Part shown: piece by piece, positions 1-64,000 of the stretch | How the letters are laid out: the number at the start of each line of letters is the position of its first letter | Numbering within the stretch: the stretch's first letter is position 1 | NCBI RefSeq assembly: GCF_028288185.1 | Contig: NZ_JAQBOF010000029.1 | Location: forward strand, 1-64,000 | Length of the DNA stretch: 64,000 nt | Reading direction: 5' to 3' | Origin: Mucilaginibacter sp. | GTDB taxonomy: Bacteria; Bacteroidota; Bacteroidia; Sphingobacteriales; Sphingobacteriaceae | Position numbers and translations under genes: made by a program | Notes under the pieces: model-generated | The model's input: the letters and a program-made list of their open reading frames with translations, nothing else | Told to the model about the DNA's origin: nothing | Databases searched by the model: none

Positions 1-1715
1 CGGTTATAACCAGCCCGGTGGGTGCTTATCAAATCTCTGTCAATGGGGCGGCTTCTGCTAATTATATCATTGCCTATACTAACGGTACGTTGACAATTAG
101 CAAAGCGGCACTGGTGGTGACGGCCAACAATCAATTGCGGACTTATGGCGCGGCGAGTCCCACACTGACTTTCACACTTTCAGGGTTTGTGAATGACGAA
201 TCAATCGCTAACCTGATATCTCCGCCATTGATCAGCAGTTTAGTGAACGAAAGTACCCCAGTTGGTACTTACCCAATCGTTGTAAATGGCGCTTCTTCAA
301 CTAATTATAATGTTAGCTATATAAACGGGACAATGACCATTACTCCTGCTACATTAAATGTAAAAGCTGAAGATAAGAGTCGTAATTATGGTTCATCAAA
401 TCCTGATTTGACTTTAAAATACACCAACTTTATGAATGGTGATACTCCTGCCAAACTAACCAGTCAGGGAGTTGCAAAAACTGTAGCCACTACCACAAGC
501 TTACCAGGAACATATCCTATCACTGTTAGCAGCGTGGCATCCCCCAATTACAACATCAACTATACTGATGGTACGTTAACGGTGCTTGGGCTGACCAATG
601 CATCACTTAATAATCTGACGATCAGCACAGGTCCATTGAATCCGGTTTTTGTATCATCAACAACAAATTACACTGTGAATGTGGGCTACTCCATTACGAC
701 TGAAAAGGTAACACCAGCGGCCGGCGATCCAAATGCAGCAATTACCGTTAATGGACAATCAGTAGTAAGTGGCAATACTTCACAAAATATCCCATTGATA
801 GTTGGCTCGAACGTTATCACAGTGGTTGTCATCGCACAGGATGGTATTACTAAAATGACTTATATAGTTACAGTGATCAGAGCGCCGGAACCAGTTATAA
901 CCGCACTGGGAATTCTGCCTCCATTCAGCGCTTTATATGGTACAGCATCAACTTCAGCTGTATTTACTGTATCTGGTATAAACATGAGTACCGAAATAAT
1001 AATAAGCGCACCAACAGGATTTGAGATAAGCACTAACAATAGCACATTTGGTAAAGCGCTCACTATCCCCGGAACAGGTACAATAGCTGCAACTAAAATA
1101 TATGTACGATTGGCAAAGGGTTCACTGGTGTGCAGCTATACTGGCGATATCAAATTAAGCAGCCGGGATGCAATAACGGTGAACATGACCGCTAACGGTA
1201 CAGTAACACCTGCCCCATTGATTATAATTGCCGATGATAAAACCAAAGGTATGAACTTGCCAAATCCAACGTTAACTATTACTTACACCGGTTTTGTAAA
1301 CAGCGATAGCGACAATAATCTAACAGCACGGCCCCAGGTATCGACCACAGCTACTATTAACTCTGCACCGGGAGAATATCCGATAACTGTAACCAGTGCC
1401 GCATCAACAAATTATAGTATTACCTATCAGTCGGGCACCTTGAATGTAAACAGTGTCGCTATAGTTAATACGTTTACCCCTAATGGCGATGGAGTTAACG
1501 ATACTTGGCAGATCAAAAACATTCATGATTATCCAAACAGTACTGTTGAAATTTTCAATCGCACTGGCTCACGTGTGTTCTATTCCATCAACTATCCAAT
1601 TGCCTGGGATGGCAAATACAACAGCAGTGAGTTACCGGCAGGAACTTATTACTATGTGATAAGGCTAGACAAAACCAGTAAACCATTATCAGGTTGGGTA
1701 TCGATTTTACGATAA
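1..1715 (+). CDS. MBG-domain repeat surface protein with gliding-motility/T9SS type B C-terminal sorting domain (5' end truncated by window)
   Basis: Repeated 'YTNGTLTI / SYINGTMTI / NYTDGTLTV / YQSGTLNV' MBG-type repeats, a cadherin-like sandwich (TNASLNNLTIS), and C-terminal 'NTFTPNGDGVNDTWQI...AWDGKYNSSELPAGTYYYVIRL'. The frame is open to the left edge; the GTG at 18 is probably not the start. Confidence 0.9.
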   Translation, partial: VITSPVGAYQISVNGAASANYIIAYTNGTLTISKAALVVTANNQLRTYGAASPTLTFTLSGFVNDESIANLISPPLISSLVNESTPVGTYPIVVNGASSTNYNVSYINGTMTITPATLNVKAEDKSRNYGSSNPDLTLKYTNFMNGDTPAKLTSQGVAKTVATTTSLPGTYPITVSSVASPNYNINYTDGTLTVLGLTNASLNNLTISTGPLNPVFVSSTTNYTVNVGYSITTEKVTPAAGDPNAAITVNGQSVVSGNTSQNIPLIVGSNVITVVVIAQDGITKMTYIVTVIRAPEPVITALGILPPFSALYGTASTSAVFTVSGINMSTEIIISAPTGFEISTNNSTFGKALTIPGTGTIAATKIYVRLAKGSLVCSYTGDIKLSSRDAITVNMTANGTVTPAPLIIIADDKTKGMNLPNPTLTITYTGFVNSDSDNNLTARPQVSTTATINSAPGEYPITVTSAASTNYSITYQSGTLNVNSVAIVNTFTPNGDGVNDTWQIKNIHDYPNSTVEIFNRTGSRVFYSINYPIAWDGKYNSSELPAGTYYYVIRLDKTSKPLSGWVSILR

Positions 1716-1959
1716 ATGCCTTTATCTAATGGGCTGAGTGTATTTAATTCAGACTGTATGAGTTCCTCAAGTTTTGAAATAATTCAGTTTCGCCACTAAT
1801 ATAGGGGGTAGGTTGGTGTTGCTTTTCGATGGCTATTTTTTTTCGACTTCATTGACAGGGCACAGAGTCCAGACTTCGCCAGGTTTGAACCAGTGTATTA
1901 TATCGGACATACTTCAAACTACTAACCGGGACATGTCCCAATTTAAATCGGGATTCCAG

Positions 1960-2000
1960 TTAAAGGAGTGCGAGTTCGATTCTCGTTTTGAGTACTATTA
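1960..2000 (+). other. possible tRNA 3'-end remnant (T-arm-like)
   Basis: 'gtGCGAGTTCGATTCTCGTtttgagtacta' has a T-stem/TTCGATT loop followed by an acceptor-like 3' strand. No matching 5' half is visible upstream. Confidence 0.35.
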
Positions 2001-2012
2001 AAGAATCGGCAC

Positions 2013-2042
2013 AAAGCCTTGATATGAAAGCATCAAGGCTTT
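2013..2042. terminator. hairpin terminator
   Basis: aaagccttgatatgaaagcatcaaggcttt inverted repeat. Confidence 0.6.
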
Positions 2043-2047
2043 GTTGT

Positions 2048-2623
2048 TTAAATAACGGTTCGCAGGGATCGTACGTATCGATAAGTATTCATGAGCACAC
2101 CCGTTGGCGTGGTCTTCGTGCTGACGAGAGCGAGTTCGCGCGCATCAACGCTGTCCGAAAAGAAGCGTTTGCCCCGGCCCAGTAATATAGGGTACACGAA
2201 CAACACAACCTCATCCACCAGTCCCTCCCCAAGCAACACAGATGTAAGCGTTGAACTTCCCCAGAGTATCAAGTCAGGACCGTCCGTTGACTTGAGGCCG
2301 CGAATACCCTCTATTACATCCGTACCCAGATCTCCGACCGGTCCCCATTTAAGGCTGTCAGGCCTGTGAGTCGCAACGTATTTCGTTGCTAAGTTCAGAC
2401 TATCCGCCATCGGACTGTTCCCGGCCTTCGGCCAGTAGTCGGCCCAGATATCGTAGGTGCGGCGGCCAAGCAGCAGATCAAAGCCCGTGCCCTGTGACTC
2501 AATGACGGCCTCCAGGCCAGCCGGGCTTCGATAAGGTGCCGTCCATGCGCCATAGGCATAGTCTTGATCGTGGTCGATCACGCCGTCCAGCGAGATATGT
2601 TCGAAGATCCTGATTTCTCTCAT
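2048..2623 (-). CDS. dihydrofolate reductase family protein (RibD C-terminal domain)
   Basis: MREIRIFEHISLDGVIDHD...LLLGRRTYDIWADYWPK...; typical RibD_C/DHFR-like motifs. Confidence 0.85.
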   Translation of the reverse strand: MREIRIFEHISLDGVIDHDQDYAYGAWTAPYRSPAGLEAVIESQGTGFDLLLGRRTYDIWADYWPKAGNSPMADSLNLATKYVATHRPDSLKWGPVGDLGTDVIEGIRGLKSTDGPDLILWGSSTLTSVLLGEGLVDEVVLFVYPILLGRGKRFFSDSVDARELALVSTKTTPTGVLMNTYRYVRSLRTVI

Positions 2624-2775
2624 TTTGTTTTTTTATTAGTTTAATGGTTGTATAAAGTTAAAACGACCGAGGTATCCGCACAAGGGGTAATCGTGACAAT
2701 ATGAGGGCATTTTGTGACCATTTGCGTTCGTCAAAAATGAAAGTAATAATTAAAAAATCAGGCTGTCATAAATTT

Positions 2776-4422
2776 TTATTCATCGGGTCCGCTTAAAATA
2801 TCATTTGCTCGCGCCAACGCTCGTTCAAACGTATCTTTGATATTACCTTTTCCGATCTGAAAGAGCAAACGCGCCTTTTTTAATTCAACGGTAACCTGCG
2901 AACTATTTATCTCGGCAAGGATCAATTTTGTTCCTTGTTTCTTTGTTGCGGTATACACCTCGCGCAGTACCTGGATACCGGTAGCATCAATCACAGGCAT
3001 ATTTCGCATCCGTACGATGAGTACCCGGGCAGGGCTTTCGATGACTTTCATCGCATCTTTAAATTTATAGGCTGCGCCAAAAAACAGGGGGCCGTTGATC
3101 TCAAAAACATCCACCCCTTCGGGAAGTTCTGCAAGGTTAAACATTTCGTCTGTCTGGTTTATCTGTGAAACGCCATGTACCGAACTCGCCTGCATCATTT
3201 TCCGCATAAACAAAAAAGCGGCCAGGATCATTCCAATCTCAATAGCTACCGTTAGGTCGACTAATACGGTGAGTCCAAAAGTGGTAAGCAAAACCGCCGC
3301 GTCGCTTTTTGAACCTTTAAACACGGAAATAAAATTATCCATTTCGCTCATATTCCAGGCAACTACAATCAGGATGCCACCAAGTGTTGCCATTGGGATT
3401 AGCGCGGCCCATTTGCCCACAAAAAGCATAATAAGTAGCAAGGTTAGCGCGTGAACTATGCCCGCAATCGGTGTCCGTCCCCCGTTTTTGATATTGGTGG
3501 CCGTCCGGGCAATGGCTCCGGTTGCGGGAATGCCGCCGAAGATCGATGAACAAATATTGGCCAGTCCCTGGGCAATAAGTTCGGTATTGGAACGGTGATT
3601 GCCACCGATCATCCCATCAGCCACTACGGCGGATAGTAAGGATTCGATACTGCCCAGCAGGGCAATGGTAATGGCCGGCCGGATGAGTTGTTGTAAAGTA
3701 GTAAAGCTCACCGCGGGAATAACGGGCATTGGCAATGATGAAGGGATGGCCCCAAAACGGCTGCCAATGGTTTCCACGGGCAAATGGAAAAAGCTAACGG
3801 CAAAAGTGGTAACGATAATAGCTATCAATGATCCGGGAACTTTATGGGTTATTTTAGGCCATACGAAAACGACCAGTAAAGTGAATACCCCGATGCCTGC
3901 CGCATAAAGATTGACTGAAGGCAGGTGCTGGCCATATACCAGCCATTTGCTTATAAAGTCGGCCGGTATATTACCTATTTTCAACCCTAAGAAATCCTTG
4001 ACTTCTGATGAGAAGATTATGAGCGCGATCCCGGTGGTAAAACCAATAATTAATGGGTATGGAATATACTTAATAGCGCTGCCTAATTTGGTCAGGCCCA
4101 TAATGACCAACAGTACTCCCGCGATAAACGTAGCGATGATCAAACCATTGATCCCGAATTGCTGAACTATGCCATAGACGATCACGATAAAGGCACCGGT
4201 CGGGCCGCCGATCTGTACCCGGCTACCGCCTAAAGCGGAAATGACCAAGCCAGCGATGATGGCGGTAAAAATCCCTTTTTCGGGAGATACGCCCGAAGCA
4301 ATGGCAAAAGCAATGGCCAATGGCAGGGCCACGATGCCTACAATTATGCCGGCAACCAAGTCTTTAAAAAACTGCTCCTTTTTGTAATTCTTTAACGTAT
4401 CAATGAGTTTTGGTTTAAACAT
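2776..4422 (-). CDS. SulP family anion transporter with STAS domain
   Basis: Multi-TM protein with 'GGSRVQIGGPTGAFIVIV', 'FGGIPATGAIARTATNIKNGGRTPIAGI' and C-terminal STAS 'VRMRNMPVIDATGIQVL'. Confidence 0.92.
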   Translation of the reverse strand: MFKPKLIDTLKNYKKEQFFKDLVAGIIVGIVALPLAIAFAIASGVSPEKGIFTAIIAGLVISALGGSRVQIGGPTGAFIVIVYGIVQQFGINGLIIATFIAGVLLVIMGLTKLGSAIKYIPYPLIIGFTTGIALIIFSSEVKDFLGLKIGNIPADFISKWLVYGQHLPSVNLYAAGIGVFTLLVVFVWPKITHKVPGSLIAIIVTTFAVSFFHLPVETIGSRFGAIPSSLPMPVIPAVSFTTLQQLIRPAITIALLGSIESLLSAVVADGMIGGNHRSNTELIAQGLANICSSIFGGIPATGAIARTATNIKNGGRTPIAGIVHALTLLLIMLFVGKWAALIPMATLGGILIVVAWNMSEMDNFISVFKGSKSDAAVLLTTFGLTVLVDLTVAIEIGMILAAFLFMRKMMQASSVHGVSQINQTDEMFNLAELPEGVDVFEINGPLFFGAAYKFKDAMKVIESPARVLIVRMRNMPVIDATGIQVLREVYTATKKQGTKLILAEINSSQVTVELKKARLLFQIGKGNIKDTFERALARANDILSGPDE

Positions 4423-4426
4423 GGTC

Positions 4427-5086
4427 TTATTGCTTTATCCACATTTTCAATACCCGGTTATAGGAATTATTAACCAATTGGTATCCCGGCGGAATTTGAG
4501 CGTCCGGGGCATGAAAAGTTACCAGCCTCGTTTCTGGGGGCTTCTCTTCCAACATTTGGTAAACAAACCGACTATACCGGTCATATAGTTCAAAAGAAGT
4601 CCTTATACTATAGTCTATCCGGCTATCGGGCTCAATATTCTCGTAGAACGAATTATAGAAATAAAAATGATCATAATCTTTAAATTCCAATTCTGTCAGG
4701 TTGCCGTGAATAAAACGCACATTGGGTAATTCCATTTCCGCTTTGGTTATTTCGGCGAAAGTATATAACTCTTCTCGCTGTTCAATTCCGCAGAATGTTG
4801 TTTCAGGGTGAAAAAATCCCGCTGTAATACAGAATTTCCCTACACCGCTGCCGATATCCAAAACCCTGGCATGAGGAATGGCCAGAAAATCACCTGCCTT
4901 TTTGGCAATGCCCACCGGTGTCCAGTGCATTTGCGACATTTCCTGGATATGTTCGGGATATAAGTCGTCAAAAGTAGTATCATGCCTGAACAGCGCGGGG
5001 TTGAGTAACTCGTTAAGCATTTTTTTGCTTTTTCTTAAAGTTTTAAAATTCCTAATGCGGGAACGTAAAAATTCCAGGGTTTCCAT
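4427..5086 (-). CDS. class I SAM-dependent methyltransferase (paralog 2)
   Basis: 'ARVLDIGSGVGKFCI' SAM-binding motif; tandem paralog of the next gene. Confidence 0.8.
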   Translation of the reverse strand: METLEFLRSRIRNFKTLRKSKKMLNELLNPALFRHDTTFDDLYPEHIQEMSQMHWTPVGIAKKAGDFLAIPHARVLDIGSGVGKFCITAGFFHPETTFCGIEQREELYTFAEITKAEMELPNVRFIHGNLTELEFKDYDHFYFYNSFYENIEPDSRIDYSIRTSFELYDRYSRFVYQMLEEKPPETRLVTFHAPDAQIPPGYQLVNNSYNRVLKMWIKQ

Positions 5087-5090
5087 TTGG

Positions 5091-5762
5091 TCAGGCTTTG
5101 ATCCACATTTTCATCAGGCCATTACAGGCCATATCGGCCAGTTTAAAACTCGGCGGTATTTCCTGCTCGAAACTATGAAAGGTAACCAGCCGGGTCCCGG
5201 CTGGTTTTTCATCCAGGGCTTTAAATAAATATAGCGTATAATAAGCGTAGAGGCTTTCCGATAACTCTATCGTATCATCGATTTGATTATCCGGGTCGAT
5301 ATTCTCGTAAAAGGAATTATAAAAATAGAAATGATCAAACTCCTTGAAATTGATCTGAGTAATATTTGCATAAATGAAATTGACATTAAACAGCGCGGTA
5401 TAGCATTTTGCTTCCTCGGCCTGGCAAATCAACTCGTGCCTTTGCTCGGCCCCGAAGAAATGTGTTTCGGGAAAATGATAGCCTCCGGCCAAACAAAATT
5501 TACCTACACCGCTACCGATGTCCAATACCCTGGCATCCGGCTCTGCAAGGAACTCGGCCGCTTTCCGGGCAATGGCCAAGGGTGTCCAGTGTTTGAGCGA
5601 TAACAGCTGAAAATGTTCTGGGTACAGCCAATCAAACGCCACATCATTATTGAATAGGCTCGCATTCAAATGAACTTTTTTTAATTTTAGGGCCATAACC
5701 TGATTGAGGTCATCCGGGAGCGGTGGAAAATGGAAAAAGGGGTAAGCTTTCATAGCCTGCAA
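5091..5762 (-). CDS. class I SAM-dependent methyltransferase (paralog 1)
   Basis: 'ARVLDIGSGVGKFCLAGG' motif; shares 'HFYFYNSFYENI(E/D)PD' and a 'LMKMWIKA' tail with its neighbour. Confidence 0.8.
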   Translation of the reverse strand: MQAMKAYPFFHFPPLPDDLNQVMALKLKKVHLNASLFNNDVAFDWLYPEHFQLLSLKHWTPLAIARKAAEFLAEPDARVLDIGSGVGKFCLAGGYHFPETHFFGAEQRHELICQAEEAKCYTALFNVNFIYANITQINFKEFDHFYFYNSFYENIDPDNQIDDTIELSESLYAYYTLYLFKALDEKPAGTRLVTFHSFEQEIPPSFKLADMACNGLMKMWIKA

Positions 5763-5849
5763 TTTAATCCCAACGGGTAGTCTATTTACCGTAACAAATC
5801 AATGCAGAAGCTGATATTTATCAGTTTTTTAAATTCGTATCTTTACCGT

Positions 5850-6557
5850 ATGAGCCTCTCCGGAATTTTCCCGATCGATCGCTGGAATTTCACCACGCAA
5901 TCAACGCTGAATGTCCTTTCCGAGGCAGATCTGGCGGGTTTGCTAGCGCATCAGACCGAACTGAAATACAGGAAAGGCGATATGATCTTCAGGGAGGGTA
6001 CGATACCCTCCGGTATTTTTCTGATCCGCAGCGGCAAGGTCAAAAAATACAAAGTAGATAATAGCGCCAAAGAGCAGATATTTTATGTGGCCAATCAGGG
6101 CGAACTAATCGGCTATCATGCGGTGCTGTCAGAAGAACGCTATCCGGATTCGGCCGCAGTCATCGAGGATAGCCTGATTAGCTTCATACCCAAAGAGGAT
6201 TTTATAAGTATTTTACACCGTTCGCCCGCCTTTACAGGTCGGTTGCTAAAAGCGTTGAGTCATGAATTTACGGTGTTGACCAACAGCATTTCCGTGATTG
6301 CGCAACGTACTGCTCCGGAACGGCTCGCCATCGCGCTAATCGTGCTCCGGGAAAAATACAAGGAAGAGGGATCAGCCGAACATGAAATTGTTTTAAACAT
6401 TTCCCGGATGGACCTGGCGAATATGGCCGGAATCGCACAGGAAAACGTGATCCGGTTATTAAAAGAGTTAAAAGCGGAAGGTATAGTGGAAACGGATGGC
6501 CGGAAGATATGGATCAAAGACATCAAGCAGCTGGTCAAAAAATCGAATTATCATTAA
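5850..6557 (+). CDS. Crp/Fnr family transcriptional regulator
   Basis: Cyclic-nucleotide-binding-like domain 'GDMIFREGTIPSGIFLIRSGKVKKYK' plus HTH 'ISRMDLANMAGIAQENVIRLLKEL'. Start reassigned to the internal ATG at 5850 (MSLSGIFPIDRW). Confidence 0.88.
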   Translation: MSLSGIFPIDRWNFTTQSTLNVLSEADLAGLLAHQTELKYRKGDMIFREGTIPSGIFLIRSGKVKKYKVDNSAKEQIFYVANQGELIGYHAVLSEERYPDSAAVIEDSLISFIPKEDFISILHRSPAFTGRLLKALSHEFTVLTNSISVIAQRTAPERLAIALIVLREKYKEEGSAEHEIVLNISRMDLANMAGIAQENVIRLLKELKAEGIVETDGRKIWIKDIKQLVKKSNYH

Positions 6558-6734
6558 GCGCGGATGCTTAATTGATTTTCTTAAACGGTGTTCACCTCCC
6601 CACGGAATGTTTGTAAGACGTTGCCACCCTCTATAAAAAATCAACTGATTAGTTCATTAAGGCCGATTAAACTTGTAAGTCTCTATAAAATGTTCTGATA
6701 CTGTGTATCATCGCATACATCTAAAGAATCGAAC

Positions 6735-6768
6735 AAAAAGCCTGATACGAAAAGTGTCAGGCTTTTTT
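6735..6768. terminator. hairpin terminator
   Basis: aaaaagcctgatac-gaaaa-gtgtcaggctttttt. Confidence 0.65.
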
Positions 6769-6866
6769 GTTGCATGATCAGCGTCAGGGTTTCTACCGAG
6801 ACCTTAGACCGAAAAAATTATAAAGGCTTCTTTTAAGCTTAAACCGTTATAGCTTTTGACCGTTAT

Positions 6867-7349
6867 TTATTTTATAATATAAGTGTCATTCCAATTGCCG
6901 CTGACACCGGAATAAGTGTATATCAAAGCTTTTTTCGCATCAAAAATATCGGCCTTAATTATTTTAACACTCCCCGGACAAACAGCTATATGAATTAACA
7001 GGTCGGATGCCGGTGTATATTTAAGCTGTCCTACTCCTTGCTCGTTAAATAAAAATGGCGTGGTAACATTGCCTATGGTCGCTATTGCGTTGCAGTCGTT
7101 ACAGATAACCTGTATCAATGCAGTGCCTTTTGTTCCATTATACCAATCGTAAGTATTTAATGTATCTGCTTTGGTAAGGTTGGTATTGTTATTTTTGATA
7201 TTGCTATTTAATGTATCAGCCTTGATAGTGCTGATATTGCTTTTTGAGGATATAGGTGCTATGTTAGTCTTTAAACAGCCCGTTAATAACAAGAGTGATA
7301 AAATTAAATATATCGGTTTCAAAATTCGGTCCGTTGGTTGGTTGATCAT
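6867..7349 (-). CDS. hypothetical lipoprotein
   Basis: N-terminal 'LILSLLLLTGCLK' lipobox; no family recognised. Confidence 0.6.
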   Translation of the reverse strand: MINQPTDRILKPIYLILSLLLLTGCLKTNIAPISSKSNISTIKADTLNSNIKNNNTNLTKADTLNTYDWYNGTKGTALIQVICNDCNAIATIGNVTTPFLFNEQGVGQLKYTPASDLLIHIAVCPGSVKIIKADIFDAKKALIYTYSGVSGNWNDTYIIK

Positions 7350-7603
7350 AGCTTATCGGCGTCAGTAAATAATACCAAGCGCCACTTCCACTAAACAAAA
7401 AGCAATCCAACCCAAATCCCAGTAAGTAAGCCAATAAAGAGAGGTAGTAGCCGAGCGACTTTTCCGCATAATGTGAAAAAAAATCCCCACTTATTTTAAA
7501 GACAGAATTTTATATTATATCCATATAAAATCCTAAAAGAATAGAACTGATGTTATGAATTTATAGATTAGACATGGCAAGACTTATGGTGGCTACATTA
7601 GTC

Positions 7604-8380
7604 TCATAATTGCATAGCAAATGATAAGCCCGGTACACCGTCCTGGTAGGTGGGTATAACCATCGTGCTTCTACCATGTTTATCCTTGTGTGTTAGCGCG
7701 TTGCGGATGATGGGATAAACCAGGTATGCTACCTTGGTAGAAAGTATTCCAAAACCTGCTCCGGCAACACAATCGCTAAACCAATGGGCCCTTCCGTATA
7801 CCCGCATAATGCCTGTAGTGGTTGCAAGTGTATAACCGAGCACACCATATAAAGGCGATTTGTCGGAATATTCCTGTGCCAGGAATTCGGCGCAGAGGAA
7901 TGCGGCTCCGGTATGTCCGGACGGAAAAGAAAGCGGGTCGGTTCCATAGGGACGCGTGCGGTGTGCTAGATATTTTAATCCGTCCGTAACGGTTAAAATT
8001 CCGGCCGAAAGGGTAATTAATGCAGTGCGGTCGACAAATCTATTTTTACCTTCATATCCCGCCAGGTTCAGGCCGTATACCAAAACCGCGGGCGCAATCT
8101 GCAAATAATCATCTATTTTTGAGCTATAGTTTGGATCGCTCCGTTCTACACGCATCTTCAAGTAATAATCGATGTTGCGTACTGGAGCCACAAATGACAA
8201 GGCACCGTAGCCCACTAAAATCGCCGGTACAATGAATGTCCCCGGCTTACTATATAAACGTTTTGCCGTATCCGGCGTAGCCGCAACATTATCCTCAGGC
8301 TTACGCTTAACTGTATCTGTAACCTGGGCATTTGCCTCAAGCGCCAACGCATACAACAATGCAAATATGATCTTTTTCAA
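7604..8380 (-). CDS. PAP2 superfamily phosphatase
   Basis: Signal peptide; 'KYLAHRTRP...SFPSGHTGAAF...RVYGRAHWFSDCVAG' PAP2 signatures. Confidence 0.9.
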   Translation of the reverse strand: MKKIIFALLYALALEANAQVTDTVKRKPEDNVAATPDTAKRLYSKPGTFIVPAILVGYGALSFVAPVRNIDYYLKMRVERSDPNYSSKIDDYLQIAPAVLVYGLNLAGYEGKNRFVDRTALITLSAGILTVTDGLKYLAHRTRPYGTDPLSFPSGHTGAAFLCAEFLAQEYSDKSPLYGVLGYTLATTTGIMRVYGRAHWFSDCVAGAGFGILSTKVAYLVYPIIRNALTHKDKHGRSTMVIPTYQDGVPGLSFAMQL

Positions 8381-8463
8381 GAGCTTAATTTATCATATTT
8401 AACAATGTATGGTCATGTTTGTTTAAGTCTATATGAAATAATCAATTATTTCCTGGTATTGTA

Positions 8464-8496
8464 CAAAGCCTCTCTACACGACATAGGGAGGCTTTG
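8464..8496. terminator. hairpin terminator
   Basis: caaagcctctct...agggaggctttg. Confidence 0.5.
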
Positions 8497-8524
8497 CTAT
8501 TATAGGTATAGTGTTCGATACCAG

Positions 8525-9280
8525 TTATTTAGCAGCCGGATACCACTCTCTCAACCTAACATCAATACTTTTATCCCCTGCATTAACCAGGATTTTAAAC
8601 TGATTAATATCCTGCCCACGGTAATGATAAGGGTAAACTACCTTCGGTTTAAATGCTAAAACACCACTAGCCGCGGTTTTAACATCCATCGTATAGGGCA
8701 GGTTCATGCATACAAAAGCAATATCAATATTTTTAAGCGAGCGCATTTCGGGGATATCAGCTGTATCGCCGGATATGTAAACGTTTTTACCGCCAATAGT
8801 TAAAACATAGCCGTTACCTCTACCCTTTGTATGGAACGCGGTTGGCGACTCGGGCAGGTTATACATTGGTATAGCTTTAATAGAGATATTAAGTTGACTG
8901 GTTGTTTCGCCATTTTTAAGTATCACCAATTTTGTTTTATCTGTAGTTGATGGTAGCTTATCCGCTACTGCTTGCGGAACCAAAAGCACGGCATGAGTTG
9001 TGTTAATGGCATCAATGGTTTTTGGGTCAAAATGATCTCCATGAATATCAGTTATTACGATCATGTCCGGGGCTGCAATACCTTTAAATGCATCTATCCC
9101 GCCTGTTGGGTCAACATAAATATTTTTATGCTGATAACTAAGCACCAATGTGGCGTGGTTAATTGGCTGTATGGTTAATTCGCCGCCTTTGGTGTTTACA
9201 TGATCGGGTTCTGGGCGCTGCGCATAGCTTGATAAAACACCAAGTGTTATTAAAAGCGTAAGGATGATTTTAATTTTCAT
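8525..9280 (-). CDS. metallo-beta-lactamase fold hydrolase (UlaG-like)
   Basis: Signal peptide; 'INHATLVLSYQHKNIYVDP', 'VITDIHGDHFDP', 'VYISGDTADIPE', 'YPYHYRG'. Confidence 0.85.
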   Translation of the reverse strand: MKIKIILTLLITLGVLSSYAQRPEPDHVNTKGGELTIQPINHATLVLSYQHKNIYVDPTGGIDAFKGIAAPDMIVITDIHGDHFDPKTIDAINTTHAVLLVPQAVADKLPSTTDKTKLVILKNGETTSQLNISIKAIPMYNLPESPTAFHTKGRGNGYVLTIGGKNVYISGDTADIPEMRSLKNIDIAFVCMNLPYTMDVKTAASGVLAFKPKVVYPYHYRGQDINQFKILVNAGDKSIDVRLREWYPAAK

Positions 9281-9520
9281 AATTTGTATTTTGATGTAGT
9301 TACTAAACTATAGATTATCTTTTAATATTTGAAGACGATTTTGTTTTATCTGATTTTTTAAACACTTGCTTAAAATACGCAACAACCTATTTTCAAGTTG
9401 CCTTTAGTTTGTAACAAACAAGGTTATTATTCCCAAATTTAGATTATAATATCTATTTTTCGATCATAGACCGGCGTTACTTATGCCTTATTCCAATTTA
9501 ACCAAAAAAACAGCCCCAAA

Positions 9521-11935
9521 ATGGCAAACAATCTAAAAAATACAAAAGCGGGTAACGGGCTTTCAAGGAAAAATTTTATACAAAACTGTGCTATAGGCAC
9601 CATAGCACTAAGCTCGGGTTCATTATTGGGCTGTTTAGTTACTCATAAAGCATTAGGCCAAAGTGGCGCGGCCGCGGTAAAAGTATCTTTAGATCAGGAC
9701 TGGCTTTTTGGCGGGAAGTTTATTACCGGCAGCGGACTACCCGGTTTTGATGATAATGCTTTTAAACAAATTACCCTACCCCATGCAGTCAACACTCTTT
9801 CATGGCAAGATTGGGATGTTAAAAACTGGCAGGACGTTTGGATCTATCGCCGTCATTTTACTATTCCTGAAAAACTAAAAGGTATGCGTATATTTTTAAA
9901 GTTTGATGGGGTAATGACTAATGCTTCGCCTTACATTAATGGTCATGAGTTACCGCAACACTTGGGCGGGTACCTGCCATTTCAATATGAAATTACTGAT
10001 TTTATAAAAGATGGGGATAATGTATTGGCATTGTCTGTAGATTCCCGTTGGAGCAATGTTCCGCCGGATGGCTCACCAAAGGGTGCGCCAAGTGTTGATT
10101 ATTTGGAAGTTGGCGGCATACATCGATCTGTTAGTTTACAGGCTGTTCCTAAGATCTTCATTAATGACGTTTTTGCCAAGCCCGTAGATGTTTTAACTAT
10201 TAACCGCCGAATTGAAGTTAGCTACACCGTAGATGCAGCCTTGTTACCCAATAAATCGGTTCGAATACGGGTTGAAATGAAAGATGGTAATCATACAATT
10301 GCCAAAGCAGAAAAAGCTATTACAATTAACAAGATAGGCGAATCAACTACATCAGTAACCCTATCTGCACTCAATAACATAACCTTATGGGACATAGACA
10401 ACCCTAAGTTATATGATATTGTTACTACAATATTGGTAGATGGGCAACCACTGCATAACTATACTAAACGCATTGGCGTAAGGGATGCTAAATTTAAATT
10501 AGAGGGCTTTTTTTTGAACGGACGCCGGTTACAGCTCTTCGGGTTAAACCGGCATGAGGTGTACCCTTATGTAGGTTTTGCAATGCCTGCAAGAGTTATG
10601 CGCAAAGATGCCGAGATACTTAAAAATGATTTCCATTGTAACATCGTACGTTGTTCGCATTACCCGCAAAATGATGCTTTTTTAGATGCTTGCGATGAGT
10701 TAGGCCTGATGGTATGGGAAGAAGTACCCGGATGGCAGTATATAGGGAATGATGCCTGGAAAGAGGTCTTGCTTCAAAACGTAAAGGACATGGTTATTCG
10801 TGATCGTAACCGGCCCTCAATTATTATTTGGGGTACAAGGGTAAATGAGTCGGCCAGTAATGAAGCTCTCTATCATAAAACACGAGAAATTGCTAAATCA
10901 CTGGATGATTCGCGCCCTACATCGGGTTCGCTGACACCTGATACAAGAAAAAACTGGGAAAAAGATTGGCACGAAGAAGTTTTTGCTTACGATGATTACC
11001 ACGCAGACTCTGATGCTAGTGTTGGTATACTTGATCCCATTGAGGACTACCCTTACATGCTTGCCGAAGCCGTGGGTCAATTTAATTACCCTAACCGCAA
11101 ATACTTCAATAGCTTTTATCGCCGTACGGCAGAAGTCAATATACAGGCTAACCAGGCACTTGCACATGCGCAGGCTCATAGCAAATCCGGCAGCAATCCA
11201 CGCAATAGCGGGGTGATAGCCTGGTGCGCTTTTGAGTATTCGAGTTTGCTTAATCAATATCGTAATGTAAAATATCCTGGAGTATCTGATGTTTTCAGGA
11301 TACCAAAATTGGGAGCCTCGTTTTATCTATCGCAAGGTGATCCAAAATCAGGTGCGGTAATTCATCCTAACTTTTACTGGGACTTTGGCCCTAAATCACC
11401 CAATGGCCCGGGGAAACATGTAGCTATTTTCTCCAACTGCGAGCGGTTAGAGTTGTTTATTGATAACCAAAGCCATACCAGTATTAAGCCGGATGTTAAA
11501 AACTATCCTAATTTAAAACACGCGCCATTTTTTACTGATCTTGAATTTACCACCAAACCTATTGAACTACGAATACATGGTTATGTAGGCGATGTTAAAG
11601 TTTGCTCCCGTTCGTACTCTGCTAATACAAGCCAGGATCAGTTTTCGTTGCTTGCTGATGATAAAGAAATACTTGGCGATGGTACAGACGCAACACGAGT
11701 TGTATTTAGAGTTCTTGATAAATTTGGAGCTCCAAGGCCTTTCGCGGGGGGTAATGTTACGTTCAATATAGATGGCCCAGGTATTATTGTAGGCGATAAC
11801 CCGTTCGATCTTAATGATAGTGGCGGCGCGGCAGCAATATGGGTAAAAGCAAGACCAAAAAGTTCAGGCATTATCAGTTTACACGCTAACCATGCTACAT
11901 TAGGAGCAAGTATAGTAAGCATTAAAGTTGTATAA
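9521..11935 (+). CDS. glycoside hydrolase family 2 (beta-galactosidase-like), possible Tat-exported
   Basis: 'LSRKNFIQNCAIGTIALSSG' Tat-like leader; 'LFGLNRHEVYP', 'IVRCSHYPQNDAFLDACDELGLMVWEEVPGW', 'RNRPSIIIWGTRVNESASNEALY'. Confidence 0.88.
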   Translation: MANNLKNTKAGNGLSRKNFIQNCAIGTIALSSGSLLGCLVTHKALGQSGAAAVKVSLDQDWLFGGKFITGSGLPGFDDNAFKQITLPHAVNTLSWQDWDVKNWQDVWIYRRHFTIPEKLKGMRIFLKFDGVMTNASPYINGHELPQHLGGYLPFQYEITDFIKDGDNVLALSVDSRWSNVPPDGSPKGAPSVDYLEVGGIHRSVSLQAVPKIFINDVFAKPVDVLTINRRIEVSYTVDAALLPNKSVRIRVEMKDGNHTIAKAEKAITINKIGESTTSVTLSALNNITLWDIDNPKLYDIVTTILVDGQPLHNYTKRIGVRDAKFKLEGFFLNGRRLQLFGLNRHEVYPYVGFAMPARVMRKDAEILKNDFHCNIVRCSHYPQNDAFLDACDELGLMVWEEVPGWQYIGNDAWKEVLLQNVKDMVIRDRNRPSIIIWGTRVNESASNEALYHKTREIAKSLDDSRPTSGSLTPDTRKNWEKDWHEEVFAYDDYHADSDASVGILDPIEDYPYMLAEAVGQFNYPNRKYFNSFYRRTAEVNIQANQALAHAQAHSKSGSNPRNSGVIAWCAFEYSSLLNQYRNVKYPGVSDVFRIPKLGASFYLSQGDPKSGAVIHPNFYWDFGPKSPNGPGKHVAIFSNCERLELFIDNQSHTSIKPDVKNYPNLKHAPFFTDLEFTTKPIELRIHGYVGDVKVCSRSYSANTSQDQFSLLADDKEILGDGTDATRVVFRVLDKFGAPRPFAGGNVTFNIDGPGIIVGDNPFDLNDSGGAAAIWVKARPKSSGIISLHANHATLGASIVSIKVV

Positions 11936-11956
11936 AAAGAGAGCTGTATATAATAC

Positions 11957-13960
11957 TTATTTCCTCCAGATACATCTGTAATTAAACCTGCGGTTAGGGG
12001 CGCTGTCGCCACTGGTACTTAATGAGATAGGATCAATTAAGTTATCGGGGTTATCACTCCAGTGGTAGTCGAAGGTCAAGCTATTCCCTTTAAATTTAAG
12101 CAAGCTACGGGGAATAGCAACTTCCAATTTATTGCCTTTATAGCGGTAATTAACTTTGGCTACTTCAACCCAATGATCGCCGGGTGCTTTTGCATCGTAG
12201 CGCAGTAGCGTGGTTGTTTTACTGTCGATCACTTTTTTGTTGACCATAAAATCATAACCATACCAACCCGTGTTCGAGTTTTGATCTGCATCAATCAATA
12301 GCAACATCCAGTTGTTACCTGTTGATGGCGATAGCTTTTGATCTGTTTCGGCGTAGAAGTACACATTGCTATTATCCACTCCTACTTTACAAGTTACAAT
12401 ATCATTACGCCCCGATGTGTCTTTATAATGCAAACCACCGTAGCCGTTATGATCCCGATGGGCTACATCTCCCCTGGTATCACGATATTCTGTTGCTATG
12501 GCTTTCCAATCGGCAAAATTGCCGTCTATTTTAATGAGTGTAATTCCTTTTAATTGTGGTATCGCGCGTACGCCTTTATACTTCCGTATATTTTCTGCCA
12601 TCTGCATATAATAGTTATCAGTATAGCCCCCTTTCATGGGTTGTATGGCTCTGTTAAATTCAGCGTTGTATTGATCCACAAAAAAGTAGGAATTTTTACG
12701 GCGCATAAAATCAAACGTTTTACCGGCATCGGGTTGGTATTTCCCGGCTGTCCATTCGTTCCAGTCGTTTATATATAAAAAGGACGGCTCGGCTTTTAAG
12801 GCTTCATCCCAACGTTGCTGGAAATATATACCATACCCCTCCGGGTGCGCCACTTTCTTTTTTAACCAGGGCACATAGGTTTCCAAAGGCATATCATGCG
12901 CATCCAGTTTCGGTTCACCATCAGCTCGCGACCATGATTTACCCACCAAACTTGATGGATGCTGCGCTGGCGTTACCGCCATCTCTTCGTGCTCGCCCTT
13001 ATGTGTTGCCATCAGGCTATCGGGGTTTAGCGCACGTACTTTTTTATCGCCCAAATCATAGCCAAAACTCCAGTTGTCTTCGGTACCAACATAGCGTTTA
13101 CCTGCCCATTTATAATAGCCCCACCACATACTGCGTGAAGTAAATGTGTTTTTTACTTCCTGAGTGTAATCTGTATAGAATTTATCGGTATAGTCTTTAT
13201 TGCCATAGTGGGGATTATTTTTATCCGTCAGCGCCGCTTCATCGTAATGCGGATTAGGATTTTCCTGAACATTCCCCGTAGCATCTTTAGCTTGTGGTGT
13301 GCCGTTATAAAGCAAAAGCGGTTTGCCATTCCAATAAAACCATAGATCCTGGTATTTATTTATCTTGTAGATCTTATCATAAAGATCCTGCACTACGGTG
13401 ATAACCGGGCCATTGTAGGCCCAAAAGCAGAATTGTGGAACCTTGTTGCCTTCGGCTTTCATTTTCTCCATTACGCTGAAGATGGTTTCCCATTCACTCC
13501 AATACCTAACCGCGTTGGTCACATCAAATATCAATACATCTACCCCAGCATCAGCAAGCATTGACATATCCTTGCGGATAACATACTCATCCCTGCTTAA
13601 AAAATAGCCCATTTCAGGTTCGCCCCAATGGTAAGAGCCTTCTTTCCATTGCGGATTTTTTGCGTCAAGGCGCGCGTTCGAGTCGGCAGCCAAAACCTTG
13701 CTTACATCCGCCGAATACGGGCTTTTCATGTTAGCCAGGTTATCGCTATGCCAGGTAATATAAAATATACCTACTACTCTTTTATGATCTGTCTTAACCG
13801 GTCCAACCGCATTCATGTCGGGCATTGTTCTGCCAAGCGCGTCTGTGGCAACCCATGTGTCTGAATATAAGTCGCGGTATTTATTTTGCTTGATAGCGTC
13901 TTGTGCTTTTGCAAATATCACACACAATAGAAAACACACCAGGAGTAGACTCTTTTTCAT
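11957..13960 (-). CDS. glycoside hydrolase-like (GH99/GH71-type fold) secreted protein with C-terminal CBM9-like domain
   Basis: Signal peptide; 'GIFYITWHSDN', 'DMSMLADAGVDVLIFDVTNA', 'PSFLYINDWNEWTAG', then 'IKIDGNFADWKAI...YFYAETDQ' CBM9-type region. Confidence 0.7.
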   Translation of the reverse strand: MKKSLLLVCFLLCVIFAKAQDAIKQNKYRDLYSDTWVATDALGRTMPDMNAVGPVKTDHKRVVGIFYITWHSDNLANMKSPYSADVSKVLAADSNARLDAKNPQWKEGSYHWGEPEMGYFLSRDEYVIRKDMSMLADAGVDVLIFDVTNAVRYWSEWETIFSVMEKMKAEGNKVPQFCFWAYNGPVITVVQDLYDKIYKINKYQDLWFYWNGKPLLLYNGTPQAKDATGNVQENPNPHYDEAALTDKNNPHYGNKDYTDKFYTDYTQEVKNTFTSRSMWWGYYKWAGKRYVGTEDNWSFGYDLGDKKVRALNPDSLMATHKGEHEEMAVTPAQHPSSLVGKSWSRADGEPKLDAHDMPLETYVPWLKKKVAHPEGYGIYFQQRWDEALKAEPSFLYINDWNEWTAGKYQPDAGKTFDFMRRKNSYFFVDQYNAEFNRAIQPMKGGYTDNYYMQMAENIRKYKGVRAIPQLKGITLIKIDGNFADWKAIATEYRDTRGDVAHRDHNGYGGLHYKDTSGRNDIVTCKVGVDNSNVYFYAETDQKLSPSTGNNWMLLLIDADQNSNTGWYGYDFMVNKKVIDSKTTTLLRYDAKAPGDHWVEVAKVNYRYKGNKLEVAIPRSLLKFKGNSLTFDYHWSDNPDNLIDPISLSTSGDSAPNRRFNYRCIWRK

Positions 13961-13993
13961 AGTTGCAGGTTATTAACAATCAAACATAAAAGA

Positions 13994-14017
13994 ATAGCCT
14001 TGTATATACAAGGCTAT
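13994..14017. terminator. perfect 24-nt palindrome, likely hairpin/terminator
   Basis: atagccttgtatatacaaggctat is identical to its reverse complement. Confidence 0.5.
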
Positions 14018-14035
14018 ATTAAATCAACAGAAACA

Positions 14036-14062
14036 AAAAAGCCTTCCTGATATGGGGAAGGC
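14036..14062 (-). terminator. intrinsic terminator of the inositol oxygenase transcript
   Basis: On the minus strand: gccttccccatatcaggaaggc followed by TTTTTT. Confidence 0.65.
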
Positions 14063-14071
14063 TCAGTCATA

Positions 14072-14941
14072 TTATAACTTAACCGTTTCCGGCAAATATT
14101 TAGCTATCAAATCTTCATAATAAGGTTTCAGTTCAGAAACAACAGGCACCTTAGGGCTTTTTGAATAGAGATCATACGGGTTAAACTTATCCACCCATTT
14201 AAACATGTCTTTATCATGCGGGGTTAATAAATGCTTATAAGCGTTCTCGCGATGTTGTGAATAGAACGAGTGATAACGGATCATATACAAAGCAGGCTCA
14301 GGCAAATAATCTTTGGTGAGGTGATACAAATACTCATCATGGCCCCATGACATGTGTACGTTGTCTAAGCCGCACTCGTGCGAATAAACACCGTATTTGG
14401 TATTAAACCTTTCGTCATGGATATCCGGATTCGCAGCAAAGAACTCCGGGTAAACAATTTTATCTGAGAACGCGCAGCCAACCGGAAAGGTATCTCCTAC
14501 TACGTTCCACTGCGGCTCGCCAAATAAGCAAAGCACTTTACCAAGGTCATGTATAAAACCGGTTAACACAAACCAATCCGGGTAGCCGTCTGCACGGATA
14601 GCTTCAGCTGTTTGTAGTAAGTGTTGTAACTGATCTAATGATATATCCGGATCAGAATCATCAACCAACGTATTCAAGTATTCCATGGCTTTCCACCAGG
14701 GCATTTCCATTTTATCAAACTTCAGGAAGTTGGCTTTTTTTGCCAGCACATTATCATAGGTTTGATATTTGTGGTTAAGGCGATAAAACTCCCTAACCCC
14801 ATCAATTTCCGGAGCATCATAATTTCTAAACTCCTCTTTAGTTTTGGTGGGTCCGGTTTCCGGATATCTTTTTAAAACATCATCCTCCCAAACGTCTAAA
14901 CTAGCTAAAGGAGATAATTCACTTTCATTTAGATTTTCCAT
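14072..14941 (-). CDS. inositol oxygenase (MIOX family)
   Basis: '[14 protein letters not shown]', '[15 protein letters not shown]', '[16 protein letters not shown]', '[12 protein letters not shown]', '[12 protein letters not shown]' MIOX signatures. Confidence 0.93.
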
Positions 14942-14963
14942 ATCTGTTTTAATTTAATTAAAG

Positions 14964-16589
14964 TTACCAAAAAACTGTATAAAGTGCAGTCAATATGCCA
15001 CAAATTAATACCGAAGCAACAATAAAAGAAGGCGTTACCTTAAACATACTACTATCAACCTCAAGGCCTTTTTTATTGTCTTTGCTTTCAGGATCTGTTA
15101 AAGTTACCAATACCATTAATATAATAATAATGACAAAAACCCAACTCATTCGGTTTAAAAATGGTATGGCCTCTATAGCGCCACCAGATATTTGTGGCAG
15201 GTATTTAAACAATAATGATAACGGGATAACTATTACCGCTGATACCAGGGCCGCTCTTGATGTGGTTTTTTTCCAGAAAAAGCCTAATAAAAATATAGCG
15301 AATATACCCGGCGAAATAAATCCTACCCATTCTTGTATAAACTGGTAAACCTGGTCGAACGTACGCAGCGTTGGCGCAACACACATGGCAATTACCGATG
15401 CTACTACAACCGTAATACGCCCTATATTAACCAATAGCTTTTCTGAGGCTTTTTTGTTGATATATTTCTTATAAATATCTAACGTAAAAATGGTAGCAAT
15501 ACTATTGCTTTTACCAGCTAAAGAAGCTACAATTGCCGCTGTAAGGGCTGCAAATGCCAAACCCTTCAACCCGGTAGGCAAAAGGTTCATTAATGTTGGG
15601 TAAGCATGATCTGGTTTAACTACGCCGCCATCCATCATTTCTGTATGAAAATAACCATGCTGATATAATACAAATGCGGCAATACCCGGAATTACCACAA
15701 TAACCGGTATTAACAATTTTAAAAACGCGGCAAATATTAACCCGCTGCGGCCGGTTTTTAAATCGGCGCCTAAGGCACGTTGCACAATGTATTGGTTACA
15801 GCCCCAGTAGTTTAAATTGTTTATCCAAAGGCCGCCCGCCAGTACAGCAATGCCCGGCAGGTCATTGTAATATTTATCTCCTTTATGAAATATCATGTGG
15901 AAGTGATCTGAAGCCTGATCTCTTAATAACGGCAATGCATCAAAAACTGTTTTGGCACCCAACTTATCAGATACTAAATGCAGTGCCATATAACAGGTTA
16001 TTAAACCTCCCATCACCAAAACAAATACCTGTATAACATCCGTATAGCCAATAACTTTCATGCCACCCAGTGTAATTATAGCCGAAAATATAGCTAATGC
16101 GATGATACAGACCTTAAAATCTATACCGGTAATGGTTTCGATAGCTAATGCGCCTAAAAAGAAAATCGAGGTTAAATTAACAAATACATAAATTAACAAC
16201 CACAACACGGCCATAACACCACTCACGGTATCATTGTAACGCATGGCCAGAAACTGAGGCATGGTATATATTTTATTTTTGAGATAGATGGGCAAAATAA
16301 ATATAGCCACAATAATTAGCGTAGCCGCGGCCATCCACTCATAGCTGGCAATGGCCAGGCCCATGGCGAAACCGGAGCCAGACATGGCGATAAAATGCTC
16401 GGATGATATATTAGATGCAATAATAGATGCACCGATTGCCCACCAGGTTAATGAGCCTTGCGCCAGGAAATAATCTTTGGTATCGGCATTAAGGTTCTTT
16501 TTGCTTTTATAAATCCAATAGCCATAGCTTGATACTACAATAAAATAAATAAGAAATACAATATAATCACAAGTAGACAAATGGTTCAT
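14964..16589 (-). CDS. SSS family sodium/solute symporter (possibly sugar/inositol)
   Basis: Multi-TM SSS protein: 'SNISSEHFIAMSGSGFAMG', 'LAAFLKLLIPVIVVIPGIAA', 'LTAAIVASLAGKSNSIATIFTLDIYKKYI'. Confidence 0.9.
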   Translation of the reverse strand: MNHLSTCDYIVFLIYFIVVSSYGYWIYKSKKNLNADTKDYFLAQGSLTWWAIGASIIASNISSEHFIAMSGSGFAMGLAIASYEWMAAATLIIVAIFILPIYLKNKIYTMPQFLAMRYNDTVSGVMAVLWLLIYVFVNLTSIFFLGALAIETITGIDFKVCIIALAIFSAIITLGGMKVIGYTDVIQVFVLVMGGLITCYMALHLVSDKLGAKTVFDALPLLRDQASDHFHMIFHKGDKYYNDLPGIAVLAGGLWINNLNYWGCNQYIVQRALGADLKTGRSGLIFAAFLKLLIPVIVVIPGIAAFVLYQHGYFHTEMMDGGVVKPDHAYPTLMNLLPTGLKGLAFAALTAAIVASLAGKSNSIATIFTLDIYKKYINKKASEKLLVNIGRITVVVASVIAMCVAPTLRTFDQVYQFIQEWVGFISPGIFAIFLLGFFWKKTTSRAALVSAVIVIPLSLLFKYLPQISGGAIEAIPFLNRMSWVFVIIIILMVLVTLTDPESKDNKKGLEVDSSMFKVTPSFIVASVLICGILTALYTVFW

Positions 16590-16873
16590 TTATATCAGGA
16601 TATTAGAGTTATGAATTGGTACTATCGAAGTACTGCAAAATAATTGTTATAAACAAATTACAGCAACTATTAAAGTATAACCTAAATCCCTATATATTTA
16701 TTAAGCGAGCATGTGAATTATTCTGCGCTAAAGATAGAACAAGAGCGAGAAAGGGATAATATTTATCAGATATTACAGGACTACCAACGTAAATGTTTTA
16801 ATGTAACTGATTCACAGTTTATCATAAAAGATGTGAAACAGGTATCATCCAATAAAACAGCCGATCAAAAATA

Positions 16874-17074
16874 TTAGTTCTCTACCTGAGGTTTCGATTG
16901 GCTCAAATTAATGCGTTGGTATCTTTCTAACAGCCCGTCTTCGTTTATAGCGTAGTTGGCGTCATCAGTATTGGTGTCGATTTTATATTGGGCTTTAGAT
17001 TTGCGTATTTTAGCATATAAGGGTATTAATATGGCACCTAATATTAACACTATTTGTAAAGTTATGAGTAGCAT
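16874..17074 (-). CDS. small single-TM hypothetical protein
   Basis: 66 aa, N-terminal hydrophobic helix followed by a polar tail; lies upstream of the symporter on the same strand. Confidence 0.5.
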   Translation of the reverse strand: MLLITLQIVLILGAILIPLYAKIRKSKAQYKIDTNTDDANYAINEDGLLERYQRINLSQSKPQVEN

Positions 17075-17281
17075 GATGTATCTATTTAAATTTCATGCTT
17101 TTTATAAACCAAAAAGAGTGCCGAAAAATTTCACACCATGCTAAAATTAATTTTACAGTACATTCTACAATAAAAAAGTACATATAACCTATTGCAAGAT
17201 TATATTATTTTATATAATTTTCTCAAATTATTGAAAAACAACCACTTAAATCACCTTTAACACTTAATTAATCGCAACAAG

Positions 17282-18049
17282 ATGAGAAAACTCTACAAAA
17301 ATATTTTAGCTGTATTAGCGTGCCTGCTTGTAGCCGCATTTATAATAAGCTGTTCAAAAAAAGATACAACTGACACAACAGTCACAACCGGGAGCGGTTG
17401 CCCAACATGTTCAAACGTACCAATTGCAGCGGCTGCTAATAATACCATCAGCAAGGGTATTTACATAGGAGTAGTTATAGGCTCAACCGGTACTATTAAA
17501 TTCGACATTGCAAATGGCGGCACAAGTGCAACAGGCACTTTAGTTCTTGATGGCGTTACTATTATTCTTATCAGTACAAGCACTCCAACGGCTGGTTCTG
17601 CGTTCTCTGCTATTTTTACCGGTAAATTAAACGGGGCAGACGTTAGTATTAAGTTTAATGTTGATGCTGATGGTAAAAACCCTATAATTACCTTACCTAT
17701 TATACCCGGTCATCCATCCGCGCAATTCTGTATAACTAAAGAGCTATTAACATCACTTATTGAGGCTTATGTTGGCACATACAGCTCTACCAAGCCCGAA
17801 ACCGGTACATTTAACATGTTAGTTAACCGTACAGATAAGGTTTGGAGCGTTATTCACAGTGCAAGCGGATCAACAGACGTTAAAGGGGAATCAGGAACAA
17901 TAGTTGGACTTAACCTCCTTGATTCAAACGGAAAGACAATAGCTACCTTAAGTAGAAATTCTAGTGGCTTAGATGTAGTTAACGGCACATTTGCCGGTGG
18001 TGGAAGCGGCACCGAAATTACTACTGTTACAGGCACAAGAGCGCTATAA
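17282..18049 (+). CDS. hypothetical lipoprotein
   Basis: 'LLVAAFIISCSKKD' lipobox; beta-rich body. Confidence 0.65.
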   Translation: MRKLYKNILAVLACLLVAAFIISCSKKDTTDTTVTTGSGCPTCSNVPIAAAANNTISKGIYIGVVIGSTGTIKFDIANGGTSATGTLVLDGVTIILISTSTPTAGSAFSAIFTGKLNGADVSIKFNVDADGKNPIITLPIIPGHPSAQFCITKELLTSLIEAYVGTYSSTKPETGTFNMLVNRTDKVWSVIHSASGSTDVKGESGTIVGLNLLDSNGKTIATLSRNSSGLDVVNGTFAGGGSGTEITTVTGTRAL

Positions 18050-18061
18050 ATTATATTACTT

Positions 18062-18090
18062 ATTACCAAAAAACCGGGCTTTTTGGTAAT
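18062..18090. terminator. bidirectional hairpin terminator between convergent genes
   Basis: attaccaaaaaaccgggctttttggtaat. Confidence 0.6.
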
Positions 18091-18096
18091 AAGTAA

Positions 18097-18696
18097 TTAT
18101 ATAGCATTTACTTTTAACCATCCGGTTATGCTCATTCGTGGTTTATTGGTGCATAAAACTTCATGTTCCAGTTCGTTGCTTTTAAAAAACACGCTTTTGC
18201 CATTTTCTGGTGATATAATTTGTAAGTCATCAATATGATGTATGCATAACTCTCCTCCATCTGCCTCAAGCCATCCTGTGTTTAAATAAATAATCATAGA
18301 GTATTTGCGGCTATCATTACTTTTAAACTGATCCAGGTGCTTTTTATAAAAACTGCCTATTGGATATAAAGTATAATGAAATTCATAACCGGTAATGCCC
18401 GTATAGCAGGTATTATTTAAATGGAGTATAAAACTATCCATTACATCAAAAAATGCATTTTCATGGCTATTATTATGCTTTCTGTCAAGCCAATAAATCA
18501 TATCCCCTCTTATCTTGCTGTCGTGCTTTACATCCTTATCGTTTCCGGTACCGGCATGTTTAAAAAGCTTTTCGGAATAAATATTTATAAGATTTTGCTT
18601 GAGCTGCAACGAAAGTTGCGCGCTGATGAAGTTTTGTGTTATACCTACTTTATTGTCAATAAAACTGTCAATAAGGGCATTAAATATTTTTTTCAA
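18097..18696 (-). CDS. 2OG-Fe(II) oxygenase (prolyl 4-hydroxylase-like)
   Basis: 'YPIGSFYKKHLDQFKSNDSRKYSMIIYLNTGWLEADGGELCIH...SVFFKSNELEHEVL' HxD...H motif. Confidence 0.82.
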   Translation of the reverse strand: MKKIFNALIDSFIDNKVGITQNFISAQLSLQLKQNLINIYSEKLFKHAGTGNDKDVKHDSKIRGDMIYWLDRKHNNSHENAFFDVMDSFILHLNNTCYTGITGYEFHYTLYPIGSFYKKHLDQFKSNDSRKYSMIIYLNTGWLEADGGELCIHHIDDLQIISPENGKSVFFKSNELEHEVLCTNKPRMSITGWLKVNAI

Positions 18697-18767
18697 TAAA
18701 TGCTGGGTGATACGATGAGTGGTATGGCGTCAAGGTACTCTTAATTTATTGGTTTCAAGCGATATAC

Positions 18768-19193
18768 TTATAGATTTGCAGAAACCCCACCCCATTCTTC
18801 AGGCGTTACATCGGCTATAGTTTGCGAGAAAGTCCATACGTGGCCGCCAATATCTCTTACAGAATACTGCCGCTCACCATAAGGAAAATTAGATGGTGGC
18901 CTTAATATCTCGGCACCTCGGGTTTGTGCATGTTCACAATGTGCCGATACATTTTTAATACGTACCAATATCGTACTTCGTGGGATAGGCTTATCAGGGT
19001 TTGCTTCGCTGATAGCTATTGCTCCATCCTCAAAAGAAAGTTGAGCCCGATGCTTTCCTGCCCGCCAGCGTTCAGAAAATCCGAATGTGTTAGTGAGCCA
19101 GCTTATGGCTGCAACAATATCCGCGTATTCTAACACTGGGATTATTGTACAGGCTGGCATTGACAGGTTATCATGTAATTTATTGGGGTTCAT
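18768..19193 (-). CDS. VOC/glyoxalase-like protein
   Basis: 'PVLEYADIVAAISWLTNTFGFSERWR...GERQYSVRDIGGHVWTFSQ'. Confidence 0.85.
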   Translation of the reverse strand: MNPNKLHDNLSMPACTIIPVLEYADIVAAISWLTNTFGFSERWRAGKHRAQLSFEDGAIAISEANPDKPIPRSTILVRIKNVSAHCEHAQTRGAEILRPPSNFPYGERQYSVRDIGGHVWTFSQTIADVTPEEWGGVSANL

Positions 19194-19254
19194 AATGTAA
19201 AGCTAAATAAAAAAATAAATTTATAAATGCTTGATGCACATTCGTTTTATTTAT

Positions 19255-19287
19255 AAAAAAAGCCATTTACGTGAGTAAATGGCTTTT
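19255..19287. terminator. hairpin terminator (3' of ald)
   Basis: aaaaaagccatttacgtgagtaaatggctttttt-type inverted repeat. Confidence 0.7.
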
Positions 19288-19308
19288 TAGAATTGTGTTT
19301 AATAATAT

Positions 19309-20421
19309 CTAGTTTTTAAATCTTGGTTCCATAAATGGGTAGTTGTAAACATCAGCCACTGCTTTGTAAGTTACAGAACCATCAAACGTGTTTAATCCTT
19401 TTAATAATGCAGGATTATCAGAGAACGCTTTGCTGTATCCTTTGTTAGCAATTTGCAACGCATAACCTAAAGTGGCATTAGTAAGTGCTATAGTTGAAGT
19501 ATTTGGTACTGCGCCAGGCATATTGCCTACTGAGTAATGCAATACATTGTGTTTTATATAAACCGGGTTATCATGCGTAGTTGCATGGTCGGCAGTTTCA
19601 AACATACCGCCCTGGTCAATTGCAATATCTACAATTACAGAACCCGGCTCCATCGTAGTGATCATGGCTTCTGTAACCAACTTAGGTGATTTTGCTCCCG
19701 GTATTAAAACTGCGCCAATAACCAGGTCTGAGTTTTTAACCGCTTTGGCAATATTGCTTGAATTTGAAGCAAGAGTTGATATCTGATAACCAAATATATC
19801 ATCCAGTTGACGCAGCCTGTCTAAATTATTATCAATAATAGTAACATCGGCACCTAAACCAATGGCAATTTTAGCAGCATTTGTACCAGCTACACCACCA
19901 CCAATAATAGTAACCTTACCCCTGCGTACACCTGGTACCCCACTTAACAACACGCCTTTACCACCGTTAGGTTTCTCTAAAAAACTCGCGCCAACCTGTA
20001 CAGCCATACGGCCGGCAACTTCGCTCATTGGTGTAAGTAATGGTAATGTACCATTTGGTAACTGTATAGTTTCGTAAGCTACGGCGGTAACTTTGCTTTC
20101 TAATAATGCGGTTGTTAGTTTGGGCTCGGCAGCTAAGTGCAGGTAAGTAAACAATACCAGATCATTACGGAAATATTGAAATTCGCTTTCAATAGGTTCT
20201 TTAACCTTCATCACCATCTCGGCACCCCATGCTTCGGCAGCAGTGTCAACTAGCGTTGCACCTGCTTTTTCATAGCTTGTATTGGTAAAACCAGAGCCTT
20301 CGCCTGCAGTTTTTTGGATTGATACCTTATGACCTGCTGCAACTAATGCTTCTACACCTGCCGGTGTAAGGGCCACCCTGTTTTCGTTGTTTTTAATTTC
20401 TTTTGGAACGCCAATTGTCAT
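19309..20421 (-). CDS. ald: alanine dehydrogenase
   Basis: '[26 protein letters not shown]', '[34 protein letters not shown]', '[22 protein letters not shown]'. Confidence 0.96.
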
Positions 20422-20669
20422 TTTTATAGTATTACTTTATGAGATAAATAAATTATCAATAATCGAACTCATTTTACAAGTCCGATCACCGCAAAAGCGG
20501 ATTGATATAAGTTTAGCGGTATAATCCTGAGACAGTTAATTTCAGACTCCAAAAATAATCAAATAATCTGCCTTTGAAGATTTTGTAACCAAATAAAATT
20601 TGGTGGAGTTAATTGTTTAACTTGCTATGACAAAACAAAGCCCGTATATGGAGGTTAATGTAAAATACT

Positions 20670-21254
20670 ATGAAAAAAATCCTCACTTTATTTCTTTTGT
20701 TCATTAGTATTAACTGCCTGGCCCAAGATAGTTTGCAAACATTAAACTTTGAGCGTAATTATATTAAAAATACTGGCATGCAGGTTTTGGGCAGTTGGGC
20801 AATAGCCAATATAGCTGTTGACGGTATTTGCTGGGCAAGCACCAATGGTAAAACCAAATACTTCCATCAAATGAATGCCATTTGGAACGTAGCTAACCTT
20901 GGGGCAGCTATATTGGGATACACAGACACTATAAATGACAAGAACAAAACCTACCCCCCGGAAGAAAGCTTAAAAGAGCAAAATAAACTGGAAAAGATAT
21001 TCCTGGTAAATGGCGGATTAGATGTGATCTATATTGGCGCGGGTATATATTTAAACCATCGTGGTAATATGAATAATTCCGACCAGTGCCGTGGATATGG
21101 GTCAGCAGTGATTTTGCAGGGCGCTTTTTTGTTATTGTTTGATGCTACCATGTACACTTCGGAGAGGCGTATCGGCAATAAACTGCGCAAGTTCCTGATA
21201 AAAAATCCTATTACTTTTGATGGGCAAAAGGTGGGAATGGTGATAAATTTTTAA
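20670..21254 (+). CDS. hypothetical secreted/membrane protein
   Basis: Signal peptide 'ILTLFLLFISINCLAQ' and several hydrophobic segments. Confidence 0.6.
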   Translation: MKKILTLFLLFISINCLAQDSLQTLNFERNYIKNTGMQVLGSWAIANIAVDGICWASTNGKTKYFHQMNAIWNVANLGAAILGYTDTINDKNKTYPPEESLKEQNKLEKIFLVNGGLDVIYIGAGIYLNHRGNMNNSDQCRGYGSAVILQGAFLLLFDATMYTSERRIGNKLRKFLIKNPITFDGQKVGMVINF

Positions 21255-21354
21255 TTTTATAACAGGCTCTATTCTAATTAAATACGAATAAAAAAACTTA
21301 ACATACAAACAGTTGTTAACATAAACATAATATTAAATACATATTACATTAACC

Positions 21355-21362
21355 TAACTTTG
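21355..21362 (+). promoter_or_regulatory. Bacteroidota -7 promoter box
   Basis: TAACTTTG matches TAnnTTTG, about 45 nt upstream of the histone-like ORF. Confidence 0.5.
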
Positions 21363-21407
21363 CAAAAATTCAATTCACAACTTAATTGATTAGCCACATA
21401 CCACAAA

Positions 21408-21767
21408 ATGAAAAAAGCGAAAAACAACTCAATAGCAAAAAAAGCCAAGAAAGCTTTAAAGAAAGACTTAGGCGATAAAATTGCTGCACAAATAAAGATT
21501 ACGGTAGGTCAGTTTTTACCGGGTGTGAAAAAAGCTGAGAAATCTATAGAAAAAGCGGCGAAGAATTTGGCCAAGAAGTTAGCCAAATTAACAAGCGTAA
21601 AAGTTAAAAACATTGTAATTAAAAAAACTATAACTCCGCCGCCTGTTAGCGTTGCAAAAACTCCTGCTGTTGCAGTAGAGACCGCGCCTATTAAAGCTAC
21701 CCCTGCAAAACCGGTAGCTAAACCCGCCGCTGCAAAAGCACCAGCAAAGCCTGCAATTAAGAAATAA
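21408..21767 (+). CDS. lysine/alanine/proline-rich histone H1-like basic protein
   Basis: 119 aa, Lys/Ala-rich N-terminus and a 'PAKPVAKPAAAKAPAKPAIKK' tail. Confidence 0.6.
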   Translation: MKKAKNNSIAKKAKKALKKDLGDKIAAQIKITVGQFLPGVKKAEKSIEKAAKNLAKKLAKLTSVKVKNIVIKKTITPPPVSVAKTPAVAVETAPIKATPAKPVAKPAAAKAPAKPAIKK

Positions 21768-21777
21768 AAAAAAATCA

Positions 21778-21813
21778 TGTAGCGATGCACCGATATATCG
21801 GCGCATTGCTACA
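21778..21813. repeat. imperfect 36-nt palindrome (REP-like or terminator)
   Basis: tgtagcgatgcaccgatatatcggcgcattgctaca. Confidence 0.55.
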
Positions 21814-21899
21814 TAAATACTCTATCCTATATTATAGTAAAATTGTTCTGCAACTATTTTACCGTCTTTCACTTCATAAACATCTAAATTAAATTTGAG

Positions 21900-22820
21900 T
21901 TACTTCTTTCGGCCTATTACGTGTAAAGAAATAGCACTATTGTGAGGGATGCCTAATGTAGTACCCGGAATTACCTTGAAATAAGATTTTAAGTAACCAT
22001 CTACAATTGCTTTTATAGTATGATCTGTTGATTTTACAAACTCGGGGAATACATACGTTAATGATTTTTGGTAACGTATCTGTCCCTGCGTATCAACCGT
22101 TGCCCAAAACGAATAAGAGAAATTTTCATAGGCCTTTTTAATGTGAATGGTATATTCCGGAAACATATATTCATCAGATGCATCCCACTTATTCATAACA
22201 TCTGCTTCCACCCCTTTTTTAACCACTGTCGCCAGCGGAGTTTTACTTATAAATTGTACGGGGTTACGGGCGGCAAAGAAACTATCAACCCTGGCGCCCA
22301 GATCTGCTATCCGTTTTATAACATATAAACTATCTCGTCTTAGTGGTTTCTTTAAATCATTCGCGGTTTTGTGCAATACATTCTTAATGTAATTATCGGC
22401 GTACATGGTCATGTACACGTTTGATTTTACGTAGTAAACCGTTTTGCCTTCCACCTTTAATACCTGGAACTTTAAGCTGTCTTTACTTATATGCATTGCC
22501 TTTAGCCACGTACCCGAAATATTGAAAATAGAATCGTGATCTAATGTAACCGGAAAATTGAGGAACTTATCTTTATCCGGACTGTAGACACTCGCCCATT
22601 TGTCTGAATAGAACATTAGTTTCCATACAGGCGCTAGTTGATAACCGTCTTTATTAAATATTAAACCGTTATCAAAACTGCGGCGTACTTCGATATAAGT
22701 AATACGTTTTACCGGTTCGAAAGATATTTTGTTTTTTATAGGATCATCAAATTTGCAGGAGAAGCAAACAACGGCGATTACGATAATTAATGTGTACTGG
22801 CGAATAAAAGCAGATAGCAT
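21900..22820 (-). CDS. hypothetical lipoprotein
   Basis: 'LIIVIAVVCFSCKFDD' lipobox; no family recognised. Confidence 0.6.
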   Translation of the reverse strand: MLSAFIRQYTLIIVIAVVCFSCKFDDPIKNKISFEPVKRITYIEVRRSFDNGLIFNKDGYQLAPVWKLMFYSDKWASVYSPDKDKFLNFPVTLDHDSIFNISGTWLKAMHISKDSLKFQVLKVEGKTVYYVKSNVYMTMYADNYIKNVLHKTANDLKKPLRRDSLYVIKRIADLGARVDSFFAARNPVQFISKTPLATVVKKGVEADVMNKWDASDEYMFPEYTIHIKKAYENFSYSFWATVDTQGQIRYQKSLTYVFPEFVKSTDHTIKAIVDGYLKSYFKVIPGTTLGIPHNSAISLHVIGRKK

Positions 22821-22844
22821 ATCGTAAAAATGCAGATTTAATTT

Positions 22845-23486
22845 TTATTTCGGAATTTGAAATGAATATGATACATAACGGTCATGATGCGCGAAAGATA
22901 TGGGAATATCTATTTGTTGATTATTATGCAATAAAATGGGATAGCCTATCGGGTGTTTATTGATCCAGAGGTCATCTTCTATAATTAAACTGTTTAGCTT
23001 GTCTAATACAAATAACCGTACCGCTTTTGATTGGCTTGCATGATCAGGCTTATCAATCAACTTTACTACCCAGTATATTTGCTCAAAACCGGCATCATCA
23101 TTCACAACAGTAGCTATAAAGTTTTTATTTATTGACGATTGGAAATAAAGTTGATCACTACTAAATAAAGTTTGCCCGGAATATAAAAGATCTATTGATT
23201 CGTCTGTTTGCAGCGGACAATTACTAAACCCATCAGCAACATCAATCTGCTGTATTTTTATTCTAGATGGAGAAAAAACCAAATCACCATCTCCCCTTTT
23301 TAAATATTTATAGACAGACTCTTTAACTGACCATAACAGCCAAACAAAATTCTGAAAAGAAATATCGGATTCGTTATAAAGCGTTAACTCTGACGGGGTA
23401 ATAAATTTCGAATAAAATGCGGGCAGATTAGTACGCCGTTTATCAATAGCATTTAGCGCGACAATATCATTGCCGGCGCTTATCAC
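22845..23486 (-). CDS. 4'-phosphopantetheinyl transferase superfamily protein
   Basis: 'GNDIVALNAIDKRR...QNFVWLLWSVKESVYKYLKRGD...FSPSRI'. The likely start is the GTG at 23486, overlapping the ACP stop (GTGA); the listed ORF start lies inside the ACP. Confidence 0.8.
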   Translation of the reverse strand: MISAGNDIVALNAIDKRRTNLPAFYSKFITPSELTLYNESDISFQNFVWLLWSVKESVYKYLKRGDGDLVFSPSRIKIQQIDVADGFSNCPLQTDESIDLLYSGQTLFSSDQLYFQSSINKNFIATVVNDDAGFEQIYWVVKLIDKPDHASQSKAVRLFVLDKLNSLIIEDDLWINKHPIGYPILLHNNQQIDIPISFAHHDRYVSYSFQIPK

Positions 23487-23740
23487 GCAAGCTTGTTTAT
23501 TTTTTCGGAAATTACATCGATGCAATTTCCAACGTTGTACATTTTTTCGGCAGCGTCAAAATCAATTTCGATGTTGTATTGCGCTTCGGCATCTATAATA
23601 ATATCAACCAGGTTAGCCGAGTTGATCTTTAAATCTTTTATCAGGTCTGTATCTTCATTAATCCCATCCAACATCTCCTTGCTTTCGGTATATGGGGCCA
23701 GTACTTTTTTTAATTCAGTTAAAATTTCTTTTCTATCCAT
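23483..23740 (-). CDS. acyl carrier protein
   Basis: 'DTDLIKDLKINSANLVDIIIDAEAQYNIEIDFD' with a serine at the phosphopantetheine position. Confidence 0.85.
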   Translation of the reverse strand: MDRKEILTELKKVLAPYTESKEMLDGINEDTDLIKDLKINSANLVDIIIDAEAQYNIEIDFDAAEKMYNVGNCIDVISEKINKLA

Positions 23741-25013
23741 CAGTCGTTTTATATTTTGAGATAATTAAACAGCTGTTAACATCACCAAAACCAAAATTAG
23801 CCTTTGCTACAGTGTTAATCTCCTTGTCTACCTTAATAACAGGTAAATTGTTTGCCCCAATTATATCTAAAATTTCTGGGATTGGGTCTTCTAAATTTAA
23901 ATTAGCATGTACAAAGTTATGTTTTAGTTGTAAAACAGCCGCGACAGTCTCTATAGAACCCGCCGCGCTCAGCGAATGCCCCACCATAGATTTTAATGAA
24001 TTAACCATCGGGAAGTCATCGCCATTGCGCCCTAAAGCCTGCACCCAGTTTTTAATTTCCATCTTATCGGCAATAGTTGCGGTTAAATGGCCGCTCACCA
24101 GGTCAATATCATTTGCGTTAATATTTGAGTTAGCAATTGCTTCTCTAATACATTTAATTACACCTTCGGGTCCCGGCGCGGTCATACTTCCACCATTGCG
24201 TTGTCCGCCAGAGTTGGTTGATCCGCCTAACAGTTCTCCGTAAATTTTCGCGCCACGTGCCAAGGCAAAATCCAGGTCCTCTAATACCAATGCCCCGGCA
24301 CCCGATCCCGGTACAAAACCACCTGCGGACGCACTCATGGGCCTCGATGCTCTTTCCGGCTCGTCATTAAATTTGCGTGATAATACGCGCATAGAATCAA
24401 ATCCGCCAAAAACATATCTGTCTACATACTCGCAACTACCTACCACCATGCGTTTGGCCATGCCAAACTTAATATACTCATAACCCATTAAAATAGATTG
24501 CGTACCTGTAGCACAAGCGGCAGAGTTATTAATTATCTTATTACCTAAACCTAACCTGCCGGATATATAAGCCGTTACCCCACTATTCATAATCTGCTCT
24601 ACCACGCGCGAGCCTAGTTTTTTTGATTCGCGGGCATCAACTCGCGTTATGGCATTTTTTATAACATCAGTATCGGCAACACTGCTGCCAAAAACACAGC
24701 CCGTTTCCCAAAGCGTGTCCTCGGCTACAATTTCATTACCGGCATCCATCCAGGCATCTAATGCGGCTTTTATGCCATAAGCTATGCCTTTACCTTTTAA
24801 ACCGTATAAGCTGGTTTCGGTAATATAATTACGTAGATCGTCCCACTCAAACTCAGGCACGCCGCTTACCTGGCAATTAAATTTCAGGTCCTCATACTCT
24901 GGAATAAACCTGATACCCGATACACCGTTTTGTATGGCATGCAAAAAATCCGGAATATTTAATCCGTTTGGCGATACTACGCCCAGGCCAGTAATTACAA
25001 CGCGGTTACCCAT
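23733..25013 (-). CDS. beta-ketoacyl-ACP synthase (FabF-like)
   Basis: 'VVITGLGVVSPNG', 'NNSAACATGTQS' (Cys), 'SGHLTATIADKMEI' (His), 'KSMVGHSLSAAGSIE' (His). Confidence 0.92.
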   Translation of the reverse strand: MGNRVVITGLGVVSPNGLNIPDFLHAIQNGVSGIRFIPEYEDLKFNCQVSGVPEFEWDDLRNYITETSLYGLKGKGIAYGIKAALDAWMDAGNEIVAEDTLWETGCVFGSSVADTDVIKNAITRVDARESKKLGSRVVEQIMNSGVTAYISGRLGLGNKIINNSAACATGTQSILMGYEYIKFGMAKRMVVGSCEYVDRYVFGGFDSMRVLSRKFNDEPERASRPMSASAGGFVPGSGAGALVLEDLDFALARGAKIYGELLGGSTNSGGQRNGGSMTAPGPEGVIKCIREAIANSNINANDIDLVSGHLTATIADKMEIKNWVQALGRNGDDFPMVNSLKSMVGHSLSAAGSIETVAAVLQLKHNFVHANLNLEDPIPEILDIIGANNLPVIKVDKEINTVAKANFGFGDVNSCLIISKYKTTDG

Positions 25014-25028
25014 TCTTTATACTTAATA

Positions 25029-25481
25029 TTATTTAATCGCATTTTTAATTATGCCTGAAAATACACCTTTTGCAACTAATTGGCCATCTGCGTTCCGCAT
25101 CTCGACCAAACATTTTAGTTTACCAAACCTAAAATATTGTTTTTTAGAAGTTACCGTAACTTTTTCTTCGGGCAATACCATTTTAAAAAACTCTACATTG
25201 GTTGAAGTTAATAATGGGAATGATCCCTCATCCATTACCACACCTTCCTGAACACCGCTAACCATTAAATGTATACCCAATACTACCAACCCTATTTGCG
25301 CCATGATCTCGGTAATAATAACGCCGGGCGTTACCGGATTACCGGGGAAATGATCTTCATAAAAAAAAGCATCACTGCGTAAAGTATAATCACCGATTAC
25401 GCCATCATCGCTTAATGCTGATATATTATCAACAAAAAGGAAAGATGATTTGTAGGGTAAATATTTTAATATATCGTTCAT
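25029..25481 (-). CDS. hotdog-fold 3-hydroxyacyl-ACP dehydratase-like (FabZ/FabA family)
   Basis: 'LPYKSSFLFVDNI', 'FFYEDHFPGNPVTPGVIITEIMAQIG'. Confidence 0.85.
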   Translation of the reverse strand: MNDILKYLPYKSSFLFVDNISALSDDGVIGDYTLRSDAFFYEDHFPGNPVTPGVIITEIMAQIGLVVLGIHLMVSGVQEGVVMDEGSFPLLTSTNVEFFKMVLPEEKVTVTSKKQYFRFGKLKCLVEMRNADGQLVAKGVFSGIIKNAIK

Positions 25482-25495
25482 TTAATTTCCTTAGT

Positions 25496-25576
25496 GTCAT
25501 TTCGAACGATAGTGAGAAATCTATACACGCGCAAATGGCTGTGTATAGATTCCTCCTCGTTCCTCATCGAAATGAC
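25496..25576. repeat. 81-bp inverted-repeat element (MITE/REP-like)
   Basis: gtcatttcgaacgatagtgagaaatctatacac ... gtgtatagattcctcctcgttcctcatcgaaatgac; long imperfect palindrome in an intergenic region. Confidence 0.7.
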
Positions 25577-25586
25577 ATTTTTATAA

Positions 25587-26387
25587 CTACCTACAATGCT
25601 CCCCACCATCTACATGAATCACCGTTCCGTTTATCCATGCCGCCTCATCTGTACAAAGCAGGTATATAACGTTCGCAACGTCTTCTGGTTTTGTAATTCT
25701 TCCGGATGGGTTCCTGGCCATTGCATGTTCGATCAACCTTTCGCTATCGGGTATTCTTTTTAATGATGGCGTGGCAGTGATACCTGCCAAAATCAGGTTA
25801 GTTTTTAAACCATATTTTGCTAATTCAACAGCCATATAAGTTGTTAAACTCTCTAATGATGCCTTGGCGATTGATACGGCGGCATACCCTTCCCAATACT
25901 TTGTAGAGCCTTCACTGGTTAGGCCAATAATTCGGCCGTCTGTATGAAACAGATCAGCAGCTAACAGGTCTTTTGTCCAGTCCAGCATACTGGTGGCCAT
26001 GGCATAAGTAGTTAGCTGGATATCTTCTTGTGTTAGCGCTTCTTTATCGCCGTCTTTAACCAATGGCTTTAAATTGCCTCGTGCTATAGAGTGCAATAGT
26101 AATTTAACTTTCTGTTTTTTACCTGTAGCAAATTGCTCAATAAAAGCGGTACGGGCGACTGCATCAAGCGCATTAATATTATATGGATCAATGGTAACCT
26201 GGTTTACTGCCGCAATTTCTGCAAGCCTTGCTTTTAGTTCGCGCTCTGCTGCTGCCGTTTCGCGATAAAGAACAGTAATGTTCATTCCATGCCGTGCCAG
26301 TTTTTCAACCGCGGCAAATCCAAAACCGCTTGATCCGCCTAAAATCACAGCCCAGTTACCAGAAAATTGTTTGTTATTATTTTGCAC
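25587..26387 (-). CDS. SDR family oxidoreductase (enoyl-ACP reductase-like)
   Basis: 'WAVILGGSSGFGFAAVEKLARHG', 'YWEGYAAVSIAKASLESLTTYMAVELAKYGLKTNLILAG'. Confidence 0.85.
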   Translation of the reverse strand: MQNNNKQFSGNWAVILGGSSGFGFAAVEKLARHGMNITVLYRETAAAERELKARLAEIAAVNQVTIDPYNINALDAVARTAFIEQFATGKKQKVKLLLHSIARGNLKPLVKDGDKEALTQEDIQLTTYAMATSMLDWTKDLLAADLFHTDGRIIGLTSEGSTKYWEGYAAVSIAKASLESLTTYMAVELAKYGLKTNLILAGITATPSLKRIPDSERLIEHAMARNPSGRITKPEDVANVIYLLCTDEAAWINGTVIHVDGGEHCR

Positions 26388-26483
26388 TTAACTTTTGTAA
26401 ATATTAAAGTCTAAAAGTAACGCAAATCTTGCTAATTTACAGCTTATGCCGCCTACTTAATTAGGCAAAGTATTATTATTGGC

Positions 26484-26491
26484 TATATTTG
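26484..26491 (+). promoter_or_regulatory. Bacteroidota -7 promoter box for the plus-strand pigment operon
   Basis: TATATTTG (TAnnTTTG), about 28 nt upstream of the ORF at 26519. Confidence 0.55.
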
Positions 26492-26518
26492 TGACAACTG
26501 ACATCGAAAAAACCAACT

Positions 26519-27010
26519 ATGAAAAAAAGAATAATATTTGCCTTGCTTTTGTTGTTGCCGGGCACGATTGTTCTTAGTAAAACTATTCAGCAAAAGCTGG
26601 ATAAAGCTGCCTTTTACACCGTTATGGACCGCGGTAATTTAGATGAGGTTAATAATGAAATAGATTTGGTTGCCGCATCTTCATCGCCAGAAAAAGACGG
26701 TTATACTGGTGCATTGCTAATGCGTAAAGCGGGATTAGTAAAACGCCCTGCCGAAAAATTAAAATTCTTTAAAGCGGGCCGTATAAAATTTGACACAGCA
26801 ATTGCTGCTGATAAAGATAATGTTGAATTTCATTTCCTGCGTTTTGCAATACAGGAGCATGCACCTAAAATAGTTAAATACCGTGCTGATTTGGAGGCTG
26901 ATAAACAGATCATCCTTAAAGCCTATAAGAACTTATCACCTGTTGTACAGCATGCTATTATGGATTACACCAAAAATTCAAAACTATTGCACGCGCAGGA
27001 TCTTAACTAG
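26519..27010 (+). CDS. hypothetical exported protein of the pigment cluster
   Basis: Signal peptide; first gene of the plus-strand operon. Confidence 0.6.
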   Translation: MKKRIIFALLLLLPGTIVLSKTIQQKLDKAAFYTVMDRGNLDEVNNEIDLVAASSSPEKDGYTGALLMRKAGLVKRPAEKLKFFKAGRIKFDTAIAADKDNVEFHFLRFAIQEHAPKIVKYRADLEADKQIILKAYKNLSPVVQHAIMDYTKNSKLLHAQDLN

Positions 27011-27019
27011 TTTATCAGG

Positions 27020-27919
27020 ATGAGTAAAAAAGTATTAGCTATCTATTATTCGCAGTCGGGCCAATTAGGCGATATCATTGATAATTTCACCCAGCCGTTG
27101 ATTAATGCCGGTATCTCGGTTGAAAAAGTACGTGTAAGATTAGTTGATGAACCAGCCTTCCCGTGGACCGCAGATACTTTTTTTAGTGTAATGCCTGATT
27201 GCCAGTTGGACATTCCGGCAGAGCTGCAGCCTTTCGAATTAAAAGAAACTAAATATGATTTGGTGGTTTTAGGTTACCAAGCCTGGTTCTTGTCGCCAAG
27301 TATTCCTTTTAACTCATTAATGCAAAACCCCGAATTGAGGGCCGTACTAAAACACACACCCGTTATTACCGCGACTGGTGCGCGTAATATGTGGTTAAGT
27401 GCTTTTGTAAGGGTAAAGAAATTATTGCGTGCTACCGAGGCTAACCTGGTGGGTAATATAGCGTTAGTTGATACCCATCTTAACCCTGTTAGCTTTATTA
27501 CTATCTTCCATTGGATGTTACACGGAAAAAAAGACAGTTATCTAAACATTTTCCCCCCTCCCGGTGTTTCAGATGCGGATATAAAGCATACCAAAGTATT
27601 TGGTGAAAGCGTAATACCGCATTTAGTCAATAATAATTGGGACGGATTGCAGGATGAGCTTGACAAGGATAAAGCTGTGGTATTAAATTATAACCTGATG
27701 GTTATTGAAAGTACAGCCAGCAAAATATTTAAAGTTTGGGCTAATATTATAGCTAAAAAGAAAAATAAATTACCCTGGATAAGGGCTTATAAATATTACT
27801 TGTTAATTGCTTTTTTTGTAGGCGCACCCATATTAATTACTTTGGATGCCATTTTATTCAGGTTTACATCGCCTAAACGCATTAAGGCGAAAAAACAATA
27901 TTATTTAAATTTAAATTAA
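27020..27919 (+). CDS. dialkylresorcinol condensing enzyme-like (DarA-type, flavodoxin-like N-terminus)
   Basis: 'KKVLAIYYSQSGQLGDIIDNFTQPL'; immediately followed by a KASIII-like gene as in dar loci. Confidence 0.75.
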   Translation: MSKKVLAIYYSQSGQLGDIIDNFTQPLINAGISVEKVRVRLVDEPAFPWTADTFFSVMPDCQLDIPAELQPFELKETKYDLVVLGYQAWFLSPSIPFNSLMQNPELRAVLKHTPVITATGARNMWLSAFVRVKKLLRATEANLVGNIALVDTHLNPVSFITIFHWMLHGKKDSYLNIFPPPGVSDADIKHTKVFGESVIPHLVNNNWDGLQDELDKDKAVVLNYNLMVIESTASKIFKVWANIIAKKKNKLPWIRAYKYYLLIAFFVGAPILITLDAILFRFTSPKRIKAKKQYYLNLN

Positions 27920-27924
27920 CCGGT

Positions 27925-29064
27925 ATGCCCGTTTATATTACTAATACATCTAAATTTCTACCTAACCAACCCGTTCCAAATGACGATATGGAATTATACC
28001 TGGGTTATATTAATGATAAACCGTCAAAATCAAAAAGCATTGTACTACGCAATAACGGTATTATAAACCGTTATTATGCCTTAACTAAAGGCGGCAAACC
28101 AACACATACCAATGCCGAAATGACGGCCCTGGCGGTTAAGGAATTATTTAAAGACGACCCCGAAAAAATAAAAGATATAGAATTACTATCATGCGGCACT
28201 TCATCGCCCGATCAAATGATGCCATCGCATGGTGTGATGACGCATGGCTGGTTACCGGAAATGGGGCCTGTTGAAGTAGTATCACCATCGGGTGTTTGCT
28301 GTGCGGGTATGCATTCGCTTAAATTTGCTTATTTGGCTATCAAAGCAGGCGAAATAAAGTCTGCTATAGCAACCGGATCTGAACGTTTTTCGGGCTTACT
28401 GGTATCTGATGTATTTGAAGAAGAAGCGCAGAAATTAAAAGAGCTGACAGATAACCCATTCATCGCTTTCCAAAAAGACTTTTTACGTTGGATGTTATCA
28501 GACGGCGCATCGGCGTTTCAGTTAAGCGATGAACCTAATAAAGAAGGATTAAGTCTGGAGATCAATTGGATAGAAGGTGTATCGTTCGCTAATGAAATGG
28601 AAACCTGTATGTATATGGGCGCTGATAAGCAGGCTGATGGAACCTTAAAAGGTTTTATGGATTACACGCCCGAAGAGATCATGACTAAATCTATATTCAG
28701 CGTTAAACAGGATATTAATTTATTGAGCGATAACATCGTCCCGCTTGGCGGCAAAAAAATAAAAGAGATCTTTGATAAAAAAGGATTGACCGCAAGCGAT
28801 ATCGATCACTTTTTGCCGCATATATCCAGTAACTTTTTCAGGAGTAAAATATATGACCTGGTAGAGATCTACGGCGGCGGTATCCCTTACGAGAAATGGT
28901 TCATTAACCTTTACACTGTTGGTAACGTTGGCGCGGCATCTGTCTATTTAATGATAGATGAATTGTTCCACAATGGCAGCTTAAAGAAAGGCGAAAAGAT
29001 ATTATTGCTGGTTCCGGAAAGCTCGCGTTTCTCATACATGTATGCTATGCTGACGGTTTGTTAA
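27925..29064 (+). CDS. beta-ketoacyl-ACP synthase III-like (DarB-type)
   Basis: 'PSGVCCAGMHSLKFAYLAI' (Cys), 'DHFLPHISS' (His), 'YTVGNVGAASVYLMIDEL' (Asn). Confidence 0.85.
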   Translation: MPVYITNTSKFLPNQPVPNDDMELYLGYINDKPSKSKSIVLRNNGIINRYYALTKGGKPTHTNAEMTALAVKELFKDDPEKIKDIELLSCGTSSPDQMMPSHGVMTHGWLPEMGPVEVVSPSGVCCAGMHSLKFAYLAIKAGEIKSAIATGSERFSGLLVSDVFEEEAQKLKELTDNPFIAFQKDFLRWMLSDGASAFQLSDEPNKEGLSLEINWIEGVSFANEMETCMYMGADKQADGTLKGFMDYTPEEIMTKSIFSVKQDINLLSDNIVPLGGKKIKEIFDKKGLTASDIDHFLPHISSNFFRSKIYDLVEIYGGGIPYEKWFINLYTVGNVGAASVYLMIDELFHNGSLKKGEKILLLVPESSRFSYMYAMLTVC

Positions 29065-29096
29065 ATGCAAATCTTGTTGGCAATTAAGATATAAAC

Positions 29097-29504
29097 ATGA
29101 AAAAAGAGGACGTTCCGCAAGATCTTGGCGCTTTGGGTAAAATAACCAAAGAAGTTTGTTATGCTACGGACGATTCCGGCAAATACACAACGCAATTAAG
29201 CAATGGCTGGGAAGTAAAGTCGACCGCTTTAGACACGGCCTGGCAGCAGGTTGAAGAACGCATCGCGGCAGCAAAACAAAAAGTATTAAATAACGGAGCA
29301 AGCCCTATCCTATTCTTTATGGAAAAAGGCTTAATGGATATACAAATACTAGCGGGCTATACCGGCTTTTGGCAATGGCAGGTTAAACGTCATTTAAAAC
29401 CGGATGTGTTTAATAACCTATCCTACAAAAAACTGGAAAAATATGCCGAAGTGTTTAACGTAAGCGTAGCCGATCTAAAAACAATGACTGTTAATGAAGC
29501 TTGA
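29097..29504 (+). CDS. hypothetical protein of the pigment cluster (HTH-like C-terminus)
   Basis: Conserved operon position; 'GFWQWQVKRHLKPDVFNNLSYKKLEKYAEVFNVSVADL' resembles an HTH. Confidence 0.55.
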   Translation: MKKEDVPQDLGALGKITKEVCYATDDSGKYTTQLSNGWEVKSTALDTAWQQVEERIAAAKQKVLNNGASPILFFMEKGLMDIQILAGYTGFWQWQVKRHLKPDVFNNLSYKKLEKYAEVFNVSVADLKTMTVNEA

Positions 29505-30510
29505 TTTTGAACACATACAGGCAGCACACTGCGAAAACGGTGTAACCATGAGCCTGTTAAAAAATGCAGGCGTACAGCAAATAACCGAGCCATTGGCATT
29601 TGGCATTGGCGCGGGCTTGTTCTTTGTATATATACCATTGCTAAAAATCAATAACGGGCCTATAATTGCCTTCCGCACTTTGCCGGGTTTAATATTTAAA
29701 CGTACCTGTAAGGCTTTGGATATTCCGGTTGTTCGTAAAAAGTTCAAATCAAAAGAAGCGGCAGAAGCGTTTTTAAACGAGTGCCTTGCTACCGGCCATC
29801 CGGTTGGTTGCCAGGTTGGTGTTTATTATCTGCCTTATTTTCCCAAAGAATATCGTTTCCACTTCAATGCACATAACTTAATAGTTTATGGCACCGAAGA
29901 TGGCAACTATATGGTAAGCGACCCCGTAATGGAAAGCACAAACACCATGACAGCTTACGAGTTAGAACGTGTTCGATTTGCAAAAGGCGCTTTAGCACCT
30001 AACGGTCAGTTATATTATCCAAAAGAAACAAAGGCTATTACTGACGATCAAATTAAAAAAGCCATCATAAAAGGCATCGAGAAAAATGTGTGGAACATGG
30101 TGTCACCATTTACCGGGCCCTTTGTCGGGATTAATGGCATTAGGTACACCGGCAAAAAAATTAAAGGTTGGCGCGATAAACTGGGCTTGAAAGATGCAGG
30201 TTTGTATTTAGCGCAATTGGTACGGATGCAGGAAGAAATAGGTACAGGCGGCGGCGGATTTAGGTATATTTACGGTGCATTCTTGCAGGAAGCATACGGG
30301 TATATACCTAATGATGAGTTGTTGGAAATATCGCAATCTTTTACTGTATCGGGCGACCTATGGCGAACCGCAGCAGTGCAAGCGGCCGGTATTTACAAAG
30401 GTCGTTTAGGCAACCAGGAAGATTTTAATGTAATGGGCGATTACCTTTTGGAGATTGCGGAAATAGAAAAAAAAGCTTTTACAGCGTTAAAAAATATAAA
30501 ATGGAAGTAA
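29494..30510 (+). CDS. BtrH N-terminal domain-containing protein
   Basis: 'HCENGVTMSLLKNAGVQQITEPLAFGIGAGLFFVY' BtrH_N-like start; overlaps the previous gene by 11 nt. Confidence 0.75.
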   Translation: MKLDFEHIQAAHCENGVTMSLLKNAGVQQITEPLAFGIGAGLFFVYIPLLKINNGPIIAFRTLPGLIFKRTCKALDIPVVRKKFKSKEAAEAFLNECLATGHPVGCQVGVYYLPYFPKEYRFHFNAHNLIVYGTEDGNYMVSDPVMESTNTMTAYELERVRFAKGALAPNGQLYYPKETKAITDDQIKKAIIKGIEKNVWNMVSPFTGPFVGINGIRYTGKKIKGWRDKLGLKDAGLYLAQLVRMQEEIGTGGGGFRYIYGAFLQEAYGYIPNDELLEISQSFTVSGDLWRTAAVQAAGIYKGRLGNQEDFNVMGDYLLEIAEIEKKAFTALKNIKWK

Positions 30511-31256
30511 CCCCACCCCTTGCAGTAAGTATTGAGCACATGGGGTTCCGTTATCCCGATAATACTGACGTATCATTTGCTGATTTGAACTTACAAATTA
30601 TAAAAGGTACCCGCTTTGGCTTATTCGGGCCAAACGGAGCGGGTAAGACTACATTAATGAATTTAATGACTGGGGTACTGTCTGTCAACGAGGGAAGTAT
30701 TAAGTTATTAGGACAAGAGGCCGGCACCCAAAACAAAGAAGTAAACAAGCTATTTGGTTTTGTACCGCAGGATTTCTCTTTTTACAAGGAGTTATCCCCT
30801 GCAGAAAACCTGGAGTTTTTTGGCGCATGGGCCGGGTTAAATAAAGCAGAAATTATAAAGCGTACCGATGAGTTGCTGCATATTTTAGGCTTGGAAGATG
30901 TACGTAATAAGCCTGTCGAAAAATTTTCTGGCGGGATGAAACGCCGGGTAAACCTGGCTATCGGCGTTATACATAACCCGCAGGTATTATTTTTAGATGA
31001 GCCTACCGTTGGGGTTGACGTGCAGACACGGCAAGCAATTATTAGCTACCTACACACGCTTAATGATAATGGTACAACCTTAATTTATACCTCGCACCAG
31101 CTTAGCGAAGCCGAGGATCTTTGTGAACAAATAGCCATGATAGACGAAGGTAAAATAATTACCCAGGGCCATATTGACGATCTTTTAAAAGAACACAAAC
31201 ATGATAGTTTGGAAGAACTTTTTATTAACCTAACCGGAAAGGCGTACCGAAACTAA
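30501..31256 (+). CDS. ABC transporter ATP-binding protein
   Basis: 'GLFGPNGAGKTTLMNLMTG' Walker A, 'KFSGGMKRRVNLAIGV' signature, 'VLFLDEPTVGVD' Walker B. Confidence 0.95.
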   Translation: MEVTPPLAVSIEHMGFRYPDNTDVSFADLNLQIIKGTRFGLFGPNGAGKTTLMNLMTGVLSVNEGSIKLLGQEAGTQNKEVNKLFGFVPQDFSFYKELSPAENLEFFGAWAGLNKAEIIKRTDELLHILGLEDVRNKPVEKFSGGMKRRVNLAIGVIHNPQVLFLDEPTVGVDVQTRQAIISYLHTLNDNGTTLIYTSHQLSEAEDLCEQIAMIDEGKIITQGHIDDLLKEHKHDSLEELFINLTGKAYRN

Positions 31257-32545
31257 TGTTTAAGCTCTGGATCTCCATAAAGAAAGACATTCGTATCCTG
31301 CTTCGTGATAAAGTAGGTATATCGCTGATGTTTGTTATGCCGATAATTTTGGTTGTGGTGGTAACTGGTATCCAAAACAGTACTTTCCAACTCGTCAACA
31401 AAAACAAATTGTCTATTATTATCTGTAATACCGATACGGGTAAAGCCAGCAAGCAGTTAATTGAAGCGATTGATAAAATAGGCATGTTTAAGGTATCGCA
31501 AATTGCGAAGGAAAATGCGAAGGCTGTATCAGATAATATGCATACCACCGATGCTTTGTTAGGTGTGGTCATTCCATCAAACTTCTCGGCAGAAGTAAAT
31601 ACCAAAGCAAAAAACGCGTCTGATAAAGCCATGACTGCTTTTAGCGGCCAGGCCGATAGTGGGGCAGCGATAGTTAAGAGACAACCGGTTAGTATTGATC
31701 AATTGACTTTGTTTTATAATCCGGTATTGCAAGAATCGTTACGGTTCTCCATACAAGGTGCTATCCAAAGCGCATTACAATTGGTGCAAACACGTCAAAC
31801 TTTAAGGACGCTTTACTATTCATCCAACGAAAAAGAACTACCTAAAAGCTTGGAAGATGAAATGCTTAACAGCAATACCACCATCAACATGCTCCCTACG
31901 TCAAAAGATGGCACACGTATTACACCTAATGCATCACAGCATAATGTACCCGCATGGACCATCTTTGCTATGTTCTTCGTTATTATGTCGCTTGGTGGCA
32001 GTGTGGTGAGGGAAAAAGTGAGCGGTAGTTTTATCCGCTTAAAAACTTTACCGACAAATTATTTGGTAGGCTTGTTATCCAAACAGATCACCTATTTAGT
32101 CGTAACGCTTTTGCAGGCCGCTGTAATATTTTCTATGGGGATCTGGCTGTTCCCTTATTTAGGGTTGCCGGCTTTAAATTTACCATCAGACTTATTTGCG
32201 CTATTTGTAGTGACCTTAGTTTGCGGCTGGTGCGCGGTTAGTTATTCTATTTGCGTGGGCGTATTTGCTAATACGCAAGAGCAGGCCAACGGTTTTGGCG
32301 CTATATCTATTGTGATACTAGCCTGTATAGGCGGTTTAATGGTGCCAAGCTTTGCTATGCAGGGTTTGGCTAAAACAATGGCTAACTTTTCGCCAATGCA
32401 CTGGTGTTTGCAGGCTTATTATAGTTTGTTTTTAGAGGGCGCTAAATTAAAAGACGTGCTAAACAATATTGGCTCATTATTTATTATAACCGTTATAATT
32501 CAATTCGTAACTTATTTAGGATTGAAAAGAAAAAATTTGATATAA
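31256..32545 (+). CDS. ABC-2 type transporter permease
   Basis: N-terminal TM, large extracytoplasmic domain, C-terminal TM bundle 'MFFVIMSLGGSVVREKVSGSFIRLKTLP'. Confidence 0.92.
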   Translation: MFKLWISIKKDIRILLRDKVGISLMFVMPIILVVVVTGIQNSTFQLVNKNKLSIIICNTDTGKASKQLIEAIDKIGMFKVSQIAKENAKAVSDNMHTTDALLGVVIPSNFSAEVNTKAKNASDKAMTAFSGQADSGAAIVKRQPVSIDQLTLFYNPVLQESLRFSIQGAIQSALQLVQTRQTLRTLYYSSNEKELPKSLEDEMLNSNTTINMLPTSKDGTRITPNASQHNVPAWTIFAMFFVIMSLGGSVVREKVSGSFIRLKTLPTNYLVGLLSKQITYLVVTLLQAAVIFSMGIWLFPYLGLPALNLPSDLFALFVVTLVCGWCAVSYSICVGVFANTQEQANGFGAISIVILACIGGLMVPSFAMQGLAKTMANFSPMHWCLQAYYSLFLEGAKLKDVLNNIGSLFIITVIIQFVTYLGLKRKNLI

Positions 32546-32552
32546 TTACCTT

Positions 32553-32816
32553 ATGGAAAAAGAAGCGCTGAAAGAACAACTAAAAGTACAGATCATACAA
32601 TTTTTAAACTTAACAGACCTTACCCCTGCTGATATAAAAGATGAAGAGCCATTATTTGGTGATGGGTTGGGATTAGATTCAATAGATTCGTTAGAGTTAA
32701 TCGTTTTATTGAAAAAAGAATACGGAATTGATATCCGCGACCCAAAAGAGGGCCGCAAAGCATTGGTTGATATTAATACTATGGCTGATTATATTGAAGA
32801 GCATAGGAAGAAATAA
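32553..32816 (+). CDS. acyl carrier protein
   Basis: 'PLFGDGLGLDSIDSLELIVLLKKEYGI' phosphopantetheine motif. Confidence 0.92.
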   Translation: MEKEALKEQLKVQIIQFLNLTDLTPADIKDEEPLFGDGLGLDSIDSLELIVLLKKEYGIDIRDPKEGRKALVDINTMADYIEEHRKK

Positions 32817-33731
32817 TACGACTGTAGAGACGCGATGATTCGCGTCTTTAACATGCATTGGAGACGCAAAGCATTGCGTCTCTACCTTTTCACCAACACC
32901 GTTTGCCACTTTCCTGGCGCCGTCATGATCCCATTTTTTGTTATCAGTTGGATAATTAACCACGCCATTTTCGGTTTGATGGTCTATCCACATGGTGGTC
33001 GAGCCGCCACCGTCAAGGTTTATACCATCTTTAGCGTTTAGCCATTTTACTATTTTGGCCATTTCAACTATGGTTACCCCTGCGGCATTATCATTCCGTC
33101 CGTCAATAGTTATCAATAAAATACGGTTGCAGGTGACGGCAACACCTGTACGTGGGTTACGTGTTTTAATAAATGCAGATGAAGTGTCTAACTTTTCCAT
33201 TACGCCATGATATATCAGCATTGGGCCGGCAACCATAACATCGGCGTTAAATTTGCTTTCCCAATCGGTACTGCCGTCCCATCTGCCTATACTTAAAACC
33301 CCGTTGGTAAAAATCAGAGCTCCCTTTTGATGATCTACCCTTTGGCCTGACTTGGCTAGTTGGGTTGGTGCCAGTCCTATTCCATCAACTTTTATCAAAT
33401 CAACAGAGCCACCATTTTTAACATCGAAAAAACCGCCGTTTATAGCTGCGATGGCGTTGTCTTCTTTAGCAAAATCAACAACGGGCTTTAATTTCTTTAC
33501 CTCGTAACCCAGCGCCAATTTTACTTTTCTATGTAGATTTATCTCGAGAATATTAATGTTTTGGTTAGAGTGAAACAAATTGTTTTTAAACCAATAATGT
33601 TTCCACTTTACGCCGCCGGTTATGGTTTTGGTTTCCCATGGTGCTTTTACAAAGGTCAATGAATCAGTTTGAGCAATAGCATTAAGCGCGAATAACAAAC
33701 AAATTAAAACAAGCAGCAGGCTCTTTTTCAT
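32706..33731 (-). CDS. phosphodiester glycosidase (NAGPA-like) family protein with an anomalous C-terminal extension
   Basis: 'AAINGGFFDVKNGGSVDLIKVDG', 'NPRTGVAVTCNRILLITIDGRN', 'GINLDGGGSTTMWID'. After 'ANGVGEK' the frame runs through a palindromic repeat into the ACP antisense strand. Confidence 0.8.
   Translation of the reverse strand: MKKSLLLVLICLLFALNAIAQTDSLTFVKAPWETKTITGGVKWKHYWFKNNLFHSNQNINILEINLHRKVKLALGYEVKKLKPVVDFAKEDNAIAAINGGFFDVKNGGSVDLIKVDGIGLAPTQLAKSGQRVDHQKGALIFTNGVLSIGRWDGSTDWESKFNADVMVAGPMLIYHGVMEKLDTSSAFIKTRNPRTGVAVTCNRILLITIDGRNDNAAGVTIVEMAKIVKWLNAKDGINLDGGGSTTMWIDHQTENGVVNYPTDNKKWDHDGARKVANGVGEKVETQCFASPMHVKDANHRVSTVVLFLPMLFNIISHSININQCFAALFWVADINSVFFFQ
32823..32885. 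repeat. nested palindromic repeat (tgtagagacgc family)
   Basis: tgtagagacgcgatgattcgcgtct...gagacgcaaagcattgcgtctctac; related copy at 53739-53766. Confidence 0.75.
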
Positions 33732-33737
33732 AATGTT

Positions 33738-34106
33738 TTAGTTGCTATATTCTTGAAATGTCCCGCTTAATTTCATACACACAACTTCTCCGGCCATTAG
33801 GTTGGCGATTATCTTAATATCACTGTCTATCAATTGATAAGCTATGCTTAATTGAACTGTTTGGGTTGATGGTTCTACTAACGAAAGGAACTTAATGTTA
33901 TCCGCCTTCACTAATCGCAAGGGCATATTTAATGCTGATGCCAAAACTTCTTTTACTATCTGTAACATACATGCGCCAGGCACAACGGGGTGATCCGGGA
34001 AGTGACCTGCAAAGATCTCGTTATGCTCATCAATTTCTAAAACAGCATTAATTGCGCTTCCTTCATTGTTAAGCGATAGTATCTTAAATAGCGGTTCTTT
34101 AAGCAT
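33738..34106 (-). CDS. 3-hydroxyacyl-ACP dehydratase-like hotdog protein
   Basis: 'IFAGHFPDHPVVPGACMLQIVKEVL'. Confidence 0.85.
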   Translation of the reverse strand: MLKEPLFKILSLNNEGSAINAVLEIDEHNEIFAGHFPDHPVVPGACMLQIVKEVLASALNMPLRLVKADNIKFLSLVEPSTQTVQLSIAYQLIDSDIKIIANLMAGEVVCMKLSGTFQEYSN

Positions 34107-34110
34107 AATA

Positions 34111-35175
34111 TTAGCAGGCAGCTACCAGCATTAATGAATGATATATGTTTTGATAATGATTATAGATCAATACTTTTTTAGGCGACTGATTTTTTATTTC
34201 ACCATCTGCAACAATAGCCGGCACCTCGCCTTTTTTAATACTGTTCGATGCAATCCATAAAGCAAATGACACTGATGTAGGGTACTCGCCGCATAAATGT
34301 TTATAGTTGGCTAATGTAGCATTTGCAAATAACGAATCACTTAGCGCATCATAAACCGTATCGTTTTTAGTATCGCCGTTTTTACCGGTAATAACCAAAT
34401 CGATATCTTCTGCTTTTAGTGAGTTAGCGGCTAAAAATTGGTTGATATTCAATTGGATATCCTGATTATCTTTTGGCCTGTAAAATGTTTTTATAGCGAC
34501 TAATTCGGCCAGGTTATCTGCGGATGGTTTATCTGTAAGCAGGAAAAATGCCGCGCCTTCGCCACCAATTGTACCTTTTGATAGGGTTTTAAATAGATTG
34601 AGGTTAGATAACGGCCAACGTTTATATAATCCCAAACGGGTTAATACCGTAAAACTTACATCCACCATTTCCTCGGTACCGCCTACTAAAATATTATCAG
34701 CCTCTCCCTCCTTTAACAACATTATTCCATCCAACAAAGCACTCTCGAAAGAAATCCCCTTATGTACAAAAGTGTTGTTATACGCATGGCATTTTAACAT
34801 CAAGGCTATTTGGGCCGCAACCGTGTTGTGGGTTGATTGGATGAAAGCCGTAGGCGGCAGCATTTCTTCGTCCAGCTCAACAATTCGGGTTAAAAACGTA
34901 ACCGTATCTTCCAGGCACCCAAATGTGGTACCGGTAATTATTGCACCGGGCATTTCGACATTGACCTGGTTTAAGCATTCCTGCGCGGCGGCTACTCCCA
35001 TCTTGATAACATGGCTCATGCGCCTGATGAGCTTGGGGTCTATATAATTCTTATAATCAGGCTCAATTGCTATTAGACGTATGCCTTCGTATTCAACCGG
35101 ATCGGTTAAAAACGGCACATCGCCAAAAGTTTTTTGGGCCGATATGGTGGCTGATGATCGTATAAATATTTTCAT
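34111..35175 (-). CDS. ketosynthase-like protein, chain-length-factor type (catalytic residues absent)
   Basis: KS-fold segments 'FIQSTHNTVAAQIALML' and 'GTIGGEGAAFFLLTD', but no TACxS, HGTGT or GHxxGxxG catalytic motifs. Confidence 0.75.
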   Translation of the reverse strand: MKIFIRSSATISAQKTFGDVPFLTDPVEYEGIRLIAIEPDYKNYIDPKLIRRMSHVIKMGVAAAQECLNQVNVEMPGAIITGTTFGCLEDTVTFLTRIVELDEEMLPPTAFIQSTHNTVAAQIALMLKCHAYNNTFVHKGISFESALLDGIMLLKEGEADNILVGGTEEMVDVSFTVLTRLGLYKRWPLSNLNLFKTLSKGTIGGEGAAFFLLTDKPSADNLAELVAIKTFYRPKDNQDIQLNINQFLAANSLKAEDIDLVITGKNGDTKNDTVYDALSDSLFANATLANYKHLCGEYPTSVSFALWIASNSIKKGEVPAIVADGEIKNQSPKKVLIYNHYQNIYHSLMLVAAC

Positions 35176-35176
35176 A

Positions 35177-36376
35177 TCAGATGGCCGAAAATATTAATGA
35201 TGTACAATTTCCTCCAAAACCAAACGAGTTTGACATAACATGCTTAACTGGCTGGTCTTTCAGGAAGTGTTTCGCCGGTACAAAAGGCAACTCATGCATG
35301 GGCGTATTAAAACGCAGGTTAGGATAGATCAAACCATGTTTAATTGCCAGGGCAGAAAAAACCGCCTCAATCCCGCCACTTGCCCCCAAGGTATGCCCGG
35401 TAAATGACTTGGTTGAGCTCATGGCAGGATAATTCTCCCCAAATAAACGCATTATGGCCGTACCTTCAGCACTATCGTTGTTAGGTGTACCCGTACCATG
35501 TAAATTAATGTAATCAATATCATCCGGGACTAAACCGCTCTTAGCTAATGCCCGGCTCATGGCCAAATAACAACCTGTACCTTCCGGCGATGATGCTGTT
35601 TGGTGATAGGCATCATTGCTATTATTGTAGCCGCTTAATTTGCAGTACATCTTCTTATTTAATGTTTTAGCTACCTTGTCCGAAACCAATACTACATATC
35701 CGGCACCCTCACCTAAATTCAAGCCTTCGCGATTCTCATCAAATGGTTTACAGAACTCTTTATCCAATATCATCAGCGTATTAAAGCCGTTTAAAGTAAA
35801 TTTAGTTAACGAATCTGTTCCCCCGGCGACAACAACATCCAGAATATCGTTCTTTATCAACCTGGCCCCATAAAATATGGCATTAGCCGATGATGAGCAA
35901 GCTGTGCTGATGGTGGTCATGTAATCAGTAATTCCCAGCTTATCCGCAACAGCTTCTGTCATGCTGCCACATTCATGATCAAACACGTTGCGTAATTTAC
36001 CTTTTGAGTTGTCTTTTGTAAACTCCACAAAGAAATCCTCGCTCTTATCCATGCCGCCTACCGTATTTGCAGAAACAAAGCCGGTACGTAAGTCAGACAG
36101 ATTTCCTATTTGAGCATCATTTAAGGCCTCCTTAGCGGCTATCAGGCTTAAAAGTGTAGTACGACTCTGTTGCGAGGAAAAGTTCGTTAAAGCGGCTAAT
36201 TCTTCGTTGGTCATCTTCACTTCCGCCACCGGCACTACTCCATGCAGTTTGGTGTTTATCAAAGTTATTTCGGCCATGCCCGCCTGCTCGCGCTCAAACG
36301 AAGCCAAATTCTCGGCCACATTATTGCCGATAGCTGTAATAACCCCCACACCCGCAACATAAACCGATGTACTCAT
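35177..36376 (-). CDS. beta-ketoacyl-ACP synthase
   Basis: 'TISTACSSSANAI', 'NLHGTGTPNNDSAEG', 'KSFTGHTLGASGGIE'. Confidence 0.93.
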   Translation of the reverse strand: MSTSVYVAGVGVITAIGNNVAENLASFEREQAGMAEITLINTKLHGVVPVAEVKMTNEELAALTNFSSQQSRTTLLSLIAAKEALNDAQIGNLSDLRTGFVSANTVGGMDKSEDFFVEFTKDNSKGKLRNVFDHECGSMTEAVADKLGITDYMTTISTACSSSANAIFYGARLIKNDILDVVVAGGTDSLTKFTLNGFNTLMILDKEFCKPFDENREGLNLGEGAGYVVLVSDKVAKTLNKKMYCKLSGYNNSNDAYHQTASSPEGTGCYLAMSRALAKSGLVPDDIDYINLHGTGTPNNDSAEGTAIMRLFGENYPAMSSTKSFTGHTLGASGGIEAVFSALAIKHGLIYPNLRFNTPMHELPFVPAKHFLKDQPVKHVMSNSFGFGGNCTSLIFSAI

Positions 36377-37009
36377 TTATACTTTATCAATTATTAAATT
36401 TTCAAATATGCTATCCAGGTTCTTTTTAGAGAGAGGTATTGAATTTTCTTCTTTCCCTTTCTCCACTAAAAACAAAACCGCTTTATAGTCATCACCCAAA
36501 ACATCAACCCATCCGCAAATGCAAGCGCTTAAAATATTGTTGTTTAAAAGGTTATTTACATAACTCTCTATAAAGCCTGGATCAAATTTTTCAAAGATAA
36601 AAAATGCATCCTCCCCTTTAAAATTATTGCGGATGCATATTTCGCCGGTCATGATATTAGGTAGAGTATAAACGAATAATGCCGGGCTAGGGATGTCACT
36701 TACAGTTTTGATATACTTTTGGTCGCTATCTAAACTAGCGTTGGCATTGGATAAGATCAATCCTACTTCTTCAGGCTGATAATCTTTGATCGCGTTATTT
36801 TTTAATAACACTTCGGATGCCAGCCAACCCAATTTACTCAGGTTATCCATTTTATAAAATTTGGGATAACTTAATTCAAAGTGCTGGTATACGGATAACA
36901 AAAACGCAGGCAGATCTGCATCCCGATTCTCGAAAACCGGCACCTCATTTTTATAAACAACATTTTTTACAATGGTGCAATACAATGTTATGTTATTGTT
37001 TAGATGCAA
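36377..37009 (-). CDS. hypothetical protein of the pigment cluster (weakly ketosynthase-like)
   Basis: Position abutting the KS gene; 'SKLGWLASEVLLKN...EVGLILSNANASLDSD' resembles the N-terminal part of KS folds. Confidence 0.5.
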   Translation of the reverse strand: MHLNNNITLYCTIVKNVVYKNEVPVFENRDADLPAFLLSVYQHFELSYPKFYKMDNLSKLGWLASEVLLKNNAIKDYQPEEVGLILSNANASLDSDQKYIKTVSDIPSPALFVYTLPNIMTGEICIRNNFKGEDAFFIFEKFDPGFIESYVNNLLNNNILSACICGWVDVLGDDYKAVLFLVEKGKEENSIPLSKKNLDSIFENLIIDKV

Positions 37010-37068
37010 GTTTTTAAATATTTGATTATAAATTATTTATATTCTAAAAATGTCAGTTTGTCAGTATC

Positions 37069-37100
37069 AGACTTACGAAGCTTTAGAACTTCGTAAGTCT
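37069..37100 (+). terminator. strong hairpin (T-tract in plus orientation)
   Basis: agacttacgaag-ctttagaa-cttcgtaagtct followed by ttttt on the plus strand. Confidence 0.5.
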
Positions 37101-37107
37101 TTTTTAG

Positions 37108-38235
37108 CTATTTACTAAACACTATCGCCGCATTACATCCTCCAAAACCAGATGCTGTTTTTAAACAAGTTTTCAATCTCTTTGATGTTAGGGTTGTGCA
37201 AACATTTATTGGGTTACTTACCCCCATTTTTTCAAAACCTAAAGTAGGCAATATCAGGTTTTGTTTTAATGACTGTATAGATATAATTGATTCTATCAAA
37301 CCTGCTGCCCCCAGCGTATGCCCATAATAACCTTTCAAACTATTAGTCGGTACTTTATCTAATCCAGCTAAAGCAATAGCCTTTGCCTCCATTTCGTCAT
37401 TATAGCTTGTTGCCGTACCGTGTGCAGAGACCAGGTCAATATCATCCGGAAGCAAACCAGCTATACTTAACGTACGCTCAATGGCCTGTGCAAGCTCCAC
37501 TCCCGTCCGTGATGGTGCCGAAATATGATTAGCGTCATTACTTACCGCTCCACCTAAAACTTTGATACTGTCGGTATATTTAGGGTTTGATGATAAAATC
37601 ATAGTCGCGGCAGCTTCTCCTAAAGTTATACCTGTCCGGTTTTCATCAAACGGCTTACATGGCTCTGCACTTATAGCCTGGAAGGATTGAAAGCCTGACA
37701 ATACGAATTTGCTTATTACATCAGCCCCCACCACAACAACGTTTTCATATTGTCCCGATTGAATTAACCTTGCCCCGGTTAGTATCGCCATGATGCCGGA
37801 TATACAAGCATTTGATACCACCAGAGGTTTATTAACAAAACCAAAATGCTCTGCAACCAACCTGGCAGATGTATGCAGCGCAATGCGATCTTTCAGGTCG
37901 GGATCATCAGCATTTGTTTCCAACATACTTATATTTCCTTTGGTAGATGATACTATAAGCAACGTCTTTGTATCTGTCGCACTTATTCTACTCTCGCCTA
38001 AAACAGCTTCAATAGATGCTATAAGTAAACTCTCGAATAAACTGTATTTTAATTGATTATGATTTGATATTTCGTTTGAGTTAAATAGAGAAGCATATAC
38101 CGGCTCGTCCGCTAAAGTCAAATTATGGTGTTTTTTAATGCCGGATATGCCTTGTTTAACTTGCTCAAAGTTTTGGGCGGTTGTAGCTCCTAGCGGAGAG
38201 TAAATATTATCGGCAACTACATAAACCGCCAGCAT
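37108..38235 (-). CDS. beta-ketoacyl-ACP synthase
   Basis: 'VVSNACISGIMAI', 'SAHGTATSYNDEMEAKA', 'KGYYGHTLGAAGLIE'. Likely start is the ATG at 38235 (MLAVYVVADN), sharing a TAATG junction with the upstream gene. Confidence 0.92.
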   Translation of the reverse strand: MLAVYVVADNIYSPLGATTAQNFEQVKQGISGIKKHHNLTLADEPVYASLFNSNEISNHNQLKYSLFESLLIASIEAVLGESRISATDTKTLLIVSSTKGNISMLETNADDPDLKDRIALHTSARLVAEHFGFVNKPLVVSNACISGIMAILTGARLIQSGQYENVVVVGADVISKFVLSGFQSFQAISAEPCKPFDENRTGITLGEAAATMILSSNPKYTDSIKVLGGAVSNDANHISAPSRTGVELAQAIERTLSIAGLLPDDIDLVSAHGTATSYNDEMEAKAIALAGLDKVPTNSLKGYYGHTLGAAGLIESIISIQSLKQNLILPTLGFEKMGVSNPINVCTTLTSKRLKTCLKTASGFGGCNAAIVFSK

Positions 38236-38651
38236 TATTGATTGATGAATATCTTCATTTCGCATTGTGCCACCTCCATTTCGTTACACCATATTTTACC
38301 AGATACTATGCCAGCATCAAATATCTGGACCTCTATTTTTACTTCGGTAAAGAGTATATCCCCCACTTTTGGCAAACTGTATATCTCGAAATTTTTTACC
38401 TGGCCTATGTAGCCATTAGCAACCGGCCTATTCTCAATACGGGCCATATTGCCTGATCCGGCAGCCGCGGTTTGTGCCATATTTTCCATGAGGCCGGCTT
38501 CGCTAAACTCGCCGTTTATAACAAATACGTTATCGGCAGCGATAATAAAGCTTGTTTTGGTAATGTTATCGTCAGAGAATAACAATTCGTCTATCATTAC
38601 AAATGGCGGCTGTTGGGGTATTAAGGATAATATGCTTTCGCCTTCTATCAT
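38235..38651 (-). CDS. ApeP-like hotdog dehydratase
   Basis: 'LIPQQPPFVMIDELL...EAGLMENMAQTAAAGSG'. Confidence 0.75.
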   Translation of the reverse strand: MIEGESILSLIPQQPPFVMIDELLFSDDNITKTSFIIAADNVFVINGEFSEAGLMENMAQTAAAGSGNMARIENRPVANGYIGQVKNFEIYSLPKVGDILFTEVKIEVQIFDAGIVSGKIWCNEMEVAQCEMKIFINQ

Positions 38652-39376
38652 GAATATAAACCACCGTTAATTGATAATACTTCTGCTGTTATATAGGATG
38701 CATCTTTTGATGCTAAAAAGCCTACCGCATGCGCTACTTCTTCAGGCAGGCCGAAACGATTAACGGGGATGGTACGCTTTAATTCTTTCTCATCCAGCCC
38801 TTCCGTCATATCTGTTTTAATAAAGCCGGGAGCAACCGCGTTTACGGTTATACCGCTACGGCCAACTTCCTGCGCTAATGCCTTGGTTGCACCTATTACA
38901 CCCGCTTTAGCAGCCGAATAATTGGTTTGCCCCGCCACCCCTTTAAGGCCAGATAGCGAAACCACATTAATTATGCGGCCGTAACGGTTAAGCATCATCC
39001 TATCCAAAACCAAACGGGTAACATAAAAGAAACTGTTCAGGCTGGTGTTAATTACACTGTCCCACTGCTCATCTTTTAACCAAACCATCAGGCTATCATC
39101 GCGGATACCGGCGTTGTTTACCAGTACCTCAATGTCTTTATCTTCGTTAGCGTTTATCCAGGTATCTAAAACTTCTTTTATCTGTTCTTTATCCGCTACA
39201 TCAAATGGCAGTAATTCGCCATCACCACCATTTGCTCTTACCTGTTCAAGCGTGTTGTTGGCTTCTTCGGTATTGCTTTTATAGTTGATGAGTACATAGT
39301 AACCCATCGTAGCCATCTTAACACAGATCGCCCTGCCTATTCCTCTTGATCCGCCGGTAACTAACGCGCACTTCAT
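38648..39376 (-). CDS. 3-oxoacyl-ACP reductase (FabG-type SDR)
   Basis: 'ALVTGGSRGIGRAICVKMA', 'LVNNAGIRDDSL', 'GQTNYSAAKAGVIGATKALAQEVGRSGITVNAVAPGFI'. Confidence 0.93.
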   Translation of the reverse strand: MKCALVTGGSRGIGRAICVKMATMGYYVLINYKSNTEEANNTLEQVRANGGDGELLPFDVADKEQIKEVLDTWINANEDKDIEVLVNNAGIRDDSLMVWLKDEQWDSVINTSLNSFFYVTRLVLDRMMLNRYGRIINVVSLSGLKGVAGQTNYSAAKAGVIGATKALAQEVGRSGITVNAVAPGFIKTDMTEGLDEKELKRTIPVNRFGLPEEVAHAVGFLASKDASYITAEVLSINGGLYS

Positions 39377-39380
39377 GTTA

Positions 39381-40928
39381 TTAATCTATTGCCGGATTAG
39401 TATTTGCTAAAAAGTTCTTAACCCGCTCCATATCCTTGTATTTTGGTGAGTCTTCCACAAAAACAGGAAAGATCGCCCTAACCTTGTTATACAAATCTAA
39501 AGTATGTGGTGCTAATTTATCCTGGCAGGCCAAATAATCAATAGCTTGTAAGATAGTCATTAACTGGATTGACAGTACTGTAAACGCGTTATCAATAACC
39601 TTGCCCGTCATTAAAGCCGCATTACAGCCCATGCTCACAATATCCTGGTTATCATTATTGTTAGGGATGCTATGTACATACATCGGGAAGGATAATGTCT
39701 GGTTCTCTGCAACGGTTGATGTCGCGGTAAACTGTACGCCCTGCATGCCGAAGTTTAATCCTAAAACCCCCAGGTTTACAAACGGCGGGAACTTTAGGTT
39801 TAGCTTATCATTCAGCAAGTAATTTAACTGGCGTTCTGATAGCATAGACAGTTTGGTAATAGCGATCTTCAACTTATCCATCTCTAACGATACATAATCG
39901 CCATGGAAATTACCACCGTGGAAGACGTTTTGGTTAACATGGTCAATTACCGGGTTATCGTTTACCGAGTTTAGCTCGTTCACCAATACCTCTTCTGCTT
40001 GCGCGATAGTATCATATATAGGACCTAACACTTGAGTTACGCAACGTAATGAGTAGTATTCCTGTACCTTATCTTCAAATATTTCCTGGTCAATATTATC
40101 CGGGTGGTATAAATGATCTGTACGGCTGCGGATCATTTTGCTATCCTTTAGAATATCGCGCAGCATAGCGGCTATTTTATTTTGGCCTTTGTGATGCTTA
40201 ACAATATTCAACTCGTGCGAATAATGATCATCATAAGCCTCAACAATCTCATTGGTCATTGCCGAAAACATAGCCGACCAACCCAACAGTTTCTGCGCCT
40301 GGATGATATTTACCATACCAATCCCTGTCATTGCTGATGTACCATTAATAGTAGCTAATCCCTCGCGTATATGAATGGTTAATGGTTTTATATGGAGTTT
40401 ATTAAATACTTCTATAGTTGGTTTTGTTTCGCCTTGATATATAACCTCACCCTCACCTATCAATACCAAACCCAGGTGGGCCAGCTGCACCAGGTCACCA
40501 CTTGCGCCAACGCCGCCATGCTCATAGATACATGGGGTTACATCATTGTTTATCAGATCTTTAAGCAACTCAACTATATCGGCATGTATGCCGGAGTAGG
40601 CTTGTATCAAACTGTTTAAACGGGCCACCATTAGGGCTTTTGCCAATGTAGGTGTAAGCAACGCACCACTACCAGAGCTATGGCTGCGAATCAAATTATA
40701 TTGTAAAGCCAGCAGGTTCTCTTCGCTTACCTTGTATTGGGCCATGGGGCCAAAACCGGTATTTATACCATAAATTAATTTATTGGATGAGAAGTTTTGC
40801 AGGAACTTAAAGTTGGTCTCAATTTTTGTTAAAGCTGAGGGGGATAGGGAAACCGACTTCTTATTAAACACAATATCGTTAAAGTCAGCTAAAGTAAGGA
40901 CGCTCTGTCCAACAGTTATCATAGGCAA
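39381..40928 (-). CDS. HAL/PAL/TAL family aromatic amino acid ammonia-lyase (probable tyrosine ammonia-lyase)
   Basis: 'HGGVGASGDLVQLAHLGLVLIGEG' (ASG, MIO cofactor), 'NLIRSHSSG', 'HGGNFHGDYVSLEMDKLKIAITKL'; resembles flexirubin-type TAL of Flavobacterium from memory. Confidence 0.92.
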   Translation of the reverse strand: MPMITVGQSVLTLADFNDIVFNKKSVSLSPSALTKIETNFKFLQNFSSNKLIYGINTGFGPMAQYKVSEENLLALQYNLIRSHSSGSGALLTPTLAKALMVARLNSLIQAYSGIHADIVELLKDLINNDVTPCIYEHGGVGASGDLVQLAHLGLVLIGEGEVIYQGETKPTIEVFNKLHIKPLTIHIREGLATINGTSAMTGIGMVNIIQAQKLLGWSAMFSAMTNEIVEAYDDHYSHELNIVKHHKGQNKIAAMLRDILKDSKMIRSRTDHLYHPDNIDQEIFEDKVQEYYSLRCVTQVLGPIYDTIAQAEEVLVNELNSVNDNPVIDHVNQNVFHGGNFHGDYVSLEMDKLKIAITKLSMLSERQLNYLLNDKLNLKFPPFVNLGVLGLNFGMQGVQFTATSTVAENQTLSFPMYVHSIPNNNDNQDIVSMGCNAALMTGKVIDNAFTVLSIQLMTILQAIDYLACQDKLAPHTLDLYNKVRAIFPVFVEDSPKYKDMERVKNFLANTNPAID

Positions 40929-41027
40929 ATATTAATAATCAATCTTTTAAACCCAAATACAGCCTAATAGTTTGCTGTGCCGGATGACAAATATATAAAA
41001 TAGTGATTAGTAATCAGAGATTGGTGA

Positions 41028-42332
41028 TTAGTTGCCTGCAACTCTTTTATCAATAAACTTAACGGCTTTACGCACAGCTTCGGGGAACTGCATTTTTTGC
41101 AACTGTTCTACAGATATATAGTTTACATGCGGGCTTACACGTAAACGTGCCTGTAGGTAGGCCCTGATACGGTTATCACAGGCTTTGCTGTCGTCTAAAG
41201 GCAATAAATGAAGTAGTACTTCATCCATACCTATTTCGTTTGAATACACTTCTACTACATAATCCAGCACTTCTTCCATTTCATTCAGAAGGTCAAACAT
41301 GGCAGGCGGATACAACGTGGTACCTTTAAACTTGATCATCTGCTTTTTACGGCCAATTATTGGCGATAAACGTAAACTGGTACGACCGCAAACGCAGGGC
41401 TTATCATCATACATACAGATATCGCCCGTTTTATAGCGCAGTAACGGCATACCTTCTACTCCCAGGGTAGTTATGGTTAGCTCGCCGGGAGTGTTTGCGG
41501 GTACGGGTTTGTTGTCTTCGTCTAATAGCTCTGCTATTACCAATTCGGGTTGCAAGTGGCCGCCACGGCCTTCACTACATTCGGTAAACGCTGTTTGCAT
41601 TTCGGTTGAAGCATAGGTAGAATATAGTTGTAAATCCCAGGCTTCGGTGATTTTCTTGCCGAGTATATTAAAGGAGAAATCGGTATTGCGGATGTTCTCG
41701 CCTATACAAATGGCCTTCTTTACAGATGTTTTATTAAGGTCGATGTTGGCATCTTTTGCAAACTGTATCAGCTTTAAAATAAAAGATGGCACCGCAACTA
41801 TGGCCGTTGGGTTTAAACGCTGTATGGTTTCTATCTGCAAAGAAGGCACTCCCGGACCTAAACGGATGATCCCTGCACCTAACTTGCGCAAGCCTGAGTA
41901 ATAAGCTATGCCCGCCATAAACTGCCTGTCGAGCGTTAGCATAAGTTGGTAGATATCCTGATCTGTACCATCGGCACAAATAAAAGAGTTATATTCGTTA
42001 AGGGTTAAGCGGTTAAGATCATTATCGGTAAGCGCGATGGTAACCGGGCTGCCTAAAGTGCCTGATGTTGAAGCGTATTCAATAACCTTGTCCCTGCTTA
42101 CGCAAAGGAAATCATCATTACGTTTTTGCAGATCTTCTTTACTGGTGGTTGGAATAGTGGCCAGATCTTCAATTGTTTTTATTGAATTGATATTGATCTG
42201 ATGCTTCGCAAACAGTTCTTTATAAAACGGCGAATGGCTATTTAAATGAACTAATAACTGTCGCAGTTTTTGCTCCTGGTCTGCTTTCACTTGATCTGCT
42301 GTAACGGTTATGCTCATGTAACAAAGAAACAA
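41028..42332 (-). CDS. AMP-dependent phenylacetate/aryl-CoA ligase-like (acyl-ACP/CoA activating) enzyme
   Basis: 'EYASTSGTLGSPVTIALTDNDL', 'YSTYASTEMQTAFTECSEGRGGH', 'MPLLRYKTGDICMYDDKPCVCGRTSLRLSPIIGRKKQMIKFKGTTLYP'. Confidence 0.9.
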   Translation of the reverse strand: MFLCYMSITVTADQVKADQEQKLRQLLVHLNSHSPFYKELFAKHQININSIKTIEDLATIPTTSKEDLQKRNDDFLCVSRDKVIEYASTSGTLGSPVTIALTDNDLNRLTLNEYNSFICADGTDQDIYQLMLTLDRQFMAGIAYYSGLRKLGAGIIRLGPGVPSLQIETIQRLNPTAIVAVPSFILKLIQFAKDANIDLNKTSVKKAICIGENIRNTDFSFNILGKKITEAWDLQLYSTYASTEMQTAFTECSEGRGGHLQPELVIAELLDEDNKPVPANTPGELTITTLGVEGMPLLRYKTGDICMYDDKPCVCGRTSLRLSPIIGRKKQMIKFKGTTLYPPAMFDLLNEMEEVLDYVVEVYSNEIGMDEVLLHLLPLDDSKACDNRIRAYLQARLRVSPHVNYISVEQLQKMQFPEAVRKAVKFIDKRVAGN

Positions 42333-42390
42333 AATCTACAGGTTATTTTACGCAATTACGGTACTATCTCTTTTCTTTTTATAGGTCAAA

Positions 42391-42599
42391 GTGATTCACA
42401 AAATAGTGAATCACTTTGAATCACCTGAATCACTTTTTGCCTATAACTATTTATAAATCAATCATTTGTTAAAATGGAGTGAATCACCGTGAATCAGTAC
42501 TAAAACTTTAAGCTGATATATTTAACCATTTGTAAATAAGATAATTATGTTATTTTAGTAAAATTTTAGAAATTTGAATGAATCACTTTTGTGAATCAC
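42391..42599. repeat. array of eight GTGAATCAC-type motifs
   Basis: gtgattcac 42391, gtgaatcac 42406, tgaatcac 42417, tgaatcac 42426, gtgaatcac 42479, gtgaatca 42489, tgaatcac 42579, gtgaatcac 42591. Confidence 0.8.
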
Positions 42600-42694
42600 C
42601 AAAATTTCCTTTTTGTCATCTTGACCCGTCCTAAAGAATGTTTACACTTTTGATTGTTAATACTGGATTGAATTTACAACTTTTTATTTATCGC

Positions 42695-43576
42695 TCAACT
42701 TTTAAAACTCAACTTATAACCTTTAAAAAAATTCCATATCTCCTCACAAGCATTTAAATTACGTGTTGTTTTACCTATAATAAACTTTGGCAAATACTGC
42801 CAGCCACCAGGCCAGGTATGGCCGCCATTAATTATAGTATAACCAACAACCTTTATCCCGGTTTTAGGGTTGAGGTATTCTTCTTTAACTATACTGGTAC
42901 CATCATTTGCCTTGTCAGGTATAGTGGTAATTAAGGCGGTTTTATTGCAATTATTTAAGGCCACCCATTTATCAATCACCTCATCCTGTGAATAAGCGCT
43001 TCTGCCGAATAATTTGCCGCCCTTGTAAGGAACTATTGGGTCTGTGGTTCCATGCATATAGAGCGCCGGCATAGGCCTGTCGAGGTCATAGCCCTCGCCT
43101 ATATCTAATGTTGCTGCAACCATTGCTACTGCTGCTATACGCCGGTTTAACTGGCAGGCTAGTCTCGCCGTCATAAAACCACCGTTAGATATACCGGTGA
43201 CATATACCCTTTCCGGGTCGGCATTATATATTTTTATGATATAATTTATTAGTTGGTCTATAAACTTAACATCATCAATACCATGCAAATCTGCGCCATC
43301 ATGCCAAATACGTTTGGATGCCGGGCATACCACAATAAATTTCTCTCTATCGGCAACAGGCCTGAAATCAGCCAGATGGAACATTCCTTTCGGACTGGCC
43401 AAACCGCCATGAAGCGAAATAACCAATGGCATTTTATGCCCTTTTTCTGTAGCCGGTATATAAGTTAAAAAAAAACGTTTATTACCATCCACTATCATAT
43501 CGCCGCTAATTAGCGGCGATTGGGCAAGGGCAGATATGGAAGCAGATAGTATCATCATTAGAGTGACGTAGCGCAT
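42695..43576 (-). CDS. PHB depolymerase/LpqC-type secreted esterase
   Basis: 'MPLVISLHGGLASPKGMF', 'VYVTGISNGGFMTARLAC' (GxSxG), 'INGGHTWPGGWQYL' (His). Confidence 0.88.
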   Translation of the reverse strand: MRYVTLMMILSASISALAQSPLISGDMIVDGNKRFFLTYIPATEKGHKMPLVISLHGGLASPKGMFHLADFRPVADREKFIVVCPASKRIWHDGADLHGIDDVKFIDQLINYIIKIYNADPERVYVTGISNGGFMTARLACQLNRRIAAVAMVAATLDIGEGYDLDRPMPALYMHGTTDPIVPYKGGKLFGRSAYSQDEVIDKWVALNNCNKTALITTIPDKANDGTSIVKEEYLNPKTGIKVVGYTIINGGHTWPGGWQYLPKFIIGKTTRNLNACEEIWNFFKGYKLSFKS

Positions 43577-43719
43577 ATAGGTGTTTTGTTTGACTATTAA
43601 CCAATTACTATTAAAAACGTTTATTTTAATAGTGCAGTTTTATTTAAAACCGTTTGTGTTAATTAGGGTTATACTTTTAGTTGATATATCGACTTAAAAA
43701 TATTATAAATAAACGCATC

Positions 43720-44001
43720 ATGAAAATTATTAAAGTATTAGTAGTAGCTGTAATTACGGCGTGTACATTTACCATAGCAGAGGCCCAGATCAGGCTTCCA
43801 CCACCACCTCCCCACCCGCCATTACCACGTATTCATTTAGGGACACCGCCTCCACCGCCCGCGCCACGTGTTCATTTAGGAACACCACCTCCACCGCCGG
43901 GAGGAAGGGTTGAACTAAGAGGACCCGAAGGAAGATCAAGGGTAGTAGTTAGGCGTCATTATTATTATCGCCGCGGCATACGTCATTATCGCAGATACTA
44001 A
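43720..44001 (+). CDS. small secreted proline-rich protein with Arg/Tyr-rich tail
   Basis: ATG at 43720 (MKIIKVLVV); signal peptide; two 'P(R)(I/V)HLGTPPPPP' repeats; 'RRHYYYRRGIRHYRRY' C-terminus. Confidence 0.6.
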   Translation: MKIIKVLVVAVITACTFTIAEAQIRLPPPPPHPPLPRIHLGTPPPPPAPRVHLGTPPPPPGGRVELRGPEGRSRVVVRRHYYYRRGIRHYRRY

Positions 44002-44005
44002 AAAT

Positions 44006-44048
44006 GAAAAGAGCCGCTCATCGGGAAGGATGAAGCGGCTTTCTTTTC
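44006..44048. terminator. hairpin terminator
   Basis: gaaaagagccgctcatcgggaaggatgaagcggctttcttttc. Confidence 0.65.
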
Positions 44049-44074
44049 AACTGTAAACCAAACCAATAGTATTT

Positions 44075-44719
44075 TTATGCAGATTTTTTGTGATTAGTGG
44101 TAAGCGCAGCGTTGTAAACTGCTGCGATTATATCATCAGCTATAAATGTGTTTGACAGATCGCGGTTAATATGATCGTAAACGATATGCCTGTCAGTATC
44201 AATTACATAAATAGCCAATAAAGGAATATTAACATCTATCCCCGAGAACCTATTCCAGGTTGGGTCATTTTCTGAATATACCCTAAATTTACTTGCTATC
44301 TCGTTATTTATGTCGTGATAAAAGTTAAGTGACAAACTATGCTCCCAGGTAAGTTTTGCCAATTGGTCATTTCCTGCCTCATTAGTAAGCACTAATAAAT
44401 TACCGCCATTGGCTTTTATTTCGCTTTGTATAGTATTTAATTGTTTTAACTGTTCAACCCCGTACTCGCCCCAGTGTTTAGAATAAAAGGCAATGGTTAA
44501 AGGTTTGCCATATAAATGCTTTAATGATATAGGGCCGTGAGTTGGCGCACCGTTATAAAAGTTTTTCCAGCGTTTATAGTCGGTTACCAGGTTAATATCA
44601 GGTATTAAATTACCGGTTTTAACGGGCTTTAATGCTTTGTATGATTTGTAAGTAATATCATTATCAGGTATAATTTCTGAAAGATCAAAAAATGGGTATT
44701 TGTTTATGGTAGTTAACAT
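44075..44719 (-). CDS. AhpC/TSA-like thioredoxin-fold protein lacking all cysteines
   Basis: 'LYGKPLTIAFYSKHWGEYGVEQLKQLNTIQSEIKANGGNLLVLTNE' aligns by eye with the peroxiredoxin core; no Cys anywhere in the 214 aa. Confidence 0.7.
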   Translation of the reverse strand: MLTTINKYPFFDLSEIIPDNDITYKSYKALKPVKTGNLIPDINLVTDYKRWKNFYNGAPTHGPISLKHLYGKPLTIAFYSKHWGEYGVEQLKQLNTIQSEIKANGGNLLVLTNEAGNDQLAKLTWEHSLSLNFYHDINNEIASKFRVYSENDPTWNRFSGIDVNIPLLAIYVIDTDRHIVYDHINRDLSNTFIADDIIAAVYNAALTTNHKKSA

Positions 44720-44778
44720 GTTTTAATAAATTAAAAATTGATAATAGGTGTGGATAGATGCAGGGCGGTTGTATGCAA

Positions 44779-44799
44779 TTAGCAACAACAATGGCACAT
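44779..44799 (-). CDS. putative leader micro-ORF encoding MCHCCC*
   Basis: Reverse strand ATG TGC CAT TGT TGT TGC TAA, 60 nt upstream of the downstream ATG, with a hairpin (GGTAC-GCGAAT-GTGCC) over its start. Confidence 0.5.
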   Translation of the reverse strand: MCHCCC

Positions 44800-44886
44800 T
44801 CGCGTACCTAAGTCAAAACGTCCTGAAAGGACCTGGATAAAGATGATGGTTTTACTGTGTAGCATGTTTGTATTTCAATTACAATT

Positions 44887-44894
44887 CAAATATA
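44887..44894 (-). promoter_or_regulatory. Bacteroidota -7 promoter box
   Basis: Minus-strand TATATTTG (TAnnTTTG) upstream of the micro-ORF. Confidence 0.5.
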
Positions 44895-44978
44895 CTACTT
44901 AATCTATATACTTTATATACTTTTATAAAATATATAGTATATTGCTGATAATCAAAGCAAAAAAAATCATAATAAATA

Positions 44979-47300
44979 TTAATTTATTTGAGCGAGATGC
45001 TTTTTTATCTTGATAAAGACTAATTTAGAAGTTGGCGTATTGCTTTTTTTGGCGACACTATCAATGGGTACCAAAACATTAGTTTCGGGGTAATAGGTAG
45101 CTGTATTGCGTTCGGGGATATTATAAGGTACTATAACAAATAATCGGGCCACACGCTCTTTGCCACCGTGATAGTTATAAAGATCAACCAAATCCCCTTC
45201 TTTGAAGCCGCCCAGCCTGATATCTTTAAGATTCATAAATATTACCCGGCGCCCGTTATGGATACCACGGTACCTATCATCTAAACCATAAATAGTAGTA
45301 TTAAACTGGTCATGACTACGTATAGTGGTCATCATATATTCATCATCAGCCAATTTATGATCAGGTAATTCATTAATCGTAAATGACACTTTATCGCCAA
45401 ACTTCTCGGTTTTAAATTGCCCTATGCGGGGAGCATTTGGCAGGTAAAACCCGCCCGGCTCGCGTATACGCTTGTTATAATCATCAAAACCGGGGATCAC
45501 TTTTTCTATATCATCTCTAACCGCGTCATAACTTTTCTCGTACTTATCCCAGTCAATAACAGTTCTGTGGCCAATTGTCGCTTTTGCTAACCGGCATATA
45601 ATCTGGTTTTCGCTTAACAAGTTATCAGCTATCGGGCTTAATACACCTTTTGACATTTGGATAACTCCCATTGAGTTTTCGCAGCTTATAAACTGTGTTT
45701 CGCCCCTTACAACGTCTTTATCACTGCGTGAAAGTGTAGGTAATATGATAGATTCTTCGCCGTGTACCAAATGGCCGCGGTTTAACTTGGTAGATATATT
45801 AACCGTTAATTTCATTTTCCTTAAACCTTCGGCCGTATAAGTAGTATCCGGCGTAGCCGAAAGGAAATTACCACCCATAGCGAAGAACACTTTAAGTTTA
45901 CCCTCATTCATAGCGGTTATGCTTTCAACCGCATCATATCCATGCGCTCGGGGTGGCTCAAAGCCAAATACAGCTTTTAATTTATCCAACTGCTCTGGTT
46001 TAGGTTTATCCCAGATCATCATAGTACGATTTCCCTGTACATTACTATGGCCGCGTACAGGGCATAAACCGGCACCGGGTTTACCTATGCTGCCTTTTAA
46101 TAAGGTAAGATTTAATATCTCTTTTATAGTAGCTACTCCATTTTCATGCTGTGTTATGCCCATAGCCCAGCAAATAATTATTCGCTTTTTATGTTTAAGC
46201 ATATCAGCAGCCTCTTGCAATTGTTTTAAAGGCACACCTGCGGCATTGGCAAGGTCTTCGACATTAAATTCTTTTAGCCGATGTAAAAACTCGGTATATC
46301 CAACCGTATTATACTTAATAAACTCATGGTCGAAAACTTTTCCGGGATCGGCAACTTCTGCTTCATAAAGTAGTTTCTCAATACCTTGCAACACAGCCAT
46401 GTCGCCATTTATTTTAACCTGCAGATACAGGTCGGCCAATTGTGTTGTGATACCTAATATACCTTTAACCGTTTGCGGATTTTTAAAACCCATTAGCCCG
46501 GCTTCCATTAACGGATTTATAGCAATGATCTTTGAGCCTTTCTCTTTGGCCTTCTGCAACGCGGTAAGCATCCGTGGGTGATTAGTACCCGGGTTTTGCC
46601 CCATGATGATAATTACATCCGTCTCGTAAAAATCATTAAGCGTTACTGTGCCCTTGCCTATACCGATTGCTTCGGCTAACGCGACACTGGTAGACTCGTG
46701 ACACATATTGGAGCAATCGGGCATGTTGTTAGTGCCGAACTCGCGCACAAATAGCTGGTAGGTAAATGATGCTTCATTACTGGTACGCCCTGATGTATAA
46801 AATGCGGCTTCATTAGGTGAGGTCAAACCATTTAAATGCCAGGCTATCTTTTTAAAAGCATTATCCCAACTTATAGGCTGATAATGCGTGCCACCTTTTG
46901 GCAGATAAACAGGCTCGGCTATCCTACCCTTTTTGCCAATTTCAAAATCGTTTAGTTTAGCCAGATCAGCCACTGAATTTTGTGCAAAGAACTCGCCGGT
47001 CAGTTTTTTTGTGGTTGCTTCCTCTGCCAATGCCTTAGCGCCATTCTCGCAATACTCGGCAATGGGCGACCGATCATCATCAGGATCGGGCCAGGCACAG
47101 CCTGAACAATCAAAACCGCCCTTTTTGTTCATGTGGAACAAAGCTTCCATGCCCCGTACGGGGCCAGCTTCATGTAAAACATCATCCATCGCGGCAACTA
47201 CAGCAGGTATGCCTGCAGCCCAGGTCTTTGGGTCGGTTACCTTCAGATCCAGTAGTTCTTCCGGGTTTTCTGCCGATGAATAATCCTTTATTTTACTCAT
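44979..47300 (-). CDS. FdhF/YdeP family molybdopterin oxidoreductase
   Basis: 'GGFDCSGCAWPDPDDDRSPIAEYCENG', 'YTSGRTSNEASFTYQLFVREFGTNNMPDCSNMCHESTSVAL', 'GKPGAGLCPVRGHSNVQGNRTM'. Confidence 0.93.
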   Translation of the reverse strand: MSKIKDYSSAENPEELLDLKVTDPKTWAAGIPAVVAAMDDVLHEAGPVRGMEALFHMNKKGGFDCSGCAWPDPDDDRSPIAEYCENGAKALAEEATTKKLTGEFFAQNSVADLAKLNDFEIGKKGRIAEPVYLPKGGTHYQPISWDNAFKKIAWHLNGLTSPNEAAFYTSGRTSNEASFTYQLFVREFGTNNMPDCSNMCHESTSVALAEAIGIGKGTVTLNDFYETDVIIIMGQNPGTNHPRMLTALQKAKEKGSKIIAINPLMEAGLMGFKNPQTVKGILGITTQLADLYLQVKINGDMAVLQGIEKLLYEAEVADPGKVFDHEFIKYNTVGYTEFLHRLKEFNVEDLANAAGVPLKQLQEAADMLKHKKRIIICWAMGITQHENGVATIKEILNLTLLKGSIGKPGAGLCPVRGHSNVQGNRTMMIWDKPKPEQLDKLKAVFGFEPPRAHGYDAVESITAMNEGKLKVFFAMGGNFLSATPDTTYTAEGLRKMKLTVNISTKLNRGHLVHGEESIILPTLSRSDKDVVRGETQFISCENSMGVIQMSKGVLSPIADNLLSENQIICRLAKATIGHRTVIDWDKYEKSYDAVRDDIEKVIPGFDDYNKRIREPGGFYLPNAPRIGQFKTEKFGDKVSFTINELPDHKLADDEYMMTTIRSHDQFNTTIYGLDDRYRGIHNGRRVIFMNLKDIRLGGFKEGDLVDLYNYHGGKERVARLFVIVPYNIPERNTATYYPETNVLVPIDSVAKKSNTPTSKLVFIKIKKHLAQIN

Positions 47301-47303
47301 GCA

Positions 47304-47654
47304 TTATTTTTCGGCTAATGGATTTGGGTAGTTATCACTTTGATCTTCGGCTACGTTATCCAGGCAAGTAAAATCTTTTTCAATCAGCAACTGTACTTCG
47401 CCGTTGTTATTTTCAAAGCCAACTTTATCTGTATTTGCTAATTTGCCAATCATTATTTTGGGTATATACATGGTCATAATATTATTTTTAAAGTCTACAG
47501 AAATCTTATCGTCATCCGTATCCTGCAAAACATATACCAGTTCGGTATCGCCAAAGTTTACTTTTTCTTTAACAAAACCGTATTGAGCCAGATTGGCTAC
47601 ATCTGTTTTAGTTAATCTATATCGTATTCCGTTATTTTTAATACGTAGTTTCAT
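47304..47654 (-). CDS. conserved hypothetical protein, Moco locus
   Basis: 116 aa, between the FdhF-like and FdhD genes; overlaps fdhD by 17 nt. Confidence 0.65.
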   Translation of the reverse strand: MKLRIKNNGIRYRLTKTDVANLAQYGFVKEKVNFGDTELVYVLQDTDDDKISVDFKNNIMTMYIPKIMIGKLANTDKVGFENNNGEVQLLIEKDFTCLDNVAEDQSDNYPNPLAEK

Positions 47655-48504
47655 GTACAGGTAGTGCTATGCGATGCGCCGCAGTATAAATATTAAAGCG
47701 CTGATTGCGTAAAAAACCAACCAGGGTAATGTTAAACTCTTCGGCTAACTGAACCGCCAGGCTTGACGGCGCGCCAACCGCGGCAATAATTGTTATGCCG
47801 GCCATAGCTGCTTTTTGCACCAACTCAAAGCTTGCCCTGCCGCTTAATAATAAAACGGACTGATTTAAGGGCAACCATCCGTTATTAAGGGCGGCGCCTA
47901 TTAATTTATCTAAAGCATTATGGCGACCCACATCTTCGCGCACTAACATCAGTTCGCCCTCTAAATTAAATAGCGCGCAAGCGTGTAAACCGCCCGTAGT
48001 GATAAATACTTCCTGATGATTTGAGAGTATTTGTGGCAATTGGTGTAATAATTCAGAACTGATTATATTATCATCAGTTTGCTGCGAAAATGAACTTACC
48101 GTACGTATAGCATCTATTGAGCCTTTACCGCAAACACCACAACTTGAGGTGGTATAAAAATTACGCTCCGTGTTTTTCAGTTCGGGGATAATATTTTCAT
48201 TTAGGCTTACCTGTATTACGTTCTCTTTATTTTCGGCACAGGCTATAAAGCAATGATCGGTATTGATAACGTTATCTGCTTGCTTAATAATTCCCTCGGT
48301 AAACAAAAAACCTACGGCTAATTCGGCATCGTTGCCCGGCGTACGCATGGTAACAGAAACGTTTTGTACCTGGCGTTGACCCATAGCGCCATATTCCAGC
48401 CTGATCTCCAATGGCTCTTCAATAGCTACCGAATCATCCATCTCCGAAATGGTATCAGCGTAAACCTTAGTGACCGGTAATTTCAATATTGATTTTGCAG
48501 GCAT
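47638..48504 (-). CDS. fdhD: sulfurtransferase FdhD
   Basis: 'NFYTTSSCGVCGKGSIDAI', 'ALFNLEGELMLVREDVGRHNALDKLIGAAL', 'LLLSGRASFELVQKAAMAG'. Confidence 0.95.
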   Translation of the reverse strand: MPAKSILKLPVTKVYADTISEMDDSVAIEEPLEIRLEYGAMGQRQVQNVSVTMRTPGNDAELAVGFLFTEGIIKQADNVINTDHCFIACAENKENVIQVSLNENIIPELKNTERNFYTTSSCGVCGKGSIDAIRTVSSFSQQTDDNIISSELLHQLPQILSNHQEVFITTGGLHACALFNLEGELMLVREDVGRHNALDKLIGAALNNGWLPLNQSVLLLSGRASFELVQKAAMAGITIIAAVGAPSSLAVQLAEEFNITLVGFLRNQRFNIYTAAHRIALPVHETTY

Positions 48505-48581
48505 TTTTATTTAACAATTGCTATAAATGATTGTTTACTTTTTAATGGATCTTTCTTGCATATTTGCATTAGGATAATCTT

Positions 48582-48824
48582 ATGAAAGTTAACATTTTAG
48601 CATTCGGTATTGCAAAAGATATTTTTGGCGGCTCATTGGTTACTGCCGAATTAACTAATGACGCAACCATATCTAATTTAAAATACCTGTTAGAAAAAGA
48701 ATACCCACAGTTGAAAAAACTGGCTACTTATATGGTAGCCGTAAATAATGAATATGCTTTAGATGGTGACACCATACATGAGCGTGATGAAATTGCCATA
48801 ATACCGCCGGTGAGCGGGGGGTAA
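48582..48824 (+). CDS. moaD: MoaD/ThiS family molybdopterin synthase small subunit
   Basis: 80 aa beta-grasp protein ending in 'IIPPVSGG' diglycine. Confidence 0.92.
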   Translation: MKVNILAFGIAKDIFGGSLVTAELTNDATISNLKYLLEKEYPQLKKLATYMVAVNNEYALDGDTIHERDEIAIIPPVSGG

Positions 48825-48838
48825 CAACATAACTGTCA

Positions 48839-49258
48839 TTGAACACACAAATAAAACTATCCGTATCCACCTTAAACGTACAAGAATGCGTTGATTGGGT
48901 TATGTCGCCGGAAACCGGGGGTATTGATGTTTTTATTGGCACTGTACGCAATGCCACCAAAGGCAAAGCCGTAGTTAGATTAGAGTTTGAGGCTTACGAT
49001 AAGATGGCTATTGCCGAAATGGAGAAAATTACCCAACAGGCTTTAACCAACTGGCCTATACAAAGAATATTGATCCATCATCGTACAGGCGTATTACAAA
49101 TTGGAGAGGTACCCGTAGTTATAGCCGTTGCAGCCGCGCACCGCGATGCCGCTTTTGAAGCTTGTCGTTATATAATAGACACCCTAAAACAAACCGTACC
49201 TATCTGGAAAAAAGAGATTTTTGAAGATGGGGAAGTCTGGGTAGCCGCACACCCGTGA
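48839..49258 (+). CDS. moaE: molybdopterin synthase catalytic subunit MoaE (TTG start)
   Basis: 'GGIDVFIGTVRNATKGKAVVRLEFEAYDKMA', 'HHRTGVLQIGEVPVVIAVAAAHRDAAFEAC', 'PIWKKEIFEDGEVW'. Confidence 0.94.
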   Translation: MNTQIKLSVSTLNVQECVDWVMSPETGGIDVFIGTVRNATKGKAVVRLEFEAYDKMAIAEMEKITQQALTNWPIQRILIHHRTGVLQIGEVPVVIAVAAAHRDAAFEACRYIIDTLKQTVPIWKKEIFEDGEVWVAAHP

Positions 49259-49263
49259 TCTTT

Positions 49264-49322
49264 AATGAGTGAATTATTGAATGAGTGATTGAGTGAATGG
49301 ATAATGATAGATTGAGTGAATA
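49264..49322. repeat. degenerate (t)gagtga(a/t) short direct repeats
   Basis: tgagtgaattattgaatgagtgattgagtgaatggataatgatagattgagtgaatag after moaE. Confidence 0.4.
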
Positions 49323-49348
49323 GTCTAATCCTGCTAATCAAAAAAATC

Positions 49349-50410
49349 TTACAAATCGTGTTCGAACCAGGCTTGCAATCCACCTTCCAAAGAAAACACT
49401 TTAGCCTGCGGCGATCTTTTTTTGATGACTTTCACAGCCTCTCCGCTCCTCTTCCCTGTTGAACAGTATAGCACCTTTACTTTACCATTAAGCAAGTAAT
49501 CCATGTTATCATCTATCTCATCAACTTCAAAATGGATGCCGCCTATGTTAATTTCGTCACGCTCCTGGTCGGTGCGGATGTCTACTAATTCCAGTGTGTT
49601 ATCAGCTAGTCCTTGTTTTACTTCTTTAACTGATAAAGTTGGTGTATCAACTGTACTTGCAAATCCGGTTATATTAGTCTTAGTTGTTTTACCAATTTTA
49701 ATGATGCGGCTTTGTAGGGTCAGCGCATCAAACACCATTACTTTACCTGCCAATAACTCGCCTGTTTTAGTGATGTATTTAATTACCTCGTTAGCTTGTA
49801 TGCAGCCAATAATACCGGCCAGGGTTGGTATTACGCCACCATCGGCACAATTTGGGATTTGAGTGGCATCAACTTGAGAGAAAAGATCACGGTAATTAGG
49901 AGATTTGCTGCCATCGGCGTTAGTTATATTCCAAACGGCAGCCTGTCCTTCAAATTGATAGATAGCACCGTAAACAATGGGTTTATTGGTAATTACACAG
50001 GCATCATTTAGCAAGTAGCGTGTCTCGAAATTATCTGTACCGTCAACCACTATATCATATTGATTGATAATATCCAGCACATTGTCAGATGTTATCCTGA
50101 GATCATGTGGTACCAGTTTAATTCCGGGGTTTTGTTGCTGTAGTTTTTTGCAGGCGATGGCAACCTTTTTTTGCCCGACATCATCAGGCGTGTACAATAT
50201 TTGACGGTGCAGATTGCTAATAGATACTATGTCAAAGTCGGCTATGCCTATTGTCCCTACTCCACTGGCGGTTAAATATTGCGCAATAGGGCACCCTAAT
50301 CCGCCTGCGCCAACTATCAAAACTTTTGCCTGTTGCAGCAATTGTTGCGATGCTTTGCTAAAACCGGGTAAGGCAATCTGGCAGCTATATCTTAAAAAAT
50401 CGGGTTCCAT
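49349..50410 (-). CDS. moeB: MoeB/ThiF/HesA adenylyltransferase fused to rhodanese domain
   Basis: 'VLIVGAGGLGCPIAQYLTASGVGTIGIADFD...LHRQILY' plus C-terminal 'VKVLYCSTGKRSGEAVKVI' rhodanese. Confidence 0.92.
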   Translation of the reverse strand: MEPDFLRYSCQIALPGFSKASQQLLQQAKVLIVGAGGLGCPIAQYLTASGVGTIGIADFDIVSISNLHRQILYTPDDVGQKKVAIACKKLQQQNPGIKLVPHDLRITSDNVLDIINQYDIVVDGTDNFETRYLLNDACVITNKPIVYGAIYQFEGQAAVWNITNADGSKSPNYRDLFSQVDATQIPNCADGGVIPTLAGIIGCIQANEVIKYITKTGELLAGKVMVFDALTLQSRIIKIGKTTKTNITGFASTVDTPTLSVKEVKQGLADNTLELVDIRTDQERDEINIGGIHFEVDEIDDNMDYLLNGKVKVLYCSTGKRSGEAVKVIKKRSPQAKVFSLEGGLQAWFEHDL

Positions 50411-50411
50411 A

Positions 50412-51599
50412 TTAAGCAGAAGCTATTTTTTGATGGATCTGGCGTTTTATCATTTCAAAATCTTCGGGCGTATTAACATTAGTAAGTGTATCTGCATCCA
50501 ACGGTTTCAACAAAGTAGTATCACTATTTATTAAAACTTTACGCGGGCACGAGTAACCTTGCGCTAAAAACGCCAGCATTACCGGGTAACTTTTAGGTTC
50601 CCAAATAGTTATTAAAGGTTCGGGGAAGCCATCGAAAGCATTTTGGTATGCGGTAGCGATAGATGAAGTGTTACGATTTTTCAATAAGTGATCAAACGTA
50701 GCAGCATCCAGCAAAGGCATATCACAAGCAACAACCAGCCAGGCGCTATCCGGTTTTTCGCGGAACGCGGATAGTATAGCACCATAAGGCCCTAGTCCGG
50801 TAAAAGTATCCGGCAAGGTATTATAACCTGCATCAACATCTTGTTTTTGCTCGACACGGCATGATATAAATACATCATCACAATAATCCTGTAGCATATC
50901 GGCCATATAATAGCGTTGCTCTTTGCCGTACCAATTAATCGCGCCTTTATCTACGCCCATCCGCAGGCTTTGCCCGCCTGCCAAAACCAATCCGTTTAAT
51001 ATAGGTTTTGCCGCCTGTAGTTTTTCTTCAAAAAAGGCAATTATTTTGTCTGTTTCATCCAGTCGATATGTGGGTAGTTGCTGCCAGTTAGGTATAGCTT
51101 CTTTTATAAAGTCAAAAACATCATCTACATTATCAGCCAATAAAATCAACTCTACATTAGTTAACTCATCTATTCGTTTTTGCAGAGATGCCATTTTATT
51201 ATTGTAGATAATAACTACCTGGTTTTTAGCTGGCTGATGATTACCATTTACCAATACCAAATCAGCATGGGCAAACTGTTGTTTAAAATGAATGGAGGTT
51301 AAACCTGTATTATAATTGAATTGATGATTATTCAACTGATCTGTATATTCTAAAATTGCGCCACTTGCCAGGCGGCCTGGTGGTAAGGTTACTTCATCAT
51401 TATGCGAGGTATCTGCGTATGCGCATTTGTATTTTGGCGATAGGGCAGCTATAATATCGCTTGCCAAAAGTTTGATATTGATACAGGGCGCACCTAATAT
51501 GGCCCACTCATTGCGCCCGAAGTTGCCTGTAATAGGCCGAGTCAGCGAGGAATGTTTTCTGTGCCCGCCAACAGGCTGGTTATGTTCTTTTGAAGTCAC
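50412..51599 (-). CDS. mobA: MobA-type molybdenum cofactor guanylyltransferase with N-terminal MobB-like domain
   Basis: C-terminal half 'NGLVLAGGQSLRMGVDKGAINWYGKEQ...WLVVACDMPLLDAATF'; N-terminal half resembles MobB but lacks a canonical P-loop. Confidence 0.88.
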   Translation of the reverse strand: MTSKEHNQPVGGHRKHSSLTRPITGNFGRNEWAILGAPCINIKLLASDIIAALSPKYKCAYADTSHNDEVTLPPGRLASGAILEYTDQLNNHQFNYNTGLTSIHFKQQFAHADLVLVNGNHQPAKNQVVIIYNNKMASLQKRIDELTNVELILLADNVDDVFDFIKEAIPNWQQLPTYRLDETDKIIAFFEEKLQAAKPILNGLVLAGGQSLRMGVDKGAINWYGKEQRYYMADMLQDYCDDVFISCRVEQKQDVDAGYNTLPDTFTGLGPYGAILSAFREKPDSAWLVVACDMPLLDAATFDHLLKNRNTSSIATAYQNAFDGFPEPLITIWEPKSYPVMLAFLAQGYSCPRKVLINSDTTLLKPLDADTLTNVNTPEDFEMIKRQIHQKIASA

Positions 51600-52056
51600 G
51601 TTTACCTCCTGTTTTTTCTATCAGCTTAGTATCTTTTATAACAATATCATGGCTCAGTGCCTTGCACATATCATAAATAGTTAATGCCGCTATACTTGCC
51701 CCTACTAAGGCTTCCATTTCGATACCCGTTTTAGCGGTAATACTTGCGGTGCAATCTATTATAACTTCCTGCTCATCATTTAACTGAATGTTTATCTTAC
51801 AATTATCCAAACCAAGGGGATGGCAAAGTGGTATCAAATCACCGGTTTTTTTGGCAGCCATGATACCGGCAATTATAGCGGTTTGAAATACCGAACCTTT
51901 TTTAGTTTGCAAATCACCATTGGTTAATTGCGCTAACACCTCGGCAGGCAGGTAAACTATACTACGCGCGGTAGCAGTACGGTGTGTAACCTGCTTTGCA
52001 GATACATCAACCATAGTAGCATTACCAGCTTTGTTTAAATGAGTAAACTCAATCAC
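51580..52056 (-). CDS. moaC: cyclic pyranopterin monophosphate synthase MoaC
   Basis: 'KKGSVFQTAIIAGIMAAKKTGDLIPLCHPL', 'KTGIEMEALVGASIAALTIYDMCKAL'. Confidence 0.96.
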   Translation of the reverse strand: MIEFTHLNKAGNATMVDVSAKQVTHRTATARSIVYLPAEVLAQLTNGDLQTKKGSVFQTAIIAGIMAAKKTGDLIPLCHPLGLDNCKINIQLNDEQEVIIDCTASITAKTGIEMEALVGASIAALTIYDMCKALSHDIVIKDTKLIEKTGGKRDFKRT

Positions 52057-52087
52057 AGATTTTTTTGATTAATTTGATTTCACAGAT

Positions 52088-52480
52088 CTAATTTTTTCTT
52101 TCTGACAAGATAAGTCTCTTGAAATTAAGACTTTTTTCACCAAAATTAATTAACAAGCCAATTTCTATTTTGTAAGCTCTTAAATAATTCAATATTTGCG
52201 CAAGATGATATCTTCAATTAAAACTCGAGCCTTCAATTCTACTACCACTATCCCTTCAACTAAAAAATCCACCCGTCTTGTACCGATAGGTTCCAGATGG
52301 TCTTTATAATATATAGGCACTTCTAATTCTCGCTGAAAGTTTAGTCCGGCCTTGACAAATTCAAGAGACAAGGCTCTTTGATAAATAAACTCCTGAAAAT
52401 CCATTACCTAAAAAAGAATGAACCTGCATAGCACAACCAATTATTTTATGAGTAAGATCACTATGCTTATATTCTTCCAT
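52088..52480 (-). pseudogene. GxxExxY family protein, disrupted by two frameshifts
   Basis: Reverse strand: MEEYKHSDLTHKIIGCAMQVHSFLGNG / FQEFIYQRALSLEFVKAGLNFQRELEVPIYYKDHLEPIGTRRVDFLVEGIVVVELKA.../ HLAQILNYLRAYKIEIGLLINFGEKSLNFKRLILSERKN* lie in three frames (extra T in a T4 run near 52390; 1-nt loss near 52208). Confidence 0.8.
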
Positions 52481-52516
52481 TTAATTAAATATATAAAATC
52501 AAAATAATCCAATACA

Positions 52517-53719
52517 TCAGCTTAATCTGTGATGCCAGACTTGATAAGCCTCGCCTTTTTTAAACTCGTTTTTTTCTAAAGGAAGTTCCATAAAAGCGTC
52601 TGTATCTGCTAAGTTAGCAAAATCGCCCGAACCATTTCCCTCTATCGGGGTAGCTAATAGCTGGCCTTGTTCACTATAACTTAATTTTACCTGCAAAAAG
52701 TATTGTAACTGTGGCAGAAATGCAAAGTCCTGATCTAAAACTGCATAAACAATTTGTTTAACTGATAAACCCATTGAAACATGTAACCACGGAATAAAAT
52801 ACCGCTGCATACACATAAAAGTAGCCACCGGATTACCAGGGAAAGCAAATATCATTACCCCATTACTATGCTTACCAAACCAAAACGGCTTGCCGGGACG
52901 CTGCTGTACCTTATGGAAGATTTGTTCAACCTCTAATTCTTTTAATGCCTGCGGGATATAGTCAAACTTACCCATAGATATGCCACCGCTTAGCAGTATA
53001 ACATCATAGTTTTTAAGGCAAATTTGTATTTGCTGTTTAATAACTTCAGGATTATCCGGAATATGCAGCATGGCCGCTTCCAATCCCTGTTGGGCTAAAA
53101 TGGCTTTTACCATATAGTTGTTCGACCACCTGATCTGGTATGGCGATGGTGTGGCCGAAACTTCAACCAACTCATCGCCTGATGATAGTATGACAATTTT
53201 CGGTTTACGTTTAACCCGCAGTTCAGTCTCACCAACGGATGCAACCAAACTAATAACTGCCGGGGTTATTAACTGACCGGGAGTTAATATGATCTCCCCT
53301 TGTTTTTTATCAGCGCCTTGTTTGTGGATATTCTGATCTTTCTTAACATTGCTAATTAGCAATGTTGCCTTGTCGTCATTTATCTCAATATCTTCATAAC
53401 GAATCACAGTATCAATAGATGCGGCTAATGCCGCGCCTGTCATAATCTCAATGCACTCGTCATCTGCGCTAATATCTATTGGATTATCCCCAGCGGCCTG
53501 GGTCGCTTTTATTTTAAATTGGATAGTACCTTTTTCAATTGCCGAGTAATTTATCCCAACTCCATCCATAGTCACCCTGTTAAATGGCGGCAAATCGCGG
53601 TCGGTTTTAATATTTTCGGCCAATACCCTATCTAACGATTGGTCGAACAGAACAATCTCTGCACCAAAATCGCACGCGTTTTCCAGTATTAATTTTTCGG
53701 CTTGTTGGACCGTTATCAT
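52517..53719 (-). CDS. moeA: molybdopterin molybdotransferase MoeA
   Basis: 'DRDLPPFNRVTMDGVGINY', 'GDELVEVS', 'VILLSGGISMGKFDYIPQAL', 'FAFPGNPVATFMCMQRY'. Confidence 0.95.
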   Translation of the reverse strand: MITVQQAEKLILENACDFGAEIVLFDQSLDRVLAENIKTDRDLPPFNRVTMDGVGINYSAIEKGTIQFKIKATQAAGDNPIDISADDECIEIMTGAALAASIDTVIRYEDIEINDDKATLLISNVKKDQNIHKQGADKKQGEIILTPGQLITPAVISLVASVGETELRVKRKPKIVILSSGDELVEVSATPSPYQIRWSNNYMVKAILAQQGLEAAMLHIPDNPEVIKQQIQICLKNYDVILLSGGISMGKFDYIPQALKELEVEQIFHKVQQRPGKPFWFGKHSNGVMIFAFPGNPVATFMCMQRYFIPWLHVSMGLSVKQIVYAVLDQDFAFLPQLQYFLQVKLSYSEQGQLLATPIEGNGSGDFANLADTDAFMELPLEKNEFKKGEAYQVWHHRLS

Positions 53720-53738
53720 AGATTGTTTGTTATGTCAT

Positions 53739-53766
53739 GTAGAGACGCAATGCATTACGTCTCTAC
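53739..53766. repeat. palindromic repeat (gtagagacgcaatgcattacgtctctac)
   Basis: 28-nt near-perfect palindrome; same family as 32823-32885. Confidence 0.75.
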
Positions 53767-53774
53767 GGTTTGTA

Positions 53775-54764
53775 TTATCCGCCAATTGTAGCCATAGATT
53801 CATGTACACCTGTTTTTTCAACACGCAGACGCTCGGCTTCCCAGCCATCTGCTGCTCTATGGCTAAAGGCTTTTAATAAGTATTGCTCTAATTCGGTATC
53901 GTTAATGCCGGATCGCATCAGGTCCTTAATATTTAACACGCCGTCATCATATAAACAATTCTTTAACGTTCCCTGCGGTGTTATGCGTATGCGGTTGCAT
54001 GTGCCACAAAACGTACGCGAGTAAGCGGCGATAATGCCTACCGTCCCCTTGTGCCCCGGTATTTGGTAATTGTAAGCAGTAGAATAAGCGGGGTCAACCA
54101 GTTTTTTTATTTTGGGATAGTAGCCTTCTATCTCATTCAAAATCCGCACATAATCCCATTTTACACCCTGGCAAGAATGTTCATCGCCATTAAAAGGCAT
54201 TTCCTCTATAAAACGTACGCTAACGCGCAGGTTTTTGGTGAGCTCAACCAGGGGTAATATATCCTGGATGTTTTTGCCATCCATTACTACCGCGTTTATT
54301 TTTACTTCGATATCATGTTTTAACAATTCATCCAACGTATGCATTACGTTTGTAAATTCATCACGGCGGGTGATTGTAAAAAAGCGATTAGCATCTAAAG
54401 TATCTAAACTGAGGTTTACAGACCTAATACCCAGCGCTTTCATTTCAGCAACATAAGGCGCTGTTAAAACCCCATTGGTGGTCATGCTTAACTCTTTTAA
54501 TCCATCCAGTTTTGACAGATTGGTTAGCAGTTTCATAATATCCTTTCGCACAAAAGGTTCACCGCCGGTGATGCGTATTTTTTCGATACCCATTTTTACC
54601 AGCAAGGTGCTGGCGCGCAGCATTTCCTCATAGCTCATTAGTTCTGTGCGCGATAGCCAGTTCAGGCCATCCTCGGGCATACAATAAAAGCAACGCAGGT
54701 TGCACCTGTCAGTCACTGCCAGGCGCATATAATTAATTTCTCTACCGTGATTATCTATCAGCAA
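53775..54764 (-). CDS. moaA: GTP 3',8-cyclase MoaA (radical SAM)
   Basis: 'MRLAVTDRCNLRCFYCMPEDG' CxxxCxxC, 'IRITGGEPFVRKD', 'CGTCNRIRITPQGTLKNCLY'. Confidence 0.97.
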   Translation of the reverse strand: MLIDNHGREINYMRLAVTDRCNLRCFYCMPEDGLNWLSRTELMSYEEMLRASTLLVKMGIEKIRITGGEPFVRKDIMKLLTNLSKLDGLKELSMTTNGVLTAPYVAEMKALGIRSVNLSLDTLDANRFFTITRRDEFTNVMHTLDELLKHDIEVKINAVVMDGKNIQDILPLVELTKNLRVSVRFIEEMPFNGDEHSCQGVKWDYVRILNEIEGYYPKIKKLVDPAYSTAYNYQIPGHKGTVGIIAAYSRTFCGTCNRIRITPQGTLKNCLYDDGVLNIKDLMRSGINDTELEQYLLKAFSHRAADGWEAERLRVEKTGVHESMATIGG

Positions 54765-54833
54765 TTATCCCCCTCTATTAAACGATATAAAGTTAACACA
54801 TCAATAGGACAATTGATTGCAATAAGATGAAAC

Positions 54834-55901
54834 CTATACAGAAAATTTATAGATAGTTTGTGTTTTATAAATTTCGCCGGCTTTAAGCACGGTGGATGGG
54901 AAATTAGGGTTATTGGGCGAGTCTGGAAAATGTTGGGTTTCCAACGCGAAAGAGGTACGCATAGTATCAGGCACATTGCCCCTTGTTAAATTAGTACCCG
55001 GCGTAAAATTACCTGTATAAAACTGTATCCCCGGCTGATCTGTATAAACCTCCATCTTAATGCCGGTTTTATCGCCGGTTACTACTGCCACAGGGAAATG
55101 GGCACCACGCCTATTTAAAACAAAATTATGATCATACCCATTACCAAACTTTAGCTGGGTATTATTGATATTAATTCTTTTACCTATTCTTTCGGGATTT
55201 ATAAAATCAAATGGAGTGCCCTTAACCGGTGCTATCTCCCCTGTTGGTATCATGGTTTTATCAATCGGCGTGTACTTATCAGCAGCTATTTGCACTACGT
55301 GATATAATATATCACCGTTGCCCTCGCCATTTAAATTAAAATAGGCGTGGTTGGTTAAATTAACTACGGTGGTTCTGTCTGTTGTGGCTTCGTAGGTTAT
55401 AACTATCTCATTGTTATCAGTAAGTGCATAGGTTACCTTTACCTTTAAATTACCCGGATAACCTTCATCCAAATGTTCCGAAAGCAGCTCAAGTACCAAT
55501 GTCCTGTCGTCAATTTTATTAGCATCCCAAATCCTATAGCTAAAATTATCCTTGCCGCCGTGCAGGCTATTAGGTCCGTTGTTTATAAACAGATTATATT
55601 TTTTTCCGTCTAAAGTAAATTTACCCTTCGCTATGCGATTTGCATATCGGCCAACAATAGCACCATAATAACTTTTTTGCTTGCCTAATGCTTCAATATT
55701 ATCAAACCCTACTATCACGCTGGTTTGGTGTCCTTTTCTATCGGGCAGCCATGCCCCTACTAAGTGCGCGCCAAAATCGGTGATAGCTATTTGCATACCC
55801 GTATTATTTTTAAGCACATATAAATGCGTTTGCCTTCCGGCAACTTTTCTTTCGTATGCCGAAGCATCGGGTACTTTTATAGCGGTTGGGTTATAAACCA
55901 T
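54834..55901 (-). CDS. galM: aldose 1-epimerase
   Basis: 'GAIVGRYANRIAKGKFTLDGKKYNLFINNGPNSLHGG', 'VNLTNHAYFNLNGEG', 'GYDHNFVL', 'TDQPGIQFYTGN'. Confidence 0.95.
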   Translation of the reverse strand: MVYNPTAIKVPDASAYERKVAGRQTHLYVLKNNTGMQIAITDFGAHLVGAWLPDRKGHQTSVIVGFDNIEALGKQKSYYGAIVGRYANRIAKGKFTLDGKKYNLFINNGPNSLHGGKDNFSYRIWDANKIDDRTLVLELLSEHLDEGYPGNLKVKVTYALTDNNEIVITYEATTDRTTVVNLTNHAYFNLNGEGNGDILYHVVQIAADKYTPIDKTMIPTGEIAPVKGTPFDFINPERIGKRININNTQLKFGNGYDHNFVLNRRGAHFPVAVVTGDKTGIKMEVYTDQPGIQFYTGNFTPGTNLTRGNVPDTMRTSFALETQHFPDSPNNPNFPSTVLKAGEIYKTQTIYKFSV

Positions 55902-55910
55902 GGCTGTAAC

Positions 55911-56774
55911 TTAAAACATATCTTTTTCTACAACCGCGGTTTCGCAGATGTAAGTTGGTACTATACCGGTTGATGTTATCCTGGTGTCAACATCCTGCGG
56001 AAGTGTATTACCAGATAGCACTAAAACGGTATCTAGTCCAAATTTGTTGCCTCCTAAAATATCGGTGTGTAAGGTATCGCCTACCATTACAATTTCTTTT
56101 TTGCTGATAGGCCGGTACTCGCGTATAAGGTCATAAGCAAACATAAACATTTGCGAATCTGGCTTACCAAACCTGATAAACTTTTTACCTACAATGGTTT
56201 CTATCATAGTTGACAAACCACCTATAGCTATTGATACATCATGTATAGTAACCGGGTAGGCATGGTCTGTATTGGCTACAATAGCGGGTATGGTGCGCTT
56301 GCGCAGTAAATTTACGGCTATATTTAAGTCGTTGCGCCAGTCAAATCCCTCATCATCTAAAAATATAAGGGCATTAACTTTATCAATATTACTACTATTA
56401 ATCTCGCTAACCGGCATTGGGTGTAAACCCAAACTCTCAATATAGTGTGCCGAGTCTTCTGTCCCCAGGTAAGCTATAATACCATCTTCAACTTTAAGAT
56501 ACAGGTATTCTTTGGTTAACATACCCGATGATATGATCCTATCAGGCGTAATAGCATGCAATCCCATTTTATGGTAAGATGCTGCTAATTGTACAGGGCT
56601 GCGCGATGCATCATTGGTAACTATGTAATATTCCTTCTTTTGTTCAGCAAGATATTCGAAGGTTTTTTCGATACCCGGCACCAATCCGTGGTAGTTTTTT
56701 AATACACCAAACGCATCAAAAAAGATAACATTATACTTATCTATTATAGTTTTAAAGTTATCAATACGTTTCAT
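55911..56774 (-). CDS. HAD-IIA family hydrolase (NagD-like)
   Basis: 'VIFFDAFGVLKNYHGLVPG', 'YYIVTNDASRSP', 'RFGKPDSQMFMFA', 'VMVGDTLHTDILGGNKFGLDTVLVLSG'. Confidence 0.9.
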   Translation of the reverse strand: MKRIDNFKTIIDKYNVIFFDAFGVLKNYHGLVPGIEKTFEYLAEQKKEYYIVTNDASRSPVQLAASYHKMGLHAITPDRIISSGMLTKEYLYLKVEDGIIAYLGTEDSAHYIESLGLHPMPVSEINSSNIDKVNALIFLDDEGFDWRNDLNIAVNLLRKRTIPAIVANTDHAYPVTIHDVSIAIGGLSTMIETIVGKKFIRFGKPDSQMFMFAYDLIREYRPISKKEIVMVGDTLHTDILGGNKFGLDTVLVLSGNTLPQDVDTRITSTGIVPTYICETAVVEKDMF

Positions 56775-56887
56775 GAGAATTTTGAGTGATGGGTTATGAG
56801 TTTTGAATTTTGTCTATATCTCTTAATATTGTACTTATGGTTTTATTCATTATATGCGTTAATTTAAAAACAATTACTCATAACTCA

Positions 56888-57952
56888 CTACTTCAAACCA
56901 AGCGCTTTAATAATTTTTTCCGCATCAAAATCCCGGTCTACCGATGGTAGGTAAAGGTCAAAAGCTTCTGCCTGTAGTTTTTTTGCATATTGCTCACTAA
57001 AAAAGTACTTACCATCTTTGATGACATAATTTAAGATAAAAAACCGATATGCCTCTTTTAAAAATCTAATTTCGTTAGCGGTTAATGGATTGATCTGGTG
57101 ATATTCTTCCAAAAACATAATAAACCTGTCTTCCATTAACGTTTTAATACCATAGCTAAATACAGTTCGATCGCCCACATCCGACACTACCCTACTTAAA
57201 AAATAAAAATCAAGCACCCGGTAACTCATCCTGAACCAATCATAATCCCAACGCGAGTAAAGGTTTAAGTTACTATCAACCGAAAAATTACCAATATTCC
57301 AGTCAATAAAAACAGGAATGATCTCGAACGAACTCATATTGTATTTAGACCGATTGCGCAGAAAAGTTTCGCAATGATACTTTAAAAAGTCAACCTGCAT
57401 TGCTGTACCAAACTGTTTCTCGTTTATTTCCAGCTGATGCATTAACGAGTAAATATCAGTACGTAAAGTTTTGGATGATTTAGGCAGCACATTTTTAATA
57501 CGAAAGCAAGCTTTATGAAACTTACCGACCTGTTGGCCCAGTTTGCGTATATGGCTTTCGTCTAACCGGCGTGGCATACGGTCAAAAATGCGTGTTGGGT
57601 TATAAAACACCACCCATGCATCCGTTTGCCTGAATTTATAATGATAAATGTAGACGCGGTTATTTTTTAATAGTGATTTGGCCAGGAAGTTCTCAAACGG
57701 ATATAGCAGGTTGTTTGATAAGCTATGTATAATTCTATGATCTTCTTTAAAATGCTCAAACTTACCAAAGTGCGATAGCTTGGCAATAATAATATCGTCA
57801 TCATCAAAAGTTATCCTAAATACACGGTTTGTTGACACCATCGCGCTGATGTCATCAATGCTTTTTATAATTTTTGAAGCATCGTAGCCTTCCCACGCTT
57901 TTTTTATGATTAGAGAATAGTCCATTCGGTTTATAAATTCAAAGGACCACAA
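56888..57952 (-). CDS. APH/choline-kinase-like phosphotransferase family protein
   Basis: 'VFIDWNIGNFSVDSNLNLYSRWDYDWFRMSYRVLDFYFL' matches the D...N...D catalytic loop pattern of APH-fold kinases. Confidence 0.7.
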   Translation of the reverse strand: MWSFEFINRMDYSLIIKKAWEGYDASKIIKSIDDISAMVSTNRVFRITFDDDDIIIAKLSHFGKFEHFKEDHRIIHSLSNNLLYPFENFLAKSLLKNNRVYIYHYKFRQTDAWVVFYNPTRIFDRMPRRLDESHIRKLGQQVGKFHKACFRIKNVLPKSSKTLRTDIYSLMHQLEINEKQFGTAMQVDFLKYHCETFLRNRSKYNMSSFEIIPVFIDWNIGNFSVDSNLNLYSRWDYDWFRMSYRVLDFYFLSRVVSDVGDRTVFSYGIKTLMEDRFIMFLEEYHQINPLTANEIRFLKEAYRFFILNYVIKDGKYFFSEQYAKKLQAEAFDLYLPSVDRDFDAEKIIKALGLK

Positions 57953-57970
57953 AGATATAACAGAAATGAT

Positions 57971-60166
57971 TTACAATGCCCCATTTTTTAATTTATCCAA
58001 TTTATCCGGCAGCGCGAAAGCCACATAAGCGTCGCCTGATGCCGCGCCTAGTTTACCTCCACCACAGGCAATAACCAGGTATTGCTTACCATTTAACAGG
58101 TAAACACTTGGCGTTGCAAAACCGGCAGACGGTAAGGTGGCTTCCCAAAGTAGTTTACCACTACGTTTATCAAAAGCGCGCATCTTTTTATCTTTTGTGG
58201 CTGCTATAAATACCAACCCGCCGGCTGTTACTACGGGCCCTCCATAATTTTGTGTTCCTGTTATCGGGATGCCCTGTTTGGTAAGGCTTTCATCTTCACC
58301 TAATGGAATCTTCCAGGCAATTTTACCGGTATTTAGGTTAATGGCATTCAAAGTTCCCCAAGGGGGAGATGTAGCCGGCAACCCTTCGGTAGTTAAAAAC
58401 TTATTATAACCTGTCATTTGGTAAGGCAGGTCCAGGTACGGATCAAGCGGCGCTGGGCTGGTCAATTTACGTTTGCCCTCAATTTCATTGTTGGTTATAA
58501 ACGCCACAATAGCTTCGCGTTCCTGCTTCACTATATCTTTAAAAGCAGGCATCATTCTACGGCCCGTTTCTAATAAGGCGAGGATCTGGGCGGCGTTATA
58601 CTTTTTCTCGATACCTATTAAGGTTGGGAAGTTGCCAGACCCTTCCCTGCTTTGTCCATGGCAGCTCATACAGTTTTTGGCAAACAGGCGCTCACCGGCA
58701 GCAGCAAAAGTTTCAACTTTGTCGGGGCGTTTGGGCGCATCTATCATGGTTAAGGTCCATGGCATTTCGTTAGCATTAATGTAAAGCAAGCCACTTTGTG
58801 GATCATAAGCGGGTCCACCCCACTCTGCCCCGCCATCAAACCCAGGGTATATAACCGATGTCTGTTTACCCGGCGGCAAAAACATATTACCGTACCGGTA
58901 ACCTTTCAAGCGAGCTAATACATCAGCTTTTGATTCGGCAGATATATAGGGGTTAATATCATTCTCCGTAAAAGTTTGCCTAACAAAAGGCTGTGGTAAA
59001 GTTGGTATGGGTTGAGTTGGCCAGGGCTTTTCGCCCTCCAGTTCGCTTATAGTCGAAACAGGCTTTTCATGAACCGGATACAATGGTTTCCCTGTAACCC
59101 TGTCCAACACAAAAATAAAACCATGCTTGGTAGGCTGTGCAACGGCATCAATTAGTTTGCCTTTTCTTTTAATGGTAACCAACGCCGGTGCGGTAGGCAA
59201 ATCCTTATCCCACATATCATGATGGATAACCTGGTAATGCCATTTTAATTTACCTGTTGCGGCATCAAGGGCAAGCAAACTATTTGCAAACAAGCCAGAT
59301 CCTAACCTCTTGCCACCATAAAAATCAAAAGAAGCAGAACCTGTTGGGGCGTATAATATGCCACGCTTTTCATCCATACTAAAACCTGACCAGCAGTTTG
59401 CACCGCCTATATGCTTCCAGGCATCTTTGTCTTCCCAGGTATTATAGCCAAACTCGCCGGGATGTGGTACGGTATGAAAGATCCAGCGCAGTTTGCCGGT
59501 ACGCACATCAAATGCACGGATACTTCCCGGTGCAGCGTTAGCGCTTTCATTTACACGGCTGCCTAAAATGTATAAGTCTTTATAAATTATACCGGGCGTG
59601 GTACCAGCCACATACCAATTTTTATTAGTAAGTTCTAAATTGTCATGCAGATCAATAGCGCCATCATTACCGAACTCTTTTATTAACTCTCCGGTTAATG
59701 CGTTAACGGCATATAGGTTTGAACCGGCGCAATACAGTATGCGTTTGTCATTACCACTTTCCCAATAAGTAACGCCGCGGTTGTTATTTATACCAAGATT
59801 AGTTTTCGCGGGCAGATGTTCTTCGGCATTAAACTTCCATTTTTGCATGCCTGTTGCCGCATCTAATGCTATTAAGCTTAAATGCGGCGTAGTACCGTAT
59901 AAAACGCCATTAACAATAATGGGGTTACACTGTATCTGCGACGACCCTTTTGCATCAGCATCTTCAGTATGATATACCCATGCAATCTGTAATTGCTGTA
60001 CGTTTTTAATGTTAACCTGTTTTAACGATGAATATCTGGTAGACTTTTTTGAGCCGCCATAAACTTCCCAACCGGTATTTGCAGTAGTCTGCGCATTGGA
60101 TATAGTTACATTAAAAAATACAGCAAAAGCCCACAAACAGGCTACAGCCTTTTGGATAATACGCAT
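57971..60166 (-). CDS. PQQ-dependent dehydrogenase with embedded cytochrome c domain
   Basis: Signal peptide; 'GWEVYGGSKKSTRYSSLKQVN', 'TGKLRWIFHTVPHPGEFGYNTWEDKDAW', heme motif 'CMSCHG', 'GAASGDAYVAFALP'. Confidence 0.93.
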   Translation of the reverse strand: MRIIQKAVACLWAFAVFFNVTISNAQTTANTGWEVYGGSKKSTRYSSLKQVNIKNVQQLQIAWVYHTEDADAKGSSQIQCNPIIVNGVLYGTTPHLSLIALDAATGMQKWKFNAEEHLPAKTNLGINNNRGVTYWESGNDKRILYCAGSNLYAVNALTGELIKEFGNDGAIDLHDNLELTNKNWYVAGTTPGIIYKDLYILGSRVNESANAAPGSIRAFDVRTGKLRWIFHTVPHPGEFGYNTWEDKDAWKHIGGANCWSGFSMDEKRGILYAPTGSASFDFYGGKRLGSGLFANSLLALDAATGKLKWHYQVIHHDMWDKDLPTAPALVTIKRKGKLIDAVAQPTKHGFIFVLDRVTGKPLYPVHEKPVSTISELEGEKPWPTQPIPTLPQPFVRQTFTENDINPYISAESKADVLARLKGYRYGNMFLPPGKQTSVIYPGFDGGAEWGGPAYDPQSGLLYINANEMPWTLTMIDAPKRPDKVETFAAAGERLFAKNCMSCHGQSREGSGNFPTLIGIEKKYNAAQILALLETGRRMMPAFKDIVKQEREAIVAFITNNEIEGKRKLTSPAPLDPYLDLPYQMTGYNKFLTTEGLPATSPPWGTLNAINLNTGKIAWKIPLGEDESLTKQGIPITGTQNYGGPVVTAGGLVFIAATKDKKMRAFDKRSGKLLWEATLPSAGFATPSVYLLNGKQYLVIACGGGKLGAASGDAYVAFALPDKLDKLKNGAL

Positions 60167-60188
60167 TTAAATACAGATTATAATCGGT

Positions 60189-61547
60189 TTATATTATTTC
60201 AAAATATCGTTTCAGTTCCCAATCGGTAACGCTTTTGGCATATTGCTTGCATTCCCATAAACGGGTTTGTGTAAAGTGCTCCACAAAGTCAGCCCCTAAA
60301 ATCTCTTTAGCAATAGCTGAGTTTTTCATATCCACAGTTGCTGCATACAGGTTTGGCTGTATGCTACCATTTGAGGTATTTTGGTAACCATTGCCAATCG
60401 TCTGAGATACATCTAAACTCAATTTATTTTTAATACCATACAAGCCAGATGCCAACGCGGCAGCCATTGCTAAATACGGGTTAGTATCGGCCCCCGGTAT
60501 CCGGGTTTCTAAACGGGTATATCCTTCTGTGGAGTTAAGCACACGGAATGCCGTAGTCCTATTTTCGACAGCCCAGGTTATGGTAGTTGGTGCCCAAGCC
60601 CCTTCAATTAAGCGTTTATAACTGTTTATTGTTGGTGCGTACATTGGCAATATATGCGGCAGGCAATATAATTGACCGGCTAAATATTGATTATGCAATT
60701 CGCTCATTTTATTAACATCGCTGCCATTATAAAACAGGTTTTTAGTTTGCTCTTTATTCCATAAACTTTGATGGATATGGCCGCCACAGCCAGGCAAGTT
60801 CTCGTTCCACTTGGCCATAAAACTGGCTATAATACCATGTTTGTAGGCAATTTCTTTAACGGCGGTCTTTAATAAAGCAGCTCTATCCGCGGCCTCAATA
60901 ACATGCGAGTGCAAAATAGCCGCCTCATATACTCCAGGACCGGTTTCTGTATGGAAACCTTCCAGCGGGATGTTAAACTTCCCTAACAAATCAACCAGGT
61001 CATCGCAATAATCACTATTTTCTGATGTGCGTAATATGGAATAGCCAAACATACCCGGTGTTAACGGCTCTAAATTGGTAAAGCTTTTATCCTGTAAAGT
61101 TTGTGGTGTTTCCCTGAAATTGAACCATTCAAACTCCTGCGCAAATTCGGGGTGATAACCCATATCCTCGCATTGTTTAGCTATGCGCTTTAATAAACTG
61201 CGTGGACAGGCGGCTAGTCCATTTCCATCCGCATCGCTAAAATCGCCTAAAAAGAAAGGGATATTATCCTGCCATGGCACTGTACGAAAACTGGACAGAT
61301 CAATATGGCATGATTTATCAGGGTAACCCGTGTGCCAACCGGTTAGTTTTACATCATCATAACAAACATCGCTGCTATCCCAGCCAAATACTACATCGCA
61401 AAAACCATAACCACTTTTTAAACCGTCAATAAATTTTTTTGGGTGTATTATTTTCCCGCGCAAAACACCGTCAATATCCGCGAAGGCAAATTTTATTTTT
61501 TGTATATTGTTTTCGTGTATGTAAGCTGTAATTTGTTGCTCGTTCAT
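60189..61547 (-). CDS. glutamine synthetase family ligase (PuuA/gamma-glutamyl-amine ligase-like)
   Basis: 'KIKFAFADIDGVLRGKIIHPKKF', 'EFAQEFEWFNF', 'NLPGCGGHIHQSLW', 'ENRTTAFRVLN...RLETRIPGADTNPYLAMAAALASG'. Confidence 0.9.
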   Translation of the reverse strand: MNEQQITAYIHENNIQKIKFAFADIDGVLRGKIIHPKKFIDGLKSGYGFCDVVFGWDSSDVCYDDVKLTGWHTGYPDKSCHIDLSSFRTVPWQDNIPFFLGDFSDADGNGLAACPRSLLKRIAKQCEDMGYHPEFAQEFEWFNFRETPQTLQDKSFTNLEPLTPGMFGYSILRTSENSDYCDDLVDLLGKFNIPLEGFHTETGPGVYEAAILHSHVIEAADRAALLKTAVKEIAYKHGIIASFMAKWNENLPGCGGHIHQSLWNKEQTKNLFYNGSDVNKMSELHNQYLAGQLYCLPHILPMYAPTINSYKRLIEGAWAPTTITWAVENRTTAFRVLNSTEGYTRLETRIPGADTNPYLAMAAALASGLYGIKNKLSLDVSQTIGNGYQNTSNGSIQPNLYAATVDMKNSAIAKEILGADFVEHFTQTRLWECKQYAKSVTDWELKRYFEII

Positions 61548-61612
61548 GGCGTAGGCAGTAATTATTCAATATTAGGCAAGATAACTATCGTAACTTAAAT
61601 TTATACTAAAAG

Positions 61613-62023
61613 ATGATAAATGATTTATTGTTTGTTTACGGCACTTTATTAATTGACGACAATAAATTTGCTGCCTATTTAAGAAGCAACGCTATTTTTT
61701 ATAATACGGGTACAATTAAAGGCAAGCTATATGATGTCGGTACCTATCCGGGACTAATAATCAGCAATGATCAGGACTACCTCATCAAAGGAACTATTTA
61801 CCAGTTAAATAACGCCGAAGAAATTTTAAAATACTTAGACCCTTATGAAGGATTTGGTGACGAACAGGAACAGCCAAACTTATTTATTCGCGAATCATTA
61901 CCTATTGAAACTTCTGATGGGGTAATAAATTGCTGGGTATATTTATACAACTTATCTATAGATGGTTTGAACCTAATAACGCACGGGGATTACGTAGCCT
62001 ATTTAAATCAAAAACGATCATAA
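61613..62023 (+). CDS. gamma-glutamylcyclotransferase (AIG2-like)
   Basis: 'LLFVYGTLLIDDN', 'GTIKGKLYDVGTYPGLI', 'LDPYEGFG'. Confidence 0.9.
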   Translation: MINDLLFVYGTLLIDDNKFAAYLRSNAIFYNTGTIKGKLYDVGTYPGLIISNDQDYLIKGTIYQLNNAEEILKYLDPYEGFGDEQEQPNLFIRESLPIETSDGVINCWVYLYNLSIDGLNLITHGDYVAYLNQKRS

Positions 62024-62059
62024 CAAAAAAAGCGATGGGCATTTAAATCCATCGCTTTT
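62024..62059. terminator. bidirectional hairpin terminator
   Basis: aaaaaaagcgatgg gcatttaaat ccatcgctttt. Confidence 0.65.
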
Positions 62060-62079
62060 AATATTGATTTAGCTAAGTA

Positions 62080-63090
62080 TTAAACTTTAGCTGTTTTTAC
62101 AGTTTTAATAATAACTGCAGCTACTTTATATGGATCGGCAGCCGAGTTAGGACGACGATCTTCTAAGTAACCACTCCAGTTATGATCTACAGCGTAAAGT
62201 GGGATACGGATAGAAGCACCACGATCTGATACACCATAGCTAAAGTCAGTTATAGATGCAGTTTCGTGTTTACCGGTTAAGCGTTGATCGTTATCAGCAC
62301 CATAAACCGCGATACACTCAGCAACAGCAGGGCGGAAAGACTCGCAAACTGCTTTAAATTTAGCTTCGCTGTTAGCAGTACGTAATAACGTATTTGAGAA
62401 GTTAGCGTGCATACCAGAACCATTCCAGTCTAATTGACCCAATGGTTTGCAATGCCAGTTAATAGCAACGCCATAGCTTTCGCCTATTCTTTCTAATAAA
62501 TAACGTGCAACCCAAATTTGGTCACCGGCTTCTTTAGCGCCTTTAGCAAAGATCTGGAATTCCCATTGTCCTGCGGCAACTTCTCCGTTGATACCTTCAA
62601 CGTTTAAGCCAGCTTCTAAACATACGTCTAAATGCTCTTCAACAATTTCACGACCGTAAGCATTGTTAGCACCTACCGAACAGTAATAAGGGCCTTGCGG
62701 TGCAGGGTAACCACCAGCCGGGAAACCAAGAGGTTTATCTGTTTTTGGATCCCATAAGAAATACTCTTGCTCAAAACCAAACCAAAAATCATTATCATCA
62801 TCCTGGATAAGCGCACGGCCGTTTGACTCATGTGGTTTACCTTTTGAATCTAATACTTCGCACATTACTAAGTAAGCGCTTTTTCTTTGAGGATCAGGGC
62901 ATGTAAAAACTGGTTTTAAAATACAATCTGACGAACCACCCGGTGCTTGCTCAGTTGAAGAACCATCAAAGCTCCAGTTTTCCAGATCTTCTACCTTACC
63001 GCTAAATTCTTTAACGATTTTTGTTTTGCTTCTAAGGCTTTGAGTTGGTTTGTATCCATCAAGCCAGATGTACTCGAGTTTTGTTGCCAT
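62080..63090 (-). CDS. glnA: glutamine synthetase type II (GSII, beta-Grasp domain)
   Basis: 'EYIWLDGYKPTQSLRSKTKIV', 'NWSFDGSSTEQAPGGSSDCILKPV', 'WFGFEQEYFL', 'DWNGSGMHANFS', 'DRGASIRIPL', 'YLEDRRPNSAADPY'. Confidence 0.96.
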   Translation of the reverse strand: MATKLEYIWLDGYKPTQSLRSKTKIVKEFSGKVEDLENWSFDGSSTEQAPGGSSDCILKPVFTCPDPQRKSAYLVMCEVLDSKGKPHESNGRALIQDDDNDFWFGFEQEYFLWDPKTDKPLGFPAGGYPAPQGPYYCSVGANNAYGREIVEEHLDVCLEAGLNVEGINGEVAAGQWEFQIFAKGAKEAGDQIWVARYLLERIGESYGVAINWHCKPLGQLDWNGSGMHANFSNTLLRTANSEAKFKAVCESFRPAVAECIAVYGADNDQRLTGKHETASITDFSYGVSDRGASIRIPLYAVDHNWSGYLEDRRPNSAADPYKVAAVIIKTVKTAKV

Positions 63091-63390
63091 GTTTTTAAAT
63101 TATTTTGTAAAGTTTGATTCGGATAATGCTTTTAATCGCATTGATTATGTTTATGGTAGCAAATTTATATTATTATTTCTATTTTTTGCAAATTTTATCG
63201 AAAAAAGTTAAATAAAATGAAAATTGTTACGAAAAAACTATTTAACGCTGACAAAAACAGCAAAATAAGTCGATAAAAAATACAAATACACACTTTTTGA
63301 TAATCTGTATAAAAACCTACTCGTTAAACAATGGTAGAATTTATTGATTATTTATAATTTTTCCAAGAAAATGTGGTGTGGCGAGATGTT

Positions 63391-63404
63391 GTGTTTCGAA
63401 ACAC
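63391..63404. promoter_or_regulatory. 14-nt perfect palindrome, candidate operator in the glnA-mdh divergent region
   Basis: gtgtttcgaaacac. Confidence 0.4.
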
Positions 63405-63614
63405 GACATTTAAAATAAGTCGATTATAATTACAATATCGTTTTAAAGGCAATCAATTAAGATTTAACTCTATTTTAACAATGCACAGACAGTATTTTAT
63501 ATTTTTTTCTTAAAATTGCACGCAATTTAATTCCTTCTTATAAAATCAATATAATACTATGAAACCATCAGGAGCAGCCAAAAATAATTAACAAGGCTCA
63601 TGATAGCTTCATAA

Positions 63615-64000
<386 letters not shown>

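Follow-up and report, generated by a model that had tools for sequence, protein, structure and literature searches.

In the E. coli tna operon, the tnaC leader stalls its ribosome on free tryptophan through the nascent peptide, and the ribosome held near the leader stop codon blocks Rho from a G-poor spacer. Leaders built on cysteine codons are already known from Actinobacteria and Rhodobacterales. Actinobacterial cys-operon leader peptides, of the kind that the original prediction for the present locus had named as a precedent, carry a run of Cys codons, and Rho has already been suggested to act on them (PMC1262725); mycobacteria have leaderless short ORFs of the polycysteine type (Canestrari et al. 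2020, Mol Microbiol 114:93, cited through PMC13236596); and uORFC-8-2, upstream of cysS in Rhodobacterales, has an intrinsic terminator along with two stems, and its Cys codons stand at positions 14-15 (PMC8632094). Here we describe a cysteine-codon leader in the genome of a Mucilaginibacter soil bacterium (Bacteroidota; Sphingobacteriaceae), at which ribosome stalling probably switches on sulfur-sparing proteins when sulfur runs out, a reading that rests on sequence comparison. A search of the open-access literature turned up neither a cysteine leader in Bacteroidota nor one in tandem with a SAM riboswitch, and nothing that connects such leaders to sulfur-free proteins; transcriptome papers on flavobacteria and Bacteroides speak of leader peptides only generally, the passages found naming no cysteine leader. 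The occurrence in Bacteroidota and the link to sulfur-free proteins appear new within the open-access literature searched.

We analysed a stretch of 64,000 nucleotides, referred to as the window (contig NZ_JAQBOF010000029.1, positions 1 to 64,000), from a genome that has Mucilaginibacter MAGs and M. corticis as its closest named relatives. The following features lie along the minus strand:

44895-44910, minus: candidate operator CTACTTAATCTATATA (written in plus-strand letters), overlapping the promoter, conserved in the promoters of the peroxiredoxin-like (Prx) family and modestly supported
44887-44894, minus: TATATTTG, a Bacteroidota-type -7 promoter box, read in the sequence and backed by box-to-ATG spacing across the family
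44779-44865, minus: leader ORF of 28 codons, MLHSKTIIFIQVLSGRFDLGTRMCHCCC then stop, backed by orthologue conservation and pN/pS
44779-44799, minus: sensor tail M-C-H-C-C-C-stop, the micro-ORF of the original prediction, backed by the positional profile of Cys
44720-44778, minus: spacer between the leader stop and the gene (C 27%, G 5%), a candidate Rho-loading (rut-like) or unstructured initiation region
44075-44719, minus: gene for a sulfur-free peroxiredoxin-fold protein of 214 aa (0 Cys, 0 internal Met; Gly87 at the peroxidatic Cys position)
44012-44040, minus: candidate end-of-transcript terminator, a G+C-rich hairpin AGCCGCTTCATCCTTCCCGATGAGCGGCT then CTTTTC, read from the sequence

The perfect TAnnTTTG box originally placed at 44887-44894 is present as TATATTTG (44894-44887 in the direction of transcription); the leader ATG (44865) comes 29 nt after it, a distance that predicts a 5′ UTR of about 13-20 nt, and a spacer of 59 nt follows the leader stop before the ATG of the 214-aa gene (44719). 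A free-standing micro-ORF, MCHCCC then stop, had been proposed here. Its codons, ATG TGC CAT TGT TGT TGC TAA, stand at 44799-44779 as described, but the 44799 ATG probably encodes a Met within the 28-codon ORF and not a separate start, so that the six residues read as the C terminus of MLHSKTIIFIQVLSGRFDLGTRMCHCCC; the 28-codon length is kept in the nearest orthologues. A molybdopterin oxidoreductase/FdhD cluster lies upstream of the leader and the 214-aa gene, and the next ORF downstream (43681-44001, plus strand) is convergent, so the gene appears monocistronic. This convergent ORF encodes a repetitive PPPPxPxLPRIHLGTPPPPP sequence with an Arg-rich tail and varies among relatives. The leaders described here share with the actinobacterial and mycobacterial ones a Cys run near the stop codon, a place upstream of sulfur genes and the lack of a conserved intrinsic terminator; they differ from them in phylum, in their Bacteroidota promoter and in a predicted short 5′ UTR in place of a leaderless start. 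As in uORFC-8-2, the putative sensor of cysteinyl-tRNA in the window leader is a set of Cys codons in an ORF ahead of the gene, whereas the two stems, the Cys positions 14-15 and the intrinsic terminator of that system are not seen here, and the downstream gene is not cysS.

Homologues of the 214-aa protein are present in 104 of 150 genomes of the genus, and 88 full-length examples were taken with their upstream DNA. Taking as a leader any ORF no longer than 50 codons whose last 8 codons include at least 3 Cys, we find one in 78% of 90 homologous upstream regions, a count over orthologues that are not phylogenetically independent, against 0.7% of first-order Markov shuffles of these regions (maximum 2.2%) and 0% on the reverse strand. 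Only 3 of 125 upstream regions of other genes match, and these are the window leader and two more Cys leaders of the same genome. One instance by itself could be a chance pattern in an AT-rich leader, an explanation whose probability is brought close to nil by these frequencies and by the recurrence of the run at four unrelated gene families. The Cys codons are kept in orthologous upstream regions throughout the genus and also in two further genera of the family, whose homologues have a promoter box and a Cys-run leader (for example MTHSLKNTSKKSAAGQPFSLMMYMCNCCC and MNKAKTYSFPSTHQTMCCSRMCSNFCCC). Cys clusters in the final 4-6 codons (62 leaders), a run near the stop as in the mycobacterial polycysteine short ORFs, and box-to-ATG spacing in the Prx family has a mode of 29 nt and falls mostly at 26-31. 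The locus has the general anatomy of an amino-acid-responsive leader-peptide attenuator, a short ORF between promoter and gene that is rich in codons for one amino acid, and this ORF bears the mark of coding selection: among the nearest orthologues, including MVHSKIIIFLYILSGRSDLGIRMCYCCC and MIRIKTIPHIEILSGRQSKGFRMCYCCS, the latter from M. corticis MAH-19, pN/pS is 0.41 in frame and 0.28 over codons 13-28, compared with 0.84 and 1.17 for the same DNA in shifted frames. On this comparison, the leader ORF is under in-frame purifying selection.

Selection on codons 13-28 could also be expected of a conserved small protein with a function of its own, to which any downstream effect would be incidental; leader bodies are, however, unrelated between clades and genes, with only the Cys tail, promoter spacing and position in common, and we consider this explanation very improbable. 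Met is enriched at positions 5-8 before the stop in Prx-family leaders, beside the Cys run, a pattern that would suit a readout of both sulfur amino acids. Leaders occur in tandem in a large clade, the first ending MMCMCCCC and the second IYGLCRC or VYGLYRCC before the stop. This second leader, with the ending (I/V)YGL(C/Y)RC(C), sits between the first Cys leader and the gene at a little over 40 loci and is conserved beyond its Cys codons, and on that pattern it may work as a nascent peptide too. Some 16% of the 90 upstream regions lack a Cys leader, and in several of these the box lies within about 27-42 nt of the gene; the homologues behind them form a natural leaderless control group.

The gene behind the leader had been described as a 214-aa AhpC/TSA-like ORF (44719-44075) without cysteine, its usual peroxidatic Cys missing, and our searches bear out both statements: Pfam PF00578 matches at E 1.2e-9, the protein has zero Cys, and a profile alignment to Aeropyrum thiol peroxidase puts Gly87 opposite the peroxidatic Cys. 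The predicted structure (pLDDT 81) matches Sulfolobus Bcp4 and yeast TSA2 (E about 1e-9). The protein resembles peroxiredoxins (Bcp/PrxQ, 2-Cys Prx) in its predicted fold and in its profile, but those enzymes use a peroxidatic Cys, in a PxxxT/SxxC motif, where the window protein has Gly87; without any Cys, it cannot be a thiol peroxidase. Judged by its predicted model and profile, the product is a peroxiredoxin-fold protein, or pseudo-peroxiredoxin. The absence of internal Met had escaped the original prediction. Cys and Met are avoided in proteins that a cell needs when sulfur is scarce, such as the phycobiliproteins of Calothrix and low-sulfur assimilatory enzymes of bacteria and yeast, and the window protein is of this type: with no Cys and no Met past the start, its synthesis calls for no sulfur apart from the initiator Met. 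The 88 orthologues (18,400 residues) together contain 13 Cys, against about 168 expected from baseline frequencies of 78 genes, and 33 internal Met, against about 334; 78 of the orthologues lack Cys, and 59 have no sulfur residue at all except the initiator Met. Among the 48 genes in the window this is the sole sulfur-free one, an outcome with a chance of about 0.001 at the window's mean content. Unlike known sulfur-sparing proteins, it combines its depletion with a cysteine-codon leader, and most orthologues retain no sulfur residue but the start Met. Met content is about four times higher in leaderless homologues (0.49%, n=14) than in those with a leader (0.13%, n=68), and as the leaderless proteins are still sulfur-poor, protein composition does not strictly depend on the leader.

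Leaders of the same type stand before other genes. We located the genome's Cys-run leaders with the pattern TGYTGYTGYTRR and a script filter, a search that would miss leaders with fewer than 3 terminal Cys. In this genome, a promoter box and an ORF ending CCC or CCCC before the stop precede a SusC/SusD/cyanophycinase-like operon and a TonB receptor. The operon extends into a SoxC sulfite dehydrogenase (TIGR04555, above the curated cut-off) and possibly serves uptake and oxidation of an organosulfur compound; its leader is kept in 18 of 19 relatives, the exception having almost no upstream DNA on its contig, and its cyanophycinase-like protein has 0 Cys and 0 Met in 315 aa. The gene order at L162:4702-15764 (plus strand) is SusC, SusD, cyanophycinase-like protein, two membrane proteins, cytochrome c and SoxC. 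The TonB receptor, whose leader is kept in 24 of 27 relatives, lies a few kilobases from a PAPS-reductase/CysN/sirohaem/sulfite-reductase cluster, and both Cys-leader TonB receptors contain about 0 Cys and 0.5-0.7% Met. A search of the present Mucilaginibacter assembly (94% complete) did not find metY, and its leader was therefore examined in relatives. In a complete relative the gene is preceded by the Cys-run leader MKSFNTITKSNIFNTQNGNMQHISPSIGNICMCCCC; a leader is present in 30 of 30 relatives of the genus, and all 28 further metY loci, other genera included, have a Cys/Met-rich leader tail. A SAM-I riboswitch lies directly upstream of the metY leader in all 19 loci tested. MetY itself has 1 Cys in 30 proteins and 0.24% Met, compared with 3 Cys and 14 Met in the 379 aa of a PLP-enzyme paralogue of the same genome. 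The metY spacers often contain a recurring ACACGT...ACGTGT hairpin. A complete relative (L165) also has a leader, MQPEHLLKNGFAKHQLPATAFTCCCTSCCCC, with a promoter box before two small ORFs and a sterol-desaturase-like gene, where a link to sulfur might conceivably run through sulfonolipids. Finding the same leader type before sulfur-linked genes ties these leaders to sulfur metabolism independently of the argument first made from the window, and in metY, the SoxC operon and a receptor near cys genes the attenuator trait of genes acting in the metabolism of the encoded amino acid is present. Relative to the mycobacterial and actinobacterial leaders, those of Mucilaginibacter differ in what they would control (uptake receptors, metY and a sulfur-free pseudo-peroxiredoxin), in often standing two in tandem and, at metY, in following a SAM-I riboswitch.

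A further element may be shared between some of these genes. The motif CTACYWANNYYATAKA, conserved in Prx promoters and overlapping the promoter, has 9 matches in this genome against 3 for a reversed control pattern, with sites at the window promoter, both Cys-leader TonB receptors, the sulfite-reductase/cys operon and a TauE-family gene (named from sequence reading); as four of these sites served to define the motif, the TauE site alone is independent. Beside the sulfite-reductase operon bearing the motif lies a gene for a CymR-like Rrf2 regulator (L261:3244-3678), and we take CTACYWANNYYATAKA as a lead to a putative second regulatory layer.

How the leader might act on the gene depends in part on RNA structure. 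Two hairpins drawn in the original prediction, GTCCT/AGGAC and GGTAC/GTGCC, can be formed by the letters at 44832-44820 and 44808-44793, but are absent from the six nearest orthologous leaders. A scan calls the two terminator-like; we rejected them as terminators, as they lie inside the ORF and are not conserved. The consensus fold of the aligned leaders (RNAalifold) reaches -1.36 kcal/mol and contains no conserved hairpin or terminator, with double changes in 1 of 19 pairs. RNAalifold also suggested a long-range duplex between the 5′ end of the transcript and the start of the gene, a candidate rejected on the same energy and the same 1 of 19 double-change pairs. An Rfam search of the window gave no match to known leader families, and hence none that would explain the region as a structure, and the spacer folds no better than shuffles. 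Together these results argue against a trp-type attenuator, whose mutually exclusive terminator and antiterminator hairpins were not found. What is conserved in the spacer is its composition: C exceeds G in all 76 homologous spacers, which average 21% C and 8% G, compared with 22 of 37 control 5′ regions (C 17%, G 14%), a difference with a Fisher p of 5e-9 uncorrected for relatedness. The genome has a rho gene, and by composition the C-rich, G-poor region after the leader stop resembles that of tnaC, a circumstantial fit to Rho-dependent attenuation. As at tnaC, a ribosome stalled near the leader stop would block Rho from the spacer, although stalling here would come from a lack of cysteinyl-tRNA.

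Translational attenuation, already proposed for mycobacterial polycysteine leaders, would instead have the Cys-codon tract with its UGU/UGC repeats pair with the A/C-rich region before the gene start, which a stalled ribosome would free. The window sequence allows such an arrangement, with GTTGTTGC opposite GCATACAAC on the other side of the stop codon, and the duplex between Cys run and spacer is stronger than in shuffles in one TonB-receptor set (mean z -1.2) and slightly so in the Prx set (z -0.6). No effect is seen, however, for the first of two leaders, for metY or for the SusC operon set (z about 0), leaving a notable duplex in 1 of 5 leader sets, and the nearest leaders show no conserved or covarying pairing of the Cys tract; we hold this variant only tentatively. 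Copper-sensing nascent peptides with a Cys motif exist in Bordetella. On that precedent, and with a peroxiredoxin fold downstream that could suggest redox control, the Cys-rich peptide itself might sense a metal ion, an oxidant or an electrophile through thiols in or near the exit tunnel, in place of tRNA supply. Yet the Cys residues come immediately ahead of the stop, where they would lie far inside the ribosome, their spacing varies (MCYCCC, MMCMCCCC, ACCCC, CCCCC), the 214-aa protein has lost its reactive Cys, and the co-regulated genes are metY with a SAM riboswitch, SoxC and receptors next to cys genes, all of which make such a sensor unlikely.

The best explanation, to which we assign a probability of about 80% from sequence evidence, is a ribosome-mediated sensor of cysteine supply that derepresses sulfur-sparing genes. 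This retains the core of the original prediction, a cysteine-sensing leader before a protein that stays translatable in cysteine starvation, which fits every test applied, the conserved Cys codons and the sulfur-gene context included. RNA polymerase would start a few bases past TATATTTG, and ribosomes would then translate the 28-codon leader. With cysteinyl-tRNA plentiful, the terminal Cys codons would be read fast, the ribosome would stop and leave, and the downstream gene would stay low, probably through Rho (or poor initiation) acting on the exposed G-poor, C-rich spacer. With cysteine short, the ribosome would stall at the Cys codons beside the stop and cover or reshape the spacer, and the gene would be transcribed and translated. 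We infer the response to cysteine and this direction of regulation, as well as the Rho step and the protein's role, from the comparative evidence.

On the same reading, the pseudo-peroxiredoxin, metY, the sulfur-linked TonB and SusCD uptake genes and SoxC would form one sulfur-starvation group. We favour, with less confidence than the sensor itself but as a better than even proposition, a Sphingobacteriaceae sulfur-starvation programme in which stalling at terminal Cys (and adjacent Met) codons induces proteins that have shed Cys and Met, a dead, sulfur-free peroxiredoxin fold among them, and in which the metY leader behind SAM-I gives a joint readout of SAM and cysteine. The finding would extend cysteine-codon leaders to a phylum for which our search found no reported case, and raises the question of what role a peroxiredoxin fold has without any cysteine. 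It would link a sensor to the elemental make-up of its targets, as the genes behind the leader have largely lost their sulfur residues, and elemental sparing would become directly testable in bacteria by a codon swap. The leader may serve as a sequence signature for sulfur-stress genes across Bacteroidota, including sulfur-linked TonB receptors.
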